A DNA stretch of 64,000 nt from NCBI RefSeq assembly GCF_025370755.1, contig NZ_JAMXFC010000026.1, forward strand, positions 1 through 64,000. Reading direction: 5' to 3'. Position 1 is the first letter of the stretch, and each line of letters begins with the position of its first letter. Under the pieces are notes generated by a model, which did no database searches, was not told the origin of the DNA, and worked only from the letters and a program-made list of their open reading frames with translations. Position numbers and translations under genes: made by a program. Origin of the DNA: Laspinema sp. D2d (GTDB lineage Bacteria > Cyanobacteriota > Cyanobacteriia > Cyanobacteriales > Laspinemataceae). Below are positions 1 through 64,000 of the stretch, one piece after another.

Positions 1-77
1 TCCCAGACCCCTTACCTCTACATCCGCTCACTTTACCCCTCAATACTTGTTAGGGGTTAAAAACATATATCTGTAAG

Positions 78-242
78 AGGGTTAGGGTGGGGTGTCGGCG
101 GTGACGCGCTTGAGCTACGTCACGAAGAAATAGGTTGGACTAACCTCCATCCAGGCGCGATCGCTGCTAAGAGTGGGTGAAGTGGCGATCGCCACTTCAC
201 GGGGACCCTACCCTAACCCTCCCCTTGCCAAGGGGAGGGGAC
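78..242. repeat. Degenerate copy of composite G-rich/C-rich palindromic element
   Basis: A G-rich arm (about 79-94) and a C-rich arm (about 205-242) with the internal CCCCTTGCCAAGGGG palindrome enclose a HIP1-containing core. The core shares the 'GAGTGGGTGAAGTGGCGATCGCC' style sequence with the elements near 57.2 and 62.8 kb. The rest of 1-338 shows no gene. Confidence 0.6.
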
Positions 243-338
243 AAGAAGGACTCCCGGGGTCTGGTTGTTTGCTGGGTGACGGAATCCCTTGAGAATGTCT
301 TGTATGTTAAGACGGTTTATTAAAAAGGAAGGGCAATC

Positions 339-560
339 ATGAACCTAAATCGGGACTTGCAAACGGCAAAACCCCATCAGGTTAATTATCGGGATTGGAC
401 CATTTTGGTTTTTCCCGGAACCGATGGATACCGTCCCTTGTGCCTTGCCTCAGAAACTGAGGTCCTCAGCGATACGAAACCCTATCCCACTCCCGAGGTG
501 GCGATCGCTGCGGGGAAGCGTTTCATCGACCGAGCGATCGGTCATCAAGAGGTGGCATAA
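339..560 (+). CDS. Small conserved-type hypothetical protein (73 aa)
   Basis: This 73-residue protein has no motif that I can assign. It is soluble, with an internal YRDWTILVFPGTDGYRPLCLAS stretch that could be a small beta-rich fold, followed by a helix (PEVAIAAGKRFIDRA). The ATG is preceded by AAGGAAGGGC about 8 bases upstream, an acceptable ribosome binding site. A terminator-like hairpin lies about 140 bp downstream and its G+C and HIP1 content match the neighbours, which supports a real monocistronic gene. I infer a cyanobacterial orphan family; no function can be given. Confidence 0.6.
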   Translation: MNLNRDLQTAKPHQVNYRDWTILVFPGTDGYRPLCLASETEVLSDTKPYPTPEVAIAAGKRFIDRAIGHQEVA

Positions 561-698
561 TTCACCGGATTTTGTCCTTTATACCCCCATCATCACCCGA
601 CTCAGATGGGAAGCGGTCAGGTTTTCCCAACTCAGGATAGGGTCAAATCAATTCAACGTTTTTGAGGAGATTACTCATCATAAATTCTTAAATGATTG

Positions 699-731
699 GG
701 GGCGCAAGTTATGCGCCCTTTCGATTTTTTT
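699..731 (+). terminator. Rho-independent terminator-like hairpin
   Basis: GGGCGCA (700-706) pairs with TGCGCCC (712-718) across a 5-base loop, and a run of seven T residues follows after CTTTCGA. It would end transcription of the small gene at 339-560. The rest of 561-881 holds no gene. Confidence 0.6.
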
Positions 732-881
732 ATGCCTGCGGGGAAGGACTTCAGTGGTTCCTACAAGTTTGATTTTGAATTAACTGTTCATAACTGTGGG
801 ATAATTGTCAGCCAGGGGACTGAACTTTGGAATCGCCGAAATTCAGTGTTCTAACGAGGGGTTATCTTTTTTGGGACAATC

Positions 882-2582
882 ATGCAATATCAACAGTTAC
901 GGCAGCAGCTAAATCAATTAGACGGGAGAAGTTATAAAGCTTATAAAGATATCCAGGGTCGCTACGAATTCCCGGATTTTACCCTGTCTATTGATTATGT
1001 TCAGGGCGATCCATTTGCCTCACCGAGTAAACTTTCAGTGCGAGTGCCTCAATCGGTGGCGGGTTTTCCCGGTGAATTGTATCACTCTCCCAGTCGGAAT
1101 ATTGCCCTAGGAGATTATCTCACGCGGGAGTTTGCTCAGGCGGCAAGGCAGGTTTCGACGCGACGAGGAACGGGGAAAAGTGGTCAAATTGCGATCGCCA
1201 AGGTAACCCAAGAGGTCCTAGAACGCAGTTGTGCTGCCATCAATTCCGATTGGGTAGAAATTCGCTTTACCGTCGGACTTCCGGCCCAAGGACGGCGAAT
1301 TTTAGGTCATCTCGCGGGGGAAATGCTCTGCGATGATATTCCTAAAATTGTAGAAAAAGCGCTGTTTTATCGCAATCTAAATCCGTCAAAAATTCGCACC
1401 CAGGTAGAAACTATTGAAGATGCCGACTGGTTGCGCGATCGCCTCAAAGAACAAAATTTAATCGCCTTTATTGCCAATGGTGCCATTTTACCCCGACGCA
1501 GTGGCGTAGACGATCGCCCATTAACGGCCACAGAAGCAATTCCCTTCGTCTCTCCAGAGTCATTACAGGTGGAATTTGACTGTCCCAATCGCGGCAACCT
1601 TACCGGCATGGGAATTCCCACTGGAATTACCCTCATTGTTGGAGGCGGTTATCATGGCAAATCTACCTTACTTCGGGCGATCGAATTAGGAGTTTATAAT
1701 CATATTCCCGGAGATGGACGAGAATTTGTCGTCACCGATCCAGGGGCGATGAAAATTCGGGCCGAAGATGGTCGCAGCGTCGTCGGGGTTGATATTTCAC
1801 CCTTTATCAATCATTTACCCCAAGGTCGTTCTACCCAACAGTTTTCCACCACCAATGCTAGTGGCAGTACCTCCCAAGCGGCTAATATTATGGAAGCCTT
1901 GGAAGCCGGAACAACGGTGTTATTAGTTGATGAAGATACAGCGGCGACTAATTTCATGATTCGCGATCGCCGGATGCAAGCTTTAATTGCCAAAGAAAAA
2001 GAACCGATTACACCGTTTATTGATAAAATTAAATCCCTGACAACTTTGGGCGTTTCGACCATTTTAGTTATGGGAGGCAGTGGCGATTATTTTGATGTGG
2101 CCGATCGCGCTGTGGCAATGGATAATTTTGTAGCCTACGACGTCACCGATCGCGCCAAGGCAGTTGCGGCAGAATATGCCACGGGTCGGCAATCGGAAGG
2201 GGGACAAGAATTCGGGGCGATCGCAAATCGAATTCCCCTCCCTGATAGTCTCGATCCGAGTTCTGGGAAACGGGATGTGCGTCTGAAGGTGCGAGATGTG
2301 GATGAAGTGCGGTTTGGTGTGGAAGACATTGATTTAACTGCCGTTGAGCAAATTGTGGATCCGGGACAATTACGGGCGATCGCCGCAGCAATGGTGTATG
2401 GGAAGAACCGCTATATGGATGGCAGGCGATCGCTGCGGGAAATTCTTGATCGCGTCATGACGGATATTGATGCACAGGGATTAGATGTGTTAACGCGGTT
2501 TCCGGAAGGGGATTTAGTGCGCTTTCGTCCGCTAGAACTCGCGGCGGCCCTCAATCGCTTGCGGACTTTACAAGTGCGATGA
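882..2582 (+). CDS. ABC-class predicted ATPase (COG3044 / ABC_ATPase family)
   Basis: The 566-residue protein has a P-loop GGGYHGKSTLL at about residues 253-263 and a Walker B-like VLLVDEDTAATNFMIRDRR at about 345-363. Both are characteristic of the soluble 'predicted ATPase of the ABC class' family, whose members hydrolyse ATP but have no transporter partner and no established biological role. Length is normal for the family (about 550-580). The final third (residues about 480-566) is a helical tail ending in a Leu/Arg-rich helix. No membrane segment is visible. It stands alone, with a 300-bp gap before it and a repeat block after it. I am confident of the family, not of the role. Confidence 0.9.
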   Translation: MQYQQLRQQLNQLDGRSYKAYKDIQGRYEFPDFTLSIDYVQGDPFASPSKLSVRVPQSVAGFPGELYHSPSRNIALGDYLTREFAQAARQVSTRRGTGKSGQIAIAKVTQEVLERSCAAINSDWVEIRFTVGLPAQGRRILGHLAGEMLCDDIPKIVEKALFYRNLNPSKIRTQVETIEDADWLRDRLKEQNLIAFIANGAILPRRSGVDDRPLTATEAIPFVSPESLQVEFDCPNRGNLTGMGIPTGITLIVGGGYHGKSTLLRAIELGVYNHIPGDGREFVVTDPGAMKIRAEDGRSVVGVDISPFINHLPQGRSTQQFSTTNASGSTSQAANIMEALEAGTTVLLVDEDTAATNFMIRDRRMQALIAKEKEPITPFIDKIKSLTTLGVSTILVMGGSGDYFDVADRAVAMDNFVAYDVTDRAKAVAAEYATGRQSEGGQEFGAIANRIPLPDSLDPSSGKRDVRLKVRDVDEVRFGVEDIDLTAVEQIVDPGQLRAIAAAMVYGKNRYMDGRRSLREILDRVMTDIDAQGLDVLTRFPEGDLVRFRPLELAAALNRLRTLQVR

Positions 2583-2680
2583 TCTGGGGTGAAATCACGG
2601 GTGGAGTATTGCAGAATCTTTCGAGGATGTCGTTACTACGAACATCGGGAAACGACCTCTAAATTAGACCTCTTGCAAAA

Positions 2681-2812
2681 TAGCGGATTGATCCCCCCAA
2701 CCCCCCTTATTAAGGGGGGCTTTTTAGAATTTTGCCAGAGGTCTATTAGCGGATTGATCCCCCCAACCCCCCTTATTAAGGGAGGCTTTTTAGAATTTTG
2801 CCAGAGGTCTAT
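2681..2812. repeat. Two tandem copies of a 66-bp palindrome-containing repeat
   Basis: Copies at 2681-2746 and 2747-2812 differ at one base. Each holds GATCCCCCCAACCCCCCTT, a short AT spacer, AAGGGGGGC, then TTTTTAGAATTTTGCCAGAGGTCTAT. An ORF runs through the block only because the repeat is free of stops in one frame. Confidence 0.9.
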
Positions 2813-2840
2813 TAATCGACTCCTTCCAGAATTATCTTAA

Positions 2841-2898
2841 GCCCCCCTTTTTTAAGGGGGGTTGGGGGGATCAATCCAGAATTTTGCCAGAAATCTAA
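2841..2898. repeat. Inverted copy of the same repeat family
   Basis: AAGCCCCCCTTTTTTAAGGGGGG followed by TTGGGGGGATCAATCC is the reverse complement of the core of the 2681-2812 units and is again followed by GAATTTTGCCAGA. Together they form a large inverted structure between the ATPase gene and the methyltransferase gene. Confidence 0.85.
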
Positions 2899-2960
2899 TC
2901 TCTTTTTCGAGTGCGTAAAGCCTGCACCATAGCATCTGTACCTCATCAGTTTGGTAACCG

Positions 2961-3707
2961 TTATAAGGGTTTTTGCATCAAATAAAAGACATACCCAAAA
3001 AACTCACTATAGCGATCGCAAATGTCAAGTTCTCGTTCAGTTTCAGTGAGGACTTCGGATAATGCCGGGGTAAGATTGCCTGCCTTGCGTAATTCTTGGA
3101 CGCGATGACTCAGAGGGTTTAAATATTCATCCCACCAGGCCGATCGCGGTAAAATAAAGGTATCCAATACCTCATACCCGGCCTCGGTTGCTATTTTAAT
3201 ATTGTCCTTAATTGTCATCATTTCTGGATATCCCACTTGCCAATATTCCCAAACTTCCCGAGGCGGATTATCCTGAATCCAAGTACATTCACTGACCACC
3301 ACCAGTCCTCCATCCCGCAACAGGGGACGCCACAGGCGCAATCCGTTGCTAAACCCCAGGAGATAGACGGCCCCTTCTGACCAAATCAGGTCAAAACTGC
3401 CCGGAGGGTAATCTAAGGCCCCCATATCGGCTTGACGAATCGTGATGCGATCGCGCAGTCCCACTGCCACCGCAGACCCTTCCAACTGCTTGAGAAAGGG
3501 TTCATGCAAATCCACCGCGATTACCGTCGTATTCAACTCCTGGGCTAAAACCAAACTCTGCCGCCCAGGACCGCATCCCAGGTCCAAAACCTTCGGCGAT
3601 CGCGGCAACGGAGGCAACCGGCGAATCGCCTCCCGGGTCGCCTCATCACTTCCGGGTCCTTCTCTGGGCAGATTGCAATGAACCGTAAACAATGCTTCCA
3701 AATCCAT
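2961..3707 (-). CDS. Class I SAM-dependent methyltransferase
   Basis: The 248-residue protein carries motif I VLDLGCGPGRQSLVLA (about 40-55), motif II-like VIAVDLHEPFLKQLE (about 64-78), and a motif III/IV region with IRQADMGALDYPPGSFDLIWSEGAVYLLGF. These are the hallmarks of the small class I methyltransferases that act on metabolites or polyketide-like substrates. No substrate-specific domain is present. The gene is isolated, on the minus strand between two plus-strand genes. The ATG at 3707 is the first in frame and has an AGAGGAGGG-like sequence just upstream. Substrate unknown. Confidence 0.85.
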   Translation of the reverse strand: MDLEALFTVHCNLPREGPGSDEATREAIRRLPPLPRSPKVLDLGCGPGRQSLVLAQELNTTVIAVDLHEPFLKQLEGSAVAVGLRDRITIRQADMGALDYPPGSFDLIWSEGAVYLLGFSNGLRLWRPLLRDGGLVVVSECTWIQDNPPREVWEYWQVGYPEMMTIKDNIKIATEAGYEVLDTFILPRSAWWDEYLNPLSHRVQELRKAGNLTPALSEVLTETERELDICDRYSEFFGYVFYLMQKPL

Positions 3708-3999
3708 CTCTTACCCTCCTCTACCTGCCTGAAAATCCGTGAAATCCGGGGTTTACCCTCAAAATTATGCAAAAACCGGATAAGATAAATGCAATCCTTT
3801 CATTGATAAACCATTCTGGTAATCAAAGATACGAATTGTCATCCAGATTACAAATAGCCTAAACTAGAAATAACCGAGCGGTCTGGAATTCCAGGACCCC
3901 AATCTTATTTTGATATTATTGATACATTTTAACGCAATAAACCTACATCAATCGGACCGATTCACAGCAACTAAAGTCAGGGATTAGAGTTGAGTCAAT

Positions 4000-4800
4000 A
4001 TGGTAGTACAATCTTCAAACTCAAGCGGGCCCAAGCCAAAAACATTAGGGAAAGTTTATTTAGTTGGGGCAGGACCGGGAGACCCGGGTTTGCTCACGAT
4101 TAAGGGCAAAACCCTCTTAGAATGTGCCGATGTGGTGATTTATGATGCGTTAGTCAGTCCACAAATTCTTGCCCTGATTAATCCTCATGCTGAACAAATT
4201 AATGCCGGAAAACGCCGGGGACGGCATTCGTTGAAGCAGGATGAAACGACTCAAATTTTAATCGAACAGGCGCAGATTCATGCTGTTGTTGTGCGCTTAA
4301 AAGGCGGCGATCCCTTTGTCTTCGGACGCGGTGGGGAAGAGATGGAGGATTTAATTGCGGCTGGGGTGGCGGTGGAGGTGGTCCCTGGAGTGACTTCGGG
4401 AATTGCGGCCCCTGCTTATGCGGGAATTCCCCTGACTCATCGGGGATATAGTTCGTCGGTGACGTTTGTCACGGGACATGAGACGGTGGGGAAATATCGA
4501 CCCCAGGTGAATTGGCAGGCGATCGCCCAAGGTTCAGAAACCATCGCCGTCTATATGGGCGTGCATAATTTACCCTATATTACTCGGGAACTGCTGAATG
4601 CCGGGTTGAGTGCAGACACCCCGATCGCCTTAATTCGTTGGGGGACTCGCCCGGATCAAGAAGAACTGATTGGTACTTTAGAAACGATTGTTCAACGGGT
4701 TGAAGAAAGTGGATTTGAAGCCCCGGCGATCGCGGTGATTGGTCAAGTGGTCAATTTACATTCTATTTTGTCCAGCAGTCGTCCCGCTGTTTTTGGGTAA
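4000..4800 (+). CDS. cobA: Uroporphyrinogen-III C-methyltransferase (SUMT)
   Basis: This 266-residue enzyme uses S-adenosylmethionine to methylate uroporphyrinogen III at C-2 and C-7, giving precorrin-2, the branch point to siroheme and cobalamin. The N-terminal GAGPGDPGLLTIKGK motif, VIYDALVS, GKRRGRHS, VVRLKGGDPFVFGRGGEE and VVPGVTSGIAAPAYAGIPLTHR are all typical of stand-alone SUMT. It lacks the CysG siroheme synthase or HemD fusions seen elsewhere, and its length is normal. Siroheme made through it is the cofactor of the NirA encoded at 30.8 kb, a plausible functional link. It converges on the kinase gene downstream. Confidence 0.95.
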   Translation: MVVQSSNSSGPKPKTLGKVYLVGAGPGDPGLLTIKGKTLLECADVVIYDALVSPQILALINPHAEQINAGKRRGRHSLKQDETTQILIEQAQIHAVVVRLKGGDPFVFGRGGEEMEDLIAAGVAVEVVPGVTSGIAAPAYAGIPLTHRGYSSSVTFVTGHETVGKYRPQVNWQAIAQGSETIAVYMGVHNLPYITRELLNAGLSADTPIALIRWGTRPDQEELIGTLETIVQRVEESGFEAPAIAVIGQVVNLHSILSSSRPAVFG

Positions 4801-4855
4801 AAAAATGCCTAAACACATGATATCGGCTTTGCCCTTTCCTCGGTTATTTTGAGGG

Positions 4856-5881
4856 TTAATTTCCGATTCTTAAAGGTAAGGAGTTGCTATCGACCCATTC
4901 CGGCAGTTCTTGCAACTCCAACTCCATCCAAAAGATGCTTCCTTCGCCAATGCGACTGATGACATGGAGTTCTCCTCCCATCATTTCCACTAATTTTTTA
5001 CTAATAGCCAGTCCCAGTCCGGTCCCTTCTGCCATCCGGCTTTTATCTCCCACTTGATGGAAGGGCAGAAAAATTTCGTTGAGCATTTCTTCGGGAATAC
5101 CGATGCCCGTATCTTGAATTTCAAAGCGAATTTTGGGGGGGGTCAGCGGTCCGCTATTCTCGGATTCTGTGTTGAGTTCCTCCGTTGTCCCGTTGGCACT
5201 GGGGAGGGCGTGACAACCGGGGGGGCGATCGCGATTATACCACTGTCCATTAACTGCATAGCCTACTTTAAAGGCCACAAAACCGGAATCGGTAAACTTA
5301 ATGGCATTGCCCAATAAATTAATTAGAATTTGACGTAATCGTTTCTGATCGGTGTAAATTCCACTGGGTAAAGGGGTAACCCGCTCATAATTAAACTCGA
5401 TTCCCTTTTGCTTGGAACGCATATCAAATAAATCACAAATTCCCTTAATAAATTGAGGAAAATGAAATTCCTGGGCATCGATTTCTAATCGGCACGCTTC
5501 TATTTTAGCAATATCCAGAATATCGGCAATTAAAGTTAAGAGATGTTCGCCGCACTGATAAATTTTAGTGAGGTCGAGTCGTTGTTGTTCCGTGAGGTCT
5601 TCTTCTTCTTCCAACATCAATTGGGCATACCCTAAAATCCCATTTAATGGGGTTCGCAGTTCGTGGCTCATATTGGCTAAAAACTCGCTTTTAGCACGGC
5701 TTGCCACTTCTGCCACCTCTTTAGCTTTTAACAGTTCGGCTTCGATATTATCGCAATGTTCTGTGGTATTCTCCAGTAGGATTTCCAAGTCATTTTTTTC
5801 CTGCTTGAGCATTTCCACATCCCGGCGCAGGGTCTGGACCTCCAAAAGGAGTTGTTCTCTTGTTACTGTCTCTTCCCACAT
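4856..5881 (-). CDS. Cytoplasmic sensor histidine kinase (HisKA-HATPase)
   Basis: The open frame extends to a TTG at 5962, but the ATG at 5881 has a GGAAGAG ribosome binding site nine bases upstream and is preferred (341 residues). From that start, an N-terminal coiled coil (residues about 5-65) leads into the H-box [16 protein letters not shown] with the phospho-acceptor His at about residue 73. Then come the N-box ([13 protein letters not shown]), G1 ([14 protein letters not shown]) and G2 ([21 protein letters not shown]). There is no membrane segment, PAS, GAF or receiver domain, so input probably comes through the coiled coil or a partner. A 63-residue insert rich in Pro, Asn and Glu interrupts the ATPase domain before G1. 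It sits downstream of the STAS and GHKL genes on the same strand. Confidence 0.93.
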
Positions 5882-6164
5882 AGACTTAATCTCTTCCTTT
5901 GGCGATCGCGTGACGTTTGTCGCATTTACCCCGTTGTACTCGCCTTGTTCAAGCCTTATCAAAGTTCTAGCAGTAAAGCTCCGGTTGAGGGCCGCTTTAA
6001 CCTAGTTTTGCAGACTTGAAAGAGGACTAGGGATTCAACTGAAGGCAATCAGCCGGTTTTGTTTTGACCCTTGAGCTACTCGGGTTAGAGCAGTCTCCGG
6101 TCGTCTACGGGATGACGACCTGTGTTAGGCCCCTGACCACGACCCCCTCCTCTTGAGTCTCTTC

Positions 6165-6512
6165 TTATTCCCATTCCAGTTCTAAAGACGGCATCAGGCG
6201 TTGTAAGTTCTTCAATGATTTTCCCTGCCATAACAGGTTTTTAGAACCTTTGACAATTAGATTGACATTCTTTTTTTGCCGGACCTTAATCACAAACTTG
6301 GAAAGCACGTTGATCCCCGAGCTATTTAAAAATTCCAGGCCCTTGAGATTAAGAATCATCGTTTCCGGTTCTTGGTCGATCGCACTTTCGAGAAGTTGAA
6401 TAATGGGGTCATATTCATCCATACCATTTAAACGGAGGGAACCCTGGCAGTTTAGTGTTGAGGTTTCATTCTCATACCACAGGCGATAATCATCAGTCTT
6501 AATTTCCATCAT
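6165..6512 (-). CDS. STAS-like regulator (slr1659-type)
   Basis: This 115-residue protein resembles an anti-sigma-factor antagonist. Beta strands lead to MILNLKGLEFLNSSGINVLSKFV, the region around the conserved Ser-Ser-Gly where SpoIIAA-type proteins are phosphorylated. Family knowledge: the cyanobacterial slr1658/slr1659 pairs are a GHKL-ATPase switch kinase next to a STAS-like partner. The ATPase gene lies 363 bp upstream on the same strand, matching that arrangement. The C-terminus diverges from standard STAS domains. Its target is unknown; a partner-switching role with the nearby kinases is an inference. Confidence 0.8.
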   Translation of the reverse strand: MMEIKTDDYRLWYENETSTLNCQGSLRLNGMDEYDPIIQLLESAIDQEPETMILNLKGLEFLNSSGINVLSKFVIKVRQKKNVNLIVKGSKNLLWQGKSLKNLQRLMPSLELEWE

Positions 6513-6875
6513 CAGTAGTCAGTCGTTAATAAGGGATCTCAGGTTAAGGGTATAAGGAGCAGGAAGGTCAGCTTGCCGATCCTAACCGGAGTTTACCCAG
6601 ATTGGATTACCTCCTCTCTCGTTTTTCTCCGGTGGTAGTCGATGCACTCACCGACGCTGACGGATGCTTGCAGAATCACTCCCTAATTCATGGTACGGGA
6701 CAATGCCAGAATAGCGTTCAGTAGAATTACCCCTTGAGTTTATTGGCAACGAACGCTCCCTGAGCGTGCAGTGAGCGCTGCTGAATCACTGACGCCTTGC
6801 TCGCGACGAGCAATTGTCCCACCGGCCCAATTAGAGAATCGGATAGGGGTCGGATTATCTGGATATTTAATGAGT
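6513..6875. other. Intergenic region without a gene
   Basis: About 360 bp separate the STAS gene from the ATPase gene. It contains imperfect inverted repeats (CGCTCCCTGAGCGTGCAGTGAGCG near 6754-6777) but no convincing ORF or RNA. Confidence 0.5.
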
Positions 6876-7457
6876 TTATAATAAGAGCTGTACCATTGTG
6901 GTTATGGCGATCGCTTTTTGCTCCCCGTCCATATCCTGAAATTTCCATCCGATCTGAGCGCCATAGTCGTTAATCATGGTCAAGAAACCCAGTCCCGATG
7001 TGCTGCCGCCACCCTCTAGGGCATTTTTTTCCAGTTGCTTAATGTAGAGTTCGAGAGGGTCCTCAGTGCTTAACAGCTTTAAAAATGTCTGAAAATCTGC
7101 CACTTTATCCCGGCAAATACTATTAGTGGTAACAAAAATAATTCTTTCAGAATTTAAGTGAAGTTGAATACTAATCGGATATCCCTGAGTCTCAACGCTA
7201 AACTTCATAGCATTTTCTAAAAGTTCATTGGCAATATAGCTGACTGCACATTGAATTTCCGCTTTTTTATCCCGGTGAGAAATGGTTTCATCACTACTTG
7301 GGAAAAATGTGGTTAAATAATCTGCCAGAAAATCCGCTGATAATCCATTATTTCGCCATCGCTGCTTGAGGGGAATTGAAGCCGGAGAAAATCCCAGAAT
7401 CAAATATTCCGTTCCCGAAGGCAAATCCTCAATGAAGTCTCCAAATATCTCAGTCAT
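6876..7457 (-). CDS. GHKL-type ATP-binding regulator (slr1658-type switch kinase)
   Basis: The 193-residue protein has an N-box YIANELLENAMKFS (about 73-86) and a glycine-rich box LEGGGSTSGLGFLTMINDYGAQIG (about 147-170), the ATP-binding elements of SpoIIAB/RsbW-like histidine-kinase-fold proteins. There is no H-box, so it is not a two-component kinase. In known slr1658-type pairs it partners the STAS protein found downstream. It probably phosphorylates or sequesters that partner; this is inferred from the family. The ATG at 7457 is the first in frame. Confidence 0.82.
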   Translation of the reverse strand: MTEIFGDFIEDLPSGTEYLILGFSPASIPLKQRWRNNGLSADFLADYLTTFFPSSDETISHRDKKAEIQCAVSYIANELLENAMKFSVETQGYPISIQLHLNSERIIFVTTNSICRDKVADFQTFLKLLSTEDPLELYIKQLEKNALEGGGSTSGLGFLTMINDYGAQIGWKFQDMDGEQKAIAITTMVQLLL

Positions 7458-7591
7458 AAGGGGGTTTTAGGGGCTAGATCAGTAATTCACGATTAGTAAT
7501 GGGGTTACAGTAAAACACAACAATAGATCAGGGAGATTCTTCAGCGGATCTACTCGGAAAACGGATCACCTTACTGATGGATGGAGAAATG

Positions 7592-7692
7592 TTGATATCG
7601 ACAATCGGGGCGATCGCATTCTAAACAGGACCTGTTTAGTCTTGCACCATTACTCTACCCCCCCTCAGAATCGCCCCGATTGTCGATATCAA
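7592..7692. repeat. 23-bp perfect inverted repeat with a nested 19-nt palindrome
   Basis: The arms lie at 7592-7614 and 7670-7692 and are exact reverse complements. The left arm begins TTGATATCGACAATCGGGGC. Between them CTAAACAGGACCTGTTTAG (7621-7639) is itself a perfect palindrome around one base. The 500-bp gap between the ATPase and DAHP synthase genes holds nothing else I can name. Confidence 0.9.
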
Positions 7693-7911
7693 ATGAGTGA
7701 AGTGTTGCCGTTGGACTATTCCTCCATCCCGGGATTATCAGGTGGAGATTTTCCGGCGGTTGGGATACCCGTCGCGATCGCTCACTCATCAGGCGCATCA
7801 ACCTTTTGGGTGAAAACACCCTAGCTTTGTGACTTACCCAGATCCTTTTATTGTATCCACAACTCATCCGACGCGACAAGCTACCTACCTGAGAAGAATT
7901 TTCAAAAGTAA

Positions 7912-7954
7912 GAGACTCGGATTTCCCAGGGAACGCTCAATAGATCCGAGTCTC
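7912..7954 (-). terminator. Hairpin downstream of the DAHP synthase gene
   Basis: GAGACTCGGAT (7912-7922) pairs with ATCCGAGTCTC (7944-7954), an 11-bp stem with a 21-base loop just after the stop codon. On the minus strand it is followed by a short T-rich tract (TTACTTTTG), so it may terminate or stabilise the mRNA. Confidence 0.55.
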
Positions 7955-7963
7955 CCACTCCGG

Positions 7964-8821
7964 TTACGCTGCGGATAATTCACGCACCGCTTCCACCCCA
8001 CGCACCCGACGCCCGACTGCTGCTGCCACCGGACCCAAACTCTGCACCAACTCTACCATTTCGGGAAGAGAAAGCGCCTGCCTCGCATCAGATACCGACT
8101 GTTCCGGTTCCGGGTGACACTCAATAATCAACCCATCGGCACCCGCTGCCACTGCCGCCCTTGCCAATCCTGCTACTAATTCGCGCTTCCCTGCGGCATG
8201 AGACGGGTCCACCATTACCGGCAAATGGGTAATCTGTTTCAGGGCCACCACTGCCCCCAAATCCAGAATATTCCGGGTGAAGGAATCGAAACTGCGGATC
8301 CCCCGTTCACAAAGAATCACATCGGGATTCCCATGACTGAGGATATATTCGGCAGCAAATACAAATTCCTCCAGAGTCGCTGCCAGTCCCCGCTTTAACA
8401 ACACAGGTTTACCCGCTTCCCCTAATGCTTTGAGCAAGTCGAAATTTTGCATATTCCGACTACCCACTTGTAACAGATCCGCGTGAGCAACAATACTTTC
8501 AATTTGGTGAACCGACATCACCTCCGTCACCACCGGAATCCCATAGCGCTGACGCACTGCCGATAAAATAGTTAACCCCGCATCTCCCATGCCTTGAAAC
8601 GCGTAAGGGGAGGTGCGGGGTTTGAAAACGCCACCGCGTAACAGTTGTACAGGGGCATGGGCGAGGTGACGGGCGACGGTTTCCATTTGTTCGAGACTCT
8701 CCACGGCACAGGGACCGCCAATAATTAATAAGTCTTGGCCCCCGATAGTGGTGCGATCGCCGATAGAAATGGCGGTTTGGTGCGTGGGATGAGATTTGCT
8801 GACGAGTTTGGCATTTTTCAT
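7964..8821 (-). CDS. aroF: 3-deoxy-7-phosphoheptulonate (DAHP) synthase, type I-beta
   Basis: The enzyme condenses phosphoenolpyruvate and erythrose 4-phosphate, the first step of the shikimate pathway. Motifs GGPCAVES, LRGGVFKPRTSPYAFQGMG, QVGSRNMQNFDLL, LCERGIRSFD, DPSHAAGKRE and IIECHPEPEQSVSDARQAL identify the beta (KDO8P synthase-like) type. The frame is open to a TTG at 8842, but the ATG at 8821 has AGGAG seven bases upstream and gives 285 residues. There is no fused chorismate mutase or N-terminal ACT/ferredoxin-like domain for feedback control. That fits the unusual leader upstream, in which two aromatic-codon attenuators could supply the regulation. Confidence 0.95.
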   Translation of the reverse strand: MKNAKLVSKSHPTHQTAISIGDRTTIGGQDLLIIGGPCAVESLEQMETVARHLAHAPVQLLRGGVFKPRTSPYAFQGMGDAGLTILSAVRQRYGIPVVTEVMSVHQIESIVAHADLLQVGSRNMQNFDLLKALGEAGKPVLLKRGLAATLEEFVFAAEYILSHGNPDVILCERGIRSFDSFTRNILDLGAVVALKQITHLPVMVDPSHAAGKRELVAGLARAAVAAGADGLIIECHPEPEQSVSDARQALSLPEMVELVQSLGPVAAAVGRRVRGVEAVRELSAA

Positions 8822-8860
8822 GGAATTTCTCCTAATGTACAAATAATCAAAATGGCCGAT

Positions 8861-8893
8861 AAAAAAGCCCGGAACCTGTTTAAAGTTCCGGGC
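8861..8893 (-). terminator. Attenuator 2 terminator hairpin before aroF
   Basis: Read on the minus strand, GCCCGGAAC (8893-8885) and GTTCCGGGC (8875-8867) form a 9-bp stem, followed by six U residues (8866-8861). The 5' arm can instead pair with GTTCTGGG at 8931-8924, which lies in the last codons of leader peptide 2. Terminator and antiterminator are therefore mutually exclusive. Confidence 0.85.
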
Positions 8894-8920
8894 GGAGGCG
8901 ATTTGGCATCATGACAAAAC

Positions 8921-8986
8921 CTACCCAGAACTCTTTCTGAGCCAAAAATAAAAGCCAAAAAACCAGTTATTGAGATGGGATGTCAT
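8921..8986 (-). CDS. Leader peptide 2, aromatic-rich (21 aa)
   Basis: ATG at 8986 opens a 21-codon frame ending TAG at 8923-8921. Its centre reads NWFFGFYFW: seven aromatic residues among nine codons (two Trp, four Phe, one Tyr). AAAGGA lies upstream, though at a long spacing. The last codons (Ser-Ser-Gly-stop) form the 5' arm of the putative antiterminator for the hairpin at 8867-8893. This is the layout of a classical peptide-leader attenuator. Translation itself is inferred. Confidence 0.75.
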   Translation of the reverse strand: MTSHLNNWFFGFYFWLRKSSG

Positions 8987-9027
8987 GGCGATCGCCTTTT
9001 TCCTTTGCGAGATAGTGCTTCAAACCA

Positions 9028-9057
9028 ACAAAAAACCGCAGCGTTGCTTCTGCGGTT
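9028..9057 (-). terminator. Attenuator 1 terminator hairpin
   Basis: On the minus strand AACCGCAG (9057-9050) pairs with CTGCGGTT (9041-9034) across an 8-base loop, followed by a U run (9035-9030). The GGTT/AACC end of the 5' arm is shared with the competing 11-bp hairpin at 9054-9101. Confidence 0.85.
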
Positions 9058-9101
9058 CACCAGCGGTTTCCATGTCAAAATGGATTCACGGCTGGTGAAC
9101 C
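9054..9101 (-). promoter_or_regulatory. Attenuator 1 putative antiterminator hairpin
   Basis: GGTTCACCAGC (9101-9091 on the minus strand) and GCTGGTGAACC (9064-9054) form a perfect 11-bp stem. Its 5' arm overlaps the final codons Val-His-Gln-Pro of leader peptide 1, so a ribosome at the stop codon would mask it and a ribosome stalled on the aromatic codons would not. Confidence 0.75.
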
Positions 9102-9142
9102 AAGATAAACCAAAAATAAAAATAGGGGCTGGGGTTTAACAT
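9086..9142 (-). CDS. Leader peptide 1, aromatic-rich (18 aa)
   Basis: ATG at 9142 opens a frame reading MLNPSPYFYFWFILVHQP and ends TGA at 9088-9086. Six consecutive aromatic codons (Tyr-Phe-Tyr-Phe-Trp-Phe) match the three end products of the pathway whose first enzyme is encoded downstream. No clear ribosome binding site is visible. Position relative to the antiterminator and terminator hairpins follows the trp/phe attenuator pattern. Confidence 0.75.
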   Translation of the reverse strand: MLNPSPYFYFWFILVHQP

Positions 9143-9190
9143 GATGATGAGAAATTGATGAGTCAATTGAATGTATGCCTAGATAGCCTA

Positions 9191-9219
9191 AACCTAACAA
9201 AGCTCCAACCCGATGTCAA
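9191..9219 (-). promoter_or_regulatory. Candidate promoter of the aroF leader
   Basis: TTGACA at 9219-9214 on the minus strand is a consensus -35. A weak -10 (TAGGTT, 9196-9191) lies at 17-bp spacing. Transcription would start near 9184, about 40 bases before leader peptide 1. Confidence 0.4.
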
Positions 9220-9317
9220 CCCCCCAATCGGAATAACTTTTAACGGGGATTTCTACCTAGAGAAGCAGTTCCTCGTGACGAGTTTAGGGAACTCCAAAAA
9301 ATAAAACTACTAGGGGA

Positions 9318-9401
9318 GATCCTCCCAACCCCCCTTGGCAAGGGGGGTTTTAGTAATGGGTTAATATAAAGCCCCCCTTGACAAGGGGGGTTGGGGGGAT
9401 C
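9318..9401. repeat. Short element with inverted GATCCnCCCAACCCCCCTTG arms
   Basis: Two arms in opposite orientation (from 9318 and back from 9401) each include AACCCCCCTTG.CAAGGGGGG. They form an 84-bp element of the same family as the repeats near 2.7 and 11.7 kb. It lies between the exporter ATPase gene and the aroF leader. Confidence 0.8.
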
Positions 9402-9424
9402 AATTCGGTATTTTGTAATAAGGT

Positions 9425-10717
9425 TTAATCCTGATGATGAATCACTTTCCAATTCCGGGGCTGATAAAACAGACAGCGGCTGGTTACTTTATTAGATTTG
9501 ACGGTAAATCTAAATGATTCTACAATATCCAAAGATTTCACCCCGGTTCTGATATAAATCTTGGCACTGTATGCACCGGGAACTAATCCGCAGTGCGGCA
9601 AGTGCATCTGAATTTCCACGCGTCCCGGGGAGATGTCCAACAACTCATTATCACTGGCTGTCGTCAGATATAATACATACTCGCGATCGCCCCCTAATCC
9701 GGTGAGTAAAAACCCCAAATTGGCATTATCAAAATACCCGGCTGACTTACATTCGACGGATAAATAAGCCGGTTCCCCAGAATGGACATATTCTAAAATA
9801 TTTCCGGCTTCATCTTTAAAACAAACCTGGGTAATATCTAACCCCATGCTTTCCTTCGGAGATTTGGGCGGGAGTACCATTGCACCCGTTGCTTTATCTG
9901 TGCCACTCAAACAGAGGTCTTCTTCATAATGGCGAATCACTGACTCCGTTTCTCCCGAGGTAATCAGTTGGCCTTTTTTCAAATAAATCGAGCGATCGCA
10001 AACATTTAGCAAACTGTGGGAATTATGGGATACCAGAATAAACGCAGTCCCCGTTTCCCGCAATTCAGCCAACCGTCGATGACACTTAATTTTAAACTTG
10101 ACATCCCCGACAGCTAACACCTCATCAATCAGTAAAATATCGGGATTAATATGAGCCGCACAAGCAAATCCTAAACGCGCTGCCATCCCTGAACTATAGG
10201 TTTGTACCGGCGCATCAATGGCATCGGCAATCTCTGCAAATTCTACCACTTCATCAAATCGTTCCTCAATTTCTCGGGTGGGTAATCCCAAAATTGACAT
10301 ATTGGCATAAATATTTTCTCGCCCGGTTAAAATCGGATTAAATCCTGCTCCCAACGCAATTAAAGGCGCGACTCGTCCTCTAATTTTCACCGAACCCGTA
10401 TCGGGATGAATTAACCCACTAATAATCCGTAATAGGGTGCTTTTTCCGGCTCCATTTGCTCCCACCAATCCCAGGGCTTCCCCCTTTCTGAGTTGGAACT
10501 CAATATCGCGCAACGCCCAAAATTCCCCCTCTCGCAGCACATCGCTTTTTCGGCCCCCACCGATTAATTCCGCCGCAATATCTCGTACCCCATAAAGCAA
10601 CGATTTCTTTAAATTTCGGCAAAATTTCTTAGACAGATTTTCCACGGAAACCAACAAATCAGAATCATTGGAAGGAGGGGAGGTAAACTCTTGTTGTTTC
10701 AATTCTTCAATTATCAT
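9425..10717 (-). CDS. Polysaccharide ABC exporter, ATP-binding subunit (Wzt/TagH type)
   Basis: The frame is open to 10813, but the ATG at 10717 overlaps the permease stop codon (TGATG), so this start is preferred (430 residues). The nucleotide-binding domain has GLVGANGAGKSTLLRIISG (Walker A), QTYSSGMAARLGFA (signature, degenerate) and PDILLIDEVLAVGD (Walker B). The C-terminal 170 residues resemble the beta-sandwich Wzt C-terminal domain, which in O-antigen exporters recognises the modified end of the glycan. It pairs with the adjacent permease to export a lipid-linked surface polysaccharide across the inner membrane. Translational coupling is implied by the overlap. Confidence 0.93.
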   Translation of the reverse strand: MIIEELKQQEFTSPPSNDSDLLVSVENLSKKFCRNLKKSLLYGVRDIAAELIGGGRKSDVLREGEFWALRDIEFQLRKGEALGLVGANGAGKSTLLRIISGLIHPDTGSVKIRGRVAPLIALGAGFNPILTGRENIYANMSILGLPTREIEERFDEVVEFAEIADAIDAPVQTYSSGMAARLGFACAAHINPDILLIDEVLAVGDVKFKIKCHRRLAELRETGTAFILVSHNSHSLLNVCDRSIYLKKGQLITSGETESVIRHYEEDLCLSGTDKATGAMVLPPKSPKESMGLDITQVCFKDEAGNILEYVHSGEPAYLSVECKSAGYFDNANLGFLLTGLGGDREYVLYLTTASDNELLDISPGRVEIQMHLPHCGLVPGAYSAKIYIRTGVKSLDIVESFRFTVKSNKVTSRCLFYQPRNWKVIHHQD

Positions 10718-11562
10718 CAGGAACTCACTCTCTCGATCGCAAATGGCAAAGCAATTCGGAATCCCACCCAAGTTACCATTAATCCCAGTAAAGTAAACAA
10801 GCTGGCAACCCAAAACCCAGTCTGCTGGGTCAGGATTCCCGTGGTGGCTAACTCTCGGGTAGTGACGAGTAACGGCGTCACGGGATTCAGTTTAACGATG
10901 GTTGCAAAGGTTCCCTCTTGGGGAACAGGATAAACCACGGGAGTAATAAATAACCACAATCCCGTAAGCATGGTTAATCCTTTGGAAACATCTTTATATA
11001 ACAAACCAAGGGGGGCTAATAAAATGCCGAAAAAGGTCCCAAGTAAAATTAAATGAATTAAGGCAACTGGGGCTAAAATGACCGTCCAACTGACCGGCAC
11101 TTGAAATATTAGAAATAACGCGCAAATTAAAATCATTTTGATGCCAAAATTAAACCCCACTTCCCCTAATTTGGCTAAAATCAAAGCTTCGCGGGGAAAT
11201 TTAACTCGGGCTAACATGGGTTTAGCATCGGAAGAAGCTTGCACTGGACCTTGTAAAGATTCAATAAAGGTTTGCCAAAGGGCGGTACTAAACATGACAT
11301 AAGCGGGATAGGGAATGTCAGTTTCGCCAATAGAAATAGCTCTCGCATTTCCCGCTAACGTAAATCCTACTGCCATTGCGATCGGGGGAATAAACGCCCA
11401 AGCAATGCCTAGAAAAGACTGACGATATTGAGCGCTAATATCCCGAACCATCAGCCGCCATGCCAGCGATCGGGCTGCCAACAAATCCCGCCACATTTGA
11501 CGAAACATTCGTTTCGGATGGCGGAGTTCACTTTGGGGAGTATAAATGTATTCGGGTTCCAT
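10717..11562 (-). CDS. Polysaccharide ABC exporter, permease subunit (Wzm/TagG type)
   Basis: The 281-residue ABC-2 type membrane protein has about six hydrophobic segments and the family's typical FLGIAWAFIPPIAMAVGF and TPVVYPVP features. It forms the channel for the ATPase encoded immediately downstream, which starts on its stop codon. Position at the head of the exporter pair and glycosyltransferases upstream on the same strand argue for capsule, O-antigen or exopolysaccharide export. The substrate cannot be told from sequence. Confidence 0.92.
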   Translation of the reverse strand: MEPEYIYTPQSELRHPKRMFRQMWRDLLAARSLAWRLMVRDISAQYRQSFLGIAWAFIPPIAMAVGFTLAGNARAISIGETDIPYPAYVMFSTALWQTFIESLQGPVQASSDAKPMLARVKFPREALILAKLGEVGFNFGIKMILICALFLIFQVPVSWTVILAPVALIHLILLGTFFGILLAPLGLLYKDVSKGLTMLTGLWLFITPVVYPVPQEGTFATIVKLNPVTPLLVTTRELATTGILTQQTGFWVASLFTLLGLMVTWVGFRIALPFAIERVSS

Positions 11563-11691
11563 ATTTCGTTGACTGACTGGAGATTAAGAAAGAACTGGAA
11601 GGGGAAACTATGGGGTTAATCGTACCCTGGAACCTTGCTTTTTTTAAAGTAGACCTTTTGCTAAATACTGATTGTATCCCCCCAACCCCCC

Positions 11692-11813
11692 TTAAAAAGG
11701 GGGGCTTATTGAGGGGAGAGAATTTTGTAGGAAGTCTCTTCCTCCAGGCTCCCCCTTCCTTAAAAAGGGGGGCTTATTGAGGGGAGAGAATTTTGTAGGA
11801 AGTCTCTTCCTCC
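11692..11813. repeat. 54-bp perfect direct repeat, period 68 bp
   Basis: Copies at 11692-11745 and 11760-11813 are identical and each starts TTAAAAAGGGGGGCTTATTG and ends TCTCTTCCTCC. They extend the CCCCCCTT/AAGGGGGG repeat family between the permease gene and the glycosyltransferase gene; 11563-11922 holds no gene. Confidence 0.9.
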
Positions 11814-11922
11814 GGCCTCCCCCTTAAGAAGGGGGACGGGAGGGGGATCGCACACAGAAAAAGGCAGCTAAAACGGTTATTATTTTGCCAGAAATCTAGT
11901 ATTTCAGGATGCTATAAACGGC

Positions 11923-12996
11923 TTAAGATTGGAATAACGAGGGCTGGGGTATGTTCTGTTCCTCCGGTTGAGTTTCCGTTGCCATTATGGGTTTAATTGG
12001 GATGGGTTCAGATTGCTGTTTGACGTAGCGATCGGTCAAGTAACGGTTGAGCAACTTATCCAAAGGATAGAGAATCCGGCGCTCAAAAAAGCCACTTTTA
12101 ATCCCAAAGGTCAACCGTTCACTTAACGGCATTAAAATTGACTTTCTCCGCCGCCATCCCATGCGTTTATACTTGACTTGAAAATAAGCATCTTCGTCCA
12201 GATTCCATTTATCCCGTAAGCGGTGCAAACTATTCAACTGCCACGCATCACTCCAGCGCAGCATATAGAAGGGTAAATCGGTCCATTCTAGGGGAGGACC
12301 GGGAACATAAGTCACTAGGGATGCTGGCTCAAAATAGACCGTTTCTCCCGCTTCTCGGACACTCATACAAAAGTCCAGATGTTCTTTGGTGTTCAGCATT
12401 GCTTCATCCAAAGGTCCCAGGCGATCGAATATCGAACAGCGCACCAAAACGCAGTGAAATTCCGCTAGTTCCGTTTCCTGTCGCTGGAGTTCGTCGCGCA
12501 CTTCCGCCACCCGCTTCCCTTGTTTATACATTTTTTCCCGCAGTCGGCGTCGGGGACTCTCCCCATGATTATCGGTCCAAATATGGGACTCTCCTCCAGC
12601 AAAATGGATGATTTCATGAACGGGTTTATCTTGACACATTAAAGGACCAACAACGGTGGCATGGGTTTCTTCCGCGCAGTCGATCAATCGTTCCAACCAT
12701 CCGGGACTGACAATGACATCGTTATCCAGGAAGGCGACATATTTGGTTTTAACTTGACTCAAGCCAATATTGCGACTCTTATTTGGGGATAAATAGCGAT
12801 TAACTCGAATCAAGTTAAACCCATGTAATAGGGCTTGTTCTTCTAAATACTGGCGCACTCCATCAGGAGAATTGCCATCCACATAAACTAATTTAAAGGG
12901 AATATTCGTGTATTGATAAATGCTTTCCAGGGATTCCCGGGTACAACTAAATCGTTCCCGAGGAACAATAACAAGAGTCACTAGCGGTTCAGTCAT
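11923..12996 (-). CDS. Family 2 glycosyltransferase
   Basis: The 357-residue protein has a GT-A fold: LVIVPRERFSCTRESLESI at the start, LVYVDGNSPDGVRQYL, and the metal-binding DxD-like FLDNDVIVSPGWLERL at about residues 90-105. A C-terminal basic region (KRMGWRRRKS) could lie at the membrane surface. AAGGAGAAC precedes the ATG at good spacing. It is the first of three glycosyltransferases behind the exporter genes, likely adding sugars to the exported glycan. Donor and acceptor are unknown. Confidence 0.88.
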   Translation of the reverse strand: MTEPLVTLVIVPRERFSCTRESLESIYQYTNIPFKLVYVDGNSPDGVRQYLEEQALLHGFNLIRVNRYLSPNKSRNIGLSQVKTKYVAFLDNDVIVSPGWLERLIDCAEETHATVVGPLMCQDKPVHEIIHFAGGESHIWTDNHGESPRRRLREKMYKQGKRVAEVRDELQRQETELAEFHCVLVRCSIFDRLGPLDEAMLNTKEHLDFCMSVREAGETVYFEPASLVTYVPGPPLEWTDLPFYMLRWSDAWQLNSLHRLRDKWNLDEDAYFQVKYKRMGWRRRKSILMPLSERLTFGIKSGFFERRILYPLDKLLNRYLTDRYVKQQSEPIPIKPIMATETQPEEQNIPQPSLFQS

Positions 12997-13063
12997 GGTT
13001 AAGTTCTCCTTAAACTATCGGTTAACAACTTGGTAAGTTGGGATAAAAATAAAATTTTTTAGA

Positions 13064-14359
13064 TTATTCATTTTGGACGGCAATCAACGAAGAGAGTTGG
13101 GGGGATTGGGCTGTTGGCGGGCCGTTGAATGCCTGGTGATAAATATCCAGTAGGCGATCATTGAGGGGGTTAATATTGTAGTTGTTTTCTACTTCCCTGC
13201 GCCCCGCTTGACCCAGTTGAAACCACAATTCTGGATGTTCAATCAGGAACTTGATTTTCTCCGCTAATCCCTGAGTATCTCGTTCCGGAACAAGATACCC
13301 GGAAATCCCATCCCGGACTAATTCTGGAATTCCTCCATGATAGGTACTAATCACCGGCAATCCCATCGCCATTGCTTCTTTTAAAACATTAATGGGTGCA
13401 TCACAGTCGCCATCGGCAGCGGTGACACTCGGGGCCATAAACAGATGAATATTTGCCAAAATTTCTTGAATTTCGGGTTGCGTTTTCCAGCCGAGTAACT
13501 GGACTGAATCCTTGACTCTCAGTTCATCAATTAAGTGTTTTAATTTAGCTTTTAAAGGACCATCCCCAATAATTTGAAAGGTTAAATTAGGATAGGCTGG
13601 AAGCAGTTGAGCCACGGCGCGAATTGCGTATTCAATTCCCTTTTTTTCACTCAGTCGTCCCGTAGTGGCAATGCGGATTTTTCCATCGGCAGGAGGGCGA
13701 GGAGGGGAGAAGGTAAAATCCCGAGGTTCGAGTCCCGAACGGACTACAGCGAGGCGATTCGGGTCACAGCCAATGCGGATGAGTTCACGCTTGAAATAGT
13801 CGCAGTTGGTCATGAAAAAATCGCCTTGTTTAAACAGGGTTTCATAAACGCGATCGCCATGTTCCCGCAGATACAGGCTAATATCAAATCCTCGAAAGGT
13901 GGTGACTAATTTAGCGGAAGGGAAGCAAATATCCCGAAAAGAAATCCCCCGTAATCCTAAATCCCCAAATTGACAGTGAATGATGTCATAAGGTTCTTTG
14001 TCTAGGGTGGGGAGGGCGACATGGAGTAACCAAAAGGTTGCTGCTGACGTACCATATTTAAAAACGTTGAGTGATCGCCACACTACGCCGGGATTCTTGG
14101 AGAAATTCACGGCGAATAATTTTATCCCATTCAGCCAACGGACGGCATAATTAGAACTAATTTCCGGTAAAGGATAGGTGCGCTCAAGTAGCTGATATTT
14201 CTCTACATCCGGATGCACCTTTTCCAAGTTTTTTGGGGGGATACCTTCCAGAGGATAAATATCTACCTCATGATGGCGATCGATTAAGCCGGTAATCTGA
14301 TTGAGGATGAAAGTTTGGGATAATACAGGAAAGTGACGGACAATAAAGGCTATTCTCAT
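13064..14359 (-). CDS. Family 4 glycosyltransferase
   Basis: The 431-residue protein is a GT-B enzyme resembling colanic-acid type transferases. It begins MRIAFIVRHFPVLSQTFILNQI, has the nucleotide-sugar domain IATTGRLSEKKGIEYAIRAVAQL, then GDGPLKAKLKHLI, and the EX7E-like APSVTAADGDCDAPINVLKEAMAMGLPVISTYHGGIPELV motif. This last segment is the usual donor-binding site of GT4 retaining enzymes. It is on the same strand as its neighbours, with gaps of 67 and about 170 bp. Likely acts in the same surface-glycan pathway. Confidence 0.9.
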   Translation of the reverse strand: MRIAFIVRHFPVLSQTFILNQITGLIDRHHEVDIYPLEGIPPKNLEKVHPDVEKYQLLERTYPLPEISSNYAVRWLNGIKLFAVNFSKNPGVVWRSLNVFKYGTSAATFWLLHVALPTLDKEPYDIIHCQFGDLGLRGISFRDICFPSAKLVTTFRGFDISLYLREHGDRVYETLFKQGDFFMTNCDYFKRELIRIGCDPNRLAVVRSGLEPRDFTFSPPRPPADGKIRIATTGRLSEKKGIEYAIRAVAQLLPAYPNLTFQIIGDGPLKAKLKHLIDELRVKDSVQLLGWKTQPEIQEILANIHLFMAPSVTAADGDCDAPINVLKEAMAMGLPVISTYHGGIPELVRDGISGYLVPERDTQGLAEKIKFLIEHPELWFQLGQAGRREVENNYNINPLNDRLLDIYHQAFNGPPTAQSPQLSSLIAVQNE

Positions 14360-14530
14360 CGTTGTTTCTCATGCCGTGAGGGTTCAACTCAATTTTTTAA
14401 TAAGTTTAATCAGTTTTCTAGGACTGGGCAGACTAGCAGCAGCTTCTGCCTGCCCTGAGTTAGGTTTAAATATAGTAAAGCATCCCCGAATCTAATAATT
14501 TTAAAAAAGGCACTGCAATCAATCGATTTA

Positions 14531-15493
14531 TCAATTTTCCCTGGGCTGACTCAGGTTGGGGTTCCGGTGACTTCTCAATTGAATTCCCGGCCTTCCCTCC
14601 ATCAAGTCCGTGATAAATAACCTAACTTTTTCCCCCGCTTTAACCAGCTTCATCCACATTAAAAGAGCCATAAACTTGAGCTTATAAGTTAAGTGATTGG
14701 GTCTATTATTATGTCCAATTCTAAACCAGATCCGCAAGGGAGGCTTCAAGTCCATGAGGATAAACTGGAGGAGAACTAAGGGAAAATTGGGGCGATCGCG
14801 GTTGAGATGATAAGTAGCCATTGCTACTCTTTTCACCTTTTTTTGAAGTTTTTGCACCGAATCTCGGGCGGGATGACAGATTGTCGCATCAGGGGCAAAA
14901 CTTTGGGCGTAACCCGCTGCAAAAACCCGCTTTCCCCATTCGCGATCGCCTCCAGATTTCAGCATAGAGTTAAATAACCCAACTTGCTCAAACACTTGTT
15001 TATAAGTAAAAACATTGGCGGTTGCCGCAAATTGTTCATGCTCCAGATAATATTCTTGCTGCAAAAAGAACAACCAGTCGTAGAGTTCTGCCGGGTTGGG
15101 ACGGTTGGGAATTTTAAAAGAAAACTGGATAGAACCCCCCACTAATCCACAATTGGGAACACTTAATAAATGGGCTATTCCCTTCTCTAACCAATCGGAC
15201 TGGGGAATACAATCCGCATCCGTAAAAGCCAGAATTTTACCTTTAGCGTGTAAAATTCCTTTATTGCGGGCGGTATAAGAACCCCGAGAAGGTTCTAAGA
15301 GTATTTTGGCTTGCTTAAATGGGCGAACCACTGGCTCCAGACTCTCATCGGATCCATTATCAATGACTAAAACTTCATACAAATGTTTGGGATAAGTCTG
15401 GTTTTCTAATGCCTCTAAACAGAGTCGAAGTCGTTGCGGATCATTTAAAACGGGAATGATAGTAGAAACAAAGGGTTGAGTTTGCTGATTCAT
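14531..15493 (-). CDS. Family 2 glycosyltransferase
   Basis: The frame is open to a TTG at 15514; the ATG at 15493 is preferred (320 residues). The GT-A motifs are STIIPVLNDPQRLRLCLEAL, VLVIDNGSDESLE, and ILAFTDADCIPQSDWLEKG with the DAD metal site. GGDREWGKRVF is the ED/QxxRW-like catalytic region typical of rhamnosyl or processive-type GT2 enzymes. It is the most upstream gene of the polysaccharide cluster. The C-terminal 100 residues contain a hydrophobic stretch and a basic tail. Confidence 0.88.
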   Translation of the reverse strand: MNQQTQPFVSTIIPVLNDPQRLRLCLEALENQTYPKHLYEVLVIDNGSDESLEPVVRPFKQAKILLEPSRGSYTARNKGILHAKGKILAFTDADCIPQSDWLEKGIAHLLSVPNCGLVGGSIQFSFKIPNRPNPAELYDWLFFLQQEYYLEHEQFAATANVFTYKQVFEQVGLFNSMLKSGGDREWGKRVFAAGYAQSFAPDATICHPARDSVQKLQKKVKRVAMATYHLNRDRPNFPLVLLQFILMDLKPPLRIWFRIGHNNRPNHLTYKLKFMALLMWMKLVKAGEKVRLFITDLMEGRPGIQLRSHRNPNLSQPREN

Positions 15494-15514
15494 TCTTTTT
15501 CTCTGATTAACCAA

Positions 15515-16506
15515 AGAAGCGTGAGGATTGGCAAGTCTATTTCCCTTTAGGCAATATATAAAGTTACCCCTACGCAGGATCTTTCCCTAAAAGGCAGACG
15601 ATCTAGGAAGAGTGATTGTCCGCCCAAGTGGAAATCTCCCGATGGGCGATCGACCAATTCTCCTATTTTCTCTCTCTTCCCTCATCGACTCTTGATGATT
15701 AGGATGACCCCTTTCGAGAGCGGTAAAGGAGAGAAAAGAAAAAGGTATGGGACCCTACTTTGAGCCGGCAATAATAAGAATTGACGCTGTAAAAGACTTA
15801 TATTAAGTGTATCTAATCCCCCGCCTAAACTCCTCTACCTGCGGGATGAATTATTAATATTTTATATCTCTAAACCTCCGGTTAAGCCAGCCCTGTGACC
15901 CTACCCGATCGCCCAGGAATAAGGGATTTGCCGCTCCAGATTTTTTACTATTTTTAAAGAAAAATCCGCTATTTTGGGGCCAAATTTTATAGAGTTCCTA
16001 CCCGAAATCTGGAAAGATTACTCTAGGGATTTTTTTAACCGGGCTTTCGTAATACCCCTCATAGCCGCTCTTCTAGCCGCTTCTCCAGGTTCAAAAAGCG
16101 GTTTTTTTTAATATCTTAACCCCAGGTCCGCTTAATTTTTATTCCCCCGGTGAGTGGAGAGCCAATCTATCAAAAGAGGTAACCCCAGGTGATTTTTAAA
16201 TTTAGGCTAATCCGTCAACCCTCCTGGGGTAGAGAGGGTCCCATCTCCGCGCTTTTTGAATTTTAAATCCCCCTCAAGCCTGGGCTAAAGGTATCCGACT
16301 TCATCCCGGTTTCTGGTCTACTTGCAGTCTAATTCTGGGGCGGGACTAGATTTGAACGCTCCAGTGAAGTCTTAAGGTTAAAGTTAGAGAGGAAACGGCT
16401 TGTTGGGGACTCGGTTCACATTAAATCGGGAATAGTTGACTATGAACCGAGATCAGAAATGACTGAATTTAGGTTCGTTTTTAGGGGCAAATAAAAACCC
16501 ATCGAG
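15515..16506. other. Long intergenic region
   Basis: Nearly 1 kb without a coding region. It would contain the promoter of the polysaccharide cluster (minus strand). The only strong structure is the orphan plus-strand terminator at 16076-16109. The motif AACCCCAGG recurs twice (about 16120 and 16180). Confidence 0.5.
16076..16109 (+). terminator. Orphan terminator hairpin
   Basis: GCCGCTT (16076-16082) pairs with AAGCGG(T) (16096-16102), followed by eight T residues. No plus-strand ORF precedes it, so it may end a small RNA. Confidence 0.55.
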
Positions 16507-16914
16507 TTAAGCTTCGTATTCGTCTATGGCTCGATTGGCTTCGGCGTCGGCTAGGGCGTTGTCTGCTCTACGGACGTGTTCAGGAGGGGCGTAGCTTTCA
16601 AATTGATTAAGGAGAGATTTTACTTGGTCATAGAGGGGTTTTAATTCCGGTTTTTTGACGCGATATTGGCCGAGGAGTTGTTTGACCATCAGTTCACTAT
16701 CGGCGCGGAGTTTAACACGGGTTGCCCCCATTTCTAGGGCGGTTTCTAGGCCGAGAATGGCGGCTTGATATTCCGCTTGATTGTTGGTGGTTTCGCCGAG
16801 GTATTTACAGACTTTATTCAAGATATTTCCCTGTTCATCAAGGAGGACTGCACCGGCTCCAGCAGGGCCGGGATTACGGCGAGAGGCTCCGTCTGAATAG
16901 ATTGTGATATACAT
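16507..16914 (-). CDS. RNase HI-family protein
   Basis: The frame extends to 16956, but AAAGGAG lies nine bases before the ATG at 16914, giving 135 residues. The RNase H fold is clear: YSDGASRRNPGPAGAGAV with Asp8, NNQAEYQAAILGL with Glu48, LRADSELMVKQLLG with Asp72, and a C-terminal ADNALADAEANRA supplying the last acidic residue. These form the two-metal site that cuts RNA in RNA-DNA hybrids. This short version is the plant/cyanobacterial type lacking the basic handle. Biological substrate is not shown. Confidence 0.9.
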   Translation of the reverse strand: MYITIYSDGASRRNPGPAGAGAVLLDEQGNILNKVCKYLGETTNNQAEYQAAILGLETALEMGATRVKLRADSELMVKQLLGQYRVKKPELKPLYDQVKSLLNQFESYAPPEHVRRADNALADAEANRAIDEYEA

Positions 16915-17037
16915 GAAAAATGACTCCTTTAGAGGTGAATGGGTATTGTACTGCAAAAGGGAGGGGCGATCGCCAGGATTGGATAATAATTTTATTCAGA
17001 ATTAGATGGAGGAGTGGAGATGCGATCGCCGGATGGA

Positions 17038-17502
17038 TTAGGGATATTCAACAATTAAGGGTCCATGCGGGAGCAACCGGCGATCGGCATGAGCTTTTTT
17101 ATTGAGGGCATGAAAAGAGGCAATGGGAATCTGTTCACTCACCGGCAATTCACTCAGGTTTTCCACTTCCCAAAATACGGCCCAGGTGCTTTTATCGAGT
17201 TGCGCTGAATCGGGGCGAAATCGCTTTTCTCCAGGATATCGACCGCGACGGGAGGGGAGGTGTCCTTGGTAGATGCCATGCCACGCTACGGACATCAGAA
17301 GGGGTTTATCAGAGTCAGAATGGGAGGGGTAGATAAACACTTCTACCCCTTGACCTTTTCTGATTTCATCGGCTTCCCGAAACAGTTCCCAGGAATCACT
17401 TCCGAAGACAACTTTCCCCTCGCGATCGCAAGTTTCCTTGCCGGAAATTAAGTGGGCTTCGGAAACGGGGGCCAGAATTGCAAAGGCTTTGGTGATGGTC
17501 AT
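17038..17502 (-). CDS. Hypothetical protein (154 aa)
   Basis: I do not recognise this protein. It is soluble, rich in aromatic and charged residues (WELFREADEIRKGQGVEVFIYPSHSD, MSVAWHGIYQGHLPSRRGRYPGEKRFRP, WAVFWEVENLSELP). It may be a small beta-rich domain. The ATG at 17502 begins MTITKAFAILAPVSEAH. It lies 81 bp upstream of the ORF boundary of the RNase H gene on the same strand and could share its transcript. Confidence 0.7.
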   Translation of the reverse strand: MTITKAFAILAPVSEAHLISGKETCDREGKVVFGSDSWELFREADEIRKGQGVEVFIYPSHSDSDKPLLMSVAWHGIYQGHLPSRRGRYPGEKRFRPDSAQLDKSTWAVFWEVENLSELPVSEQIPIASFHALNKKAHADRRLLPHGPLIVEYP

Positions 17503-17637
17503 TTAATTTAACATCCTTAGATTTTCAGACTTAAAGGTTACTGGGTTTTCATCCCCGAGTTTTTCAGTTTCCTAAGCTGGTTATTCAAAAAACTGAATTT
17601 TCGGCTAATCTCAGTTTACTGGCTTTCTGGAGACACA

Positions 17638-18288
17638 ATGATATCGGCATTACTTTTTGATTTAGATGGAACCCTGTGCAACACTGACCCCACTCACTTT
17701 AAAACTTGGGTGGAACTGTTGCGGGAGTATGGGATGGAGATTGATGAAGCCTTTTATCAAGCCCGGATTACCGGACGGCTGAATGAGGCAATTATTCAAG
17801 ATTTGTTCCCTCAACTTTCACCGTTGGAGGGGAAGCAACTTGCAGATGAAAAAGAAGCGAGGTTCCGCAAACTCGCCTTAAAACTAGAGCAATTGGCCGG
17901 GGTCTCCACTATTTTAGCCTGGACTGAAGAACGGAAATTATTGCGATCGCTCGTCACGAATGCTCCCCCGAAAAATGTAGAATTCATGTTACAAGTGTTG
18001 GGATTAACTGAAATGTTTGAATCGGTAATCTTAGCAGAAAATTTACCCGCTGGCAAGCCTGATCCGCTTCCTTATCGAGTGGCATTGGAAAGATTAGGGA
18101 TTGGCGCATCGGAGGCGATCGCTTTTGAGGATTCTCCCTCGGGGATTCGGTCAGCGGTGGGGGCTGGTATTTACACCATTGGCATTGCCTCGACTCAATT
18201 GCCGAAGTACCTCAAAGATTTGGGTGCATCAATGGCGGTTTCTGATTTCACTGACCCGGAACTGTGGAAGTTGCTGGATACGATTTAG
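17638..18288 (+). CDS. HAD-superfamily hydrolase (beta-phosphoglucomutase/phosphatase-like)
   Basis: The 216-residue protein has motif I LLFDLDGTLCNTD (nucleophile Asp at residue 8), motif II LVTNAPP, the motif III Lys in AGKPDPLPY, and motif IV AFEDSPSGIRSAVGAG, with a helical C1 cap. These features define subfamily I HAD enzymes such as beta-phosphoglucomutase or small sugar-phosphate phosphatases. GGAGA precedes the ATG. Its position before treZ-treY-treH suggests sugar-phosphate metabolism, but the substrate is not determined. Confidence 0.88.
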   Translation: MISALLFDLDGTLCNTDPTHFKTWVELLREYGMEIDEAFYQARITGRLNEAIIQDLFPQLSPLEGKQLADEKEARFRKLALKLEQLAGVSTILAWTEERKLLRSLVTNAPPKNVEFMLQVLGLTEMFESVILAENLPAGKPDPLPYRVALERLGIGASEAIAFEDSPSGIRSAVGAGIYTIGIASTQLPKYLKDLGASMAVSDFTDPELWKLLDTI

Positions 18289-18320
18289 AGGCCCTTCTGT
18301 TCTCTTCAGATTTGGGGTTA

Positions 18321-18360
18321 AATTGCATTGTTTTATCGCGCAAAAACAATGCAATTGTTT
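18321..18360 (+). terminator. Terminator of the HAD gene
   Basis: AATTGCATTGTTTT (18321-18334) pairs with AAAACAATGCAATT (18343-18356) in a perfect 14-bp stem with an 8-base loop, followed by GTTTTC. Confidence 0.75.
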
Positions 18361-18542
18361 TCTCTGATACCATTTAGCCGATACCTTCTGAATGCGATGG
18401 TATTGTAAATGAATTTGCCCCTTAAATCTTCTCTCTTTAGAAAGATGCTGTGTTGGCCTGTTTGCAGCAATAATCAAGAGTGAGTTTATTTGAGACTTAA
18501 AGGGTCTATTCCCACTCTAATCAGTAGGTTCTATTAAAACGT

Positions 18543-20378
18543 ATGACGGTTACACTAGGTTCTAATTATTTAGGGAACGATCGCTGTGAGTTTACCGTGT
18601 GGGCACCCACGCTTAAGGAAGTAGCGGTAGTGATTGCTGCGGAGGATAAAAACCGGGCGATCGCAATGGAAAGGCAGGCGGAAGGATACTGGAAGGCGAC
18701 TGCGGAAGGGATTACACCGGGGACTCGATATTTCTATCGGTTAGATGGGAATCTGATGAGACCCGACCCCGCCGCGCATTTCCAACCCGATGGGGTACAT
18801 GGGGCCTCAGCCGTGGTAGACCCAAAAGCCTTCTCCTGGACCGATCGCAGTTGGTGTAACCTTCCCCTGGAAGAGTATATCATCTATGAACTCCACGTTG
18901 GCACATTTACCCCTGAAGGAACATTTGAGGCAATTATTCCCCGTCTTGGCATCTTAAAAGATTTGGGAATTAATGCCATTGAAATTATGCCAGTCGCTCA
19001 ATTTCCTGGCGATCGCAACTGGGGATATGATGGCGTATTTCCTTATGCCGTCCAGAATTCCTACGGAGGACCTGATCAATTAAAACAATTAGTTGATGCC
19101 TGTCATCAACAAGGCATCGCCGTCCTTATAGATGTGGTTTATAACCACCTCGGTCCTGAAGGTAATTATTTACCCGATTTTGGTCCCTATTTTACCAACA
19201 AATATCGACCCCTTTGGGGAGAAGCGCTAAATTTTGATGAAGAATACAGCGATGGAGTGCGCCACTTTTTCATTGAAAATGCCCTTTATTGGCTGCGAGA
19301 GTATCACATTGATGCATTACGCTTAGATGCGATTCAAGCTATTTTTGAAATGGGGGCTCGGCCTTTTTTGCAGGAACTTTCTGATGCCGTAGCGGACTTA
19401 TCTGAGCAGGAAGGACGAAAATTTTATATCACAGCGGAAAGCGATTTAAACGATGCGCGGGTTTTACGTCCTAAAGAACTGGGAGGCTATGGGCTGGACT
19501 CCCAATGGTGTGATGATTTCCATCATGCTTTGCATACGTTATTGACGGGAGAAAGTGACCGATACTATCAAGATTTTGGTCAAATTGAACAGTTGGTTAA
19601 ATCCTTTAAAGAGGGGTTTATTTATGATGGACAATATGCGCCCCACCGCAAGCGCAAACATGGAAATTCGGCGAAGGATCAACCCGCTCATCAATTTATT
19701 GTATTTTCTCAAAATCACGACCAAACCGGCAACCGAATTGGAGGCGATCGGCTTTCTAATTTGATTTCCTTTGACGGGCTCAAACTAGCCGCAGCCGCCG
19801 TATTACTCTCTCCCTTCTTACCCTTTTTATTCATGGGCGAAGAGTATGGAGAAACCGCCCCATTTTTATATTTTGTCAGCCACTCGGACCCCGACCTCAT
19901 CGAAGCAATCCGCCAAGACAAAGAAAAAGAATTTAAGAAAGGTTTTGAATCAGGGAAATTTAATAATCCTCAAGATGTTAACACCTTTTCTCAATGCCAA
20001 CTGAATTGGGAAAAACATCAACAAGGTCAACACCAGGTTTTATGGAACTTTTACCGCAAATTAATTGAATTACGTCGCACCGTTCCAGCCCTGAAAAAGC
20101 TCAGTAAAGAAACCCTAGACTGTAGCTGCCTGAAAGCCGAAAATCTCTTGTTTGTCCGGCGATGGGCTGAAAAGAGTCAAGTCTTTTATGTGATTAATTT
20201 CAGCACTAACACCGTCAAATTTGAACCGAATATTCCCGAGGGAAATTGGCAAAAAATCTTAGACTCTTCTGAAGAAACTTGGAAAGGTTCAGGGTCCTCC
20301 TTACCGGAAGTGCTTCACCCCCAGAAATCCGTTTCAATTCCCCCTTTAACCGTCGCCGTTTATCAAATGGCGGAATAA
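18543..20378 (+). CDS. treZ: Malto-oligosyltrehalose trehalohydrolase
   Basis: This 611-residue GH13 enzyme releases trehalose from the maltooligosyl-trehalose made by TreY. An N-terminal beta-sandwich (CBM48-like, CEFTVWAPTLKEVAVV) precedes the barrel. Barrel motifs are IDVVYNHLGPEGNY, the nucleophile in LRLDAIQAIFE, the acid in YITAESDLNDARVL, and FSQNHDQTGNRIGGDRL, all in the TreZ style. Length is normal. It is followed by treY and treH on the same strand with gaps of about 150 and 240 bp, the arrangement known from Nostoc-type trehalose clusters linked to drying and salt stress. Confidence 0.95.
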   Translation: MTVTLGSNYLGNDRCEFTVWAPTLKEVAVVIAAEDKNRAIAMERQAEGYWKATAEGITPGTRYFYRLDGNLMRPDPAAHFQPDGVHGASAVVDPKAFSWTDRSWCNLPLEEYIIYELHVGTFTPEGTFEAIIPRLGILKDLGINAIEIMPVAQFPGDRNWGYDGVFPYAVQNSYGGPDQLKQLVDACHQQGIAVLIDVVYNHLGPEGNYLPDFGPYFTNKYRPLWGEALNFDEEYSDGVRHFFIENALYWLREYHIDALRLDAIQAIFEMGARPFLQELSDAVADLSEQEGRKFYITAESDLNDARVLRPKELGGYGLDSQWCDDFHHALHTLLTGESDRYYQDFGQIEQLVKSFKEGFIYDGQYAPHRKRKHGNSAKDQPAHQFIVFSQNHDQTGNRIGGDRLSNLISFDGLKLAAAAVLLSPFLPFLFMGEEYGETAPFLYFVSHSDPDLIEAIRQDKEKEFKKGFESGKFNNPQDVNTFSQCQLNWEKHQQGQHQVLWNFYRKLIELRRTVPALKKLSKETLDCSCLKAENLLFVRRWAEKSQVFYVINFSTNTVKFEPNIPEGNWQKILDSSEETWKGSGSSLPEVLHPQKSVSIPPLTVAVYQMAE

Positions 20379-20527
20379 AAATACTCCTCCCTGTCGTTCT
20401 CGGGTACCGCCGGGAAACGGCAGGAGAGGATTTATCTCCTACCTACTCAAGCGGACAGCATATAAAATAGCTTGATGTTATACCCCCCTTGTAAACCTTT
20501 TATTTCCACCCCAATTCAAGTTAAACC

Positions 20528-23323
20528 ATGAGAATTCCCAAAGCCACTTACCGCATTCAATTTAACTCTAAATTTCAATTTACAGACGCTGAAAAAATCG
20601 TTAATTATCTGGCCGATTTAGGAATTTCAGATATTTATGCTTCGCCTATTTTTAAAGCGCGTCAAGGCAGTACCCACGGCTATGATGTGGTAGACCCCAA
20701 CCAGATTAATCCGGAACTGGGACCCCCAGAGGCTTTTGAATCCTTGATTAAAAAAGTCCAAGAAAAAGACCTCGGATGGGTGCAAGATATTGTCCCCAAT
20801 CATACCGCCTATGATAGTGAAAATGTCATGCTAATGGATGTCCTGGAAAATGGAGCATCCTCGGATTATTTTGACTATTTTGATATTGCCTGGAATGCGC
20901 CTTATGGGGATATTAGTGAAGGGGTTCTCGCTCCTTTACTGGGGAACTTTTATCAAGAATGTCTGGAAAATGGGGAAATTCAGCTTCAATACGATGCCAC
21001 AGGATTAACCGTCCAGTATTATAGCCTAAAACTGCCCATCCGTATCGAGTCTTATGTATCTTTTTTGACTCATAATTTAGGCACACTGCGAAGAACTTTG
21101 GGACGAAATCATCCCGAGTTTATCAAACTGTTGGGAATCCTTTACTTACTAAAAAGTATTCCGGCTGAAACCAAGGGACGAGAACGATATGATCAACTGA
21201 CGTTTGTTAAAGGGTTGTTGTGGGAGTTATATGACCAAAATCGTGATATCTGCCAATTTATCCAGGATAACCTAAAGGAATTTAATGGCACACCGGGAAT
21301 ACCCGAAAGCTTTAATTTACTGGAAGAGTTGCTGCGGGAACAGGTGTATCGCCTCACCTTTTGGAAAGTAGGGGCGGAAGAAATTAACTACCGACGATTT
21401 TTTACGGTGAATGAACTGATTTCCGTTCGGGTGGAAACCCTGCGGGTATTTCATGATACCCATCATTTAATCACCAAGCTAGTTAAAGAGGGGAAATTTA
21501 CCGGGGTCCGGATTGATCATATTGATGGACTTTATGACCCTCAGCAATATTTACAACGATTGCGAGAAAAATTAGGAGATATCTATATTACGGTAGAAAA
21601 AATCCTGGAAATGGCCGAAATTATGCCATCCAATTGGCCGATTCAGGGCACCAGTGGCTATGATTTTATGAATCGCCTGAATGGGTTGTTTTGTAACCGC
21701 AATAATCAAGACCGATTCAGTGAGATTTATGGCAAGTTTACGGGATTAAATCACAGTTATAAAGATTTGTTTTTTGAGAAAAAGCATCTGATTGTCGATC
21801 GCAATATGGCAGGAGATGCAGACAATCTGGCTCATTTGTTAAAATCCATCGCCAATCAATCCCGGGAGGGTCGAGATTTTACCTTATATTCTCTAAAACG
21901 AGCACTGGTGGAGGTACTGGTAGCGTTCCCCGTCTATCGCACCTATATTAATGGAGAGGGGGTCAGCAGTCGCGATCGCCACTATATCCAAGAGGTGATT
22001 GATCAAGCAAAAGAGCTTCTACCCTTGCAGGGAAAAGAGCTTGAGTTTATTGAAAAATTAATGTTACTGGAAAATGCGGATTATTTAACGGAAGAAGAAC
22101 GAGAACAGCGTCTCTATTCCGTGATGCGGATTCAGCAATGGACAGGACCTTTGATGGCAAAAGGGATTGAAGATACCCTCTTTTACGTTTACAATCGGTT
22201 GGTTTCTCTTAATGAAGTCGGTGGCGACCCCGCCCAGTTTGGGTTGACTTTAGATGAGTTTCATGAGTTTAATACTCAACAAAAAGACAGTTGGATTCAT
22301 AAAATGAATGCCACTTCTACCCATGATACCAAACGGGGAGAAGATGTCCGTGCCCGCATCAATGTTCTGTCAGAAATTCCCGATGAGTGGGAACAGCAAA
22401 TCACCTCCTGGCGAGAAATTAATCAAGGGCATAAAACAAAACTGCCCGATAAAGTCGTGCCTACTGCTAACGATGAATATTTCTTTTATCAAACCTTATT
22501 AGGTGCTTTTCCCTTTGCGGAAAGCGAGTATTCTGAATTTATTCAGCGGGTTAAAGATTGTTCAATTAAGTCGGTGCGAGAGGCGAAATTACATACGGCG
22601 TGGTTGCGCCCAGATACCGCTTATGAGGAGGGATTTCTGGCCTTTATCGATGCCGTAATGCAACCGTCACCCGAAAATCAATTTTTACAAAAATTCCAGC
22701 CGTTCCAAGAGAAAATAGCCGCTTATGGGGTTTATAATTCTTTGGCTCAAGTGTTGCTAAAACTGACTACTCCTGGAGTGCCAGATTTTTATCAAGGAAC
22801 GGAATTGTGGGATTTAAGTTTAGTTGACCCCGATAATCGGCGTCCTGTGGATTTTGAGCAACGGATAACAGGGTTAAGAGAGATTCGTACCCAAGCATCT
22901 GCGGATATTTTAGCCTTGATGAAGGAGTTACTGTCTCATCCAGAATCGGGAAAGATTAAACTCTTTGCGATCGCCCGAATTTTAGAAGCAAGAACCCAGG
23001 CAATTGAACTGTTCCAAACGGGCGATTACCACCCCTTGAAAGGGTCGGGAAAATTTAGCGAAAATGTGGTAGGGTTTGCCCGATCGCACGGCAATCAAGT
23101 AGCGATCGCGATCGCACCCCGCTTTCTCACTCATCTCATTCAACCAGACACATTCCCCTTGGGACAAGTCTGGCAAGATACCCATTTAGAATTGCCTTCC
23201 GGACTCCCCTCCCAGTGGCAGGATGCAATTTCCGGACAACCCATTCAAACCGATGGCAGTTTGTCCATTGCCCAAACCTTAACCCATTTCCCCATCGCCT
23301 TGCTCATGAGTCAACCCTCTTAA
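20528..23323 (+). CDS. treY: Malto-oligosyltrehalose synthase
   Basis: The 931-residue GH13 enzyme rearranges the reducing-end alpha-1,4 bond of maltodextrins to the alpha,alpha-1,1 bond. Visible features: N-terminal IPKATYRIQFNSKFQFTDAEKIVNYLADLGISDIYASPIF, DIVPNHTAYDSENVML, the catalytic region VRIDHIDGLYDP, YITVEKILE, and late TTPGVPDFYQGTELWDLSLVDPDNRRPVD. Length matches family members (about 900-950). It supplies the substrate of TreZ, encoded just upstream. Confidence 0.96.
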   Translation: MRIPKATYRIQFNSKFQFTDAEKIVNYLADLGISDIYASPIFKARQGSTHGYDVVDPNQINPELGPPEAFESLIKKVQEKDLGWVQDIVPNHTAYDSENVMLMDVLENGASSDYFDYFDIAWNAPYGDISEGVLAPLLGNFYQECLENGEIQLQYDATGLTVQYYSLKLPIRIESYVSFLTHNLGTLRRTLGRNHPEFIKLLGILYLLKSIPAETKGRERYDQLTFVKGLLWELYDQNRDICQFIQDNLKEFNGTPGIPESFNLLEELLREQVYRLTFWKVGAEEINYRRFFTVNELISVRVETLRVFHDTHHLITKLVKEGKFTGVRIDHIDGLYDPQQYLQRLREKLGDIYITVEKILEMAEIMPSNWPIQGTSGYDFMNRLNGLFCNRNNQDRFSEIYGKFTGLNHSYKDLFFEKKHLIVDRNMAGDADNLAHLLKSIANQSREGRDFTLYSLKRALVEVLVAFPVYRTYINGEGVSSRDRHYIQEVIDQAKELLPLQGKELEFIEKLMLLENADYLTEEEREQRLYSVMRIQQWTGPLMAKGIEDTLFYVYNRLVSLNEVGGDPAQFGLTLDEFHEFNTQQKDSWIHKMNATSTHDTKRGEDVRARINVLSEIPDEWEQQITSWREINQGHKTKLPDKVVPTANDEYFFYQTLLGAFPFAESEYSEFIQRVKDCSIKSVREAKLHTAWLRPDTAYEEGFLAFIDAVMQPSPENQFLQKFQPFQEKIAAYGVYNSLAQVLLKLTTPGVPDFYQGTELWDLSLVDPDNRRPVDFEQRITGLREIRTQASADILALMKELLSHPESGKIKLFAIARILEARTQAIELFQTGDYHPLKGSGKFSENVVGFARSHGNQVAIAIAPRFLTHLIQPDTFPLGQVWQDTHLELPSGLPSQWQDAISGQPIQTDGSLSIAQTLTHFPIALLMSQPS

Positions 23324-23377
23324 TCAGGGGTGACTCTCGTTTAAATTAACCCGATGGCAGCCCCCTAAAGGCAGATT

Positions 23378-23402
23378 TAGAGACGGATATTTTCCGTCTC
23401 TA
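23378..23402 (+). terminator. Weak hairpin after treY
   Basis: TAGAGACGGA (23378-23387) pairs with TCCGTCTCTA (23393-23402). The following T tract is short (TTTG), so it may be a partial terminator between treY and treH. Confidence 0.45.
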
Positions 23403-23562
23403 TTTGAGGTTGAGGAACCCTATAAAATCAGTAGTCCCTCATCCCAAGGGCAGATGAAAGGGGCATTCTGACCGCTTTTTTACAGAAACGCTACAATAGA
23501 ATAAAGGGCGATATCTGAGATAGATTTGCGTTCTTTTTAAACCGTTAATTTAATATCAACGC

Positions 23563-25101
23563 TTGATAACCATGATAGCAGATGTCTTTCAACCGAACGA
23601 ATTCCCGAGTCCGAGTCGCATTGCGGCGATGAGAGAATATATCAAAAAAACTTGGAAAACTCTCTATCGTTCTCATGCTCATATTTTAGAAGCGGCCAAA
23701 GATGAAAAAATCGGTCATACAGATAACCAACGCTGGCCGATTTATATTTCTGCAATGGAGGATAAAGCTCGGGTAGAAGCCGAATTCAAAAAGGTTTTAA
23801 CCCCCGATGAATTTAAACAAATTGAAGTTTTGAGTCTTCCTTCAGAAATTGACCAAATTACCGAACATGGATTGTTGTATCTTCCCGGAGATTATGTAGT
23901 ACCGGGGGGTCGGTTTAATGAAATGTATGGATGGGATAGTTATTTTATTGTTCTGGGATTGTTACGGGATGGGGAGATAGAATTAGCAAAAAGTCAAGTA
24001 GATCAGCTAATTTATCAAATCGACCATTATGGAACGATTTTAAATGCGAATCGGAGTTATTTGTTATCCCGATCGCAACCGCCGTTTTTAACCCCGATGA
24101 TTTTGGCGGTGTATGAACAGACTCAGGATAAAGACTGGTTGCGATCGCTATTGGGGGCGGTAGAAAGTCATTACTATTATTGGATTGTCCCCCCCCACTT
24201 GAATCAATCCACGGGACTTTCTCGCTATTGTGCTTTAGGAGAAGGACCCGCCCCGGAAGTGCTGGTATCAGAAACTGATGCTCAAGGGCGAACTCACTAC
24301 GATCGCATCCGAGAATATTATCGACGATTTGAAGTGATGGCGTATGATGTGAGCTTGTATTACGACAAAGAAACCGATACCCTGACTGACCTTTTTTATA
24401 AAGGCGATCGCTCCATGAGAGAATCAGGATTCGACCCCTCCAACCGTTTTGGTCCTTTTAATATCGATATTATCCATTACGCGCCGGTTTGTTTAAACGC
24501 CCTACTCTATCGAATGGAGCAAGATATTGCCCAAATTCTGAGGATTTTAGGCAATCCGCAACTGGCAGAATCCTGGGATGAGCGCGCTCAAACCCGTCAT
24601 CAGTTAATCGATAAATTCCTCTGGGATGAACCCTCCGGTTTGTACTTAGATTATAACTTCCGAACCAACGAACGCCGCCTCTATGAATTTGCCACAACAT
24701 TTTATCCCTTATGGGTTGGACTGGCATCAGAAGAACAAGCGCAACGCGTGGTAGAAAACTTGGAGTTATTTGAAGCCCCCGGAGGATTGCTTACCAGTTC
24801 TCATGTTACTGGAAATCAATGGGATGCGCCCTTTGGTTGGGCACCTTTAACCTTAATTGCGGTAGAAGGATTGTATCGCTATGGATATCGCAGTGAAGGC
24901 GATCGCATTGGGGGCAAATTCATTAATTTAGTCACCCAAGAATTTGAAAAAACCGGCACACTTTTAGAAAAATATGACGTTCTCTCCTGTTCTTCAGAAG
25001 TTTCCAACGAAATTGTTTTTGGTTACAATACCAATGAAGTGGGATTTGGTTGGACCAATGGTTCAATTTTGGAATTGTTAGCCGAAGCGAAAAAGATGTA
25101 A
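23563..25101 (+). CDS. treH: Trehalase (GH37)
   Basis: The 512-residue enzyme hydrolyses trehalose to glucose. Both GH37 signatures are present: PGGRFNEMYGWDSY (residues 114-127) and QWDAPFGWAP (about 420). The start could be TTG at 23563 or the ATG three codons later at 23572; the ATG is at least as likely. No signal peptide is visible, so it is cytoplasmic. Its presence next to treZ and treY implies trehalose is turned over, not merely accumulated; the glucokinase at 41.8 kb could use the glucose. Confidence 0.95.
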   Translation: MITMIADVFQPNEFPSPSRIAAMREYIKKTWKTLYRSHAHILEAAKDEKIGHTDNQRWPIYISAMEDKARVEAEFKKVLTPDEFKQIEVLSLPSEIDQITEHGLLYLPGDYVVPGGRFNEMYGWDSYFIVLGLLRDGEIELAKSQVDQLIYQIDHYGTILNANRSYLLSRSQPPFLTPMILAVYEQTQDKDWLRSLLGAVESHYYYWIVPPHLNQSTGLSRYCALGEGPAPEVLVSETDAQGRTHYDRIREYYRRFEVMAYDVSLYYDKETDTLTDLFYKGDRSMRESGFDPSNRFGPFNIDIIHYAPVCLNALLYRMEQDIAQILRILGNPQLAESWDERAQTRHQLIDKFLWDEPSGLYLDYNFRTNERRLYEFATTFYPLWVGLASEEQAQRVVENLELFEAPGGLLTSSHVTGNQWDAPFGWAPLTLIAVEGLYRYGYRSEGDRIGGKFINLVTQEFEKTGTLLEKYDVLSCSSEVSNEIVFGYNTNEVGFGWTNGSILELLAEAKKM

Positions 25102-25203
25102 AAACCAATACCCCCTCAAGGGTGCGGTTAACGGAATCAAACCCACTGAGAAAGGGTAATGTTAAACTAGGACTTATCGCGGAAATTTTAAGCGGATATT
25201 TTG

Positions 25204-25242
25204 AAAGAGAGGGGTACTTCATAAATTACCCCTCTCTTTTGC
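25204..25242. terminator. Hairpin between treH and the convergent DUF4342 gene
   Basis: AAAGAGAGGGGTA (25204-25216) pairs perfectly with TACCCCTCTCTTT (25227-25239) across a 10-base loop. Positioned between convergent genes, it could act in either direction. Confidence 0.7.
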
Positions 25243-25358
25243 TTAATCTGATCCATAAATCCGGGGTGGATTGGATATAAAGAAAACCGATTACAACATT
25301 TTAAAAGGCTGCCTAAAAAAAGGAAGAGAGGGCATTTTTTATGCGGTTTATCAGCCGT

Positions 25359-25727
25359 CTATTCTTCTTTTTTTTCAACCACTAGGGTGAGACGAGCGAC
25401 CATTGCCCCAATTGCGCCAACTGCTGCCACCACGGGAAATAAAGCCACCCCAATGGTTCCTCCGACAACGCCCACGGTAAGAGGAATTTCAATTAATGTG
25501 TGACCTTCTTCATTTTTAATGACAATCCGTCGGGCATTTCCTTGTTGAATTAGTTCTCTAACTTTTTTTACCAGGTCGTCTCCATTAAGTTTAAACTCTT
25601 CAACCCGAACGTTTGAATTAGTTTGCACTTCGGGGTCAATGGGGAGGACAGGTTCTTGGGAAGAACTAATGACAGGTTCTTGGAAAGGAGTTCCGAGGGG
25701 ATCTTTTGGACGAATAGGTTCAGTCAT
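25359..25727 (-). CDS. DUF4342 domain protein
   Basis: The 122-residue protein has a disordered Pro/Glu-rich N-terminus (to about residue 40). The DUF4342 core follows: VEEFKLNGDDLVKKVRELIQQGNARRIVIKNEEGHTLIEIPLTVGVVGG, then a hydrophobic VALFPVVAAVGAIGAMVARLTLVVEKKEE tail. The family is widespread and uncharacterised; the N-terminal half resembles a UBA-like helical unit and the tail a membrane segment. Role unknown. Confidence 0.85.
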   Translation of the reverse strand: MTEPIRPKDPLGTPFQEPVISSSQEPVLPIDPEVQTNSNVRVEEFKLNGDDLVKKVRELIQQGNARRIVIKNEEGHTLIEIPLTVGVVGGTIGVALFPVVAAVGAIGAMVARLTLVVEKKEE

Positions 25728-26400
25728 GATAATCAGTCCTGTAAATGAAAGTATGCTTATAGTCTATCAAATGGTTTTAGGGATGAGTGGCGATCGCCCA
25801 AGGGGAAGCGATCGCCTGGAGGGTAAAACTGGGAGAATGAGGTATCCCAGTCGTTTTCAGAGGGAGTTGAGTGTAGTTCTCCAGTGACGGGAACGAGGGA
25901 TTCTGAAGAGAGAGAGGGTTTTGAACCTAACCGATGGAGAGTTGAGCCTATTTTCGCTACAATCATCACAGCAGAACTCAACAGAGAACGGGAGGGAGAG
26001 CGAGGAGAATTGAGGCAAAAGGAGGAGGGGTTGCCTGGGGTCGCACTCTTGACAACCGGGTGAAAGCAAGGGAGGATTTGAAAACCTCTCCCTGACCGTC
26101 TAGGACGTTAGTACAGTAAGGGGTAGAAACCGTGTTTTTTTACCAACGGGTCTCTACTTCTATTGCTCCCATGAGGAGAGAAAATCCAGTTTCTTATCCC
26201 CTTGATTCAATACGGTTCAACAGCGATCGCCATCATGGAGGGGTCTAAACTTCTATTTAGGACCGGGAAAACTTCTCAGAACTGATAAGGTAAAACCGTT
26301 CTAATTGATGCGGCTCAAGGGGTTGTTTTATCTCTTGATTTAACCTTTTTTAAAGCATCTCTTTTTAGGTAAATTAATCACTTTAAATGGGTATCATTCC
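25728..26400. other. Intergenic region
   Basis: About 670 bp with HIP1 sites and no ORF with convincing codon pattern. It would hold the promoters of the divergent DUF4342 and coiled-coil genes. No RNA gene recognised. Confidence 0.4.
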
Positions 26401-27336
26401 ATGTTGAAACAGGAGCATCTACTCATCCAATTCAGGGAACGGGTTAAACCGGATCATTGGCTTGAAACAACAGAACTTCTGTTATTAGTAGGATCCGTTG
26501 TGGGGACAGTAGCAGCGGCGATCGCCAAACAGGCGGCTTATGCGGCTGCCCCCGTAACCCTTGCCCTCTGGCTAAATTTTATTAACCAGAAACGTCGAGA
26601 CGGGTTGCAAGACGAGAAAATCCCCTTAGTTATTTCTGAAATTGAACTCAAACTATCAGAATTAGACCGCCAATTAAAAACCATCCCTGCGCCAGTTACT
26701 ATTAATTTATCTGAAGTTCATGAAGAGTTATCAAAACTGAACAAATCCGTGACCATGATTGAGGGCAAAGCTGCGTTTATGACCTCAAAAGTTTACGATA
26801 ACTTAAGTTTAAAAATTGACGCTTTGCAAAAACAAATTTCTGAATTTACCGAACCTTTTGATCTCACCCGGTTTGAAGCCAAAATTGCCTCATTGAATGT
26901 GGCCGTTCAATTTTTAGCACAACGCCCGATTATTGATTTGCAAGACTTTGACAAACTGCATCGTCAAATTTTGCAAGTGGAAGCCGATCGCCGAGAGGTC
27001 CTCTCGCCTTACCTTCAGCAATTGGAAGGGGAAATTCAAAAGTTACAACAGACTGATTTGATTCTCACCCGGAAGGTGGATACCCTAACTCAAAAGTTTA
27101 ACGCCCGACCAGAAATGGCCCAACTGTCTAAATTAAGCCGCATTGTGGCCCGGTTAAGCGATAGTTTAAACCAAATGCAACAGACGGAAGCGATCGCCTC
27201 CCTCTATGAAGATATCTCCGGACTCTCCCGGGAGATCAACCAGTTAAAGCAACAATTGAAACTCCAACCCAAACTTACCCCGCTTCAGGAACTGCCTCGA
27301 ACTCCGCAGAATGATCCATTCGGCATGGATCGGTAG
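26401..27336 (+). CDS. Membrane-anchored coiled-coil protein of unknown function
   Basis: The 311-residue protein has one hydrophobic segment near the N-terminus (about residues 22-62: LLLLVGSVVGTVAAAIAKQ and AAYAAAPVTLALWLNFI). Then come about 240 residues predicted as helical coiled coil with repeated SELDRQLK, LNKSVTMIEGK, QQLEGEIQKLQQ and INQLKQQLK heptads. The C-terminus is Pro-rich. No enzymatic motif. It precedes another long coiled-coil membrane protein, 318 bp downstream on the same strand; a shared structural role is only a guess. Confidence 0.75.
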   Translation: MLKQEHLLIQFRERVKPDHWLETTELLLLVGSVVGTVAAAIAKQAAYAAAPVTLALWLNFINQKRRDGLQDEKIPLVISEIELKLSELDRQLKTIPAPVTINLSEVHEELSKLNKSVTMIEGKAAFMTSKVYDNLSLKIDALQKQISEFTEPFDLTRFEAKIASLNVAVQFLAQRPIIDLQDFDKLHRQILQVEADRREVLSPYLQQLEGEIQKLQQTDLILTRKVDTLTQKFNARPEMAQLSKLSRIVARLSDSLNQMQQTEAIASLYEDISGLSREINQLKQQLKLQPKLTPLQELPRTPQNDPFGMDR

Positions 27337-27654
27337 AGGGATCACCGGGGATTGAACTGCCGAAACCCTACTCCCCCGCCTCTATAGACCTTTCCTCCTC
27401 CCGGGTGAAACGCCCCTGGCGAAGGAATTGCACCTGATCCCCGCCACAGTTTCTGGGGATTTAAGCGGGCAGCTTGGGGGCAAAATAGAATAGCCGTCTA
27501 TTTTTATTCTTTTGGGGACTTAGAAGCCACCCAGTTTTCAATTAAAATAGTTTCTTCTATGCCAGACTTAATAGTTTAGCGTCGATCCCCGATCACCCGA
27601 GGATGATCCTCAATGTTAACCAATAAAGAAAAGGATTAGAGGAGGTAAAAAGAA
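27337..27654. other. Intergenic region between the two coiled-coil genes
   Basis: No gene found. It ends in an AGGAGG ribosome binding site nine bases before the GTG start at 27655. Confidence 0.5.
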
Positions 27655-30195
27655 GTGACGACCGATATTACCACAAAAGAAGTCCGAGCGCAGATCGAAG
27701 CAATAAAAATTAAAGTTGAACGCAACGGCCATTTGACCCCGATCGCGCAAATTGCACCCGTTGAGGTTGAAGGGACTAAAATTGAGTACGCCACCTTCCT
27801 CGGCAGCGATCGCTTCACCGAGTTAAACCCCCAAATTGGCGATACCCTCCTCCTGTGTCATGGGGGAACTGACAAAATGGCGGAAGTGGTGGGGGTCATT
27901 TCCGAAGAACGGTCTTCCGGCACTCAACCCTTTAAAATGCCCAAGCACTGCCCCGAATGCGGATCCCCTGTCATCCGGACGGCTGATGATGAAATCAGTT
28001 GTATTAACTCCTCCTGTGCGCCCATTCTTCCCTACAGCTTGCTTAATTGGGCTAGTCGCGATGCAATGGAAATTAGCGGATTGGGAGAAAAACTGGCCCA
28101 CCAACTGATCGAACATGGTTTGGTTAAATCCGTGGCCGACTTGTACGAAATCAACGCAGACCAACTGATCACCCTGGAACGGATGGGGAAAAAATCGGCA
28201 AAAAACCTGCTCAAGGCGATCGCCAAATCCAAATCCCTCCCCTGGTCCAGAGTCCTCGCCAGTTTAGGCATTCGCCAAGTCGGTCGGGCCACTGCACAAG
28301 TGCTCGCCCAAGAATTTGCCACCGTCGGAGACCTCGCCAAAGCTGAAATCGCCGAACTAGAGGCTATGGAACGGATCAGCCCCGAAACTGCCCAGTCTGT
28401 CTATTCCTGGTTCCGGATTCAGGCCAATCAAACCTTAATTGAGCGCTTATCCGCTGCCGGGTTGCAACTCCCTTCCGTGGCATTACCGCCGATCCTAGAT
28501 GTCCCCGTCGCCCCAGAAACTGCAACCCAGGAGGCACACCCCTCCCCGGCACCCCGCGACCCAGAACCCGTTGCTATGCCTGCTCCTTCTACCGCAGAAA
28601 CCCCCGCCCATGAACAGTCCCCAGGGAATGCGACTGCTCAACAATTACAAACCGCCACTGAACGTAACGCTCAATTACAATCGGATTTAGAGCAAGCGAC
28701 TCAGCATTCGGGTCAATTGCAATCGGAGTTACAGGAGATTCGGACCAACTTAGAACGGGCGGAACAACAAACAGCGCAACTTCAATCAGAACTAGAGGAA
28801 ACTCGGCAGCAGTTGGCTCAGGCAAATCAATCTGAATCCCTGGAATCGGAACTGGCGCAAAAGAGTACCCAACTCACCGAAACTCAAGAGCAAACGGCTC
28901 AATTACAGGCTCAATTACAGGAAATTCAGTCTGCGTTAGAAGCTTCTACTCGCCAAACGGAAGAGCTGAAAACTGAGTTAGGGCAAGCTCATCAACATTC
29001 AGGAGAATTAGAAGCGCAACTGAGTCAGTTACAAACTGAGTTAGCGCGATCGCAACACCATTCAGGGGAATTAGAAGCTCAACTCAATCAGTTACAAACG
29101 GAATTAGCTCAATCCCAACAAAATTCAGGGGAATTAGAAGCTCAACTGACTCAGGTACAAACGGAGTTAGCTCAATCCCAACAAAATTCAGGGGAATTGA
29201 ATTCCCAACTGAATCAGTTACAAACGGAATTAGCTCAATCCCAACACCATTCAGGGGAATTAAATTCTCAACTGACTCAGGTACAAACGGAATTAGCTCA
29301 ATCCCAACAAAATTCAGGGGAATTAAACTCTCAACTGAATCAGTTACAAACGGAGTTAGCTCAATCCCAACAGCATTCAGGGGAATTAAATTCTCAACTG
29401 AATCAGTTACAAACGGAGTTAGCTCAATCGAAACAACATTCAGGGGAAGTCGAGTCTCAACTGACTCAGGTGCGAACTGAGTTAGAACAAGCTCATCAGC
29501 AATCAGGGGAATTAAACGCTCAACTGAACCAGGTGCGATCGCAGTTAGCGCAAGTGCAACAGCATTCCGGGGAACTCGACTCTCAACTGACTCAGGTGCG
29601 AACCGAGTTAACGCAAGCGCAACAGCAATCAGGGGAATTAAACTCTCAACTGAACCAGGTGCGAACCGAGTTAACGCAATCGCAACAAGAGCGATCGCAG
29701 CTTCAATCCCACCTAGAGGAACGGGGGGAAAGATTGCAACACCTGGAAGGGGAGAAACAGGACTGGCAACACCAACTTTCTGAAACCCGGACCCAATTAC
29801 TGGGAGTGGAAGAGATGCGATCGCACCTGCAAACCGAACTCGCTCAAATTAAGGCAGAAAACGAGCGCGCACAACAACAGCGATCGGACTTACAGACTCA
29901 GCTTGCCAAATCCCACGCAGCACAGTCCCAACTCCAGGGGGATTTATCACAAACCCAAGAAAAATTACAGCGCGTCTTGCAGGATCAATCCCATGCAGAA
30001 TCCCGAGTCACCCAAGCTAACCGCGAGCGATCGGAGGCACTGTCACAATTGGAAGCTGCCAACCAACAGCGATCGCAGCTAGAATCCCAACTCGCCCTCA
30101 TGCGATCGCAAACTCCCCTCTTAAAAACCGGAGTCGTTCTAGCGTTCCTCTTCGGTTCCCTAATTGCCTGGTTCTCAGCGTTAGCCATTTACTAA
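27655..30195 (+). CDS. DNA-ligase-derived OB/zinc/HhH protein fused to a long repeat coiled coil and membrane anchor
   Basis: The 846-residue protein starts at GTG with a strong AGGAGG site. Residues about 25-95 match the OB fold of NAD-dependent DNA ligase (LNPQIGDTLLLCHGGTDKMAEVVGV). Cys99, Cys102, Cys116 and Cys121 form its zinc finger. Residues about 130-270 follow LigA helix-hairpin-helix sequence closely (ASRDAMEISGLGEKLAHQLI, LERMGKKSAKNLLKAIAKSK, ASLGIRQVGRATAQVLAQ). The adenylation domain with its KxDG lysine and the BRCT domain are absent, so it cannot ligate. A Pro/Ala-rich linker (about 275-325) leads to a coiled coil of about 490 residues including eleven 21-residue repeats, ending in a membrane helix (about 822-844). 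DNA binding at a membrane is an inference. Confidence 0.88.
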   Translation: MTTDITTKEVRAQIEAIKIKVERNGHLTPIAQIAPVEVEGTKIEYATFLGSDRFTELNPQIGDTLLLCHGGTDKMAEVVGVISEERSSGTQPFKMPKHCPECGSPVIRTADDEISCINSSCAPILPYSLLNWASRDAMEISGLGEKLAHQLIEHGLVKSVADLYEINADQLITLERMGKKSAKNLLKAIAKSKSLPWSRVLASLGIRQVGRATAQVLAQEFATVGDLAKAEIAELEAMERISPETAQSVYSWFRIQANQTLIERLSAAGLQLPSVALPPILDVPVAPETATQEAHPSPAPRDPEPVAMPAPSTAETPAHEQSPGNATAQQLQTATERNAQLQSDLEQATQHSGQLQSELQEIRTNLERAEQQTAQLQSELEETRQQLAQANQSESLESELAQKSTQLTETQEQTAQLQAQLQEIQSALEASTRQTEELKTELGQAHQHSGELEAQLSQLQTELARSQHHSGELEAQLNQLQTELAQSQQNSGELEAQLTQVQTELAQSQQNSGELNSQLNQLQTELAQSQHHSGELNSQLTQVQTELAQSQQNSGELNSQLNQLQTELAQSQQHSGELNSQLNQLQTELAQSKQHSGEVESQLTQVRTELEQAHQQSGELNAQLNQVRSQLAQVQQHSGELDSQLTQVRTELTQAQQQSGELNSQLNQVRTELTQSQQERSQLQSHLEERGERLQHLEGEKQDWQHQLSETRTQLLGVEEMRSHLQTELAQIKAENERAQQQRSDLQTQLAKSHAAQSQLQGDLSQTQEKLQRVLQDQSHAESRVTQANRERSEALSQLEAANQQRSQLESQLALMRSQTPLLKTGVVLAFLFGSLIAWFSALAIY
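28999..29691 (+). repeat. Eleven tandem 63-bp units inside the ligase-like/coiled-coil gene
   Basis: Each unit encodes 21 residues, exactly three heptads, with consensus SGELNSQLNQLQTELAQSQQH. Units 2-7 are nearly identical at DNA level; the last four drift (RTEL replaces QTEL). Weaker 21-residue units continue upstream from about 28690. Confidence 0.95.
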
Positions 30196-30235
30196 CATTG
30201 TATCTTTTTTCCATAACTCTAGGATAAATGTATAA

Positions 30236-30273
30236 ACAGAGATGTAGCACCACCGCTACATCTCTGTTTTTTT
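30236..30273 (+). terminator. Strong rho-independent terminator
   Basis: ACAGAGATGTAGC (30236-30248) pairs with GCTACATCTCTGT (30255-30267), a perfect 13-bp stem with a 6-base loop, followed by seven T residues in all. It ends the coiled-coil gene transcript. Confidence 0.93.
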
Positions 30274-30288
30274 CGCAACTTCATCCCG

Positions 30289-30424
30289 AATCCGGTTATT
30301 ATCGGTCTATAAAAACCCGCAGGCTCAAGCCTGGGACTATACTAACGAAGCCCGCTTACGCGGGCTAAAAGTCAGGGAATCCGGTTGTTATCGGGCTATA
30401 AAAACCCGCAGGCTCAAGCCTGGG
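30289..30424. repeat. Two 47-bp direct repeats with CCCGCAGGCTCAAGCCTGGG
   Basis: Copies at 30289-30335 and 30378-30424 differ at two positions. Each carries the GCAGGCTCAAGCCTGG imperfect palindrome, and the spacer holds AGCCCGCTTACGCGGGCT. Such units are commonly dispersed in cyanobacteria. Confidence 0.9.
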
Positions 30425-30609
30425 GCTTTTTATAGATATCCTCCTACCTTTAGTCCTTACTCCACACTGAAGATATTGCCTTCAGGAGGGAGGTTGAACT
30501 GGGAAATGAGCGGATTGCACCGAAAAATCAGGGTTGCAGCCACTGTTGCCCTTGATTATGTGAAAAGTGCATTGCTGCCTTGCGTAAAAATCATACTTAT
30601 AAATATTTT

Positions 30610-30651
30610 GTAACTTTAGATACGCATCCCCCTAGTTGATGCGACTAACTT
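30610..30651 (+). promoter_or_regulatory. NtcA-activated promoter of the nitrate assimilation cluster
   Basis: GTA-N8-TAC (30610-30623) is a perfect NtcA site. Exactly 22 bp downstream lies TAACTT (30646-30651), a TAN3T -10 box. This is the textbook class II NtcA promoter, activated by 2-oxoglutarate under nitrogen limitation. The leader to nirA would be about 130 bases. Confidence 0.85.
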
Positions 30652-30789
30652 ATAGGGAAATCAAGCGGAAATAAAGGAGAAAATGAATCTAAATAAAAAT
30701 AAGGTAATCAATGATACGGTTTGGACATTTTTAGAAATTTGCTAGGTTATTATTTTCATTAAGAGGCAACAGATAAAACGAGGTTCTCT

Positions 30790-32670
30790 ATGACGTTAGC
30801 CACAGAAAAGCCCACAACGAGTTTAAATAAATTTGAAAAAATCAAGGCCGAAAAAGACGGACTTGATGTAAAAAATCAGCTAGAAGATTTTGCTCAAATG
30901 GGCTGGGAGGCCATTGATGCGAGCGATCGCGACTACCGGCTCAAGTGGCTGGGGGTGTTCTTTCGCCCGGTGACGCCCGGTCAGTTCATGGTAAGGATGC
31001 GGATGCCTCATGGAGTCATGAATAGTCTGCAAATGCGGGTCCTTGCCGAGATCGTAGAGCGGTATGGAGAGGATGGAAATGCAGATATTACCACCCGACA
31101 AAATCTCCAACTGCGGGGCATCAGAATAGAAGATATTCCCGATATTTTCAACCGATTTAAAGCAGCGGGAATGACCTCGATTCAGTCGGGGATGGATAAC
31201 GTTAGAAACATTACAGGGTCTCCGGTTTCAGGGATCGACAAACATGAGTTAATCGATACTCAAGAGTTGGTCCAAAAGGTCCAAGATATGATTACCAATA
31301 CGGGAGAGGGTAACCCCGCTTTTACCAACTTACCGAGGAAATTTAACATTGCGATCGGTGGATGTCCAGACAACTCTATTCATGCCGAAATCAATGATAT
31401 TGCCTTCGTTCCGGCTTATAAAAATGGAGAAATTGGCTTTAACGTACTCGTCGGGGGCTTTTTCTCGGCGAAACGGTGTGAAGCGGCGATCCCCCTCAAT
31501 GTTTGGGTCCCCCCCAATGATGATGTAGTGGAATTATGCCGTGCTATTTTAGAAATTTACCGAGATCATGGACCGCGAGCCAATCGCCAGAAGTCTCGTT
31601 TAATGTGGCTGATCGACGAATGGGGCGTAGAGAAATTCCGGACTGAAGTCGAGCAAGAGTTCGGAAAACCACTAGCCGAAGCTGCTGAGAAAGATGAGAT
31701 TGTTTGGGAAAAACGGGATCATCTGGGCGTGTTCCCTCAGAAGCAAGCGGGCTTAAACTTTGTGGGATTCAATGTTCCCGTGGGTCGGTTGTTTGCCCCC
31801 GAGATGTTTGAGTTGGCTAGACTGGCGGAAGTCTATGGCAATGGTGAGATCCGGTTAACGGTGGAACAAAATGTCATTATTCCGAATATTCCCGATTCGC
31901 GGTTAGAAGCCTTATTGCAAGAACCGATTTTAGAGAAATTTAGAATTGATCCCGCACCCCTGACGCGATCGCTCGTTTCCTGCACCGGCGCTCAATTCTG
32001 TAACTTTGCCTTAATTGAAACCAAAAATCGCGCTTTAGCCTTAGTTCAAGAACTCGAAGCCGAATTAGAAATCCCCAAAACCGTCCGAATTCACTGGACT
32101 GGCTGTCCCAATTCCTGCGGACAACCCCAAGTCGCAGAGATTGGCTTGATGGGAACCAAAACCCGCAAAAATGGCAAAACTGTGGAAGGGGTGGACCTGT
32201 ACATGGGCGGTAAAGTGGGCAAGGATGCTCACCTAGGTAGCTGTGTTCAAAAGGGGATTCCCTGCGAGGACCTGAAACCCGTATTACGGCAGTTACTCGT
32301 CGAGCAGTTTGAGGCGAAACTGAAACCTGGAATGGCTCATGCCATTGTCGATGTACCTCCGGAATTAGAAGAGTCAACTGAACCCTCTACCGCGAAAGCA
32401 AGTCAACCGGCAATCGTCACCTTTGCCAAGTCTGGTAAAACCATTTCCTGCGATGACTCTGCCCCGATTTTAGAGATTGCTGAACGCGAGGGAATCGAAC
32501 TCGATAGCAGTTGCCGGGGTGGAACTTGCGGGACTTGCAAGCAAAAACTCCTCAGCGGAGAGGTTCGCTACGAAAATGAACCCCAGGCCCTGAGCAATGG
32601 CGATCGCCAGCAAGGATATATTTTGGCCTGTAGCGCCCATCCCATCGGTCCCGTGGAAATTGACGCCTAA
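30790..32670 (+). CDS. nirA: Ferredoxin-nitrite reductase with C-terminal [2Fe-2S] ferredoxin domain
   Basis: NirA reduces nitrite to ammonium with six electrons from ferredoxin, using siroheme and a [4Fe-4S] cluster. The cluster cysteines are in SCTGAQFC (about 398, 404) and HWTGCPNSCG (about 439, 443). The protein is 626 residues; the reductase ends near 520. A linker follows, then a plant-type ferredoxin domain with DSSCRGGTCGTCKQKLL (Cys about 575, 580, 583) and LACSA (Cys about 614). Ordinary NirA has about 510 residues; ferredoxin-tailed NirA is known from some filamentous cyanobacteria. An NtcA promoter lies upstream, and transport and nitrate reductase genes follow. Confidence 0.96.
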   Translation: MTLATEKPTTSLNKFEKIKAEKDGLDVKNQLEDFAQMGWEAIDASDRDYRLKWLGVFFRPVTPGQFMVRMRMPHGVMNSLQMRVLAEIVERYGEDGNADITTRQNLQLRGIRIEDIPDIFNRFKAAGMTSIQSGMDNVRNITGSPVSGIDKHELIDTQELVQKVQDMITNTGEGNPAFTNLPRKFNIAIGGCPDNSIHAEINDIAFVPAYKNGEIGFNVLVGGFFSAKRCEAAIPLNVWVPPNDDVVELCRAILEIYRDHGPRANRQKSRLMWLIDEWGVEKFRTEVEQEFGKPLAEAAEKDEIVWEKRDHLGVFPQKQAGLNFVGFNVPVGRLFAPEMFELARLAEVYGNGEIRLTVEQNVIIPNIPDSRLEALLQEPILEKFRIDPAPLTRSLVSCTGAQFCNFALIETKNRALALVQELEAELEIPKTVRIHWTGCPNSCGQPQVAEIGLMGTKTRKNGKTVEGVDLYMGGKVGKDAHLGSCVQKGIPCEDLKPVLRQLLVEQFEAKLKPGMAHAIVDVPPELEESTEPSTAKASQPAIVTFAKSGKTISCDDSAPILEIAEREGIELDSSCRGGTCGTCKQKLLSGEVRYENEPQALSNGDRQQGYILACSAHPIGPVEIDA

Positions 32671-32755
32671 CCGAGGCACTTGTCAAGAAATTTTGACTTA
32701 AACCCATCACGTTCTGTCAATCCGCAACTTTATCTCAACAGGAGTAAAATAATCC

Positions 32756-33433
32756 ATGTCTTCTCAAGAATTAGCCTCCAAACCGACTAACTCCGTTTCT
32801 TCTAGTCCGGGAGCAGATGAAACCCCCAAAGCCTCCAATTCCCTGGCCCTACAACTCATCTGTGCCGTAGGTGTCCTAGGGTTTTCTGGATATATGTTCA
32901 GTAGCTGGCATCAGACCCTAGTTCAACATAGTCTCGCCCAGAAAGCTCAAGCCGAAGCCCCCGTAGTGGCGGAAACCCCAGCAACAGCTCCGGTGGAGGC
33001 TCAAGTGCAACCCTCGGCGACTCAACCCGCCATGACGGCAACCCCTGCTGCGATTACCCCACAAGTCGCCCCTGCCGCCCCTGCCGCTGTCCCGATGCTC
33101 AGCGAACCCGCGCCCACCCCGGCAATTACGGACCCGGCAACCTTGACCAGCCTCAGTCAAAAACTGTACGAACAAATTGATGGCAACTGGAAGAGTTATC
33201 CGACCTTTACCAGCAATTTAGTCTATCAAGTCCAGGTGCAACAGGATGGGGCGATCGCCGGGTATGACTCACTGAATCAACCGGCTGAAGATTACCTGGG
33301 GGAAACCCCCCTGCCGGAATTAACCTCGAATACCGCGCCCCTAGCTGAAACTTCAACCGAGCCCCAGGCTAAGTTTCTAGTCTTGCTCATGCCCAGCGGG
33401 ACCTTAGAAATCAGTCCTTGGGTGGGGAACTAG
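32756..33433 (+). CDS. Single-pass membrane protein in the nitrate cluster (paralogue A)
   Basis: The 225-residue protein has one membrane helix (about 29-48: ALQLICAVGVLGFSGYMFSSW) and an Ala/Pro/Thr-rich spacer (about 65-120). Its C-terminal domain of about 95 residues starts LTSLSQKLYEQIDGNWKSYPTFTSNLVYQVQVQQDGAIAGY and ends FLVLLMPSGTLEISPWVGN. The outline resembles a TonB C-terminal domain (helix, W, beta strands, final PW), though no family can be named with confidence. AGGAG precedes the ATG. It lies 85 bp after nirA and is paralogous to the next gene. A role in nitrate/nitrite handling is inferred from context only. Confidence 0.8.
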   Translation: MSSQELASKPTNSVSSSPGADETPKASNSLALQLICAVGVLGFSGYMFSSWHQTLVQHSLAQKAQAEAPVVAETPATAPVEAQVQPSATQPAMTATPAAITPQVAPAAPAAVPMLSEPAPTPAITDPATLTSLSQKLYEQIDGNWKSYPTFTSNLVYQVQVQQDGAIAGYDSLNQPAEDYLGETPLPELTSNTAPLAETSTEPQAKFLVLLMPSGTLEISPWVGN

Positions 33434-33717
33434 AACTGAGCCGCTGAAAGCTGCACGAGGACTAAGTGGGCGATCGCAAGGCGGGGGATCATCTAGGCTG
33501 ATTCCTTCCCCTCCAGGCATCCCGGGACAACCCAGGGAAAAGACTAAAGGGTAAATCCAATTGTTCGAGATTGACCGTTTTTTAAACTCGGTTATGCTAC
33601 TTGTACCGTCAAGACTAGGGCAGTATTGATAGAGTCCAGTCGGAAACTCTATACTTGACTTTCCGAACCCATTTATCAAAAATTGCTCTCTTGGGGCAAC
33701 TACAATGAGGACTGACT

Positions 33718-34701
33718 ATGAGTTTTAACGACTTTTCTTCCGAACCCAAACGCCATATTCCAACCGATGCCATCATCGTTTTAGGCGCAACCCTTTCCGT
33801 TTTTCTCCTTGGAGGGATACTGCACCTGCTTTCTGGCGGTGCCCGTGCCCAGGAAGAACCCGCACCCGTGACCATGACTGAAGAATCAGTAGTGGTGGAA
33901 AGCGTCACCCCTCGCCCCGAGACTCAACCCTCGGTGGAAACCCAGGTGGATGAGACGCGAATCATTACCCAAGAGCCTTCCTTGACTCAGCAGCAGCCTG
34001 GGGGCGTTCAAACCCCTCCGGCTGGGATGAATAATCAGCCTTTTGTGGCAAGTCCTCCTCCCGTGGTTCAACAAACCCCGATCGTCACGGAGCAACCTGC
34101 GGTTCCTCCAACGACTCCGGCACCAATGGATCAGGCTCCTGGAGTCACAACTTCCCCCGCGCCAATGGGTGAGGCGACTACTCCGACGCTGGGTGAGGCG
34201 ACTACCCCGACCCTAGGTGAGGCGACTACCCCGACCCTGGGTGAGGCTCCCGCAGCCACGGGTGAGGCGACTACCCCGACGCTGGGTGAGACGACTACCC
34301 CAACTCTGGGTGAGACTCCCAACACGATGGGAGAATCGCCGGACATGATGGGTGAGGCTCCCGCAGCCACGGCACAACCCCAAGCGATCGCCGATCCAGT
34401 CGTGATTGAGACTTTAAGCCAGGATCTTTATACGAAACTGGATAGTAACTGGACCACTTATCCGACTTTTACTCAAGATTTAACCTATCGCGTCCAAATC
34501 AACGAAGAAGGGGAAATCGTATCATACGAGCCAGTCGATCCGATGGCTCAACAATATACCAAGGAGCTTCCACTTCCTAACTTGAGTGAGACTCCACCGG
34601 CAGGAAGCGCTACTGCGCAACCTCTGGCTAACTTCCGCGTTGTCTTTAGTCCCACTGGCGGTCTCCAGGTTAATCCCTGGCAAAATGACATTCCCCAGTA
34701 A
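33718..34701 (+). CDS. Single-pass membrane protein in the nitrate cluster (paralogue B)
   Basis: The 327-residue protein shares the architecture of the preceding gene product: a membrane helix (about 18-37, IIVLGATLSVFLLGGILHLL), a long Pro/Thr-rich linker, and a C-terminal domain starting IETLSQDLYTKLDSNWTTYPTFTQDLTYRVQINEEGEI and ending FRVVFSPTGGLQVNPWQND. The two C-terminal domains are clearly homologous (shared L.LY...D.NW..YPTFT..L.Y.VQ). The linker holds repeated GEATTPTL octapeptides (about 148-205). The linker could span the cell wall. Function unknown. Confidence 0.8.
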   Translation: MSFNDFSSEPKRHIPTDAIIVLGATLSVFLLGGILHLLSGGARAQEEPAPVTMTEESVVVESVTPRPETQPSVETQVDETRIITQEPSLTQQQPGGVQTPPAGMNNQPFVASPPPVVQQTPIVTEQPAVPPTTPAPMDQAPGVTTSPAPMGEATTPTLGEATTPTLGEATTPTLGEAPAATGEATTPTLGETTTPTLGETPNTMGESPDMMGEAPAATAQPQAIADPVVIETLSQDLYTKLDSNWTTYPTFTQDLTYRVQINEEGEIVSYEPVDPMAQQYTKELPLPNLSETPPAGSATAQPLANFRVVFSPTGGLQVNPWQNDIPQ

Positions 34702-35054
34702 CAACAACGCTTAAAGGAATGGGATAATGATGGCTGGTGAACACAAGGGTATGTGGGCTATAAATTATATAGCTACCCCTCTTCCCACCCACTCACAAGG
34801 GAGGAAGAGGGGAAACTACCAGCCAAGGATCGACAGGAAACGCAACCCCTTCACGAACGGATTTCTGGACAACTCCCCTCGGTGGGTGAATCAAACTGAG
34901 CCTCGGGTGCGATCGCATCACATCCCAACCCATCCACAACCAAGGCGGCTGATGACAAGGTGAAGTGAGCAAAAACATCGGACCTGTTGCGAATCGCTCA
35001 GTCATAAAGATTTACTAACCTTCCTAGAAAATATTTCAACCCCGTAGAGGAATC
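34702..35054. other. Intergenic region before nrtP
   Basis: No gene supported. CCCCTCTTCC and GGAAGAGGGG (about 34776-34815) can form a stem. No GTA-N8-TAC site is visible, so nrtP is probably read from the nirA promoter or an unrecognised one. Confidence 0.5.
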
Positions 35055-36587
35055 ATGCTAACAGAACTCTGGTCATTTCGCGGACGATACCGCATCCTAC
35101 ACTTAACCTGGTTTGCCTTCTTTCTCTCCTTTGTCGTCTGGTTTAACTTTGCCCCCTTTGCCACAGCGGTACAAGAATCATTAGGGTTACAAGCAGGACA
35201 AATGAGAACCCTGGCAATTTGTAACGTTGCCCTCACCGTTCCTGCCCGAATTATTATTGGTATGGTCCTAGATAAATATGGACCGCGTATTACTTATTCT
35301 TTGTTACTGATTTATGCAGCCATTCCTTGTTTAATGTTTGCCCTCGCGCAAAACTTTGGGCAGTTGGTTATCTCTCGCTTACTGTTATCCATTGTGGGTG
35401 CTGGATTCGTAATTGGTATCCGCATGGTGGCTGAGTGGTTCCCTCCGAAAGAAATCGGTTTAGCCGAAGGGATTTATGGGGGATGGGGTAACTTTGGTTC
35501 CGCTGGTGCTGCTTTTACCCTACCTACCTTGGCAACAGTGGCCGCCTTTATGTCAGCGGGTCAAATCAACTGGCGCTTTGCGATCGCCCTGACGGGAATT
35601 GTTGCTGCTGTTTACGGGGTAATCTACTTCTTTAATGTCCAAGATACCCCACCGGGTAAAGTGTATCAGCGTCCCAACCGTCACGGTGGGCTTGAAGTCA
35701 CTAGCCGTCGGGACTTCTGGTTCATGATGGCAATGAATATTCCCCTCAGTGCTATCCTCGGGTTACTCGCTTGGCGTCTCACTAAAATTGGGTTTTTAAA
35801 TACGACCCAACTCTGGATCACTTGGGTGTTCTTAGTAGGTTTGTATGCTTTCCAATCCTATAAGTGCTGGACGGTTAACAAAGAGTTAGTTTTGGGTCAA
35901 AAACGGTATCCGGCCAGCGATCGCTACGAATTTTCCCAAGTTGCCTTGTTAGAACTCACTTATCTCGTTAACTTTGGGTCAGAACTGGCGGTGGTTTCCA
36001 TGCTGCCTGCGTTCTTCGAGAATACCTTTGGACTGAGTAAAGTGCTGGCGGGGATGATTGCGGCAACATACGCCTTTATGAACTTAGCCGCCCGTCCCGG
36101 GGGTGGGTTAATTTCTGATACCCTCGGAAGTCGGAAGCTCACGATGATTGTCCTCACTGGCTGTATGGGCCTCTCCTATATGATGATGAGTGCGGTCCAA
36201 GGTAGCTGGTGGCTACCCATCGCGATTCTGCTCACGATGTTTTGTTCCTTCTTCGTCCAAGCCGGTGAAGGGTCAACCTTTGCAATGGTTCCCCTGGTCA
36301 AACGTCGGGTCACTGGACAAATTGCCGGAAATGTCGGCGCTTATGGGAACGTCGGTGCAGTAGCTTATCTCACCTTGTTTAGCCTGCTCCCTGAAGGTGA
36401 TATTGGGAACAAGATTTTTTTCCAGGTCCTAGGCGTCACCGCGATTATCGTCACCTTCCTTTGTGCCTTCTACCTGAAAGAACCTAAAGGATCGTTCTCT
36501 GCTCATCATGAGGGAGAAGAGGTCCATCCTGAGACTGCTGTAGGACAACCTGTCCCCCATTTTGTGGAAGAAGGCCGAGAAGCCTAA
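35055..36587 (+). CDS. nrtP: Nitrate/nitrite permease, major facilitator family
   Basis: The 510-residue protein has about 12 hydrophobic segments and NNP-family signatures: the N-terminal FFLSFVVWFNFAPFA, RIIIGMVLDKYGPRITYSLL, and two glycine-rich nitrate signature regions, GIYGGWGNFGSAGAAFTLP and QIAGNVGAYGNVGAVAYLTLF. It brings nitrate (and nitrite) into the cell. Many freshwater strains use the ABC transporter NrtABCD instead; here the MFS type lies between nirA and narB. AGAGGA precedes the ATG. Confidence 0.95.
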   Translation: MLTELWSFRGRYRILHLTWFAFFLSFVVWFNFAPFATAVQESLGLQAGQMRTLAICNVALTVPARIIIGMVLDKYGPRITYSLLLIYAAIPCLMFALAQNFGQLVISRLLLSIVGAGFVIGIRMVAEWFPPKEIGLAEGIYGGWGNFGSAGAAFTLPTLATVAAFMSAGQINWRFAIALTGIVAAVYGVIYFFNVQDTPPGKVYQRPNRHGGLEVTSRRDFWFMMAMNIPLSAILGLLAWRLTKIGFLNTTQLWITWVFLVGLYAFQSYKCWTVNKELVLGQKRYPASDRYEFSQVALLELTYLVNFGSELAVVSMLPAFFENTFGLSKVLAGMIAATYAFMNLAARPGGGLISDTLGSRKLTMIVLTGCMGLSYMMMSAVQGSWWLPIAILLTMFCSFFVQAGEGSTFAMVPLVKRRVTGQIAGNVGAYGNVGAVAYLTLFSLLPEGDIGNKIFFQVLGVTAIIVTFLCAFYLKEPKGSFSAHHEGEEVHPETAVGQPVPHFVEEGREA

Positions 36588-36748
36588 AATCCCTTGCAGG
36601 AGCGATCGCCGTCGGTGCGATCGCCCCTCTCCCCCGTTAATCTCTGATAATTGCTTACACTTAATTCTTACTAACCGGACCCTAACCTGTCCTTTCTGAT
36701 ACTCTAAACTCTAAAAAACTTTAGACTTTACAAGCTAACTAAACTTTT

Positions 36749-38986
36749 ATGTCTACTCAACCCACCAAAACCCTGTGTCCTTACTGCGGAGTTGGCTGCG
36801 GATTAGAAGTTTCTCCTCCGGCACAACCGGGAAAAGCCACCCATCGGGACAGTGAAGGTAAGCCGATGTGGAAAGTCCAGGGCGATCGCACCCACCCCTC
36901 CTCACAAGGCATGGTTTGCGTCAAAGGGGCCACTATAGCCGAATCCTTAGACAAAGACCGCCTGAAATATCCCATGGTCCGGGCGTCCCTCGACGAACCC
37001 TTTCGCCGCGCCACCTGGGAAGAAGCTTTTACCTTAATCGTCGATCGCATTCAAACCGTCCAATCCACCCTCGGTAGTGACGGCATCTGTATGTATGGGT
37101 CGGGACAATTCCAAACCGAAGACTACTACATTGCCCAAAAACTGATGAAAGGCTGCCTGGGCACCAATAACTTTGATGCAAACTCCCGTCTCTGTATGTC
37201 CTCCGCCGTTGCCGGATACATTCAAAGTCTGGGGTCCGATGGTCCGCCTACCTGTTATGACGACCTCGAACAAACCGACTGTGCCTTTCTCATCGGCACT
37301 AACGCGGCGGAATGTCATCCCATCGCTTTCAACCGACTTCGCAAGTATCATAAAAAGAATAAAAACGTTAAACTGATCGTCGTTGATCCCCGTCGGACCA
37401 CCACCGCTGATGCTGCCGACCTCTATTTAGGCATTCGTCCGGGAACCGATATTGACCTCCTCAACGGCATTGCTTACTTACTCATGCAATGGGGACATCT
37501 CAATACCGTCTTTATTGACGAATGCACCTCCGGGTTTCCCGAATATGCCGAAGTGATTCGCCACTATCCCCCGCAAATTGTCGCCGAACGCTGTGGCATT
37601 CGTATCGATGAACTCGAAACCGCTGCGCGCTACTGGAGTGAGTCCCAGCGCGTCTTGTCCCTGTGGTCAATGGGGATGAATCAGTCCTCGGAAGGCACAG
37701 CCAAAGTCCGGAGTTTGATTAATCTGCACCTGATGACAGCGCAAATTGGTAAACCCGGTGCCGGTCCCTTTTCCCTCACCGGACAACCCAACGCAATGGG
37801 AGGTAGAGAAGCGGGAGGATTAGCCAATCTACTCCCGGGATACCGCCTAGTCAAAAATCCTGAACATCGCCGGGATATTGAACAATTTTGGGGACTCCCC
37901 GAAGGCAGAATCGCCCCGGAAGTGGGTCGGACTGCCTGGGATATGATTACCGGATTAGAAACCGGAAACGTCGGGTTATTGTGGGTTGCGGCAACAAATC
38001 CAGCGGTGAGTATGCCGGATATCGAACGGACTAAAGCTGCCTTAAGGCGATCGCCCTTTACCGTGTATCAAGACGCCTACTATCCCACGGAAACCGCTGC
38101 CTACGCCCATGTTTTGTTACCAGCAGCGCAATGGGGGGAAAAAACCGGGGCGATGACCAATTCTGAACGGGTGGTGACCCTCTGTCCCGCCTTTCGCGAA
38201 CCCCCCGGACAAGCGAAACCGGATTGGGAAATCTTTGCTGAAGTTGGACGCCGATTAGGATTTGCCGAACAGTTTCCCTTTGAGAATTCGGCCCAAGTTT
38301 ATGCGGAATTTGTGCAAATCACCCGCGATCGCGTCTGTGATATGACGGGGTTAAGCCATGAACGCCTCGCCGAACAAGGACCAACCCAGTGGCCCTGTCC
38401 TGCAGGACAAAGCCTCCCACAGGTCAACAAACGCCTCTACACTGACTGGAGATTTCCCACGCCCGACGGACGCGCCCGCTTTGGGGCCCTTCATGCCAAA
38501 GGACTGGCAGAACCCCCGGACCCCAATTATCCGTTTGTTCTCACAAACGGGCGTCTCTACGGACATTGGCATACTTTAACTCGGACCGGCAGAATCGATA
38601 AAATTGTCAAAATGCACCCGAATCCCTTTATCGAGATTCATCCTCGGGATGCTAAGAAATTGGACATTGTGGAGGGGATGAGAATCGAAGTGAGATCGCG
38701 CCGAGGCATTGCCCGATTTCCTGCCAAAGTCACCCAGGCGATCGCCCCGGGTACCGTCTTCGTCCCCATGCACTGGGGCGCACTCTGGGGAGATCAAACC
38801 GAAGCCAACGCCCTCACCCACCCGGAAGCCTGTCCCTCCTCTCTGCAACCGGAATTAAAAGCCTGTGCAGTCCAACTTATCCCTCTCCCAGAAGACGGAA
38901 TTCTCACCCAAACCGAAACCATCGAACAAAGTGACTCCATTGCGATCGCCTTTGCACCACGATCGGCGATCGCCACCCGTTCCTAA
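36749..38986 (+). CDS. narB: Ferredoxin-nitrate reductase
   Basis: The 745-residue molybdoenzyme reduces nitrate to nitrite with electrons from ferredoxin. The [4Fe-4S] ligands are in [12 protein letters not shown] (Cys 11, 14, 18) and GMVCVKG (about 55). Molybdopterin-guanine-dinucleotide binding features follow: [62 protein letters not shown]. The C-terminal beta barrel includes [18 protein letters not shown] and FVPMHWG. Length is normal. It closes the nirA-orf-orf-nrtP-narB block. Confidence 0.96.
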
Positions 38987-39029
38987 TCCAAAAAAGCCGA
39001 ACTTTCCACAGTTCGTAGTAACAGTAGTA

Positions 39030-39077
39030 ACGACTGAAGTTGTTCTCTGATTTTCTGAGTAACAACTTCAGTCGTTC
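39030..39077. repeat. 16-bp inverted repeat after narB (dispersed element)
   Basis: AACGACTGAAGTTGTT (39030-39045) and AACAACTTCAGTCGTT (39062-39077) are exact reverse complements around CTCTGATTTTCTGAGT. A near-identical element occurs at 54832-54882, also just after a gene end. It may serve as a terminator. Confidence 0.85.
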
Positions 39078-39164
39078 TTAAAGTTAATTGAACCCCATCT
39101 TGAACTGACCCAATCCCCGGCCATGCCATGTTAAAATTGACCCAATGGATTGCGAGGAAACCCA

Positions 39165-39398
39165 ATGGACTGGCAAGAACTCCGGAAAGAAGCCTACAAT
39201 TTATCGGTCAGCGATCGATTAGCCCTCGTCGAAGCGATCGTCCATTCTGTGCATGAGGAAATCAGACCCCGGCCCCCGGTGCCACCGGGAACCATAACCC
39301 GATTACGGGGAATTCTCAAAACAGACGGGCCTCCTCCCACCGATGAAGAAATTGAAGCTATTAAAGAAGAACGGTTGAAGGAAAAATACTTAACATGA
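39165..39398 (+). CDS. Antitoxin-like protein of a toxin-antitoxin pair
   Basis: The 77-residue protein starts at the ATG at 39165 (MDWQELRKEAYNLSVSDRL); an earlier in-frame ATG at 39150 lacks support. The N-terminal helix LSVSDRLALVEAIVHSVHEEI resembles addiction-module antitoxins, followed by a Pro-rich segment and an acidic helix EEIEAIKEERLKEKYLT that would bind a toxin. Its stop overlaps the start of the PIN toxin pseudogene (ATGA), the usual arrangement. It appears intact although its toxin is broken. Confidence 0.75.
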   Translation: MDWQELRKEAYNLSVSDRLALVEAIVHSVHEEIRPRPPVPPGTITRLRGILKTDGPPPTDEEIEAIKEERLKEKYLT

Positions 39399-39805
39399 GG
39401 GTGTTGCTGAATACTAATATTATTTTAGATTATTTCTTAGAATGAGACCCTTTCATGAATGATGTGGAAGCCTTATTTGCTAAAATTGAAGCGAAGCAAA
39501 TAGAAGGATATATCACCGCCACCAGTTTAACTGATATCTTTTATATTGTCAGCAAGAGTAAAGGGATTCAAGTCGCAAAACAAGTGGTTTCAAAACTGTT
39601 AGATGGGTTAGAGATCTGCAAGGTAGATCGCCTGATTCTTGAATCCGCCCTGGCGTTAGAGTTGAATGATTTTGAAGATGCGGTATAAATTGCCTGTGCG
39701 ATCGCCTCTAATCTGGAGGCTATTATTTCTTGCGATCGCGACGGATTTTCTCAAGCGCCCATGCGCACTTACTCCCCCCGGGATATCATCGAACAACTGC
39801 CGTAA
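39395..39805 (+). pseudogene. PIN-domain toxin inactivated by two nonsense codons
   Basis: One frame of 137 codons reads as a PIN ribonuclease: MRVLLNTNIILDYFLE, then TGA at 39443-39445, DPFMNDVEALFAKIEAKQIEGY..., ALELNDFEDAV, then TAA at 39686-39688, IACAIASNLEAIISCDRDGF to the final TAA at 39803-39805. Both interruptions fit single C-to-T changes (CGA to TGA, CAA to TAA). The first acidic position reads Asn (LLNTN) where PIN domains usually have Asp (LLDTN), so even the active site is damaged. No frame shift is needed. Expression of an internal fragment from the ATG at 39455 is possible but would lack the N-terminal active-site residues. Confidence 0.88.
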
Positions 39806-39904
39806 TTTAACCCAAAGGGGATAAACCCTGAGTTTATTACCACAATTTTTGATACTATTTCTAACATAAGATAACAAACTCTGTTTCTGATTTTTCAGAA
39901 ATAA

Positions 39905-39967
39905 AAACCGGGTTTCTGAATACAAATGCTGATAATTATCAACAAATTTGTTACAGAAACCCGGTTT
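39905..39967. repeat. 14-bp inverted repeat with AGAAACCCGGTTTCT motif
   Basis: AAACCGGGTTTCTG (39905-39918) and CAGAAACCCGGTTT (39954-39967) are exact reverse complements around a 35-base AT-rich spacer, in the gap between convergent genes. Confidence 0.85.
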
Positions 39968-40052
39968 CTAAGCTGCTTCGTCTTCTTACCATTTCCTGTT
40001 AGGGAAAGGGGTTGGGGGTTAGATTACGCTGGGTAGTCCAGCAAACATGAGA

Positions 40053-40856
40053 TTAACGGGAGATGAAATGAACCCAACAATCGCCATCAGCTTTGCAGGT
40101 ATTCTGAATTAGGTCATAGGAATAGCTTAACCCTGCACCTCGTGCAGAAGTATTGTATCCATGAGACCAATATTCACCATAAGGGTCATGAACGATAAAT
40201 CCATGAGAATTGTAGCCAATCAAGCAAACAATATGACCGAAACTGGTAAAATAACCATGGATTACAATCGGGTTACCTTGAATCAGCCATTCCTTGATTT
40301 CATTAAAAGTCGCTTTTTCAGTAAAGCGGTCTTTTGCCCCATAAGCTTCGGCAACTTGAGCCAAATGATAGGGGTCATGACGACTTAAACCCCGCGCTTC
40401 TAACCAGTCTTGGAGTTCATCTTCTAACTGTTTGTGAGGCTGTTCGCCTTTAATTCCCAAGTAAGCTAAACACATGGCAATGCTGGTGGTGTTGCAACTG
40501 CCGTAAGGATTTTTGGAATTATCCAGTTGGGATTTGTAGGGAACTGCCAGTTTAATGCGATCGGGAAAAGCCACGGACCCTTTGTGCAGAATCACCCCAT
40601 GTTTATAATAAACATACCAAGTGTTGCGACCTTGGAAACTTTCTTGGGCAAAACAAACCTTAACGTGATCGCTTTCTGGGGCGTAAGACTGAACTTTTAA
40701 AACCGTTCCCGCTGGAATCGCTTGTTTTTCAGAATCGCTGAGATCCGATGAGGGAAGGGGTTTCTGTTTGAGAATTGTATCAGAAAGAATTTTTAGTTCG
40801 GTGAACTGGTTTCCGGAGGCGGTAGATGAAGTTGAATAGGATTGTGCTGCGGTCAT
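40053..40856 (-). CDS. C39-like papain-fold peptidase
   Basis: The 267-residue protein has an N-terminal SH3-like beta region (about 20-100, IPAGTVLKVQSYAPESDHVKV). A C39-family-like peptidase domain follows: VPYKSQLDNSKNPYGSCNTTSIAMCLAYLG with catalytic Cys121, GHIVCLIGYN with His208, and HDPYGEYW with Asp224. No signal peptide is evident. Such proteins are often linked to cleavage of peptides or cell-wall material, but the substrate is not known. It is divergent from the phosphatase gene. Confidence 0.85.
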   Translation of the reverse strand: MTAAQSYSTSSTASGNQFTELKILSDTILKQKPLPSSDLSDSEKQAIPAGTVLKVQSYAPESDHVKVCFAQESFQGRNTWYVYYKHGVILHKGSVAFPDRIKLAVPYKSQLDNSKNPYGSCNTTSIAMCLAYLGIKGEQPHKQLEDELQDWLEARGLSRHDPYHLAQVAEAYGAKDRFTEKATFNEIKEWLIQGNPIVIHGYFTSFGHIVCLIGYNSHGFIVHDPYGEYWSHGYNTSARGAGLSYSYDLIQNTCKADGDCWVHFISR

Positions 40857-41113
40857 AATTTCTAACCCAAAAACAAGTAAAATGCCGATACCAGTCGTTG
40901 TCTGAGTCGGGGCTGGCAGTTAGCCAGAGGGTTGCCTATCTTTGCCCTGGTGTTTAGGCTGGCCCGACTTTCAGAACCGTTTGTAACCCCCACTACATAG
41001 GCCGCATCCCCAGCGGTCAGAAACCAGTATAGTGAGGAGGAAGTCCGGGTTGGGACAACTCATCCTTGTGCCAACTGAGACTGAAATTGCTGATGAGTGG
41101 ATGAGTTATACCC

Positions 41114-41758
41114 ATGTCTCAAATCGTTTGGATTGCAAGACACGCGAACCGTTTAGACTTCGTAAACCCTGAATGGTTTAATACAGCAAAACGTCGGTAC
41201 GATCCGCCCTTGTCGGCAGATGGTTTTTTACAAGCGAAAGAACTTGCCGAACGTCTCAAGGGAGAACGTATAAATCACATCTTCACCTCTCCTTTTCTGA
41301 GAACCGTACAAACTGCAAATCAGGTGGCAGAAATTTTAGATTTACCCCTAAAACTTGAGTGGGGACTGTGTGAATGGTTAAATCCAGAGTGGATGACGGA
41401 AATGCCGGAAACCCTCCCTCGGGAGGTATTAGCCCGGAAATTTCCTAGAATTGATTTAAATTATCACTCTCGGGTGGTGCCGAAGTACCCCGAATATGAT
41501 CCGGTTTGTCTGCAACGGGCGGGAGAAACGGCGCGCCTGCTGGCGGATGAGTTTTCCGAGGAGATTTTGCTGGTGGGGCATGGGGCCTCAGTAATTGGGG
41601 CGACAATGGGTCTAGCGGTGGATGCGGCGGAAATGGAGTTGAGTGCGGGATTATGCTGTTTGTACAAGCTAGTCCGCAAAGAGGAAATCTGGGAAATTGA
41701 ACTGAAGGGCGATCGCTCTCATTTGCGAGAAATTGAGGCAGAAATCCGATTTTTTTAG
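41114..41758 (+). CDS. Histidine phosphatase family protein
   Basis: The 214-residue protein belongs to the phosphoglycerate-mutase-like superfamily. It has WIARHANRLDFV (catalytic His, with Asn-Arg in place of the usual Gly-Glu), ERLKGERINHIFTSPFLRTVQTANQVAEIL (Arg pocket), LCEWLNPEW, and ILLVGHGASVIGATMGL (second His). The RHANR form occurs in the eukaryotic-like UBASH3/TIGAR-type branch and in cyanobacterial relatives. Substrate unknown. glk lies 57 bp downstream on the same strand and may be cotranscribed. Confidence 0.88.
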   Translation: MSQIVWIARHANRLDFVNPEWFNTAKRRYDPPLSADGFLQAKELAERLKGERINHIFTSPFLRTVQTANQVAEILDLPLKLEWGLCEWLNPEWMTEMPETLPREVLARKFPRIDLNYHSRVVPKYPEYDPVCLQRAGETARLLADEFSEEILLVGHGASVIGATMGLAVDAAEMELSAGLCCLYKLVRKEEIWEIELKGDRSHLREIEAEIRFF

Positions 41759-41815
41759 GAAGATGAAAAAGAAACCGGATTTAATCCAACAGTCCATACG
41801 CTCAGAATCAACAAG

Positions 41816-42832
41816 ATGACCTTACTATTAGCCGGAGATATTGGGGGTACAAAATCCCTTTTGCGCTTGGTGGAAATGCCGACTGCAGCAGATACTTCAG
41901 GGACATTCCAGATTGACACTCTCTATGAGGGGAGGTATGCCAGTCAAAACTATCCTGACTTAGTACCCATTGTGGATCAGTTTTTTAAGGAAGCGAGTCA
42001 GAAATTAGGAGAGGTCCCCTCACCCAAGGGGGCCTGTTTTGCGATCGCCGGACCTGTGATGGGACATACATCCGTTTTGACTAACCTAAGTTGGACCTTA
42101 ACAACGGACCGACTTGAAAAAGAACTCAATATTCCCCATGTCAAGTTAATTAATGACTTTGTAGCGGTGGGTTACGGGGTGTTGGGGATGAATCCAGGGG
42201 ACCTCCATACCTTACAACCCGGGGAGTCCCAAACTGCCGCCCCGATCGCAGTAATTGGCGCAGGAACGGGACTCGGACAAGGGTTTTTAATCCGGCATTT
42301 GGATGAATATTTTGTCTATCCTTCGGAAGGGGGTCATGGGGATTTTGCACCGCGTACCGCAGTCGAGTTTGAACTGTTGCAAGACTTAAAGCAACGGGAG
42401 AACATTGATCGGGTTTCTGTTGAACGCGTGGTATCGGGGATGGGGATTGCATCAATTTATCAATTTTTGCGCGATCGGGCGATCGCTGCTGGAAAAGATA
42501 TTTCCCCCGCAGACAAAGACCCCGCAGAAATTTCCCAAGCGGCCCTAGAAAAATCTGACCCGATCTGTGAACAAACGTTACAAATTTTCGTGGAAGCTTA
42601 CGGGGCGGAAGCGGGAAATCTGGCTTTAAAATTACTACCCTACGGGGGATTGTATCTGGCGGGGGGAATTGCAGCTAAAATTCTACCCTTAATTAAAGAG
42701 GGCGATCGGTTTATCAACAGTTTTAACCACAAAGGTCGAGTCAGTCCCTTGGTAGAAAAAGTCCCGGTTCATATCGTTCTTAATCCCCAAGTCGGGTTAA
42801 TCGGTGCCGCCATCTGTGCTGCCCGATTATAG
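41816..42832 (+). CDS. glk: Glucokinase
   Basis: The 338-residue Glk-type enzyme phosphorylates glucose with ATP. Motifs: LLAGDIGGTKSLLRLVE (phosphate 1), GACFAIAGPV, LINDFVAVGYGV, PIAVIGAGTGLGQGFLI (phosphate 2), YPSEGGHGDFAPR (glucose-binding His/Glu) and LYLAGGIAAKILP (adenosine). Length is typical. It could use glucose released by the trehalase encoded at 23.6 kb. Confidence 0.95.
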   Translation: MTLLLAGDIGGTKSLLRLVEMPTAADTSGTFQIDTLYEGRYASQNYPDLVPIVDQFFKEASQKLGEVPSPKGACFAIAGPVMGHTSVLTNLSWTLTTDRLEKELNIPHVKLINDFVAVGYGVLGMNPGDLHTLQPGESQTAAPIAVIGAGTGLGQGFLIRHLDEYFVYPSEGGHGDFAPRTAVEFELLQDLKQRENIDRVSVERVVSGMGIASIYQFLRDRAIAAGKDISPADKDPAEISQAALEKSDPICEQTLQIFVEAYGAEAGNLALKLLPYGGLYLAGGIAAKILPLIKEGDRFINSFNHKGRVSPLVEKVPVHIVLNPQVGLIGAAICAARL

Positions 42833-43056
42833 TCACGATAACCCGGATTTTTACAAAAATTCTGCAATTTATAGCAGTTTTCGCTCGGATGATATCTGTA
42901 TGATCCCCCTAAATCTCCTTTGTCAAGGGGGACTTTGACCCGATCACTGAACCTCAATCTTTTGAGGAACGCTATAGTAGCTAAACGGGACTTTAAACTG
43001 AGTTGATTGCCCCGTTTAGCTCATCGAATCCTCACCTTTTAAAACATCGTTTCGGT

Positions 43057-43338
43057 TCAGAAGGTGTTAAAGACGCGGGAAGCGATGACAGCAAGCAAGA
43101 CGAATAAACCTAATGCCCGCCGAAAATAGTTCACGCCGTCGAAAATCTCCAACCATGCCCAAGTAAACCAGGACCCAAAGGCGATCGCATCTAGGCCCGT
43201 ATGCAGTGTCCCACTGGGAACTACCAATGTGAGTAGGGTGGTTGTAATTGCCACCAGAATGGGCAGATTGGGGGGTTGAGCAATCACAATATTGCCCGTG
43301 TCATCTCGAAATGTTTGATTAAATAAGCTATTTTCCAT
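43057..43338 (-). CDS. Small membrane protein, hypothetical
   Basis: The 93-residue protein has two or three hydrophobic segments (ILVAITTTLLTLVVPSG, LDAIAFGSWFTWAWLEIF, ALGLFVLLAVIASRVF). AAGGAATAG precedes the ATG. It does not match a family I can name; compact cyanobacterial inner or thylakoid membrane proteins of this type are common. It lies upstream of def on the opposite side of a short gap, same strand. Confidence 0.7.
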   Translation of the reverse strand: MENSLFNQTFRDDTGNIVIAQPPNLPILVAITTTLLTLVVPSGTLHTGLDAIAFGSWFTWAWLEIFDGVNYFRRALGLFVLLAVIASRVFNTF

Positions 43339-43447
43339 GAATCTATTCCTTAAAGTTCGCTCCTTTCAGTTTAGTGGGTATTAACCTTCTCTAGTCTCTT
43401 CCTAAAGAGAGGTAATTTAAAATTTAATACTGTGCTTTTTCTTGCTC

Positions 43448-43981
43448 TCACAATTGCTGTAGAATCTGCTTTTGATACTCCTGCTCGGTGACAATATCCA
43501 GCATACTTTCCACTCGGTCTAAAAAGACCTTTCCCTCTAAATGGTCATATTCATGCTGGAAAATTCGGGCCACAAATCCTGTAAATTCTTGCTGGTGTAA
43601 TGTCCCCTGCTGGTCCAGATATTTGACCTCGATCGCCTGATGTCTCGGCACTAATCCGCGAATTCCGGGTACACTCAGACACCCTTCCCAATCTTTGACC
43701 TTTTCCTCAGAATAGGCGATAATCTGGGGGTCAATAATGGCGATTGGCTCCATTGTCGGAGCTTGGGGATAGCGCAAGGTGGGACGGGACGCTAAGATAA
43801 AGACTCGATAGGATTCCGCAATCTGGGGAGCGGCAATCCCAACTCCATTGGACGGTTTCAAAGTTGTCATTAACTCGTCAATCAGCGACTGAATTGCATC
43901 TAAGTGAACGTTAGTCACAGGTTGGGCTTGGACCCGTAAGATGGGATTGCCTAATTGAACAATCTCTCGAAAGTTATTCAT
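43448..43981 (-). CDS. def: Peptide deformylase
   Basis: This 177-residue metalloenzyme removes the formyl group from nascent proteins. All three motifs are present: GVGIAAPQI (46-54), EGCLSVPG with Cys101, and HEYDH with His143, Glu144 and His147, the metal ligands and catalytic Glu. Length is normal. Downstream is a short gap to a small membrane-protein gene. Confidence 0.96.
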   Translation of the reverse strand: MNNFREIVQLGNPILRVQAQPVTNVHLDAIQSLIDELMTTLKPSNGVGIAAPQIAESYRVFILASRPTLRYPQAPTMEPIAIIDPQIIAYSEEKVKDWEGCLSVPGIRGLVPRHQAIEVKYLDQQGTLHQQEFTGFVARIFQHEYDHLEGKVFLDRVESMLDIVTEQEYQKQILQQL

Positions 43982-44149
43982 CGTGTTAGTCTACGATTGT
44001 ATAGGAAGTTTTGTAGCTGTCCAACTGGAGTATTAAGGAGGGGGAGAAGCTCGCTCCCACTCCTTGAGGGCAATAGTCGAATTGCTGCAAAGTGAGCTTC
44101 GTCAACACTTGGAACAAAACAATTTTTTTTAGAAATTAGAACTTAGAAC

Positions 44150-45391
44150 TTAAAAACTCGGATTAACAGGCATTTCTCCCGGTTCTACGGTGACATTTAA
44201 GGTTTTTCCATCACGGTTAATTTGTAGTTCCAAGGCATTTCCCACTTGCGACCCTTGAACAATTTGCTGGACCACATCGGACTGAGCGATCGCCTGATCT
44301 TCCATGCGTTGAATCACATCCCCCTCGCGCAATCCGGCGCGTTCCGCTGGGGAATTGGGAGAGACTCGCACAATTAATACTCCGCTATCTACCGATAACT
44401 GCATCGGACTATTGGGGTCAGTATTCAACTCTTGCTGTAATTCCGGTGTAATGGTGACCATTTCAATCCCTAAAAAGGGATGTTGCACTTTCCCTGTGGT
44501 AATCAATTGCTGGGCGATCGCTTGTGCGGTTTGGATGGGAATGGCAAATCCCAATCCTTGTGCACCACTAATAATCGCCGTATTCATGCCAATCACTTCT
44601 CCTCGGGCATTCAGCAACGGACCGCCTGAATTCCCGGGATTGATTGCCGCATCGGTTTGGATAAATCCCACCCGCTTATCGGGAACCCCCACATCGCGAC
44701 TCGATCGCCCGGTGGCACTGACAATCCCTGCCGTCACACTATTATCTAACCCCAGGGGATTTCCGATCGCGATCGCCCATTCTCCCGGTTGCAATTGTTC
44801 TGAATTCCCCAAAGTCGCCTTGGGTAGATCCGTCGCCTCAATCTTTACCACCGCCACATCAGAAATCGGGTCCTCTCCCAATACCGTTCCCTCAAAACTT
44901 CGCCCATCCTTGAGGACCACACTCACCGTATCCGCACCATTAATCACATGAGCATTCGTCAAAATTTGACCATCATCGCTGATAATAAATCCCGACCCTG
45001 TACCCCGTTCCACTCGTTGTTGTGGCTCCATCGGTGCCTGTCCAAAAAACCGCCGAAAAAACGGGTCCCGAAAGGCATCGGGGAGATCCTGGGTAACCGT
45101 TCGTGCGGCATCAATTCGTACCACTGCCGGACCCACCTTTTCCACCGCCTCGACAATAAAATTAGAATTCACCGGCAAGGATAAGACGCCGGGAGGGAGG
45201 GGAGCATCATCGGAAGTCGTCACCGAGGGAGTGCGAGGATCCAACGACCCTAGGGATAAAGGTCCATTGGTGCGTAACCAGCGATCGCCCATAAATGCTG
45301 CACCAGCACCTACCACCACCAACAACAGGTAAAGGAACACCTGTGTCCCAGAAAAATGACCCCGTTGATGATCCCGCTCTGAATTTTTCAT
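44150..45391 (-). CDS. HtrA/Deg-type serine protease (HhoA/HhoB-like)
   Basis: The 413-residue protein has an N-terminal membrane anchor or signal (about 17-35). The trypsin-like domain has His148 (LTNAHVI), Asp178 (DPISDVAVVKI) and Ser255 (GNSGGPL). One C-terminal PDZ domain follows (about 315-400, SGVLIVRVSPNSPAERAGLREGDVI). Cyanobacterial Deg proteases of this shape act in the periplasm or thylakoid lumen on damaged proteins. Which of HtrA, HhoA or HhoB it is cannot be decided here. It diverges from dnaA. Confidence 0.95.
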   Translation of the reverse strand: MKNSERDHQRGHFSGTQVFLYLLLVVVGAGAAFMGDRWLRTNGPLSLGSLDPRTPSVTTSDDAPLPPGVLSLPVNSNFIVEAVEKVGPAVVRIDAARTVTQDLPDAFRDPFFRRFFGQAPMEPQQRVERGTGSGFIISDDGQILTNAHVINGADTVSVVLKDGRSFEGTVLGEDPISDVAVVKIEATDLPKATLGNSEQLQPGEWAIAIGNPLGLDNSVTAGIVSATGRSSRDVGVPDKRVGFIQTDAAINPGNSGGPLLNARGEVIGMNTAIISGAQGLGFAIPIQTAQAIAQQLITTGKVQHPFLGIEMVTITPELQQELNTDPNSPMQLSVDSGVLIVRVSPNSPAERAGLREGDVIQRMEDQAIAQSDVVQQIVQGSQVGNALELQINRDGKTLNVTVEPGEMPVNPSF

Positions 45392-45647
45392 TGGTGCTTT
45401 CCTATGTTCCTTACTAAAACTCGTTAAACAATCTTACGTTTGTAAAAAAAAGACTTAAAAATTAGTCTTTAACCCCTTTGATTATAGACAATTCCTGAAT
45501 CCAAGTGGCGATCGCCTGCGAAACCCAACTCTATGGCACAAACGATGGTTAACTTAGATACCAGCCTCATCCAACAATCTCCTACTCTGGGCAGAATTTT
45601 TTGCTACAGTCATAAGGCATCAAAGATTACTGCTTGCGAGGTCAGTT

Positions 45648-47024
45648 GTGGACATTCCTCTCGAAAGTCTTTGGGATCGGGTACTGGAACGGTTACAGGT
45701 GCAATTGAGCCGTCCCACCTTTGAAACCTGGATCAAAACCGCCACTGCCGTGCAGCTAGAAAATAACTGCTTGGTGATTGACACCCCCAATCCCTTTGCC
45801 CGCAACTGGTTACAGAAGTATTACATTAAAACCATTGCGGATGTCGTCACCGATATCCTGGGACATCCTGTAGATATTTACATTACTACCAGCGGCAGCG
45901 AAGCCACCCAAGGGAGCGATCGCAGCGATTATATGTGGCCCTCTCCCGTTGTCACTCAGATTCCCGAACCCACTCCCCCGCATCCGCACCGTCCTACAGA
46001 ACTCAATTCCAAATATGTTTTTTCCCGATTTGTGGTGGGTGCAAACAACCGGATGGCTCATGCCGCTTCCCTCGCTGTTGCCGAATCTCCAGGACGGGAG
46101 TTTAATCCGTTGTTTCTCTGTGGCGGGGTCGGATTGGGAAAAACTCACCTGATGCAGGCGATCGGTCATTATCGCTTAGAAATCTCTCCTGAGTGTAAGA
46201 TATTTTATGTCTCCACGGAACAATTCACCAATGATTTAATTGCCGCCATTCGCAAGGATAGTATGCAAAGTTTCCGGGAACATTATCGAGCAGCAGATGT
46301 GTTATTAGTCGATGACATTCAATTTATTGAAGGCAAAGAATACACTCAAGAAGAATTTTTCTATACCTTTAATACTCTGCATGAAGCGGGGAAGCAAGTG
46401 GTCTTAGCTTCAGACCGCCCTCCTAATCACATCCCCCGCTTGCAAGAGCGATTATGTTCGCGGTTTTCAATGGGATTAATTGCGGATATTCAAACCCCAG
46501 ACTTGGAAACTCGCATGGCAATTTTACAAAAAAAAGCCGAATATGAAAAAATGCGATTACCTCGGGATGTGATTGAATATATTGCTTCTCATTTCACTTC
46601 AAATATTCGAGAATTAGAAGGGGCATTAATTCGGGTGGTGGCTTATTTATCCATTTCGGGATTACCGATGACGGTGGAAAATATAGCCCCGATTTTAAAT
46701 CCCCAAACTGAGCCAGTCAAGGCCACAGTAGAATCGGTGATGGCAGCGGTAGTCGAGATATTGGGAATTTCCCTAGAGGATTTAAAGGGGAATTCGCGAC
46801 GGCGAGAAATTAGCCAAGCGCGTCAGATTGCCATGTATCTAATCCGTCAGCATACGGATTTGAGTTTACCCAAAATTGGGGAAGAATTTGGCGGAAAAGA
46901 CCATACCACAGTGCTGTACAGTTGTGAAAAAATTGCGGCGCTCAAGGATAATGATGTGGAAATGCGGAATTTGCTGCGGCAGTTGAGCGATCGCATTCAC
47001 TTTGCAAGTAAATCCCCCGAGTAA
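45648..47024 (+). CDS. dnaA: Chromosomal replication initiator protein
   Basis: DnaA (458 residues, GTG start) binds DnaA boxes and opens the origin. Domain I is residues 1-85; the short domain II linker (85-118) is Pro-rich. The AAA+ domain has GGVGLGKTH (159-167), [14 protein letters not shown] (Walker B) and sensor motifs. Domain IV holds the DNA-binding [35 protein letters not shown]. It is followed by four DnaA boxes and dnaN, the classical bacterial origin arrangement, not universal in cyanobacteria. Confidence 0.97.
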
Positions 47025-47356
47025 GGCGTCCGATGGGTTCCCTCCCCATTCCTCCCCCGGCGGCGATCGCCTGGGGAAAATTTCTTTAAATTGTGGAAAA
47101 ACTGGGGAAAACACCGGGGAAAAAGTCTCCTCCCTAGGCGAAAATTACGGATTAAGTAAAAATACTTTGTGGAAAAATCGGTAAAGTTTTCCACAAGTTT
47201 TCCACAGGGGTAGAGGAGGAGAAATCAAGAGGTAGGAAAAAAGGCGATCACACCTTTGCCACTGGATAGAGGAAAGAAGCAGTGGTAGGATGGGCGATCG
47301 GGCAAAAATTGCGCCGATCGCTGTACTGACCCCAAACAAGGCACCTCTGAAGACTC
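47025..47356. other. Candidate replication origin (oriC)
   Basis: Between dnaA and dnaN lie four exact TTTTCCACA-type boxes: 47092-47100 and 47168-47176 in reverse (TGTGGAAAA), 47187-47195 and 47198-47206 in forward orientation. The last two are separated by two bases. AT-rich stretches (about 47130-47200) adjoin them. TTTTCCACA is the usual cyanobacterial box form. Confidence 0.8.
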
Positions 47357-48550
47357 ATGAAATTTATTTGCGCTCAAAACGAACTCGCCACCAACCTATC
47401 CCTCATCAGTCGTGCAGTCCCCTCTCGTCCGACTCATCCGGTACTCGCCAACGTGCTACTCAGTGCCGATGAGGAACAGCAGCAAGTCAGCTTAACTGCC
47501 TTTGATTTATCCCTGGGGATCAAAACCAGTTTTGCCGCCAAAGTCGAAACCAGCGGCACCCTCACCCTCCCCGCCAAACTCTTTAACGACATCATCTCGC
47601 GCCTTCCCGATGGAGAAGTCACCCTCGACGATGAAAGACCCTCCAGCGGCGAAGATAGCACCTCTGAAGCGGGAATTTTAGCCACCATCACCTCCACCTC
47701 GGGACGTTACGAAGTCCGGGGAATGAGTGCCGAAGAATTTCCCGCACTGCCAACCGTTTCCGAAGGACAAACCGTGCAACTTCCCGCCGAGGCCCTCATG
47801 CAAGGACTGCACGGGACCTTATTCGCCACCTCTGCCGATGAAACCAAGCAAGTGTTAACCGGCGTTCATTTAATCGTCCATGCGGATAGCTTAGAATTTG
47901 CCGCTACCGATGGACACCGCTTGGCGATCGTGGAAACCATCAACGAAACAGAAGAAAGTGACAGCGATGAATCAGATGAACCCGATGAAGATGCCGATGA
48001 ATTAGAAGTCACCGTCCCAGCGCGTGCCTTACGAGAACTCGATCGCATCGTGGGAATGCATGAAGGACATGAACCCATTTCCCTCAACTTTGACCCCGGA
48101 CAAATCGTCTTAGAACTGGGAGGATTTCGCCTCACCAGTCGCACCCTAGAAGGTCAATATCCCGCCTATAGCCAATTAGTTCCCCGGTCCTTTGAGCGTC
48201 AAGTCACTGTAGAACGCCGCCAACTTCTAAGCGCTTTAGAACGCATTGGCGTCTTAGCCGATCGCAAAAATAACATCGTCAAATTCTCCATCGACCAAGA
48301 AAAACAAATGCTCTCTCTCTCCGTCGAAGCTGCCGATGTCGGCAGTGGACGAGAATCCATGTCCGCTCAAATTACCGGAGAGAGTTTAGAGATTGCATTT
48401 AACGTCAAATATGCAATGGAATCCTTAAAAAATATCAGCGCTACCGAAATTATCATCAAGCTGAATTCAGCCACCTCCCCCGTCGTCTTATCTCCCCTAA
48501 CCGGCGTAAAAATGACCCATTTAATCATGCCAGTTCAGATGCGAGGTTAA
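47357..48550 (+). CDS. dnaN: DNA polymerase III subunit beta (sliding clamp)
   Basis: The 397-residue protein has the three-domain clamp sequence: MKFICAQNELATNLSLISRAVPSRPTHPVLANVLL, LPAKLFNDIISRLPDGEV, ATDGHRLAIVE, and the C-terminal MPVQMR that forms the peptide-binding pocket. An acidic insert (EESDSDESDEPDEDADELE) lies in domain II, as in other cyanobacterial clamps, making it longer than the E. coli protein (366). Confidence 0.97.
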   Translation: MKFICAQNELATNLSLISRAVPSRPTHPVLANVLLSADEEQQQVSLTAFDLSLGIKTSFAAKVETSGTLTLPAKLFNDIISRLPDGEVTLDDERPSSGEDSTSEAGILATITSTSGRYEVRGMSAEEFPALPTVSEGQTVQLPAEALMQGLHGTLFATSADETKQVLTGVHLIVHADSLEFAATDGHRLAIVETINETEESDSDESDEPDEDADELEVTVPARALRELDRIVGMHEGHEPISLNFDPGQIVLELGGFRLTSRTLEGQYPAYSQLVPRSFERQVTVERRQLLSALERIGVLADRKNNIVKFSIDQEKQMLSLSVEAADVGSGRESMSAQITGESLEIAFNVKYAMESLKNISATEIIIKLNSATSPVVLSPLTGVKMTHLIMPVQMRG

Positions 48551-48589
48551 GGCGCGATTAACGGTTTATGAGAAGAGTGGTTTTCCTGT

Positions 48590-48622
48590 GTTCCTAGTTT
48601 GAAACTGGGAACGCAGTTTTTA
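48590..48622 (+). terminator. Terminator of dnaN
   Basis: GTTCCTAGTTT and AAACTGGGAAC (48590-48612) form a stem with one T-G pair, followed after GCAG by TTTTTATT. Confidence 0.65.
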
Positions 48623-48625
48623 TTA

Positions 48626-49017
48626 CCGAGCAAGGGTTTCCCAGGGAGCGAGAGACGCTCCCACTCCCCGAATAATCAGACAGACCCTTATATTTTCTGT
48701 GAAGGAGTCATATTTTTCTTCACATTTTTTAATTATTTTTAACAAGATTAATCAAAATTATAGAGTTATAATGATTGCAAATTTAAAGAAGTCTGGCCCA
48801 ACCCTCTCAGGAAGTATATTTTAATACAAAAAATCAAGAAATATCCACCTGATGATTGCAGTCGTGAAGGGGATAGCTCTGATTCGCATCCGTCCCAACC
48901 CGGAATGGGGTGCGATGATTCATTGGTATTAACCCAGTGGAGAACAACCAGGGACTCCCGGGATGACTTTCCTCTGCATCGGTTAGACCCCTAACTTAAT
49001 GAACAACACAGAAGCTT
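48626..49017. other. Intergenic region before the repeat protein
   Basis: AT-rich with no ORF or RNA I can support. It should hold the promoter of the gene at 49018. Confidence 0.4.
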
Positions 49018-49893
49018 ATGGTTGTACAATTTTCTGACCTCATCGCTCCCCAATTCATCGCTCAATCTAGTGAAACAGGTGGGAGTGAATCCTTTTGGCA
49101 ATCAGCCCACAAAACAGTGGCTCATGTCCAAGAGGTCGTCACGAATACCACGGGTGAAACAGTCAAATCAATCGGAAAGGCTGCATCCTGGAGTGGTTCT
49201 AAGACAACAGAAGCCGTTTCCTCTGTGGGAACGATAGTGGGTAAGGCGGCAAGTAGTGCATCGGATGCGATCGGCAATACCACCTCATCCGTAACCCAAA
49301 CTGCAATAAACGCAGCAAGTGGGACGGTTCATACGATTGGAAACGCCACTTCAACCATTACTGAGGAAGCATCTAAGGCGGCAAGCGGTACTGTTCACTG
49401 GGTTAGTGACACTACTGCAGCTACTGGTCATGCCATTGGCAACTTTGCCACTGGCACGGTTCATACGATTGGAAACGCCACTTTAACCATTGCTGAGGAA
49501 GCATCCAAGGCGGCAAGCGGTACTGTTCACTGGGTTAGTGACACTACTGCAGCTACTGGTCATGCCATTGGCAACTTTGCCACTGGTACGGTTCATACGA
49601 TTGGAAACGCCACTTCAACCATTACTGAGGAAGCATCCAAGGTGATCACCGGGGCAATTGAGACGATTGATAACTCCTTCCAGAGCATAATCCCCTGGAT
49701 AATCGAAAAAATTCTGGTGTTTGTGTGGGGAATAATCAAGGGAATAGGGTTAGGAGTTCTACAGTTTGCCCAGCATCATTCTTGGGAACTATTAGCTACA
49801 GTTCTGGGATTATGTGGGATTTATGCAGTTTGGTTGGGGGCCAAAACTTTTTTCAAAGCCCCCCTTGATAAACAGGTGAAGACTCGAAGCTAA
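49018..49893 (+). CDS. Alanine/threonine-rich repeat protein with C-terminal membrane segments
   Basis: The 291-residue protein contains two and a half 44-residue repeats (from about residue 102: GTVHTIGNATSTITEEASKA then SGTVHWVSDTTAATGHAIGNFAT). They are encoded by nearly identical 132-bp units. The composition (A, T, S, G with periodic hydrophobics) suggests an amphipathic helical or LEA/phasin-like protein. The C-terminal 80 residues contain two hydrophobic segments (IIPWIIEKILVFVWGIIKGIGLGVL and LLATVLGLCGIYAVWLGAK). No family is assigned. The high identity of the units indicates recent duplication or gene conversion. Confidence 0.8.
   Translation: MVVQFSDLIAPQFIAQSSETGGSESFWQSAHKTVAHVQEVVTNTTGETVKSIGKAASWSGSKTTEAVSSVGTIVGKAASSASDAIGNTTSSVTQTAINAASGTVHTIGNATSTITEEASKAASGTVHWVSDTTAATGHAIGNFATGTVHTIGNATLTIAEEASKAASGTVHWVSDTTAATGHAIGNFATGTVHTIGNATSTITEEASKVITGAIETIDNSFQSIIPWIIEKILVFVWGIIKGIGLGVLQFAQHHSWELLATVLGLCGIYAVWLGAKTFFKAPLDKQVKTRS
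49321..49645 (+). repeat. 132-bp tandem repeat inside the gene, 2.5 copies
   Basis: Units begin at 49321, 49453 and 49585 (GG-N-ACGGTTCATACG). The first two are full length; the third stops after about 60 bp. Confidence 0.95.
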
Positions 49894-49989
49894 AATCTGC
49901 CTGGGTCATGCTCATCCATCCGCTTCAAAATCAGAACCATAGGAATGGGAGATTCTAACTCACTCGGTTTCCCAGCTCCCATTCCCACC

Positions 49990-50041
49990 AAAGCTAAATA
50001 AGGGGTTACAGCATGAATGTTGTAACCCCTTATTTAGCTTT
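49990..50041. terminator. 21-bp perfect hairpin beside tRNA-Leu
   Basis: AAAGCTAAATAAGGGGTTAC plus one base (49990-50010) is exactly complementary to 50021-50041 across a 10-base loop. It ends two bases from the 3' end of the minus-strand tRNA and about 100 bp after the repeat-protein gene. It probably separates the convergent transcripts. Confidence 0.85.
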
Positions 50042-50043
50042 AA

Positions 50044-50124
50044 TGCGGATGGCGAGACTCGAACTCGCAAGGCAAAGCCACACGCCCCTCAAACGTGCGC
50101 GTATACCAATTCCGCCACATCCGC
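50044..50124 (-). tRNA. tRNA-Leu (anticodon GAG)
   Basis: On the minus strand the acceptor arm GCGGATG pairs with CATCCGC plus discriminator A. The D arm is GCGGAATTGGTATACGC and the anticodon stem CACGT/GCGTG encloses TTGAGGG (anticodon GAG, reads CUC/CUU). A long class II variable arm (TGGCTTTGCC) and T arm GCGAG-TTCGAGT-CTCGC complete it. CCA is not encoded. Length 81 nt. Confidence 0.95.
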
Positions 50125-50387
50125 ACGCAATGAACTATCTTAGCTCATCTGTGATTAACTTACCATACTTTTCTGAAAAATGTTCACAATTTTGAAAGAT
50201 TTTTTTCAAAATTGTCAGAATTCTTCCAGGAACCCGGGTTTCAGCCTCTTGATGCTTTCGAGGCAATCTCGTATTATCCGATACATGATAGGATTTGGAG
50301 TTGGCATATCTATGCGGCTGAATCCGGGACACCCACAGGATTCGGTCATCCTTTATTGATTTTTACGAGTTGAGCAACCGCAGGCCC

Positions 50388-51737
50388 ATGCAATTCTCCA
50401 AAGTTCTCATTGCCAATCGCGGCGAAATCGCCCTTCGGATTCTCCGGACCTGTGAGGAGATGGGGATTGCCACGGTTGCGGTACACTCCACGATTGACCG
50501 TCATGCCCTCCATGTCCAACTGGCTGATGAGGCGGTTTGTATTGGCGAACCTCCCAGTGCCAAAAGTTATCTGAATATTCCCAATATTATCTCTGCTGCC
50601 TTAACCCTCAACGCCACGGCAATTCACCCGGGTTATGGGTTCCTGTCGGAAAATGCGCGGTTTGCCGAAATCTGTGCTGATCATCAGATTAGTTTTATCG
50701 GACCGACTCCCGAGGCGATGCGTGCAATGGGAGATAAGTCTACGGCAAAGGAAACCATGCAAAAGGCTGGAGTGCCCACAGTCCCGGGAAGTGATGGGTT
50801 AATTAGTAATGAAAAAGATGCCCGGGAAATTGCCCTCAAAATCGGCTATCCCGTCATTATTAAGGCAACCGCTGGGGGTGGCGGACGAGGAATGCGCTTA
50901 GTTCGCGAAGAAAGCGAACTTCCGAAACTGTTTGCAGCAGCGCAAGGGGAAGCAGAAGCGGCATTTGGGAATCCTGGGGTTTATTTAGAAAAATTTATTG
51001 AACGCCCTCGCCATATTGAGTTTCAAATCCTGGCGGATGCTCATGGCAATGTGATCCATTTGGGAGAACGGGAATGCTCGATTCAGCGCCGTCACCAAAA
51101 ACTGCTGGAAGAAGCCCCTAGTCCGGCTTTAACTCCCAGCTTACGCCAAAAAATGGGCAAGGCGGCGGTGAAGGCGGCGAAGTCGATTAATTATACGGGT
51201 GCTGGAACGATTGAGTTTCTGCTGGATCACACGGGTCATTTCTATTTTATGGAAATGAATACTCGGATCCAGGTAGAACACCCGGTGACGGAAATGATTA
51301 CGGGGTTGGATTTGATTGCGGAACAGATTCGGATTGCTCAAGGGGAAAAACTGCGCCTGAGTCAGGATGAGGTGCAGTTAAGGGGTCATGCGATCGAATG
51401 TCGGATTAATGCGGAAGACCCCGATCGCAATTTTCGCCCTTGTCCCGGACGCATTAACGGATTTTTACCCCCAGGCGGTCCCGGTGTGCGGATGGATTCC
51501 CACGTCTACACGGATTACGATATTCCCGCCTATTATGATTCGCTCATTGGCAAGTTAATTGTCTGGGGTTGCGATCGCCCTTCGGCCCTCAAACGCATGA
51601 GACGCGCCCTCCGCGAATGCGCCATCACCGGCGTCCCCACTACAATTCCTTTCCATCAAAAGATTCTGGAACATCCCGATTTTATTAAAGGGGATGTTTA
51701 TACCAACTTTGTAGAACAGATGATGTCGAAGAGTTGA
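50388..51737 (+). CDS. accC: Acetyl-CoA carboxylase, biotin carboxylase subunit
   Basis: AccC carboxylates the biotin of AccB using ATP and bicarbonate, the first step of fatty acid synthesis. The frame opens at 50370, but the family begins [20 protein letters not shown], placing the start at ATG 50388 (449 residues). Visible motifs: ATP-grasp [75 protein letters not shown]. Length is normal. It converges on ycf19. Confidence 0.96.
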
Positions 51738-51744
51738 GGTTTGG

Positions 51745-51870
51745 AGGAGATGGGGGAGATAGGGGAGATAGGGGAGATTAAGAACTTTGTAATTAACGAC
51801 CTGCTGTCTTTTCTGCATCATCTCCCGTATCCTCCCCATCTCCCGTATCCTCCCCATCTCCCCCATCCCC
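51745..51870. repeat. G-rich and C-rich tandem runs between accC and ycf19
   Basis: GGGGGAGATAGGGGAGATA-type units (about 51749-51780) face CTCCCGTATCCTCCCCAT units (about 51823-51860), giving a long imperfect hairpin between convergent genes. Confidence 0.75.
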
Positions 51871-51877
51871 TATCTAA

Positions 51878-52165
51878 CTACATCATCATCCGCAACAACC
51901 CTTGCTGACCCAAGAGAATTTCACGGAGTAGACTGAAGATACCGACCCAGATAATGGGGGTAATGTCTACACCGCCTAGGGGGGCGATGATTTTGCGGGT
52001 TGGGGCTAGGAAGGGTTCTGTGGGGAGGGCAATTAGGACCCAGGGAAATTTAGTGAGTTCGACTTGGGGATACCAGGTTAGGATAATCCGGAAAATGAAG
52101 CATAGGGTCATCACGACTAAGAGGGGGCCAATGATCCAACTGGCGATCGCTACCGATGTCATCAT
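51878..52165 (-). CDS. ycf19: YggT family membrane protein (Ycf19)
   Basis: The 95-residue protein has two membrane helices: IASWIIGPLLVVMTLCFIFRIILTWYP and PIIWVGIFSLLREILLG. The conserved loop is PTEPFLAPTRKIIAPLGGVDITPI. This is the plastid Ycf19/YggT pattern. Members are linked to membrane organisation or thylakoid maintenance; the exact function is not settled. The C-terminus ends in a Met-rich tail. Confidence 0.92.
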   Translation of the reverse strand: MMTSVAIASWIIGPLLVVMTLCFIFRIILTWYPQVELTKFPWVLIALPTEPFLAPTRKIIAPLGGVDITPIIWVGIFSLLREILLGQQGLLRMMM

Positions 52166-52364
52166 GAGTAAAAATTTAAGTTTTGTTACAACCTTGTTAA
52201 CTCCATTCTATTTCAATCCCTGCCCCCTGGTGTAGCCCCTTGTTGTTGCTTCTCCCCTTGAATCCCTAAGTGATGGAGTTTTGGAATTGGAATAAACTGG
52301 ACTTCTCAACGGGGTAACGGTTTAATAAAATGATAGAAATGTAAATCTTGTTTAAGGAGATACT

Positions 52365-52484
52365 ATGACGCCATCACTCGCCAACCTTTTTTGGAGCCTC
52401 TTCTGGGGTGCATTCCTGATCGTGATCCCCGCCACTGCTGCCCTGATCTTCATCAGCCAGAAAGATAAAGTGCAACGGTTCTAA
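52365..52484 (+). CDS. psbX: Photosystem II protein X
   Basis: This 39-residue single-helix subunit of photosystem II begins MTPSLANLFWSLFWGAFLIV and ends ISQKDKVQRF, the hallmark of PsbX (SQxDKVQR). It sits in the thylakoid membrane near the QB site side of the complex and cytochrome b559. AAGGAGA lies seven bases before the ATG. It is too short for routine ORF finding. ycf66 follows on the same strand. Confidence 0.93.
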   Translation: MTPSLANLFWSLFWGAFLIVIPATAALIFISQKDKVQRF

Positions 52485-52500
52485 ACCGGCGAACTCGATG

Positions 52501-52569
52501 GAAACCTCAGCGCAGCGCGATCGCCAACCCATTTAGGAAGGTTAGGGACTCCCTATACGCTGAGGTTTC
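52501..52569 (+). terminator. Hairpin downstream of psbX
   Basis: GAAACCTCAGCG (52501-52512) pairs with CGCTGAGGTTTC (52558-52569), 12 perfect pairs around a 45-base loop, beginning 17 bases after the psbX stop. T residues follow only sparsely. Confidence 0.55.
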
Positions 52570-52700
52570 TTCGCTTACCCGGAAGGGCAATTGCCCTAAA
52601 CAGAAGCCCAACTTATGCTCATCCCAATCCAAGCGAATCTGGAGCGGGTGGAGATTTAGCGGGATACTCGCTAACATAAAAAAGATGAAGGAGAGAGCAG

Positions 52701-53507
52701 ATGGTAAATTTTAGTCTCAACTTAGCGAGTATCGTCGGAATCGCGATCGCCATCGGTGGGGCCGGACTCTATGCCGTCCGCTCATGGCGTCCCGAACTAT
52801 CGCGAGATACCGATCTGTTTTTTGCAGCAGTGGGGTTACTTTGTGGCGGCATTCTGTTCTTTTACGGATGGCGCTTTGACCCAATTATGCAGTTTGGTCA
52901 GATTCTGTTGGGGGGGTCAGCAATCTACTTTGCCTTTGACAATATTCGTTTGCGCGGTGTCACCACCAATCAGGCGAAGCGCCAATCGGGGCGAATTGTA
53001 GATGAAGAGCGTCCCGTCAGTAGCGTCTACCGAGTAGATGCGGAACTCGACGAAATCGAATCCTACTACGAAGAAAATCCTACCCGACGCCGGATCAAAG
53101 GGACTCAGGACCCCCGAGCGTCTCGCAATTCCTATTATGCGGATGAGGCCCCCAGACGTCCGCCCAGTCGCCGGTCCAGCGGCGATCGCACCAATCCCAG
53201 TACCCGTGCAACTCGTTCCCGCTCAACGGAACGCCCGCCTACAGGTCCTTCTTATCCAGAATGGGAGGCATCGGTGGATACGACGGAGGAAAAATCCTCT
53301 CGACGTCCCCCATCCAGTGCAGGGAGTTCAGGGAGTAGAAGACCCCCAGGTGCTCGTCCCTCGCGGACTCCTCCCCCCGAGGAACGGACCCGCAGACCCC
53401 CAGCCTCAGAAGAACCGGCACCGAATGATTATGTAGATTATCAACCGATCGACCCCATCGAAGAGGACGATCGCGAACAAGATAATACGGGGAATTTCGA
53501 TTATTAA
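52701..53507 (+). CDS. ycf66: Ycf66 family protein
   Basis: The 268-residue protein has the Ycf66 membrane domain in the first 95 residues: three hydrophobic segments (ASIVGIAIAIGGAGLYAV, LFFAAVGLLCGGILFFYGW, QFGQILLGGSAIYFAFD). A long disordered Arg/Pro/Ser-rich tail follows (PPSRRSSGDR, SSRRPPSSAG) with an acidic end. Plastid and cyanobacterial Ycf66 function is unknown. AGGAGAGAG precedes the ATG. Confidence 0.92.
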   Translation: MVNFSLNLASIVGIAIAIGGAGLYAVRSWRPELSRDTDLFFAAVGLLCGGILFFYGWRFDPIMQFGQILLGGSAIYFAFDNIRLRGVTTNQAKRQSGRIVDEERPVSSVYRVDAELDEIESYYEENPTRRRIKGTQDPRASRNSYYADEAPRRPPSRRSSGDRTNPSTRATRSRSTERPPTGPSYPEWEASVDTTEEKSSRRPPSSAGSSGSRRPPGARPSRTPPPEERTRRPPASEEPAPNDYVDYQPIDPIEEDDREQDNTGNFDY

Positions 53508-53657
53508 ACAACCGGGGACAGAAACGGGCGATCGGGGGCAATTGATGGCGATCGCCCCTTTGTTAATTGCCCCTTTGTTAATTGATTTAATTTGATTCCG
53601 TCCGTGCCATTCCCCCCCAAATTGTGGCCTCCCTGTCCTCAACTGGGAAAAACCAAG

Positions 53658-54230
53658 GTGAACAGATTCGCTCCAAAAACCCTCATCCGCCACAGCCTAA
53701 CCTTAGTTTTTGGGTTAAGTCTTGGCAGCTTTTTAGTCGGATGTAACCCTACCAGTATCCCGATCGGACCCACTTCTATCAATAGTCGCTATACCGACGA
53801 ACAGCCGTCCTTGAGTGCTAATGGGCGCTTTTTAGCCTTTGTTTCCAATCGCAATGGCAGCCGAAATATCTTACTGTATGACTTGCAAAATCGACAGTTC
53901 GCCGATTTACCAGGGTTGAACCGGCAAAATGCGATCGCCGAAAGTCCCAGCATCAGCAACACCGCCCGTTATATCGTCTACCTCACCAGTAACCAAGGCC
54001 GGTCCTCGGTAATCTTGTACGATCGCATCACCCGAGGTTCCCAAGTCATTTACCAACCCTATCAAGGGTGGATTCGCAATCCCAAAATTAGCCCGGATGG
54101 TCGTTATATTGTCTTTGAAAGTGGCGGTCGTGGTCAATGGGATATCGAAGTCCTTGATCGCGGACCCAGTATTGAATTAGACCTCATCGATGGCGTTCCC
54201 TCCGGTTTCTCCCTCACCGGACCGCAGTAA
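53658..54230 (+). CDS. PD40/TolB-like lipoprotein
   Basis: The frame is open from a TTG at 53592, but GTG at 53658 starts a good lipoprotein signal: NRFAPKTLIRHSLTLVFGLS, then LVGC lipobox (191 residues). About three PD40 (WD40-like) beta-propeller units follow: DEQPSLSANGRFLAFVSNRNG, ESPSISNTARYIVYLTSNQG, RNPKISPDGRYIVFESGGRG. This is too few to close a propeller, so it may dimerise or pair with the next gene product. Periplasmic, membrane-tethered; function unknown. It lies 49 bp before its paralogue. Confidence 0.82.
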   Translation: MNRFAPKTLIRHSLTLVFGLSLGSFLVGCNPTSIPIGPTSINSRYTDEQPSLSANGRFLAFVSNRNGSRNILLYDLQNRQFADLPGLNRQNAIAESPSISNTARYIVYLTSNQGRSSVILYDRITRGSQVIYQPYQGWIRNPKISPDGRYIVFESGGRGQWDIEVLDRGPSIELDLIDGVPSGFSLTGPQ

Positions 54231-54278
54231 TTTAAAATTTTATTTCAGGGTAATTCACCTTAAAAAAACCGTGAAATT

Positions 54279-54806
54279 GTGAAGCGCTTTCTGTTGATTC
54301 CAATGGTTTCCCTGGTCAGCCTTTTGAGTAGCTGCACCACCTACCCGCGTTTGCTTAACTTTACCTTCGATCCCGCAGGACGGAGTTTAAATAGTCCCAG
54401 TGATGATATCACCCCACAAATCTCGGGACGTTTTATTACCTTTGTCTCCGATCGCCAGGGAAGACAAGATGTCTACCTCTTTGATGGCAACACTCGTCGC
54501 CTCGTCGATATCCCTGGATTAAACCAACTCGATATCCTTGCCTCCCACCCTGGCATCTCCGAAGATGGACGTTATATCGTCTTTGCCGGAACCCGTCAGG
54601 GACAATCCAATATCTACCTCCACGATCGCGAAACCCGACAGTTACGCAACCTCACGGAAAACTTTAAAGCAGAAGTTCGCAACCCCGTCATCAGCGCCGA
54701 TGGTAGTACCATTGCCTTTGAATCCAGCGCTAACGGACAATGGGATCTCATGATTCTGGATGCGCGATCGGGTCAACCCCTCGACATCCCGATCGCCCCC
54801 CGTTAA
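54279..54806 (+). CDS. PD40/TolB-like lipoprotein, paralogue
   Basis: The 175-residue protein starts at GTG (KRFLLIPMVSLVSLLSSC, lipobox LLSSC). It has three PD40 units: ITPQISGRFITFVSDRQGRQDVYLFD, ASHPGISEDGRYIVFAGTRQGQSNIYLHD, RNPVISADGSTIAFESSANGQWDLMILD. It is homologous to the preceding protein along its length, indicating a local duplication. Together the two supply about six blades. Role unknown. Confidence 0.82.
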   Translation: MKRFLLIPMVSLVSLLSSCTTYPRLLNFTFDPAGRSLNSPSDDITPQISGRFITFVSDRQGRQDVYLFDGNTRRLVDIPGLNQLDILASHPGISEDGRYIVFAGTRQGQSNIYLHDRETRQLRNLTENFKAEVRNPVISADGSTIAFESSANGQWDLMILDARSGQPLDIPIAPR

Positions 54807-54831
54807 CCCAAATCATTCCCCAGTTCCTAGT

Positions 54832-54882
54832 AACAACTGAAGTCGTTATCCTTCTGATTTTGTAGTAACAACTTCAGTCGTT
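54832..54882. repeat. Second copy of the AACAACTTCAGTCGTT element
   Basis: AACAACTGAAGTCGTT (54832-54847) and AACAACTTCAGTCGTT (54867-54882) form an imperfect inverted repeat just after the lipoprotein gene; see 39030-39077. Confidence 0.85.
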
Positions 54883-54939
54883 TTCGGTTATTTCATCACA
54901 GCCGAGTCCTTCCGGGTTTTATTGCCCGGATTACCCCCG

Positions 54940-55953
54940 TTAAATCAGGGGATAAGCACCTCCCCAGTCAGAAAAAGCCGATAAAGTAAGGGCATAGTTA
55001 GTATTTTCATTGGCGGCGAAAACGCGGACATAATAAGACCCTTCTACTAAATTGCCATTGAGTGAGGTAGTCGGTCCTCCAAAACCGCTTGATCCGCTCA
55101 ATCCATTGGCCCCAGCCATAAAGACTTCATCCGGCTGAAGAATTCCATCCTGATTAGCATCCCGGTAAACTTCTAAACCCACTTGCGGTCCCGAGATAGA
55201 CCCATTAAAATTGCTGTTCTGATTCAGATGAAACCGATAGTAATCATTCAGGTCATCCGGAGCCCCTACCACATCGCTAAAGGTGATGTTAAAGTTGCTC
55301 AAAGTCATTCCCAGGTCAGAATTGAGAGTATCCCCAGTTCCGGGAGAGAGGGGGTCAAAGGACACAGGTTCATCCAAGGGTGGAATTTCCGGCAGAGGTC
55401 CGGGGGGTTCCGCAGTGAAGTTCCCAGGAAAGATTGGGGGTACAGAGCTTTGCAGGGGGGGGGAGAGACTGGCAACCACTGGGGAATCCATTAATGGAGG
55501 CAGATTAAAGGGCAGGGGCAAGATTTCACCGGATGCTGAGGGCGGGGGGGCGATCGCGATCGGTTCCGTCGGGGCAATTCCTGGGCGTCCTTCCTGGAAT
55601 CCAAAGGTCCGGAAATGTTCAAACAGTTGTTCGTTTGTCTCAAGTCCGGCGGCAGTTACGTCCGGATGAGCATCTCGATAAAAAGCCGCATCAAACTGTT
55701 CTGAAAACTGCCGTCCCTCGCTTACCCCCACACTCTGCAAATGTTCAAATAATTGCCGGTTGGTCGTTAAACCTGCTGCTTCTAAGTCGGGATTGTTCCG
55801 ACGATAAACATTGAGATTAACCCAGGGAGAAAATGGCCGTGCCTCATCTAAACCAAAATTTAGCCAGTGTTCCCTGAGTTGAGTCTCATCTAAATTTTGT
55901 AAATCTGAGGAGTTAGCTCGATAAAATTGGGGATCAAATAGGTTGACAACCAT
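54940..55953 (-). CDS. Repeat protein with C-terminal PPC-like domain
   Basis: The 337-residue protein starts with three 45-residue repeats: FDPQFYRANSSDLQNLDETQLREHW, NLNVYRRNNPDLEAAGLTTNRQLFEHL, FDAAFYRDAHPDVTAAGLETNEQLFEHF, each followed by a FG..EGRP turn. A Pro-rich linker (about 125-200) leads to a beta domain (about 215-335) with DLNDYYRFHLNQNSNFNGSIS, EVYRDANQDGILQPDEV and GSYYVRVFAANENTNYALTLS. This is the bacterial pre-peptidase C-terminal (PPC) pattern of exported proteins. No signal peptide is seen; type I-like export is possible. The Y..ANPDL repeats occur in cyanobacterial surface proteins. Confidence 0.75.
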   Translation of the reverse strand: MVVNLFDPQFYRANSSDLQNLDETQLREHWLNFGLDEARPFSPWVNLNVYRRNNPDLEAAGLTTNRQLFEHLQSVGVSEGRQFSEQFDAAFYRDAHPDVTAAGLETNEQLFEHFRTFGFQEGRPGIAPTEPIAIAPPPSASGEILPLPFNLPPLMDSPVVASLSPPLQSSVPPIFPGNFTAEPPGPLPEIPPLDEPVSFDPLSPGTGDTLNSDLGMTLSNFNITFSDVVGAPDDLNDYYRFHLNQNSNFNGSISGPQVGLEVYRDANQDGILQPDEVFMAGANGLSGSSGFGGPTTSLNGNLVEGSYYVRVFAANENTNYALTLSAFSDWGGAYPLI

Positions 55954-56199
55954 TGCTTACCTCTCTATGAATTTATTAAAGCTCTTTTAGGGGGAATCCC
56001 GGACAAGCGATCGCCCAACTCCCGCGAAACGCGCAACTATCAGACATCGCCAATCCCGAGTTCATTAACGGAAGGGTTCGCGACTAAATACAGGGTAACA
56101 TAAGGAATAACTAGATCCCCTGGGGGGCGATCGCCAGAGGGAACTCCCCCGTCCATTGGATTGAAAACCTCTCGTATTTCCCAGGAGTTGGGTCTCAGT

Positions 56200-56961
56200 T
56201 TAATCGGTGAACTGTATCACCTCTAAATGATGAAAATAAAATTCATCTACAGACTGACTGACTTTCAACAAAATCCCGCGCACCAGACGATGTTCATTTT
56301 CAATCCACCAGGAAGCATTATCCACCTCTGCAATCGCCACATCCAGAAGCGATCGCAAAAATGGGGACCAATTCCTGCATAACTCCGACCCCTGAAAATA
56401 AGCGATCGCCTGGTCGCGAATTGCTATGCCTGTTTTAATGTCATCTTTCTTCCCCACCAAATTTGCCAACGGTAACGGTGGCTGAATAAAACTATCCATC
56501 ATGCCCAACAATTGCCGTTCTTTGTTTAGAATGACCTCTGATAATAAAATAGAGATGGCCTGTTCTATCCCCTTCCAGATGGGTTTTAACTTCCAAATCG
56601 TAGTCTGGATATCTCTTAATTCTACATAAACTTCTTGAACAAATAAAGTCGCCGATTGATTAAACCCATGAAACGGGTCGATTTTAAAATTTTTAGTCGG
56701 TAACTGATTCACCTCCCCCTCAAATCGTTGCCAAAACTGTTTGAACAGCACGGTAAGTCCACCGAGGGTTTTATCTAAAATAAACGCTTTACTCAGCTTC
56801 ATTACCTCATCAACATTCACCATGTCCACAGACATTTCTAAATAAGACCCAAGGGAATTTGTCGGGTCCCACTTAAATTTTTTAATGGGCAATCGACTAA
56901 TTTTTTCTTCTAGCAGTTCTATTCCAGGAAGGACCGGATTTGGATGAGGTAAGTCAGACAT
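56200..56961 (-). CDS. Hypothetical protein (253 aa)
   Basis: I do not recognise this family. The protein is soluble, mostly helical, with Lys/Asp/Trp-rich segments (ISRLPIKKFKWDPTNSLGSYLEMS, NQLPTKNFKIDPFHGFNQSATLF). These two look like a weak internal repeat (LP-K-F-DP). A C-terminal helical region follows. The ATG at 56961 begins MSDLPHPNPVLPGIELLEEK. It lies next to the repeat arrays that border the CHAT operon, on the same strand. Confidence 0.65.
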   Translation of the reverse strand: MSDLPHPNPVLPGIELLEEKISRLPIKKFKWDPTNSLGSYLEMSVDMVNVDEVMKLSKAFILDKTLGGLTVLFKQFWQRFEGEVNQLPTKNFKIDPFHGFNQSATLFVQEVYVELRDIQTTIWKLKPIWKGIEQAISILLSEVILNKERQLLGMMDSFIQPPLPLANLVGKKDDIKTGIAIRDQAIAYFQGSELCRNWSPFLRSLLDVAIAEVDNASWWIENEHRLVRGILLKVSQSVDEFYFHHLEVIQFTD

Positions 56962-57050
56962 GGTAAATTGAGAACAGCAGATTGAGACGCTAATTAAAAT
57001 TTTAAGGCTATCAAGAGCAGGTTTTTACGTTCAGAAGGGATTTGCCTTAC

Positions 57051-57180
57051 CTCCGGTCCCCTCCTTGGCAAGGGGAGGGTTAGGGTGGGGTCATCCGGTC
57101 CCCTCCCCTTGGCAAGGGGAGGGTTAGGGTGGGGTTCTCCGGTCCCCTCCCCTTGGCAAGGGGAGGGTTAGGGTGAGGTC
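57051..57180. repeat. Three tandem G-rich repeat units (about 43 bp each)
   Basis: CCGGTCCCCTCCCCTTGGCA plus AGGGGAGGGTTAGGGTGGGGT starts near 57053, 57095 and 57139. The third unit is the left arm of the composite element at 57137-57376. Confidence 0.9.
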
Positions 57181-57376
57181 CTCTTGAGGCGCTTAAGCGC
57201 TTCAAGAAGAATGATTGGGTGGAGAGTTCTCGTGACGCGCGATCGCCACCTCACGAAGAAAAAATTTCCTCACATTCTATACAGGTGCGATCGCCTCTCA
57301 TGAGTGGGTGAGGTGGCGATCGCCCAAGGGGAACCCCACCCTAACCCTCCCCTTGCCAAGGGGTGGGGACCGGAGG
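57137..57376. repeat. Composite palindromic element, left of the CHAT operon
   Basis: About 240 bp. Its left arm (CCGGTCCCCTCCCCTTGGCA...GGGTTAGGGTGAGGT) and right arm (ACCCCACCCTAACCCTCCCC...GGGGACCGG) are inverted copies of each other. The core includes CTATACAGGTGCGATCGCCT shared with the element at 62733-62950. Confidence 0.85.
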
Positions 57377-57557
57377 TTTTTATATACTTTTGAGGTGGTG
57401 ATCCCCCAAGGGGAACCCCACCCTAACCCTCCCCTTGCCAAGGGGTGGGGACCGGAGGTTTTTATATACTTTTGAGATGGAGATCGCCCAAGGGGAACCC
57501 CACCCTAACCCTCCCCTTGCCAAGGGGTGGGGACCGGAGGTTTTTATATACTTTTGA
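57331..57557. repeat. Three tandem 82-bp C-rich units
   Basis: Units start at 57331, 57413 and 57495, each GAACCCCACCCTAACCCTCC... followed by GGACCGGAGGTTTTTATATA. They differ at a few bases (GGTGGTGATCC, GATGGAGATCG). Confidence 0.95.
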
Positions 57558-57628
57558 CAGGTGGATTGCGGATCAACTGCTCTTTTTTGATGCTAAAGCC
57601 TGGAGAAACTCACATTGCCCGAATGCCC

Positions 57629-58897
57629 TTATTTGCGCTGCCAGTGTAACCAACCCCAAACTAGGACACTCATTACTGCGCCTAATATCAAACTTACCAA
57701 AGTTGTGGTGATTTGAAACTCTAGGTGATGGCGATTCGGGGGCGGTGTAGCTACTATCACCGTTGCAACTACTGCACTGGTTGCTACCCCTACACTGGCA
57801 ATGGTGAGGGTGGTATTCAGACGCCGATCGCTGCGGGTTTGTTCTATCTGATTCAGACTTTCAACGGCTTTAATTGAATTTTCAATTAACAATAATCCCG
57901 GACTTAAACTGCTATAATCTCGCTCAATTTGTCGTAAATACTTGTTCTCAGCAAACTGACTAAATTTCTCAAACAGCAAAGAACTCCCTTGACCTTGCCC
58001 TCCCCCAACCTTTTCACCTTCGGGTTTTGGACTATCTTCTGCCGCTAACTTAAGAACTCGGTCACGATAATTCTCCAAATTAATTTCAATCGTGTAGCGT
58101 TGTTCCTGCAAATAATTAAGCGGAATCGCATAGGACGCTAAAACCTTCAAACTTTGGTGCAAATGGTCTTGTAACTCCGTCAAATTGACCACAGATTGTT
58201 CGAGGCGGTCTAAACTTTGATTAGTCACCTGGGGAACGAGACCGGATGCCTGTTGTAACGACTCCCGGAAGCCGCGACTTTGTTGAAATGCCCAGACTAC
58301 TTTATGGCGGTATAAAAACAAAAATTGGCAATGCTTCAAAAGAGTTCCTACGCGCTTTTGTAGGGATTCTTTTCGCCAGTGACTCTCAAACAAACAAATT
58401 AATAGATGATAGCTGTCTCCCTCCCCTTGTGCTTGGGGCGGACACCACAGTTCATACAAGGTCGCCCCCAACAGAGGACCGTGGGCAATTAAATCCACTT
58501 GCCAATTGGGAGAAGTTCCCTCAAACTGTAATTGAGTACAAATCTCTTGCGCCAGTTTCACTGGGGATTGCTCATCGGACATTAATTGTCCCCAAACCAG
58601 CCAACTTGACCCCAGTTTTCCCAGGGAGGTTTTCTCCGGTTTCTGACTATATTTAATAACCGTTTCTTGGATGTTTTTGAGTTCCTGAAGCGATTTGACC
58701 TCGGACTTCTCCCCAGAACAGTCAATTTGAACTATTTGACTGTCTTGAATCTTCTGATGTCTAATATAACCATCGAGTGAGTCGCGGAGGTCCCCGGCGG
58801 GGAACTCCTTAGAGGCGACGGTTTCTGATGACTCTTCCGACAAATCGTAGAGAAACCAGTCGAGGGTGAGAAATCGTAGAGAATCCTGTTCATCCAT
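57629..58897 (-). CDS. Predicted membrane protein of the CHAT operon (435 or 422 aa)
   Basis: The frame opens at a TTG (58936); the ATG at 58897 (MDEQDSLRFL) gives 422 residues and is preferred. A mixed N-terminal domain (about 1-200) includes HLLICLFESHWRKES. A helical coiled-coil stretch follows (about 215-370, LDRLEQSVVNLTELQDHLHQSL). Two C-terminal membrane helices are separated by a short loop (about 372-392 VGVATSAVVATVIVATPP and 398-417 FQITTTLVSLILGAVMSVLVWGW). This coiled-coil plus two-helix tail recalls CorA-like architecture or pore-type effectors of defence systems. It is 21 bp after the preceding gene, so part of one operon with the CHAT protease. Function unknown. Confidence 0.78.
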   Translation of the reverse strand: MDEQDSLRFLTLDWFLYDLSEESSETVASKEFPAGDLRDSLDGYIRHQKIQDSQIVQIDCSGEKSEVKSLQELKNIQETVIKYSQKPEKTSLGKLGSSWLVWGQLMSDEQSPVKLAQEICTQLQFEGTSPNWQVDLIAHGPLLGATLYELWCPPQAQGEGDSYHLLICLFESHWRKESLQKRVGTLLKHCQFLFLYRHKVVWAFQQSRGFRESLQQASGLVPQVTNQSLDRLEQSVVNLTELQDHLHQSLKVLASYAIPLNYLQEQRYTIEINLENYRDRVLKLAAEDSPKPEGEKVGGGQGQGSSLLFEKFSQFAENKYLRQIERDYSSLSPGLLLIENSIKAVESLNQIEQTRSDRRLNTTLTIASVGVATSAVVATVIVATPPPNRHHLEFQITTTLVSLILGAVMSVLVWGWLHWQRK

Positions 58898-58957
58898 ACA
58901 ACATGAGTCCAAATCGGGGCTAGGCGGGGGCAACAATCAGAGTTAAGCTAAAGGACG

Positions 58958-59398
58958 TTAGGGAAACACTTGAGAGGCGATCGCAACACAATCCTCAGCC
59001 GTCAGAATCCGCTCAATCTTCTCCGGAACCTCTGACCCATTGGCGTTATTTCTCGTCATTTCCGCCTCAATCTTGTCCAATAACTCCTGCATATCCTTCA
59101 ACTCCTCAATATTGCGAGCAAAATTCTCTGTTTCTGTATTGAGGGGTTCAGGCGTGTTATCCGGGCGAAAATCCTTGCCCTTGTTGCGTTCCTGACTCTG
59201 GCGATTTAAGGCTTTGCGCGCTTTAAGATAGGTGGTTTCCAACTGTGGACAGTTGCGGGCGATCTCATCCAACTGATCATAGTCCCCCTTCTGACCAACC
59301 GTCCGAATCTCCGCCTGAACCTCATCCGGAAGAGACTCCTCCAGAGTACAAAGCGCCGCCAGAAACGCCTTGAGCGTAACGTAAGTGAGAGAATTCAT
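58958..59398 (-). CDS. Small helical protein of the CHAT operon
   Basis: The frame opens at 59434, but the ATG at 59398 overlaps the CHAT stop codon (ATGA), giving 146 residues. The N-terminal half (MNSLTYVTLKAFLAALCTLE to LETTYLKARKALN, about 1-65) is a compact helical unit resembling the effector-associated adaptor domains found beside caspase-like proteins. The C-terminal half is charged and helical (ARNIEELKDMQELLDKIEAEM). I infer an adaptor linking the protease to the membrane protein; no family is confirmed. Confidence 0.75.
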   Translation of the reverse strand: MNSLTYVTLKAFLAALCTLEESLPDEVQAEIRTVGQKGDYDQLDEIARNCPQLETTYLKARKALNRQSQERNKGKDFRPDNTPEPLNTETENFARNIEELKDMQELLDKIEAEMTRNNANGSEVPEKIERILTAEDCVAIASQVFP

Positions 59399-62300
59399 AA
59401 TTTTGTATCTCCAGTTAATGTAAATGCGGCCCAATAATAAGGATGAGCATAGAGTTGCGCCTGGGGGTCCTGTCCCTCCAGGAAATCCAGTTGGTCCAGG
59501 AAGAAAGGACGAACCCGCCTATTATCTGCCCCATACCGTTCCTGTTCCGCCTCGTAAAACTGCCGTAACCCCGCCACATCACAGTGGGATAACCACCGTT
59601 TCGCCTCAGCCAGGGCCTGGGGTTCCGGGACTCCTGCCAGCACCAGGTCATAGAACTTCAGGGTCAACAGCATACTCGCGGGATCGTCCACCCTCCAGAG
59701 GGTACTCAACACCAAGGACACCCCCGCCATCAGCCAGCCACTGCTGAGTCCCACATAGTCGGTGGTAATCGATTTCTGGCCGGTCATGGCTGTTTCACAA
59801 GCCGCCAAACTGACTAAACGATAGCCCGACAGGGGCAGATTCAGCAACTCCCTAACCCGCAAAAACTCCTTCCCCGATAAGGCTAACCAGGATTGATCCG
59901 GCGCGTCAAAATCGTAGCCCCCATGTCCCGTAAAGTGCATCAGCCGATACTCCCCCTTTACCAGTTCGTCCTTGAGGGACTCTTGACGGACTTGGGGACC
60001 ACACAGAGGCTGCACCCGCTGAAACCGCCTCCCCAGGCTTTCCGTCTCGAACGCGGCAAAATCAAGACGCGGGAATCCCTGACTCTCGGGATCTCCCACC
60101 AACAGCAGGGGAGCCTCGGAGGTGATGGGGGGAACCGGCTGTTGCGCCAGGGTCATGCCCACCTGAGCGCTGGGAAGGCGGATGAGACTGTAGTGGGGGG
60201 GGAATAAAGCTTCCAGGGGGAACAGGTGCAAGTCCCGGTGGGGCAGTAAAATCAGATGGTCAATCTCCTCATGGGCCAACTCCGCCAGCAGGGCCTCAAT
60301 CCGCAAAATTTCCCCCAACTGTTGCAGGCGAGAGTCCATCTGCTGACGCCAGGGATGGTCTCGCTTGGGAGAACCGGACTTGGATTTACCGCTGCGATAG
60401 TCTTGATAGTCCTGTTTCCAGGTATCGACCCACTTCTCCCATGCCAGTAATTGTTGCAGTCTGGGGAAAGGCGCATCGCTCTCCTCTGAAGCTAGGAGGG
60501 GGATGGGGTCTTGGTTGGGTTTGAGCAGAAACGTGGTCAGGGCCGCAGGACTGATGTGCCAGTAAACCGCTGCGGTCTTCTCACGGCAGAGATACTGTTG
60601 CAGACTCGGGAAGTCAGGACTGGGAATCTCCTCCATCCAACCCGACAGCCACCAGCGCAAACAGCTATTTTTGCCTTGTTCCGCCAGCATCAGGGCGCTC
60701 ACGGGATGTCCGGCTTGGCATTCCAGGTCAACGGTCAACTGTTGGAAGCTGATAAACTCCAGGGCCAGTAGTCGTTGTTTCCCGGGACTGGGGGATTGTT
60801 GAATCAAGCAGCGCAACAGGTCAGACCCCTGACGCCGTACTTCTGCTGCTTCCTCACGTTGACCCAGTTCAAAGAGGACGCGGCTCAAGTCTCGCAGGGC
60901 TTTGAGTCGCAGTTCGGGGGAGTGGGTTTCGCTGAGGGTGTCGAGGGCGGCGTTGTAACGAGTGACCGCTTTTCGCCAGAAGGGATAAGGGTTCGCGTCC
61001 CGGCGACCTCGGAAATAATGGACGGAACCTATATTATAATTCAGCCATCCCGCGCCTTGTGGGTCACGGTCGGGGAGACAATATTTCAAACCTTCTTCAT
61101 AGCTGGCTAACTCTCCCTCATACCCCCGTTGGTCCAGGGCGGGGTTTTGCAGGTGAGGGGGGAGGGTAAGAGTGACGGAATAGAAGCATCCTGGGGAGTT
61201 TCCGGCAGCACTGCCTCGGTTGACCCAAACTATTGCATTGTTAGGATTGAGGTCAAGGGCATGGTCATGACTGGCAACCGCCTCCTCATGGCGACCTAAG
61301 TTATACAGCGCATTGCCTCGATTAGTCCAGCCTTCTGCCAAGTTAGGATTGAGTTCGAGGGCGCGGTCATAACTGGCAACCGCCTCCTCATAGCGACCTA
61401 AGTTAACCAGCGAAATGCCCCGGCTACCCCAGCCTTTTGCCAAGTTAGGATTGAGTTCGAGGGCGCGGTTATAACTGGCAACAGCCTCCTCATCGCGACC
61501 TAACTCAGACAGCGTAATGCCCCGGTTAGACCAGCCGTCTGCATACTTAGGATTGAGGGCAAGGGCGCGGTCATCACTGGCAACAGACTCCTCATAGCGA
61601 CCTAAGTTACCCAGCACATAGCCCCGGGCACTCCAGGCTATTGGATACTTAGGATTGAGTTCGAGGGCGCGGTCATAACTCGCAACAGCCTCCTCATAGC
61701 GACCTAAGTTACCCAGCACGTCGCCCTGAATCCCCCACAACACCCACTCATCTGGAAAGGATTCAATTGCCTCATTAGCTAACATCAGCGCCGCCTCATC
61801 ATCACCAGCGTTAAATAGCTCCACTATCCGTCCAAATGCCGCTTCTGCTTCCGGATTTTCAAAGGTCAAACTCACCTGACTCCCCCCAGCCTCTACTGAA
61901 CTGCCCCCAGTCCCCCCTGGATGTGCCACTGGAGATGTCATTCCCCCAGTCCCCGGCGGCAACGGATGAGGCGAACTAACCCTCAAACGCTCTTGCAATT
62001 GTTGTCCCAAATCCCCCACCCGTTGCGCCAGGGGGAGCGCTCCCAGATTGCCAAACTCCTGCAACGCCTGAACAAACCGCGCCTCTGGGGGGTTCGCCAA
62101 CCAAGTCTCCCCCGCCTTCTCCAACCAGTCCAACCAATCCCTCTCCTGGGCCCGAGGTTCCAACTCCTGCAACCACTCCAGCACCGCCTCACATCCCTGG
62201 TGTCGCTGTTGCAACAACTCAGGGAACAATGACTCAAACTCCGCCTCGGTCAGGGGGGACAACGGTTGAGCCAACTTCTGCGCCCCATACTGATGAGCCA

Positions 62301-62634
62301 ACTCGCCGATTTTCCCACTGCCGAGTTCCCCCAACCGCACCATCCGCGAGGCGAGTTCCCGGTGAGGACGGGGGGAACCCAGAAGGCGATCGCGACCAAA
62401 GCGCATCAGCCAATTGTGAAAAAAGCGGTCATCCACTCGCTCTCCCAGATAGTCCAACACCCGTCCCGAGTCCCATCCCAGAGCCACTCCATCCAGCAGT
62501 TTCAGAAAGACTTGTTCATATTGAGTATCACTGAGGGGATTCATCTGCGGTGGCGGTGGGGGGGCGGCTGTTCGTCCCCCTCCCCACCACCGAGCCACTG
62601 TGGATTTCAACCAACGCCAAAGTTTACCTAACAT
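59395..62634 (-). CDS. TPR-CHAT caspase-like protease
   Basis: The 1079-residue protein has an N-terminal helical region (about 30-210). Six TPR units follow (about 270-480), with four near-identical copies of YEEAVASYDRALELNPK...GWSNRG. A longer helical region leads to the C-terminal CHAT domain (about 760-1079). CHAT catalytic residues are His904 (HFTGHGGYDFD) and Cys946 (SLAACETAMTG), with GVSLVLSTLWRVDD after them. CHAT domains are peptidases related to caspases and separase and often act in prokaryotic immunity or programmed death when triggered through TPRs. The gene leads a three-gene operon, each start touching or close to the previous stop. Confidence 0.93.
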   Translation of the reverse strand: MLGKLWRWLKSTVARWWGGGRTAAPPPPPQMNPLSDTQYEQVFLKLLDGVALGWDSGRVLDYLGERVDDRFFHNWLMRFGRDRLLGSPRPHRELASRMVRLGELGSGKIGELAHQYGAQKLAQPLSPLTEAEFESLFPELLQQRHQGCEAVLEWLQELEPRAQERDWLDWLEKAGETWLANPPEARFVQALQEFGNLGALPLAQRVGDLGQQLQERLRVSSPHPLPPGTGGMTSPVAHPGGTGGSSVEAGGSQVSLTFENPEAEAAFGRIVELFNAGDDEAALMLANEAIESFPDEWVLWGIQGDVLGNLGRYEEAVASYDRALELNPKYPIAWSARGYVLGNLGRYEESVASDDRALALNPKYADGWSNRGITLSELGRDEEAVASYNRALELNPNLAKGWGSRGISLVNLGRYEEAVASYDRALELNPNLAEGWTNRGNALYNLGRHEEAVASHDHALDLNPNNAIVWVNRGSAAGNSPGCFYSVTLTLPPHLQNPALDQRGYEGELASYEEGLKYCLPDRDPQGAGWLNYNIGSVHYFRGRRDANPYPFWRKAVTRYNAALDTLSETHSPELRLKALRDLSRVLFELGQREEAAEVRRQGSDLLRCLIQQSPSPGKQRLLALEFISFQQLTVDLECQAGHPVSALMLAEQGKNSCLRWWLSGWMEEIPSPDFPSLQQYLCREKTAAVYWHISPAALTTFLLKPNQDPIPLLASEESDAPFPRLQQLLAWEKWVDTWKQDYQDYRSGKSKSGSPKRDHPWRQQMDSRLQQLGEILRIEALLAELAHEEIDHLILLPHRDLHLFPLEALFPPHYSLIRLPSAQVGMTLAQQPVPPITSEAPLLLVGDPESQGFPRLDFAAFETESLGRRFQRVQPLCGPQVRQESLKDELVKGEYRLMHFTGHGGYDFDAPDQSWLALSGKEFLRVRELLNLPLSGYRLVSLAACETAMTGQKSITTDYVGLSSGWLMAGVSLVLSTLWRVDDPASMLLTLKFYDLVLAGVPEPQALAEAKRWLSHCDVAGLRQFYEAEQERYGADNRRVRPFFLDQLDFLEGQDPQAQLYAHPYYWAAFTLTGDTKL

Positions 62635-62732
62635 CCTAGTACCCTGAACTATGAGTGAACTACCATGAGGAAAGCCGTTGGGGCAACTCTCTCTTACTGT
62701 ACCCCAGGTGTGCCCCTCTCATTGTTAGCGGT

Positions 62733-62950
62733 CCTCCGGTCCCCTCCCCTTGGCAAGGGGAGGGTTAGGGTGGGGTCCTCTTGATGCGCTGAAGCGCGTC
62801 AAGATGAATGAGTGGGTGGAGAGTTCTGGTGAGGTGGCGATCGGGCCAGTTTCTATACAGGTGCGATCGCCTCTCATGATTGGTTGAGGTGGCGATCGCT
62901 AAAAGAACCCCACCCTAGCCCTCCCCTTGCCAAGGGGAGGGGACCGGAGG
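62733..62950. repeat. Composite palindromic element, right of the CHAT operon
   Basis: The 218-bp element has arms CCTCCGGTCCCCTCCCCTTG... and ...CAAGGGGAGGGGACCGGAGG, inverted copies of each other. The core TGGGTGGAGAGTTCT, CTATACAGGTGCGATCGCCT and TGAGGTGGCGATCGC match the copy at 57137-57376 in the same orientation. Confidence 0.88.
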
Positions 62951-63606
62951 TGGAGTTAAGGGTGGGTTATGTGGCGATCGCTAAGAGGACCCCACCCTAA
63001 CCCGGACCTTGGCAAGGGGAGAGGACAAGAGGTATTAGAAATTCCGGTCCCCCCCCTTAGCAAGGGGGGGCTAGGGGGGGTCCCAATGTTGCGGGAAACC
63101 GTCTAATATTCAAATAGGAAATAGAGGCTTTTTACCCAAATCCCCGGCTCAAGAGGACCTCACCCTAACCCGGACCTTGCCAAGGGGAGGGGACCGGAGG
63201 AGGAGTTAAGAGTGGGTGAGGTGGCGATCGCTAAAAGAACCCCACCCTAGCCCTCCCCTTGCTAAGGGGAGGGGACAAGAGGTGGAGTTAAGGGTGGGTG
63301 AGGTGGCGATCGCTAAAAGAACCCCACCCTAGCCCTCCCCTTGGCAAGGGGAGGGGACAAGAGGTTGAGTTAAGGGTGGGTGAGGTGGCGATCGGCCAAG
63401 AAGAACCCCACCCTAACCCTCCCCTTGCTAAGGGGAGGGGACCGGAGGTATTAGAAATTCCGGTCCCCCCCCTTAGCAAGGGGGGGCTAGGGGGGGTTCC
63501 GATCGCCTCCAATATTCAGCCAACAAATTGACGCTTTTTACCCCAATCCCCGGCTCAAGAGGACCCCACCCTAGCCCTCCCCTTGCCAAGGGGAGGGGAC
63601 CGGAGA
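62951..63606. repeat. Array of partial copies of the C-rich arm
   Basis: Half-units CCCCACCCTAGCCCTCCCCT..GGGGAGGGGACCGGAGG followed by TGGAGTTAAGGGTGGGTGAG plus GTGGCGATCGC recur roughly every 80-90 bp near 62990, 63165, 63240, 63320, 63405 and 63565. They are mixed with two 60-bp GGTCCCCCCCCTTAGCAAGG variants near 63041 and 63461. No gene lies in 62635-63666. Confidence 0.88.
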
Positions 63607-63666
63607 AAGAGGGGAGTTGTTGTCGGGTATCCTAACGGATAAAGTCGAGTGATTGGCGGTGGATTC

Positions 63667-64000
63667 ATGACCGAACTCTACAACAAGACCTCAGAAAAGG
63701 AAAAACGGCGATCGCTGCGTCATAATATGCCCCCTGCTGAAAAGTTGGTCTGGGGTAGATTGCGCGATCGCCAGGTTGAGGGCTGCAAATTTCGGCGGCA
63801 GTATAGTATTGGTATATTTGTTGTTGATTTTTATGCACCTGAACTGAAGTTGGCGATCGAGATTGATGGAGAGAGTCATTTTGGGGATGAGGCGAGAATT
63901 TATGACGTTGAACGACAGTCTTTTTTAGAAGCTACAGGGGTTTGTTTTTTAAGGTTTACGAATCAGGAAGTGTATAACGAGTTGGATGGTGTGATTGAGG
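63667..64000 (+). CDS. DUF559 endonuclease-like protein (partial, cut by window end)
   Basis: The visible 111 codons start MTELYNKTSEKEKRRSLRHN and carry the DUF559 pattern MPPAEKLVWGRLRDRQVEGCKFRRQYSIGIFVVDFYAPELKLAIEIDGESH, then FLEATGVCFLRFTNQEVYNELDGVI. This is the Vsr/PD-(D/E)XK-like fold with the acidic DFY...EIDG core. Most members end about 10-20 residues beyond the cut. Such genes are common among mobile or repeat-rich cyanobacterial regions; their substrate is unknown. Confidence 0.88.
   Translation, partial: MTELYNKTSEKEKRRSLRHNMPPAEKLVWGRLRDRQVEGCKFRRQYSIGIFVVDFYAPELKLAIEIDGESHFGDEARIYDVERQSFLEATGVCFLRFTNQEVYNELDGVIE

Follow-up and report, generated by a model that had tools for sequence, protein, structure and literature searches.

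How a cyanobacterium might adjust the synthesis of a DAHP synthase to the supply of aromatic amino acids is the question raised by the minus strand of the 64-kb stretch of Laspinema DNA analysed here (the window), where aroF is preceded by two short reading frames rich in aromatic codons. The first-pass annotation had claimed that each of these frames is followed by a U-tailed terminator hairpin, and that the last codons of each leader form the 5' arm of an alternative hairpin that takes bases from the terminator. The frames, the terminators and both alternative pairings were confirmed (Table 1). While that reading was right about the ORFs and the hairpins, it overlooked a third conserved helix at leader 2 (hereafter the lock helix), the promoter, and the presence of all three aromatic amino acids in each leader. 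Our analysis indicates that two serial ribosome-mediated transcription attenuators very probably tie the expression of aroF to the charging of tRNA-Phe, tRNA-Tyr and tRNA-Trp.

The elements follow each other as one unit, in the order promoter, leader ORF 1, terminator 1, leader ORF 2, terminator 2 and aroF, with an intrinsic terminator between leader and gene in both cases. No obvious Shine-Dalgarno sequence was seen for leader 1 in the window. Short inverted repeats of the CCCCCCTTGTCAAGGGGGG type, which resemble small dispersed repeats, lie at 9330-9400 of the window, in the interval that separates the aroF promoter from the ABC-transporter gene upstream of it.

Table 1. Elements of the aroF leader region in the window, listed in the direction of transcription.
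Feature	Position	Strand	Details
Predicted promoter	9191..9219	(-)	TTGACA 9219-9214, 17-nt spacer, extended -10 TGtTAGGTT (TAGGTT 9196-9191)
Leader peptide 1 ORF, MLNPSPYFYFWFILVHQP	9086..9142	(-)	Family consensus ~M..SSYFYFWF..VHRE*; covariance model R1 in 86/293 genomes
Antiterminator 1, 5' arm, GGTTCACCAGC, within the last leader-1 codons	9091..9101	(-)	Partner 9064-9054; double-sided changes in 6/11 pairs
Antiterminator 1, 3' arm, GCTGGTGAACC	9054..9064	(-)	Captures AACC of the terminator 1 5' arm; partner-swap z = -7.2
Intrinsic terminator 1, AACCGCAG / CTGCGGTT, U-run	9030..9057	(-)	100% of cells paired, 23 diverse loci
Leader-2 lock helix, 5' strand, around the leader-2 start codon	8981..8997	(-)	Partner-swap z = -5.8; controls -0.9, 0.0
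Leader peptide 2 ORF, MTSHLNNWFFGFYFWLRKSSG	8921..8986	(-)	Consensus ~MT...SWFYGFYFWPR.SSG*; covariance model R2 strong in 85/293 genomes
Antiterminator 2, 5' arm, AGTTCTGGG, last leader-2 codons	8924..8932	(-)	94.6% of cells paired; partner-swap z = -7.5
Leader-2 lock helix, 3' strand	8896..8916	(-)	Conserved GTCATG and sequence downstream
Antiterminator 2, 3' arm = terminator 2 5' arm, CCCGGAACT	8884..8892	(-)	Complementary to 8932-8924
Intrinsic terminator 2, GCCCGGAAC / GTTCCGGGC, U-run	8861..8893	(-)	95.6% of cells paired
aroF, DAHP synthase catalytic core PF00793	7964..8821	(-)	Ferredoxin-like regulatory domain absent

The gene starts at 8821 and its product is a 285-aa DAHP synthase recognised by Pfam (PF00793, E = 2e-73) and by the NCBIfam models PRK08673 and TIGR01361. 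A Pfam search found no match to the ferredoxin-like domain PF18152 in this product. The genome encodes a second DAHP synthase (L208; G000:C15, 37000-40200), which carries that domain and has no aromatic leader within 500 nt upstream. In the DAHP synthase of Thermotoga the ferredoxin-like domain mediates feedback inhibition; since AroF lacks it, the short enzyme is probably regulated at the level of its synthesis.

Next, we studied the properties of the leader peptides. Both are short ORFs enriched in codons for the end products of the pathway, with ~6-7 aromatic codons per leader. Among diverse representatives of the family, Phe, Tyr and Trp are all present in leader 1 in 24/25 sequences and in leader 2 in 34/35, and the last aromatic codon lies 7 codons ahead of the stop in 18/25 and 31/35, respectively. 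Within the window, only 11 of the 1205 short-ORF candidates contain at least five aromatic residues within 9 codons, and among these 11 a terminator-like hairpin follows leaders 1 and 2 only, which led us to reject a chance occurrence. When 18 other loci coding for FYFW were inspected across the whole genome, the end of a short ORF followed by a terminator was found in none of them (0/18); one other genomic FYFW site does have a hairpin, but there the frame continues for 33 codons. NCBIfam held no model for the leader peptides, and the sub-threshold Rfam matches to trpB, NsiR1 and ctRNA returned by the searches of the window and the region were judged to be due to chance.

To assess the alternative pairings we relied on the upstream regions of aroF orthologs with at least 70% identity. 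Aligning such regions had been proposed in the first-pass annotation as a check; in the alignment the leaders are conserved and antiterminator 1, an 11-bp hairpin, has 92% of its cells paired across 23 diverse loci, with changes on both sides in 6 of its 11 pairs. Slid controls reached at most 52% of cells paired and three double-sided pairs. The arms of unit 2 are nearly invariant within the order, and alignment-based covariation is accordingly weak for antiterminator 2, so we used instead a partner-swap test on a wider set of loci. This test is alignment-free and compares the duplex energy of a locus's own arms with that of arms exchanged between loci; the final set was dereplicated and included other orders. 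It gave z = -7.2 for antiterminator 1 (n = 25) and z = -7.5 for antiterminator 2 (n = 35), and in neither case did any of 5000 permutations reach the observed value. In both units, then, the antiterminator and the terminator are mutually exclusive and the antiterminator arms covary, as judged for unit 2 by the partner-swap test. Moreover, the RNA arms are retained in loci with a truncated ORF (L020, L035) or a shifted frame (L106), which indicates that selection acts on the RNA itself.

A closer examination of unit 2 unveiled the lock helix, in which the bases around the start codon of leader 2 pair with those directly past its stop, including the conserved GTCATG. In the window it joins GGCGAT...ATGACA with TGTCAT...ATCGCC, and at another locus (L015) GCGAAAACAGC..ATGACA with TGTCGTGCTGTCTTTTCGC. 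Its partner-swap score was z = -5.8 (n = 35), compared with -0.9 for a mid-leader control, 0.0 for a control upstream of leader 2 and -2.0 for the leader-1 start region. The last of these had scored -4.3 on a less dereplicated set and fell to -2.0 with stronger dereplication, while the lock stayed at -5.8. In ensemble folding without a ribosome, the mean probability of terminator 2 was 0.90, and it dropped to 0.73 when the start region was omitted. No comparable lock exists in unit 1, where the probability of terminator 1 without a ribosome was 0.41. The lock helix thus predicts that an untranslated leader 2 would lead to termination by default.

The arrangement of these elements suggests the following model. 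RNA polymerase would initiate at a single promoter ahead of leader 1. With aromatic aminoacyl-tRNAs in ample supply, the ribosome would reach the leader stop and mask the 5' arm of the antiterminator, so that the terminator would fold. When any one of the three aromatic amino acids is scarce, the ribosome would stall within the aromatic run, whose last codon lies 7 codons before the stop, leaving the 5' arm exposed to pair with the 5' side of the would-be terminator, and the polymerase would read through. Leader 2 would then repeat the test made at leader 1, and aroF would be reached only past both terminators. If no ribosome is loaded on leader 2, the helix between its start and the sequence past its stop would form, favouring termination by default and hiding the start codon.

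If its footprint resembles that of the E. coli ribosome, a ribosome stalled at the aromatic codons leaves arm 1 largely or fully exposed, and one that has reached the stop masks it. Using E. coli values for the footprint, we found that the geometry at this locus places arm 1 under a stop-bound ribosome and frees it when the ribosome is at the control codons, and folding agreed in direction. Switching of the minimum free energy structures was partial, and ensemble probabilities were used in its place. With a ribosome at the stop, the terminator probability was 0.83 for attenuator 1 and 0.96 for attenuator 2, and with a stalled ribosome it was 0.50 and 0.58, respectively; without a ribosome attenuator 2 gave 0.90. 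Across 96 loci, the stalled state of attenuator 2 had a terminator probability below 0.3 in 32 and above 0.7 in 50. As the loss of the terminator on stalling is partial at equilibrium, co-transcriptional kinetics must matter in the model.

The serial character of the two units is suggested by the distribution of promoter-like sequences. A score of at least 9 was found upstream of leader 1 in 85/87 loci, between the leaders in 3/87, and between leader 2 and aroF in 14/87. With a single conserved promoter upstream of leader 1, transcription most likely traverses both units in series.

Then, we determined how widely this arrangement is conserved. An automatic parse identified both leaders in 89 of 97 aroF upstream regions, a set that includes copies of the same genomes; in three more (L073, L091 and L106) the parser detected leader 1 with its start codon unassigned. 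When covariance models of unit 1 (R1) and unit 2 (R2) were searched in 293 genomes of the order, R1 was found in 86 and R2 in 85 with strong matches and in 3 with weak ones, and short aroF was present in 87. Cross-tabulating the co-occurrence of units and aroF by hand, we found that 80 of these 87 genomes have both units adjacent, 6 have a single unit and in the last one aroF lies at the end of a contig. Five genomes of the order have an R1 match but lack short aroF, and intact attenuator pairs were found only with short aroF. In a sample of the phylum (292 genomes), short aroF was present in 29 genomes and R2 in 27 of these; of the remaining two, G040 has unit 1 only and G405 has both leaders visible by eye. 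Loci from further orders of the class (L180, L181, L183-L185, L188 and L222) share the tandem layout, whose named hosts include Laspinema, Oscillatoria, Nostoc, Anabaena, Calothrix, Scytonema, Brasilonema and Lyngbya. The tandem arrangement is probably ancient in the class.

Several loci depart from the common layout. At L190 (G012:C1, 65000-69500; positions ~460-570) the hairpins of attenuator 1 persist with no recognisable leader peptide and no aroF, an apparent relic of gene loss, and two genomes of the same genus (G011 and G013) have an R1 match without short aroF. The R1 match of G170 sits at a contig end. At L192 (G103:C48, 70500-74700; ~3305-3680, minus strand) a deletion fuses leader 1 to a short remnant of aroF, apparently a pseudogene. 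In another genome (G282:C1, 4848374-4851519) ~2 kb separate terminator 2 from aroF, which suggests an insertion between the attenuators and the gene. Finally, at L227 (G271:C1, ~730329-730478) the in-place stop of leader 2 has been lost with the hairpins still recognisable, and the second unit is possibly decaying or altered.

Other explanations can be weighed against these results. The leaders could be nascent-chain arrest peptides of the TnaC type, with a free aromatic amino acid or some other ligand as their signal instead of tRNA charging, and leader 2 does have an aromatic core, WFYGFYFW, whose sequence is conserved beyond what simple codon counting requires. However, aromatic residues replace one another, and several lineages have a longer or reordered run (SFFSFYFFW in L017, RYFYFYFFW in L185 and NSYYFWFYFW in L225), which favours the sensing of tRNA charging over a specific arrest peptide. 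The residues past the run vary too, yet the 7-codon spacing is held in most leaders, and we consider an arrest peptide highly improbable. It is very unlikely that just one attenuator is active, the other being a relic or mainly the source of a trans-acting small RNA or peptide. A few lineages do have a single unit, with leader 2 only in five genomes (G010, G034, G054, G060 and G174) and leader 1 only in G040, but the great majority keep both, each with partner-specific pairing, and a relic would not hold these features over several orders.

That the hairpins belong to a riboswitch, a T-box or a protein-binding leader, with the small ORFs incidental, has a next to negligible probability. The 5' UTR is strongly structured and contains terminators, as such an element would, and there is a very weak match to the Rfam trpB motif over attenuator 2 (25.3 bits, with a gathering threshold of 59). 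Yet no Rfam family, T-box included, reached the gathering threshold at the locus; in the whole window the T-box covariance model was unmatched and tRNA was the only family to reach that threshold. In addition, both ORFs are kept in frame, with their aromatic codons at a constant distance from the stop, and the 5' antiterminator arms fall inside the coding ends of both.

Taken together, the conserved leaders, the partner-specific antiterminators, the 7-codon spacing, the shared promoter and the exclusive linkage to aroF support two ribosome-mediated attenuators in series. These parts and their arrangement are read directly from the sequence; from them we infer leader translation, stalling, readthrough and a multiplicative output. 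The trp/phe-type logic that the first-pass annotation had proposed for the pair is thus supported by conservation, pairing and spacing, while the sharper response that it expected, with both units needed, is likewise something that we infer. The two units may also differ on purpose, although we hold this idea tentatively and slightly short of an even chance. Attenuator 1 would leak if its leader is untranslated and attenuator 2 would be locked, so that opening would need a ribosome both loaded and stalled at the aromatic codons. A shortage of aromatic amino acids could in this way be distinguished from a general drop in translation, giving tight control of a DAHP synthase that has no ferredoxin-like regulatory domain.

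If this model is true, aroF represents a widespread and well-conserved case of attenuation in cyanobacteria and a naturally occurring tandem device directed at one group of amino acids, whose gain (the product of two readthroughs) and lock helix are directly measurable. It would also offer a possible control route for DAHP synthases without the regulatory domain, which is relevant to engineering aromatic products in cyanobacteria.

The units resemble the trp and pheA-type attenuators of E. coli in having a short ORF rich in end-product codons, an intrinsic terminator, and a ribosome position that selects between alternative hairpins. They differ from them in their three-segment layouts, in which arm 1, lying in the final codons of the leader, pairs with sequence close to the terminator, and in the presence of two serial units, of all three aromatic amino acids in each leader, of a gene of the common pathway, and of a cyanobacterial host. 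Tandem T-boxes and tandem riboswitches likewise place serial terminators on one leader, an arrangement relevant to a sharper response, but there the RNA senses tRNA or metabolites directly with no leader peptide, whereas here leader peptides are present. The mgtCBR leader of Salmonella, with mgtM and mgtP, also combines two leader ORFs and two attenuators in one 5' UTR; its units respond to two different signals (ATP and proline) and its stem-loops are unlike intrinsic terminators (PMC3641672), whereas the two units described here are directed at one and the same group of amino acids, each with an intrinsic terminator of its own. The uORFC-13-1 motif, which precedes aroF in Acholeplasma, comprises a candidate uORF with Phe codon(s) and a terminator; it was described as a single unit from one genus plus environmental sequences (24 representatives), with no tandem layout (PMC8632094), and a comparison by description sets it apart by taxon and by its single unit. 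The trpB motif (RF04312) of Firmicutes and Fusobacteria has a hairpin followed by a terminator near amino-acid genes, with no aromatic leader described (PMC11109978); it belongs to other phyla, and its match here is far below the gathering score. A 2016 paper stated that reliable data on attenuation were lacking for cyanobacteria (PMC4833913). In agreement with the first-pass annotation, which knew of no tandem aromatic leader in cyanobacteria, we found no prior description of cyanobacterial leader peptides, tandem attenuators or aroF attenuation in the open-access literature, a scope that leaves priority unproven. Ribosome-mediated attenuation is a known mechanism; what appear new in that literature are the phylum, the tandem layout in which two units with an intrinsic terminator each serve the same signal, and the lock of leader 2.
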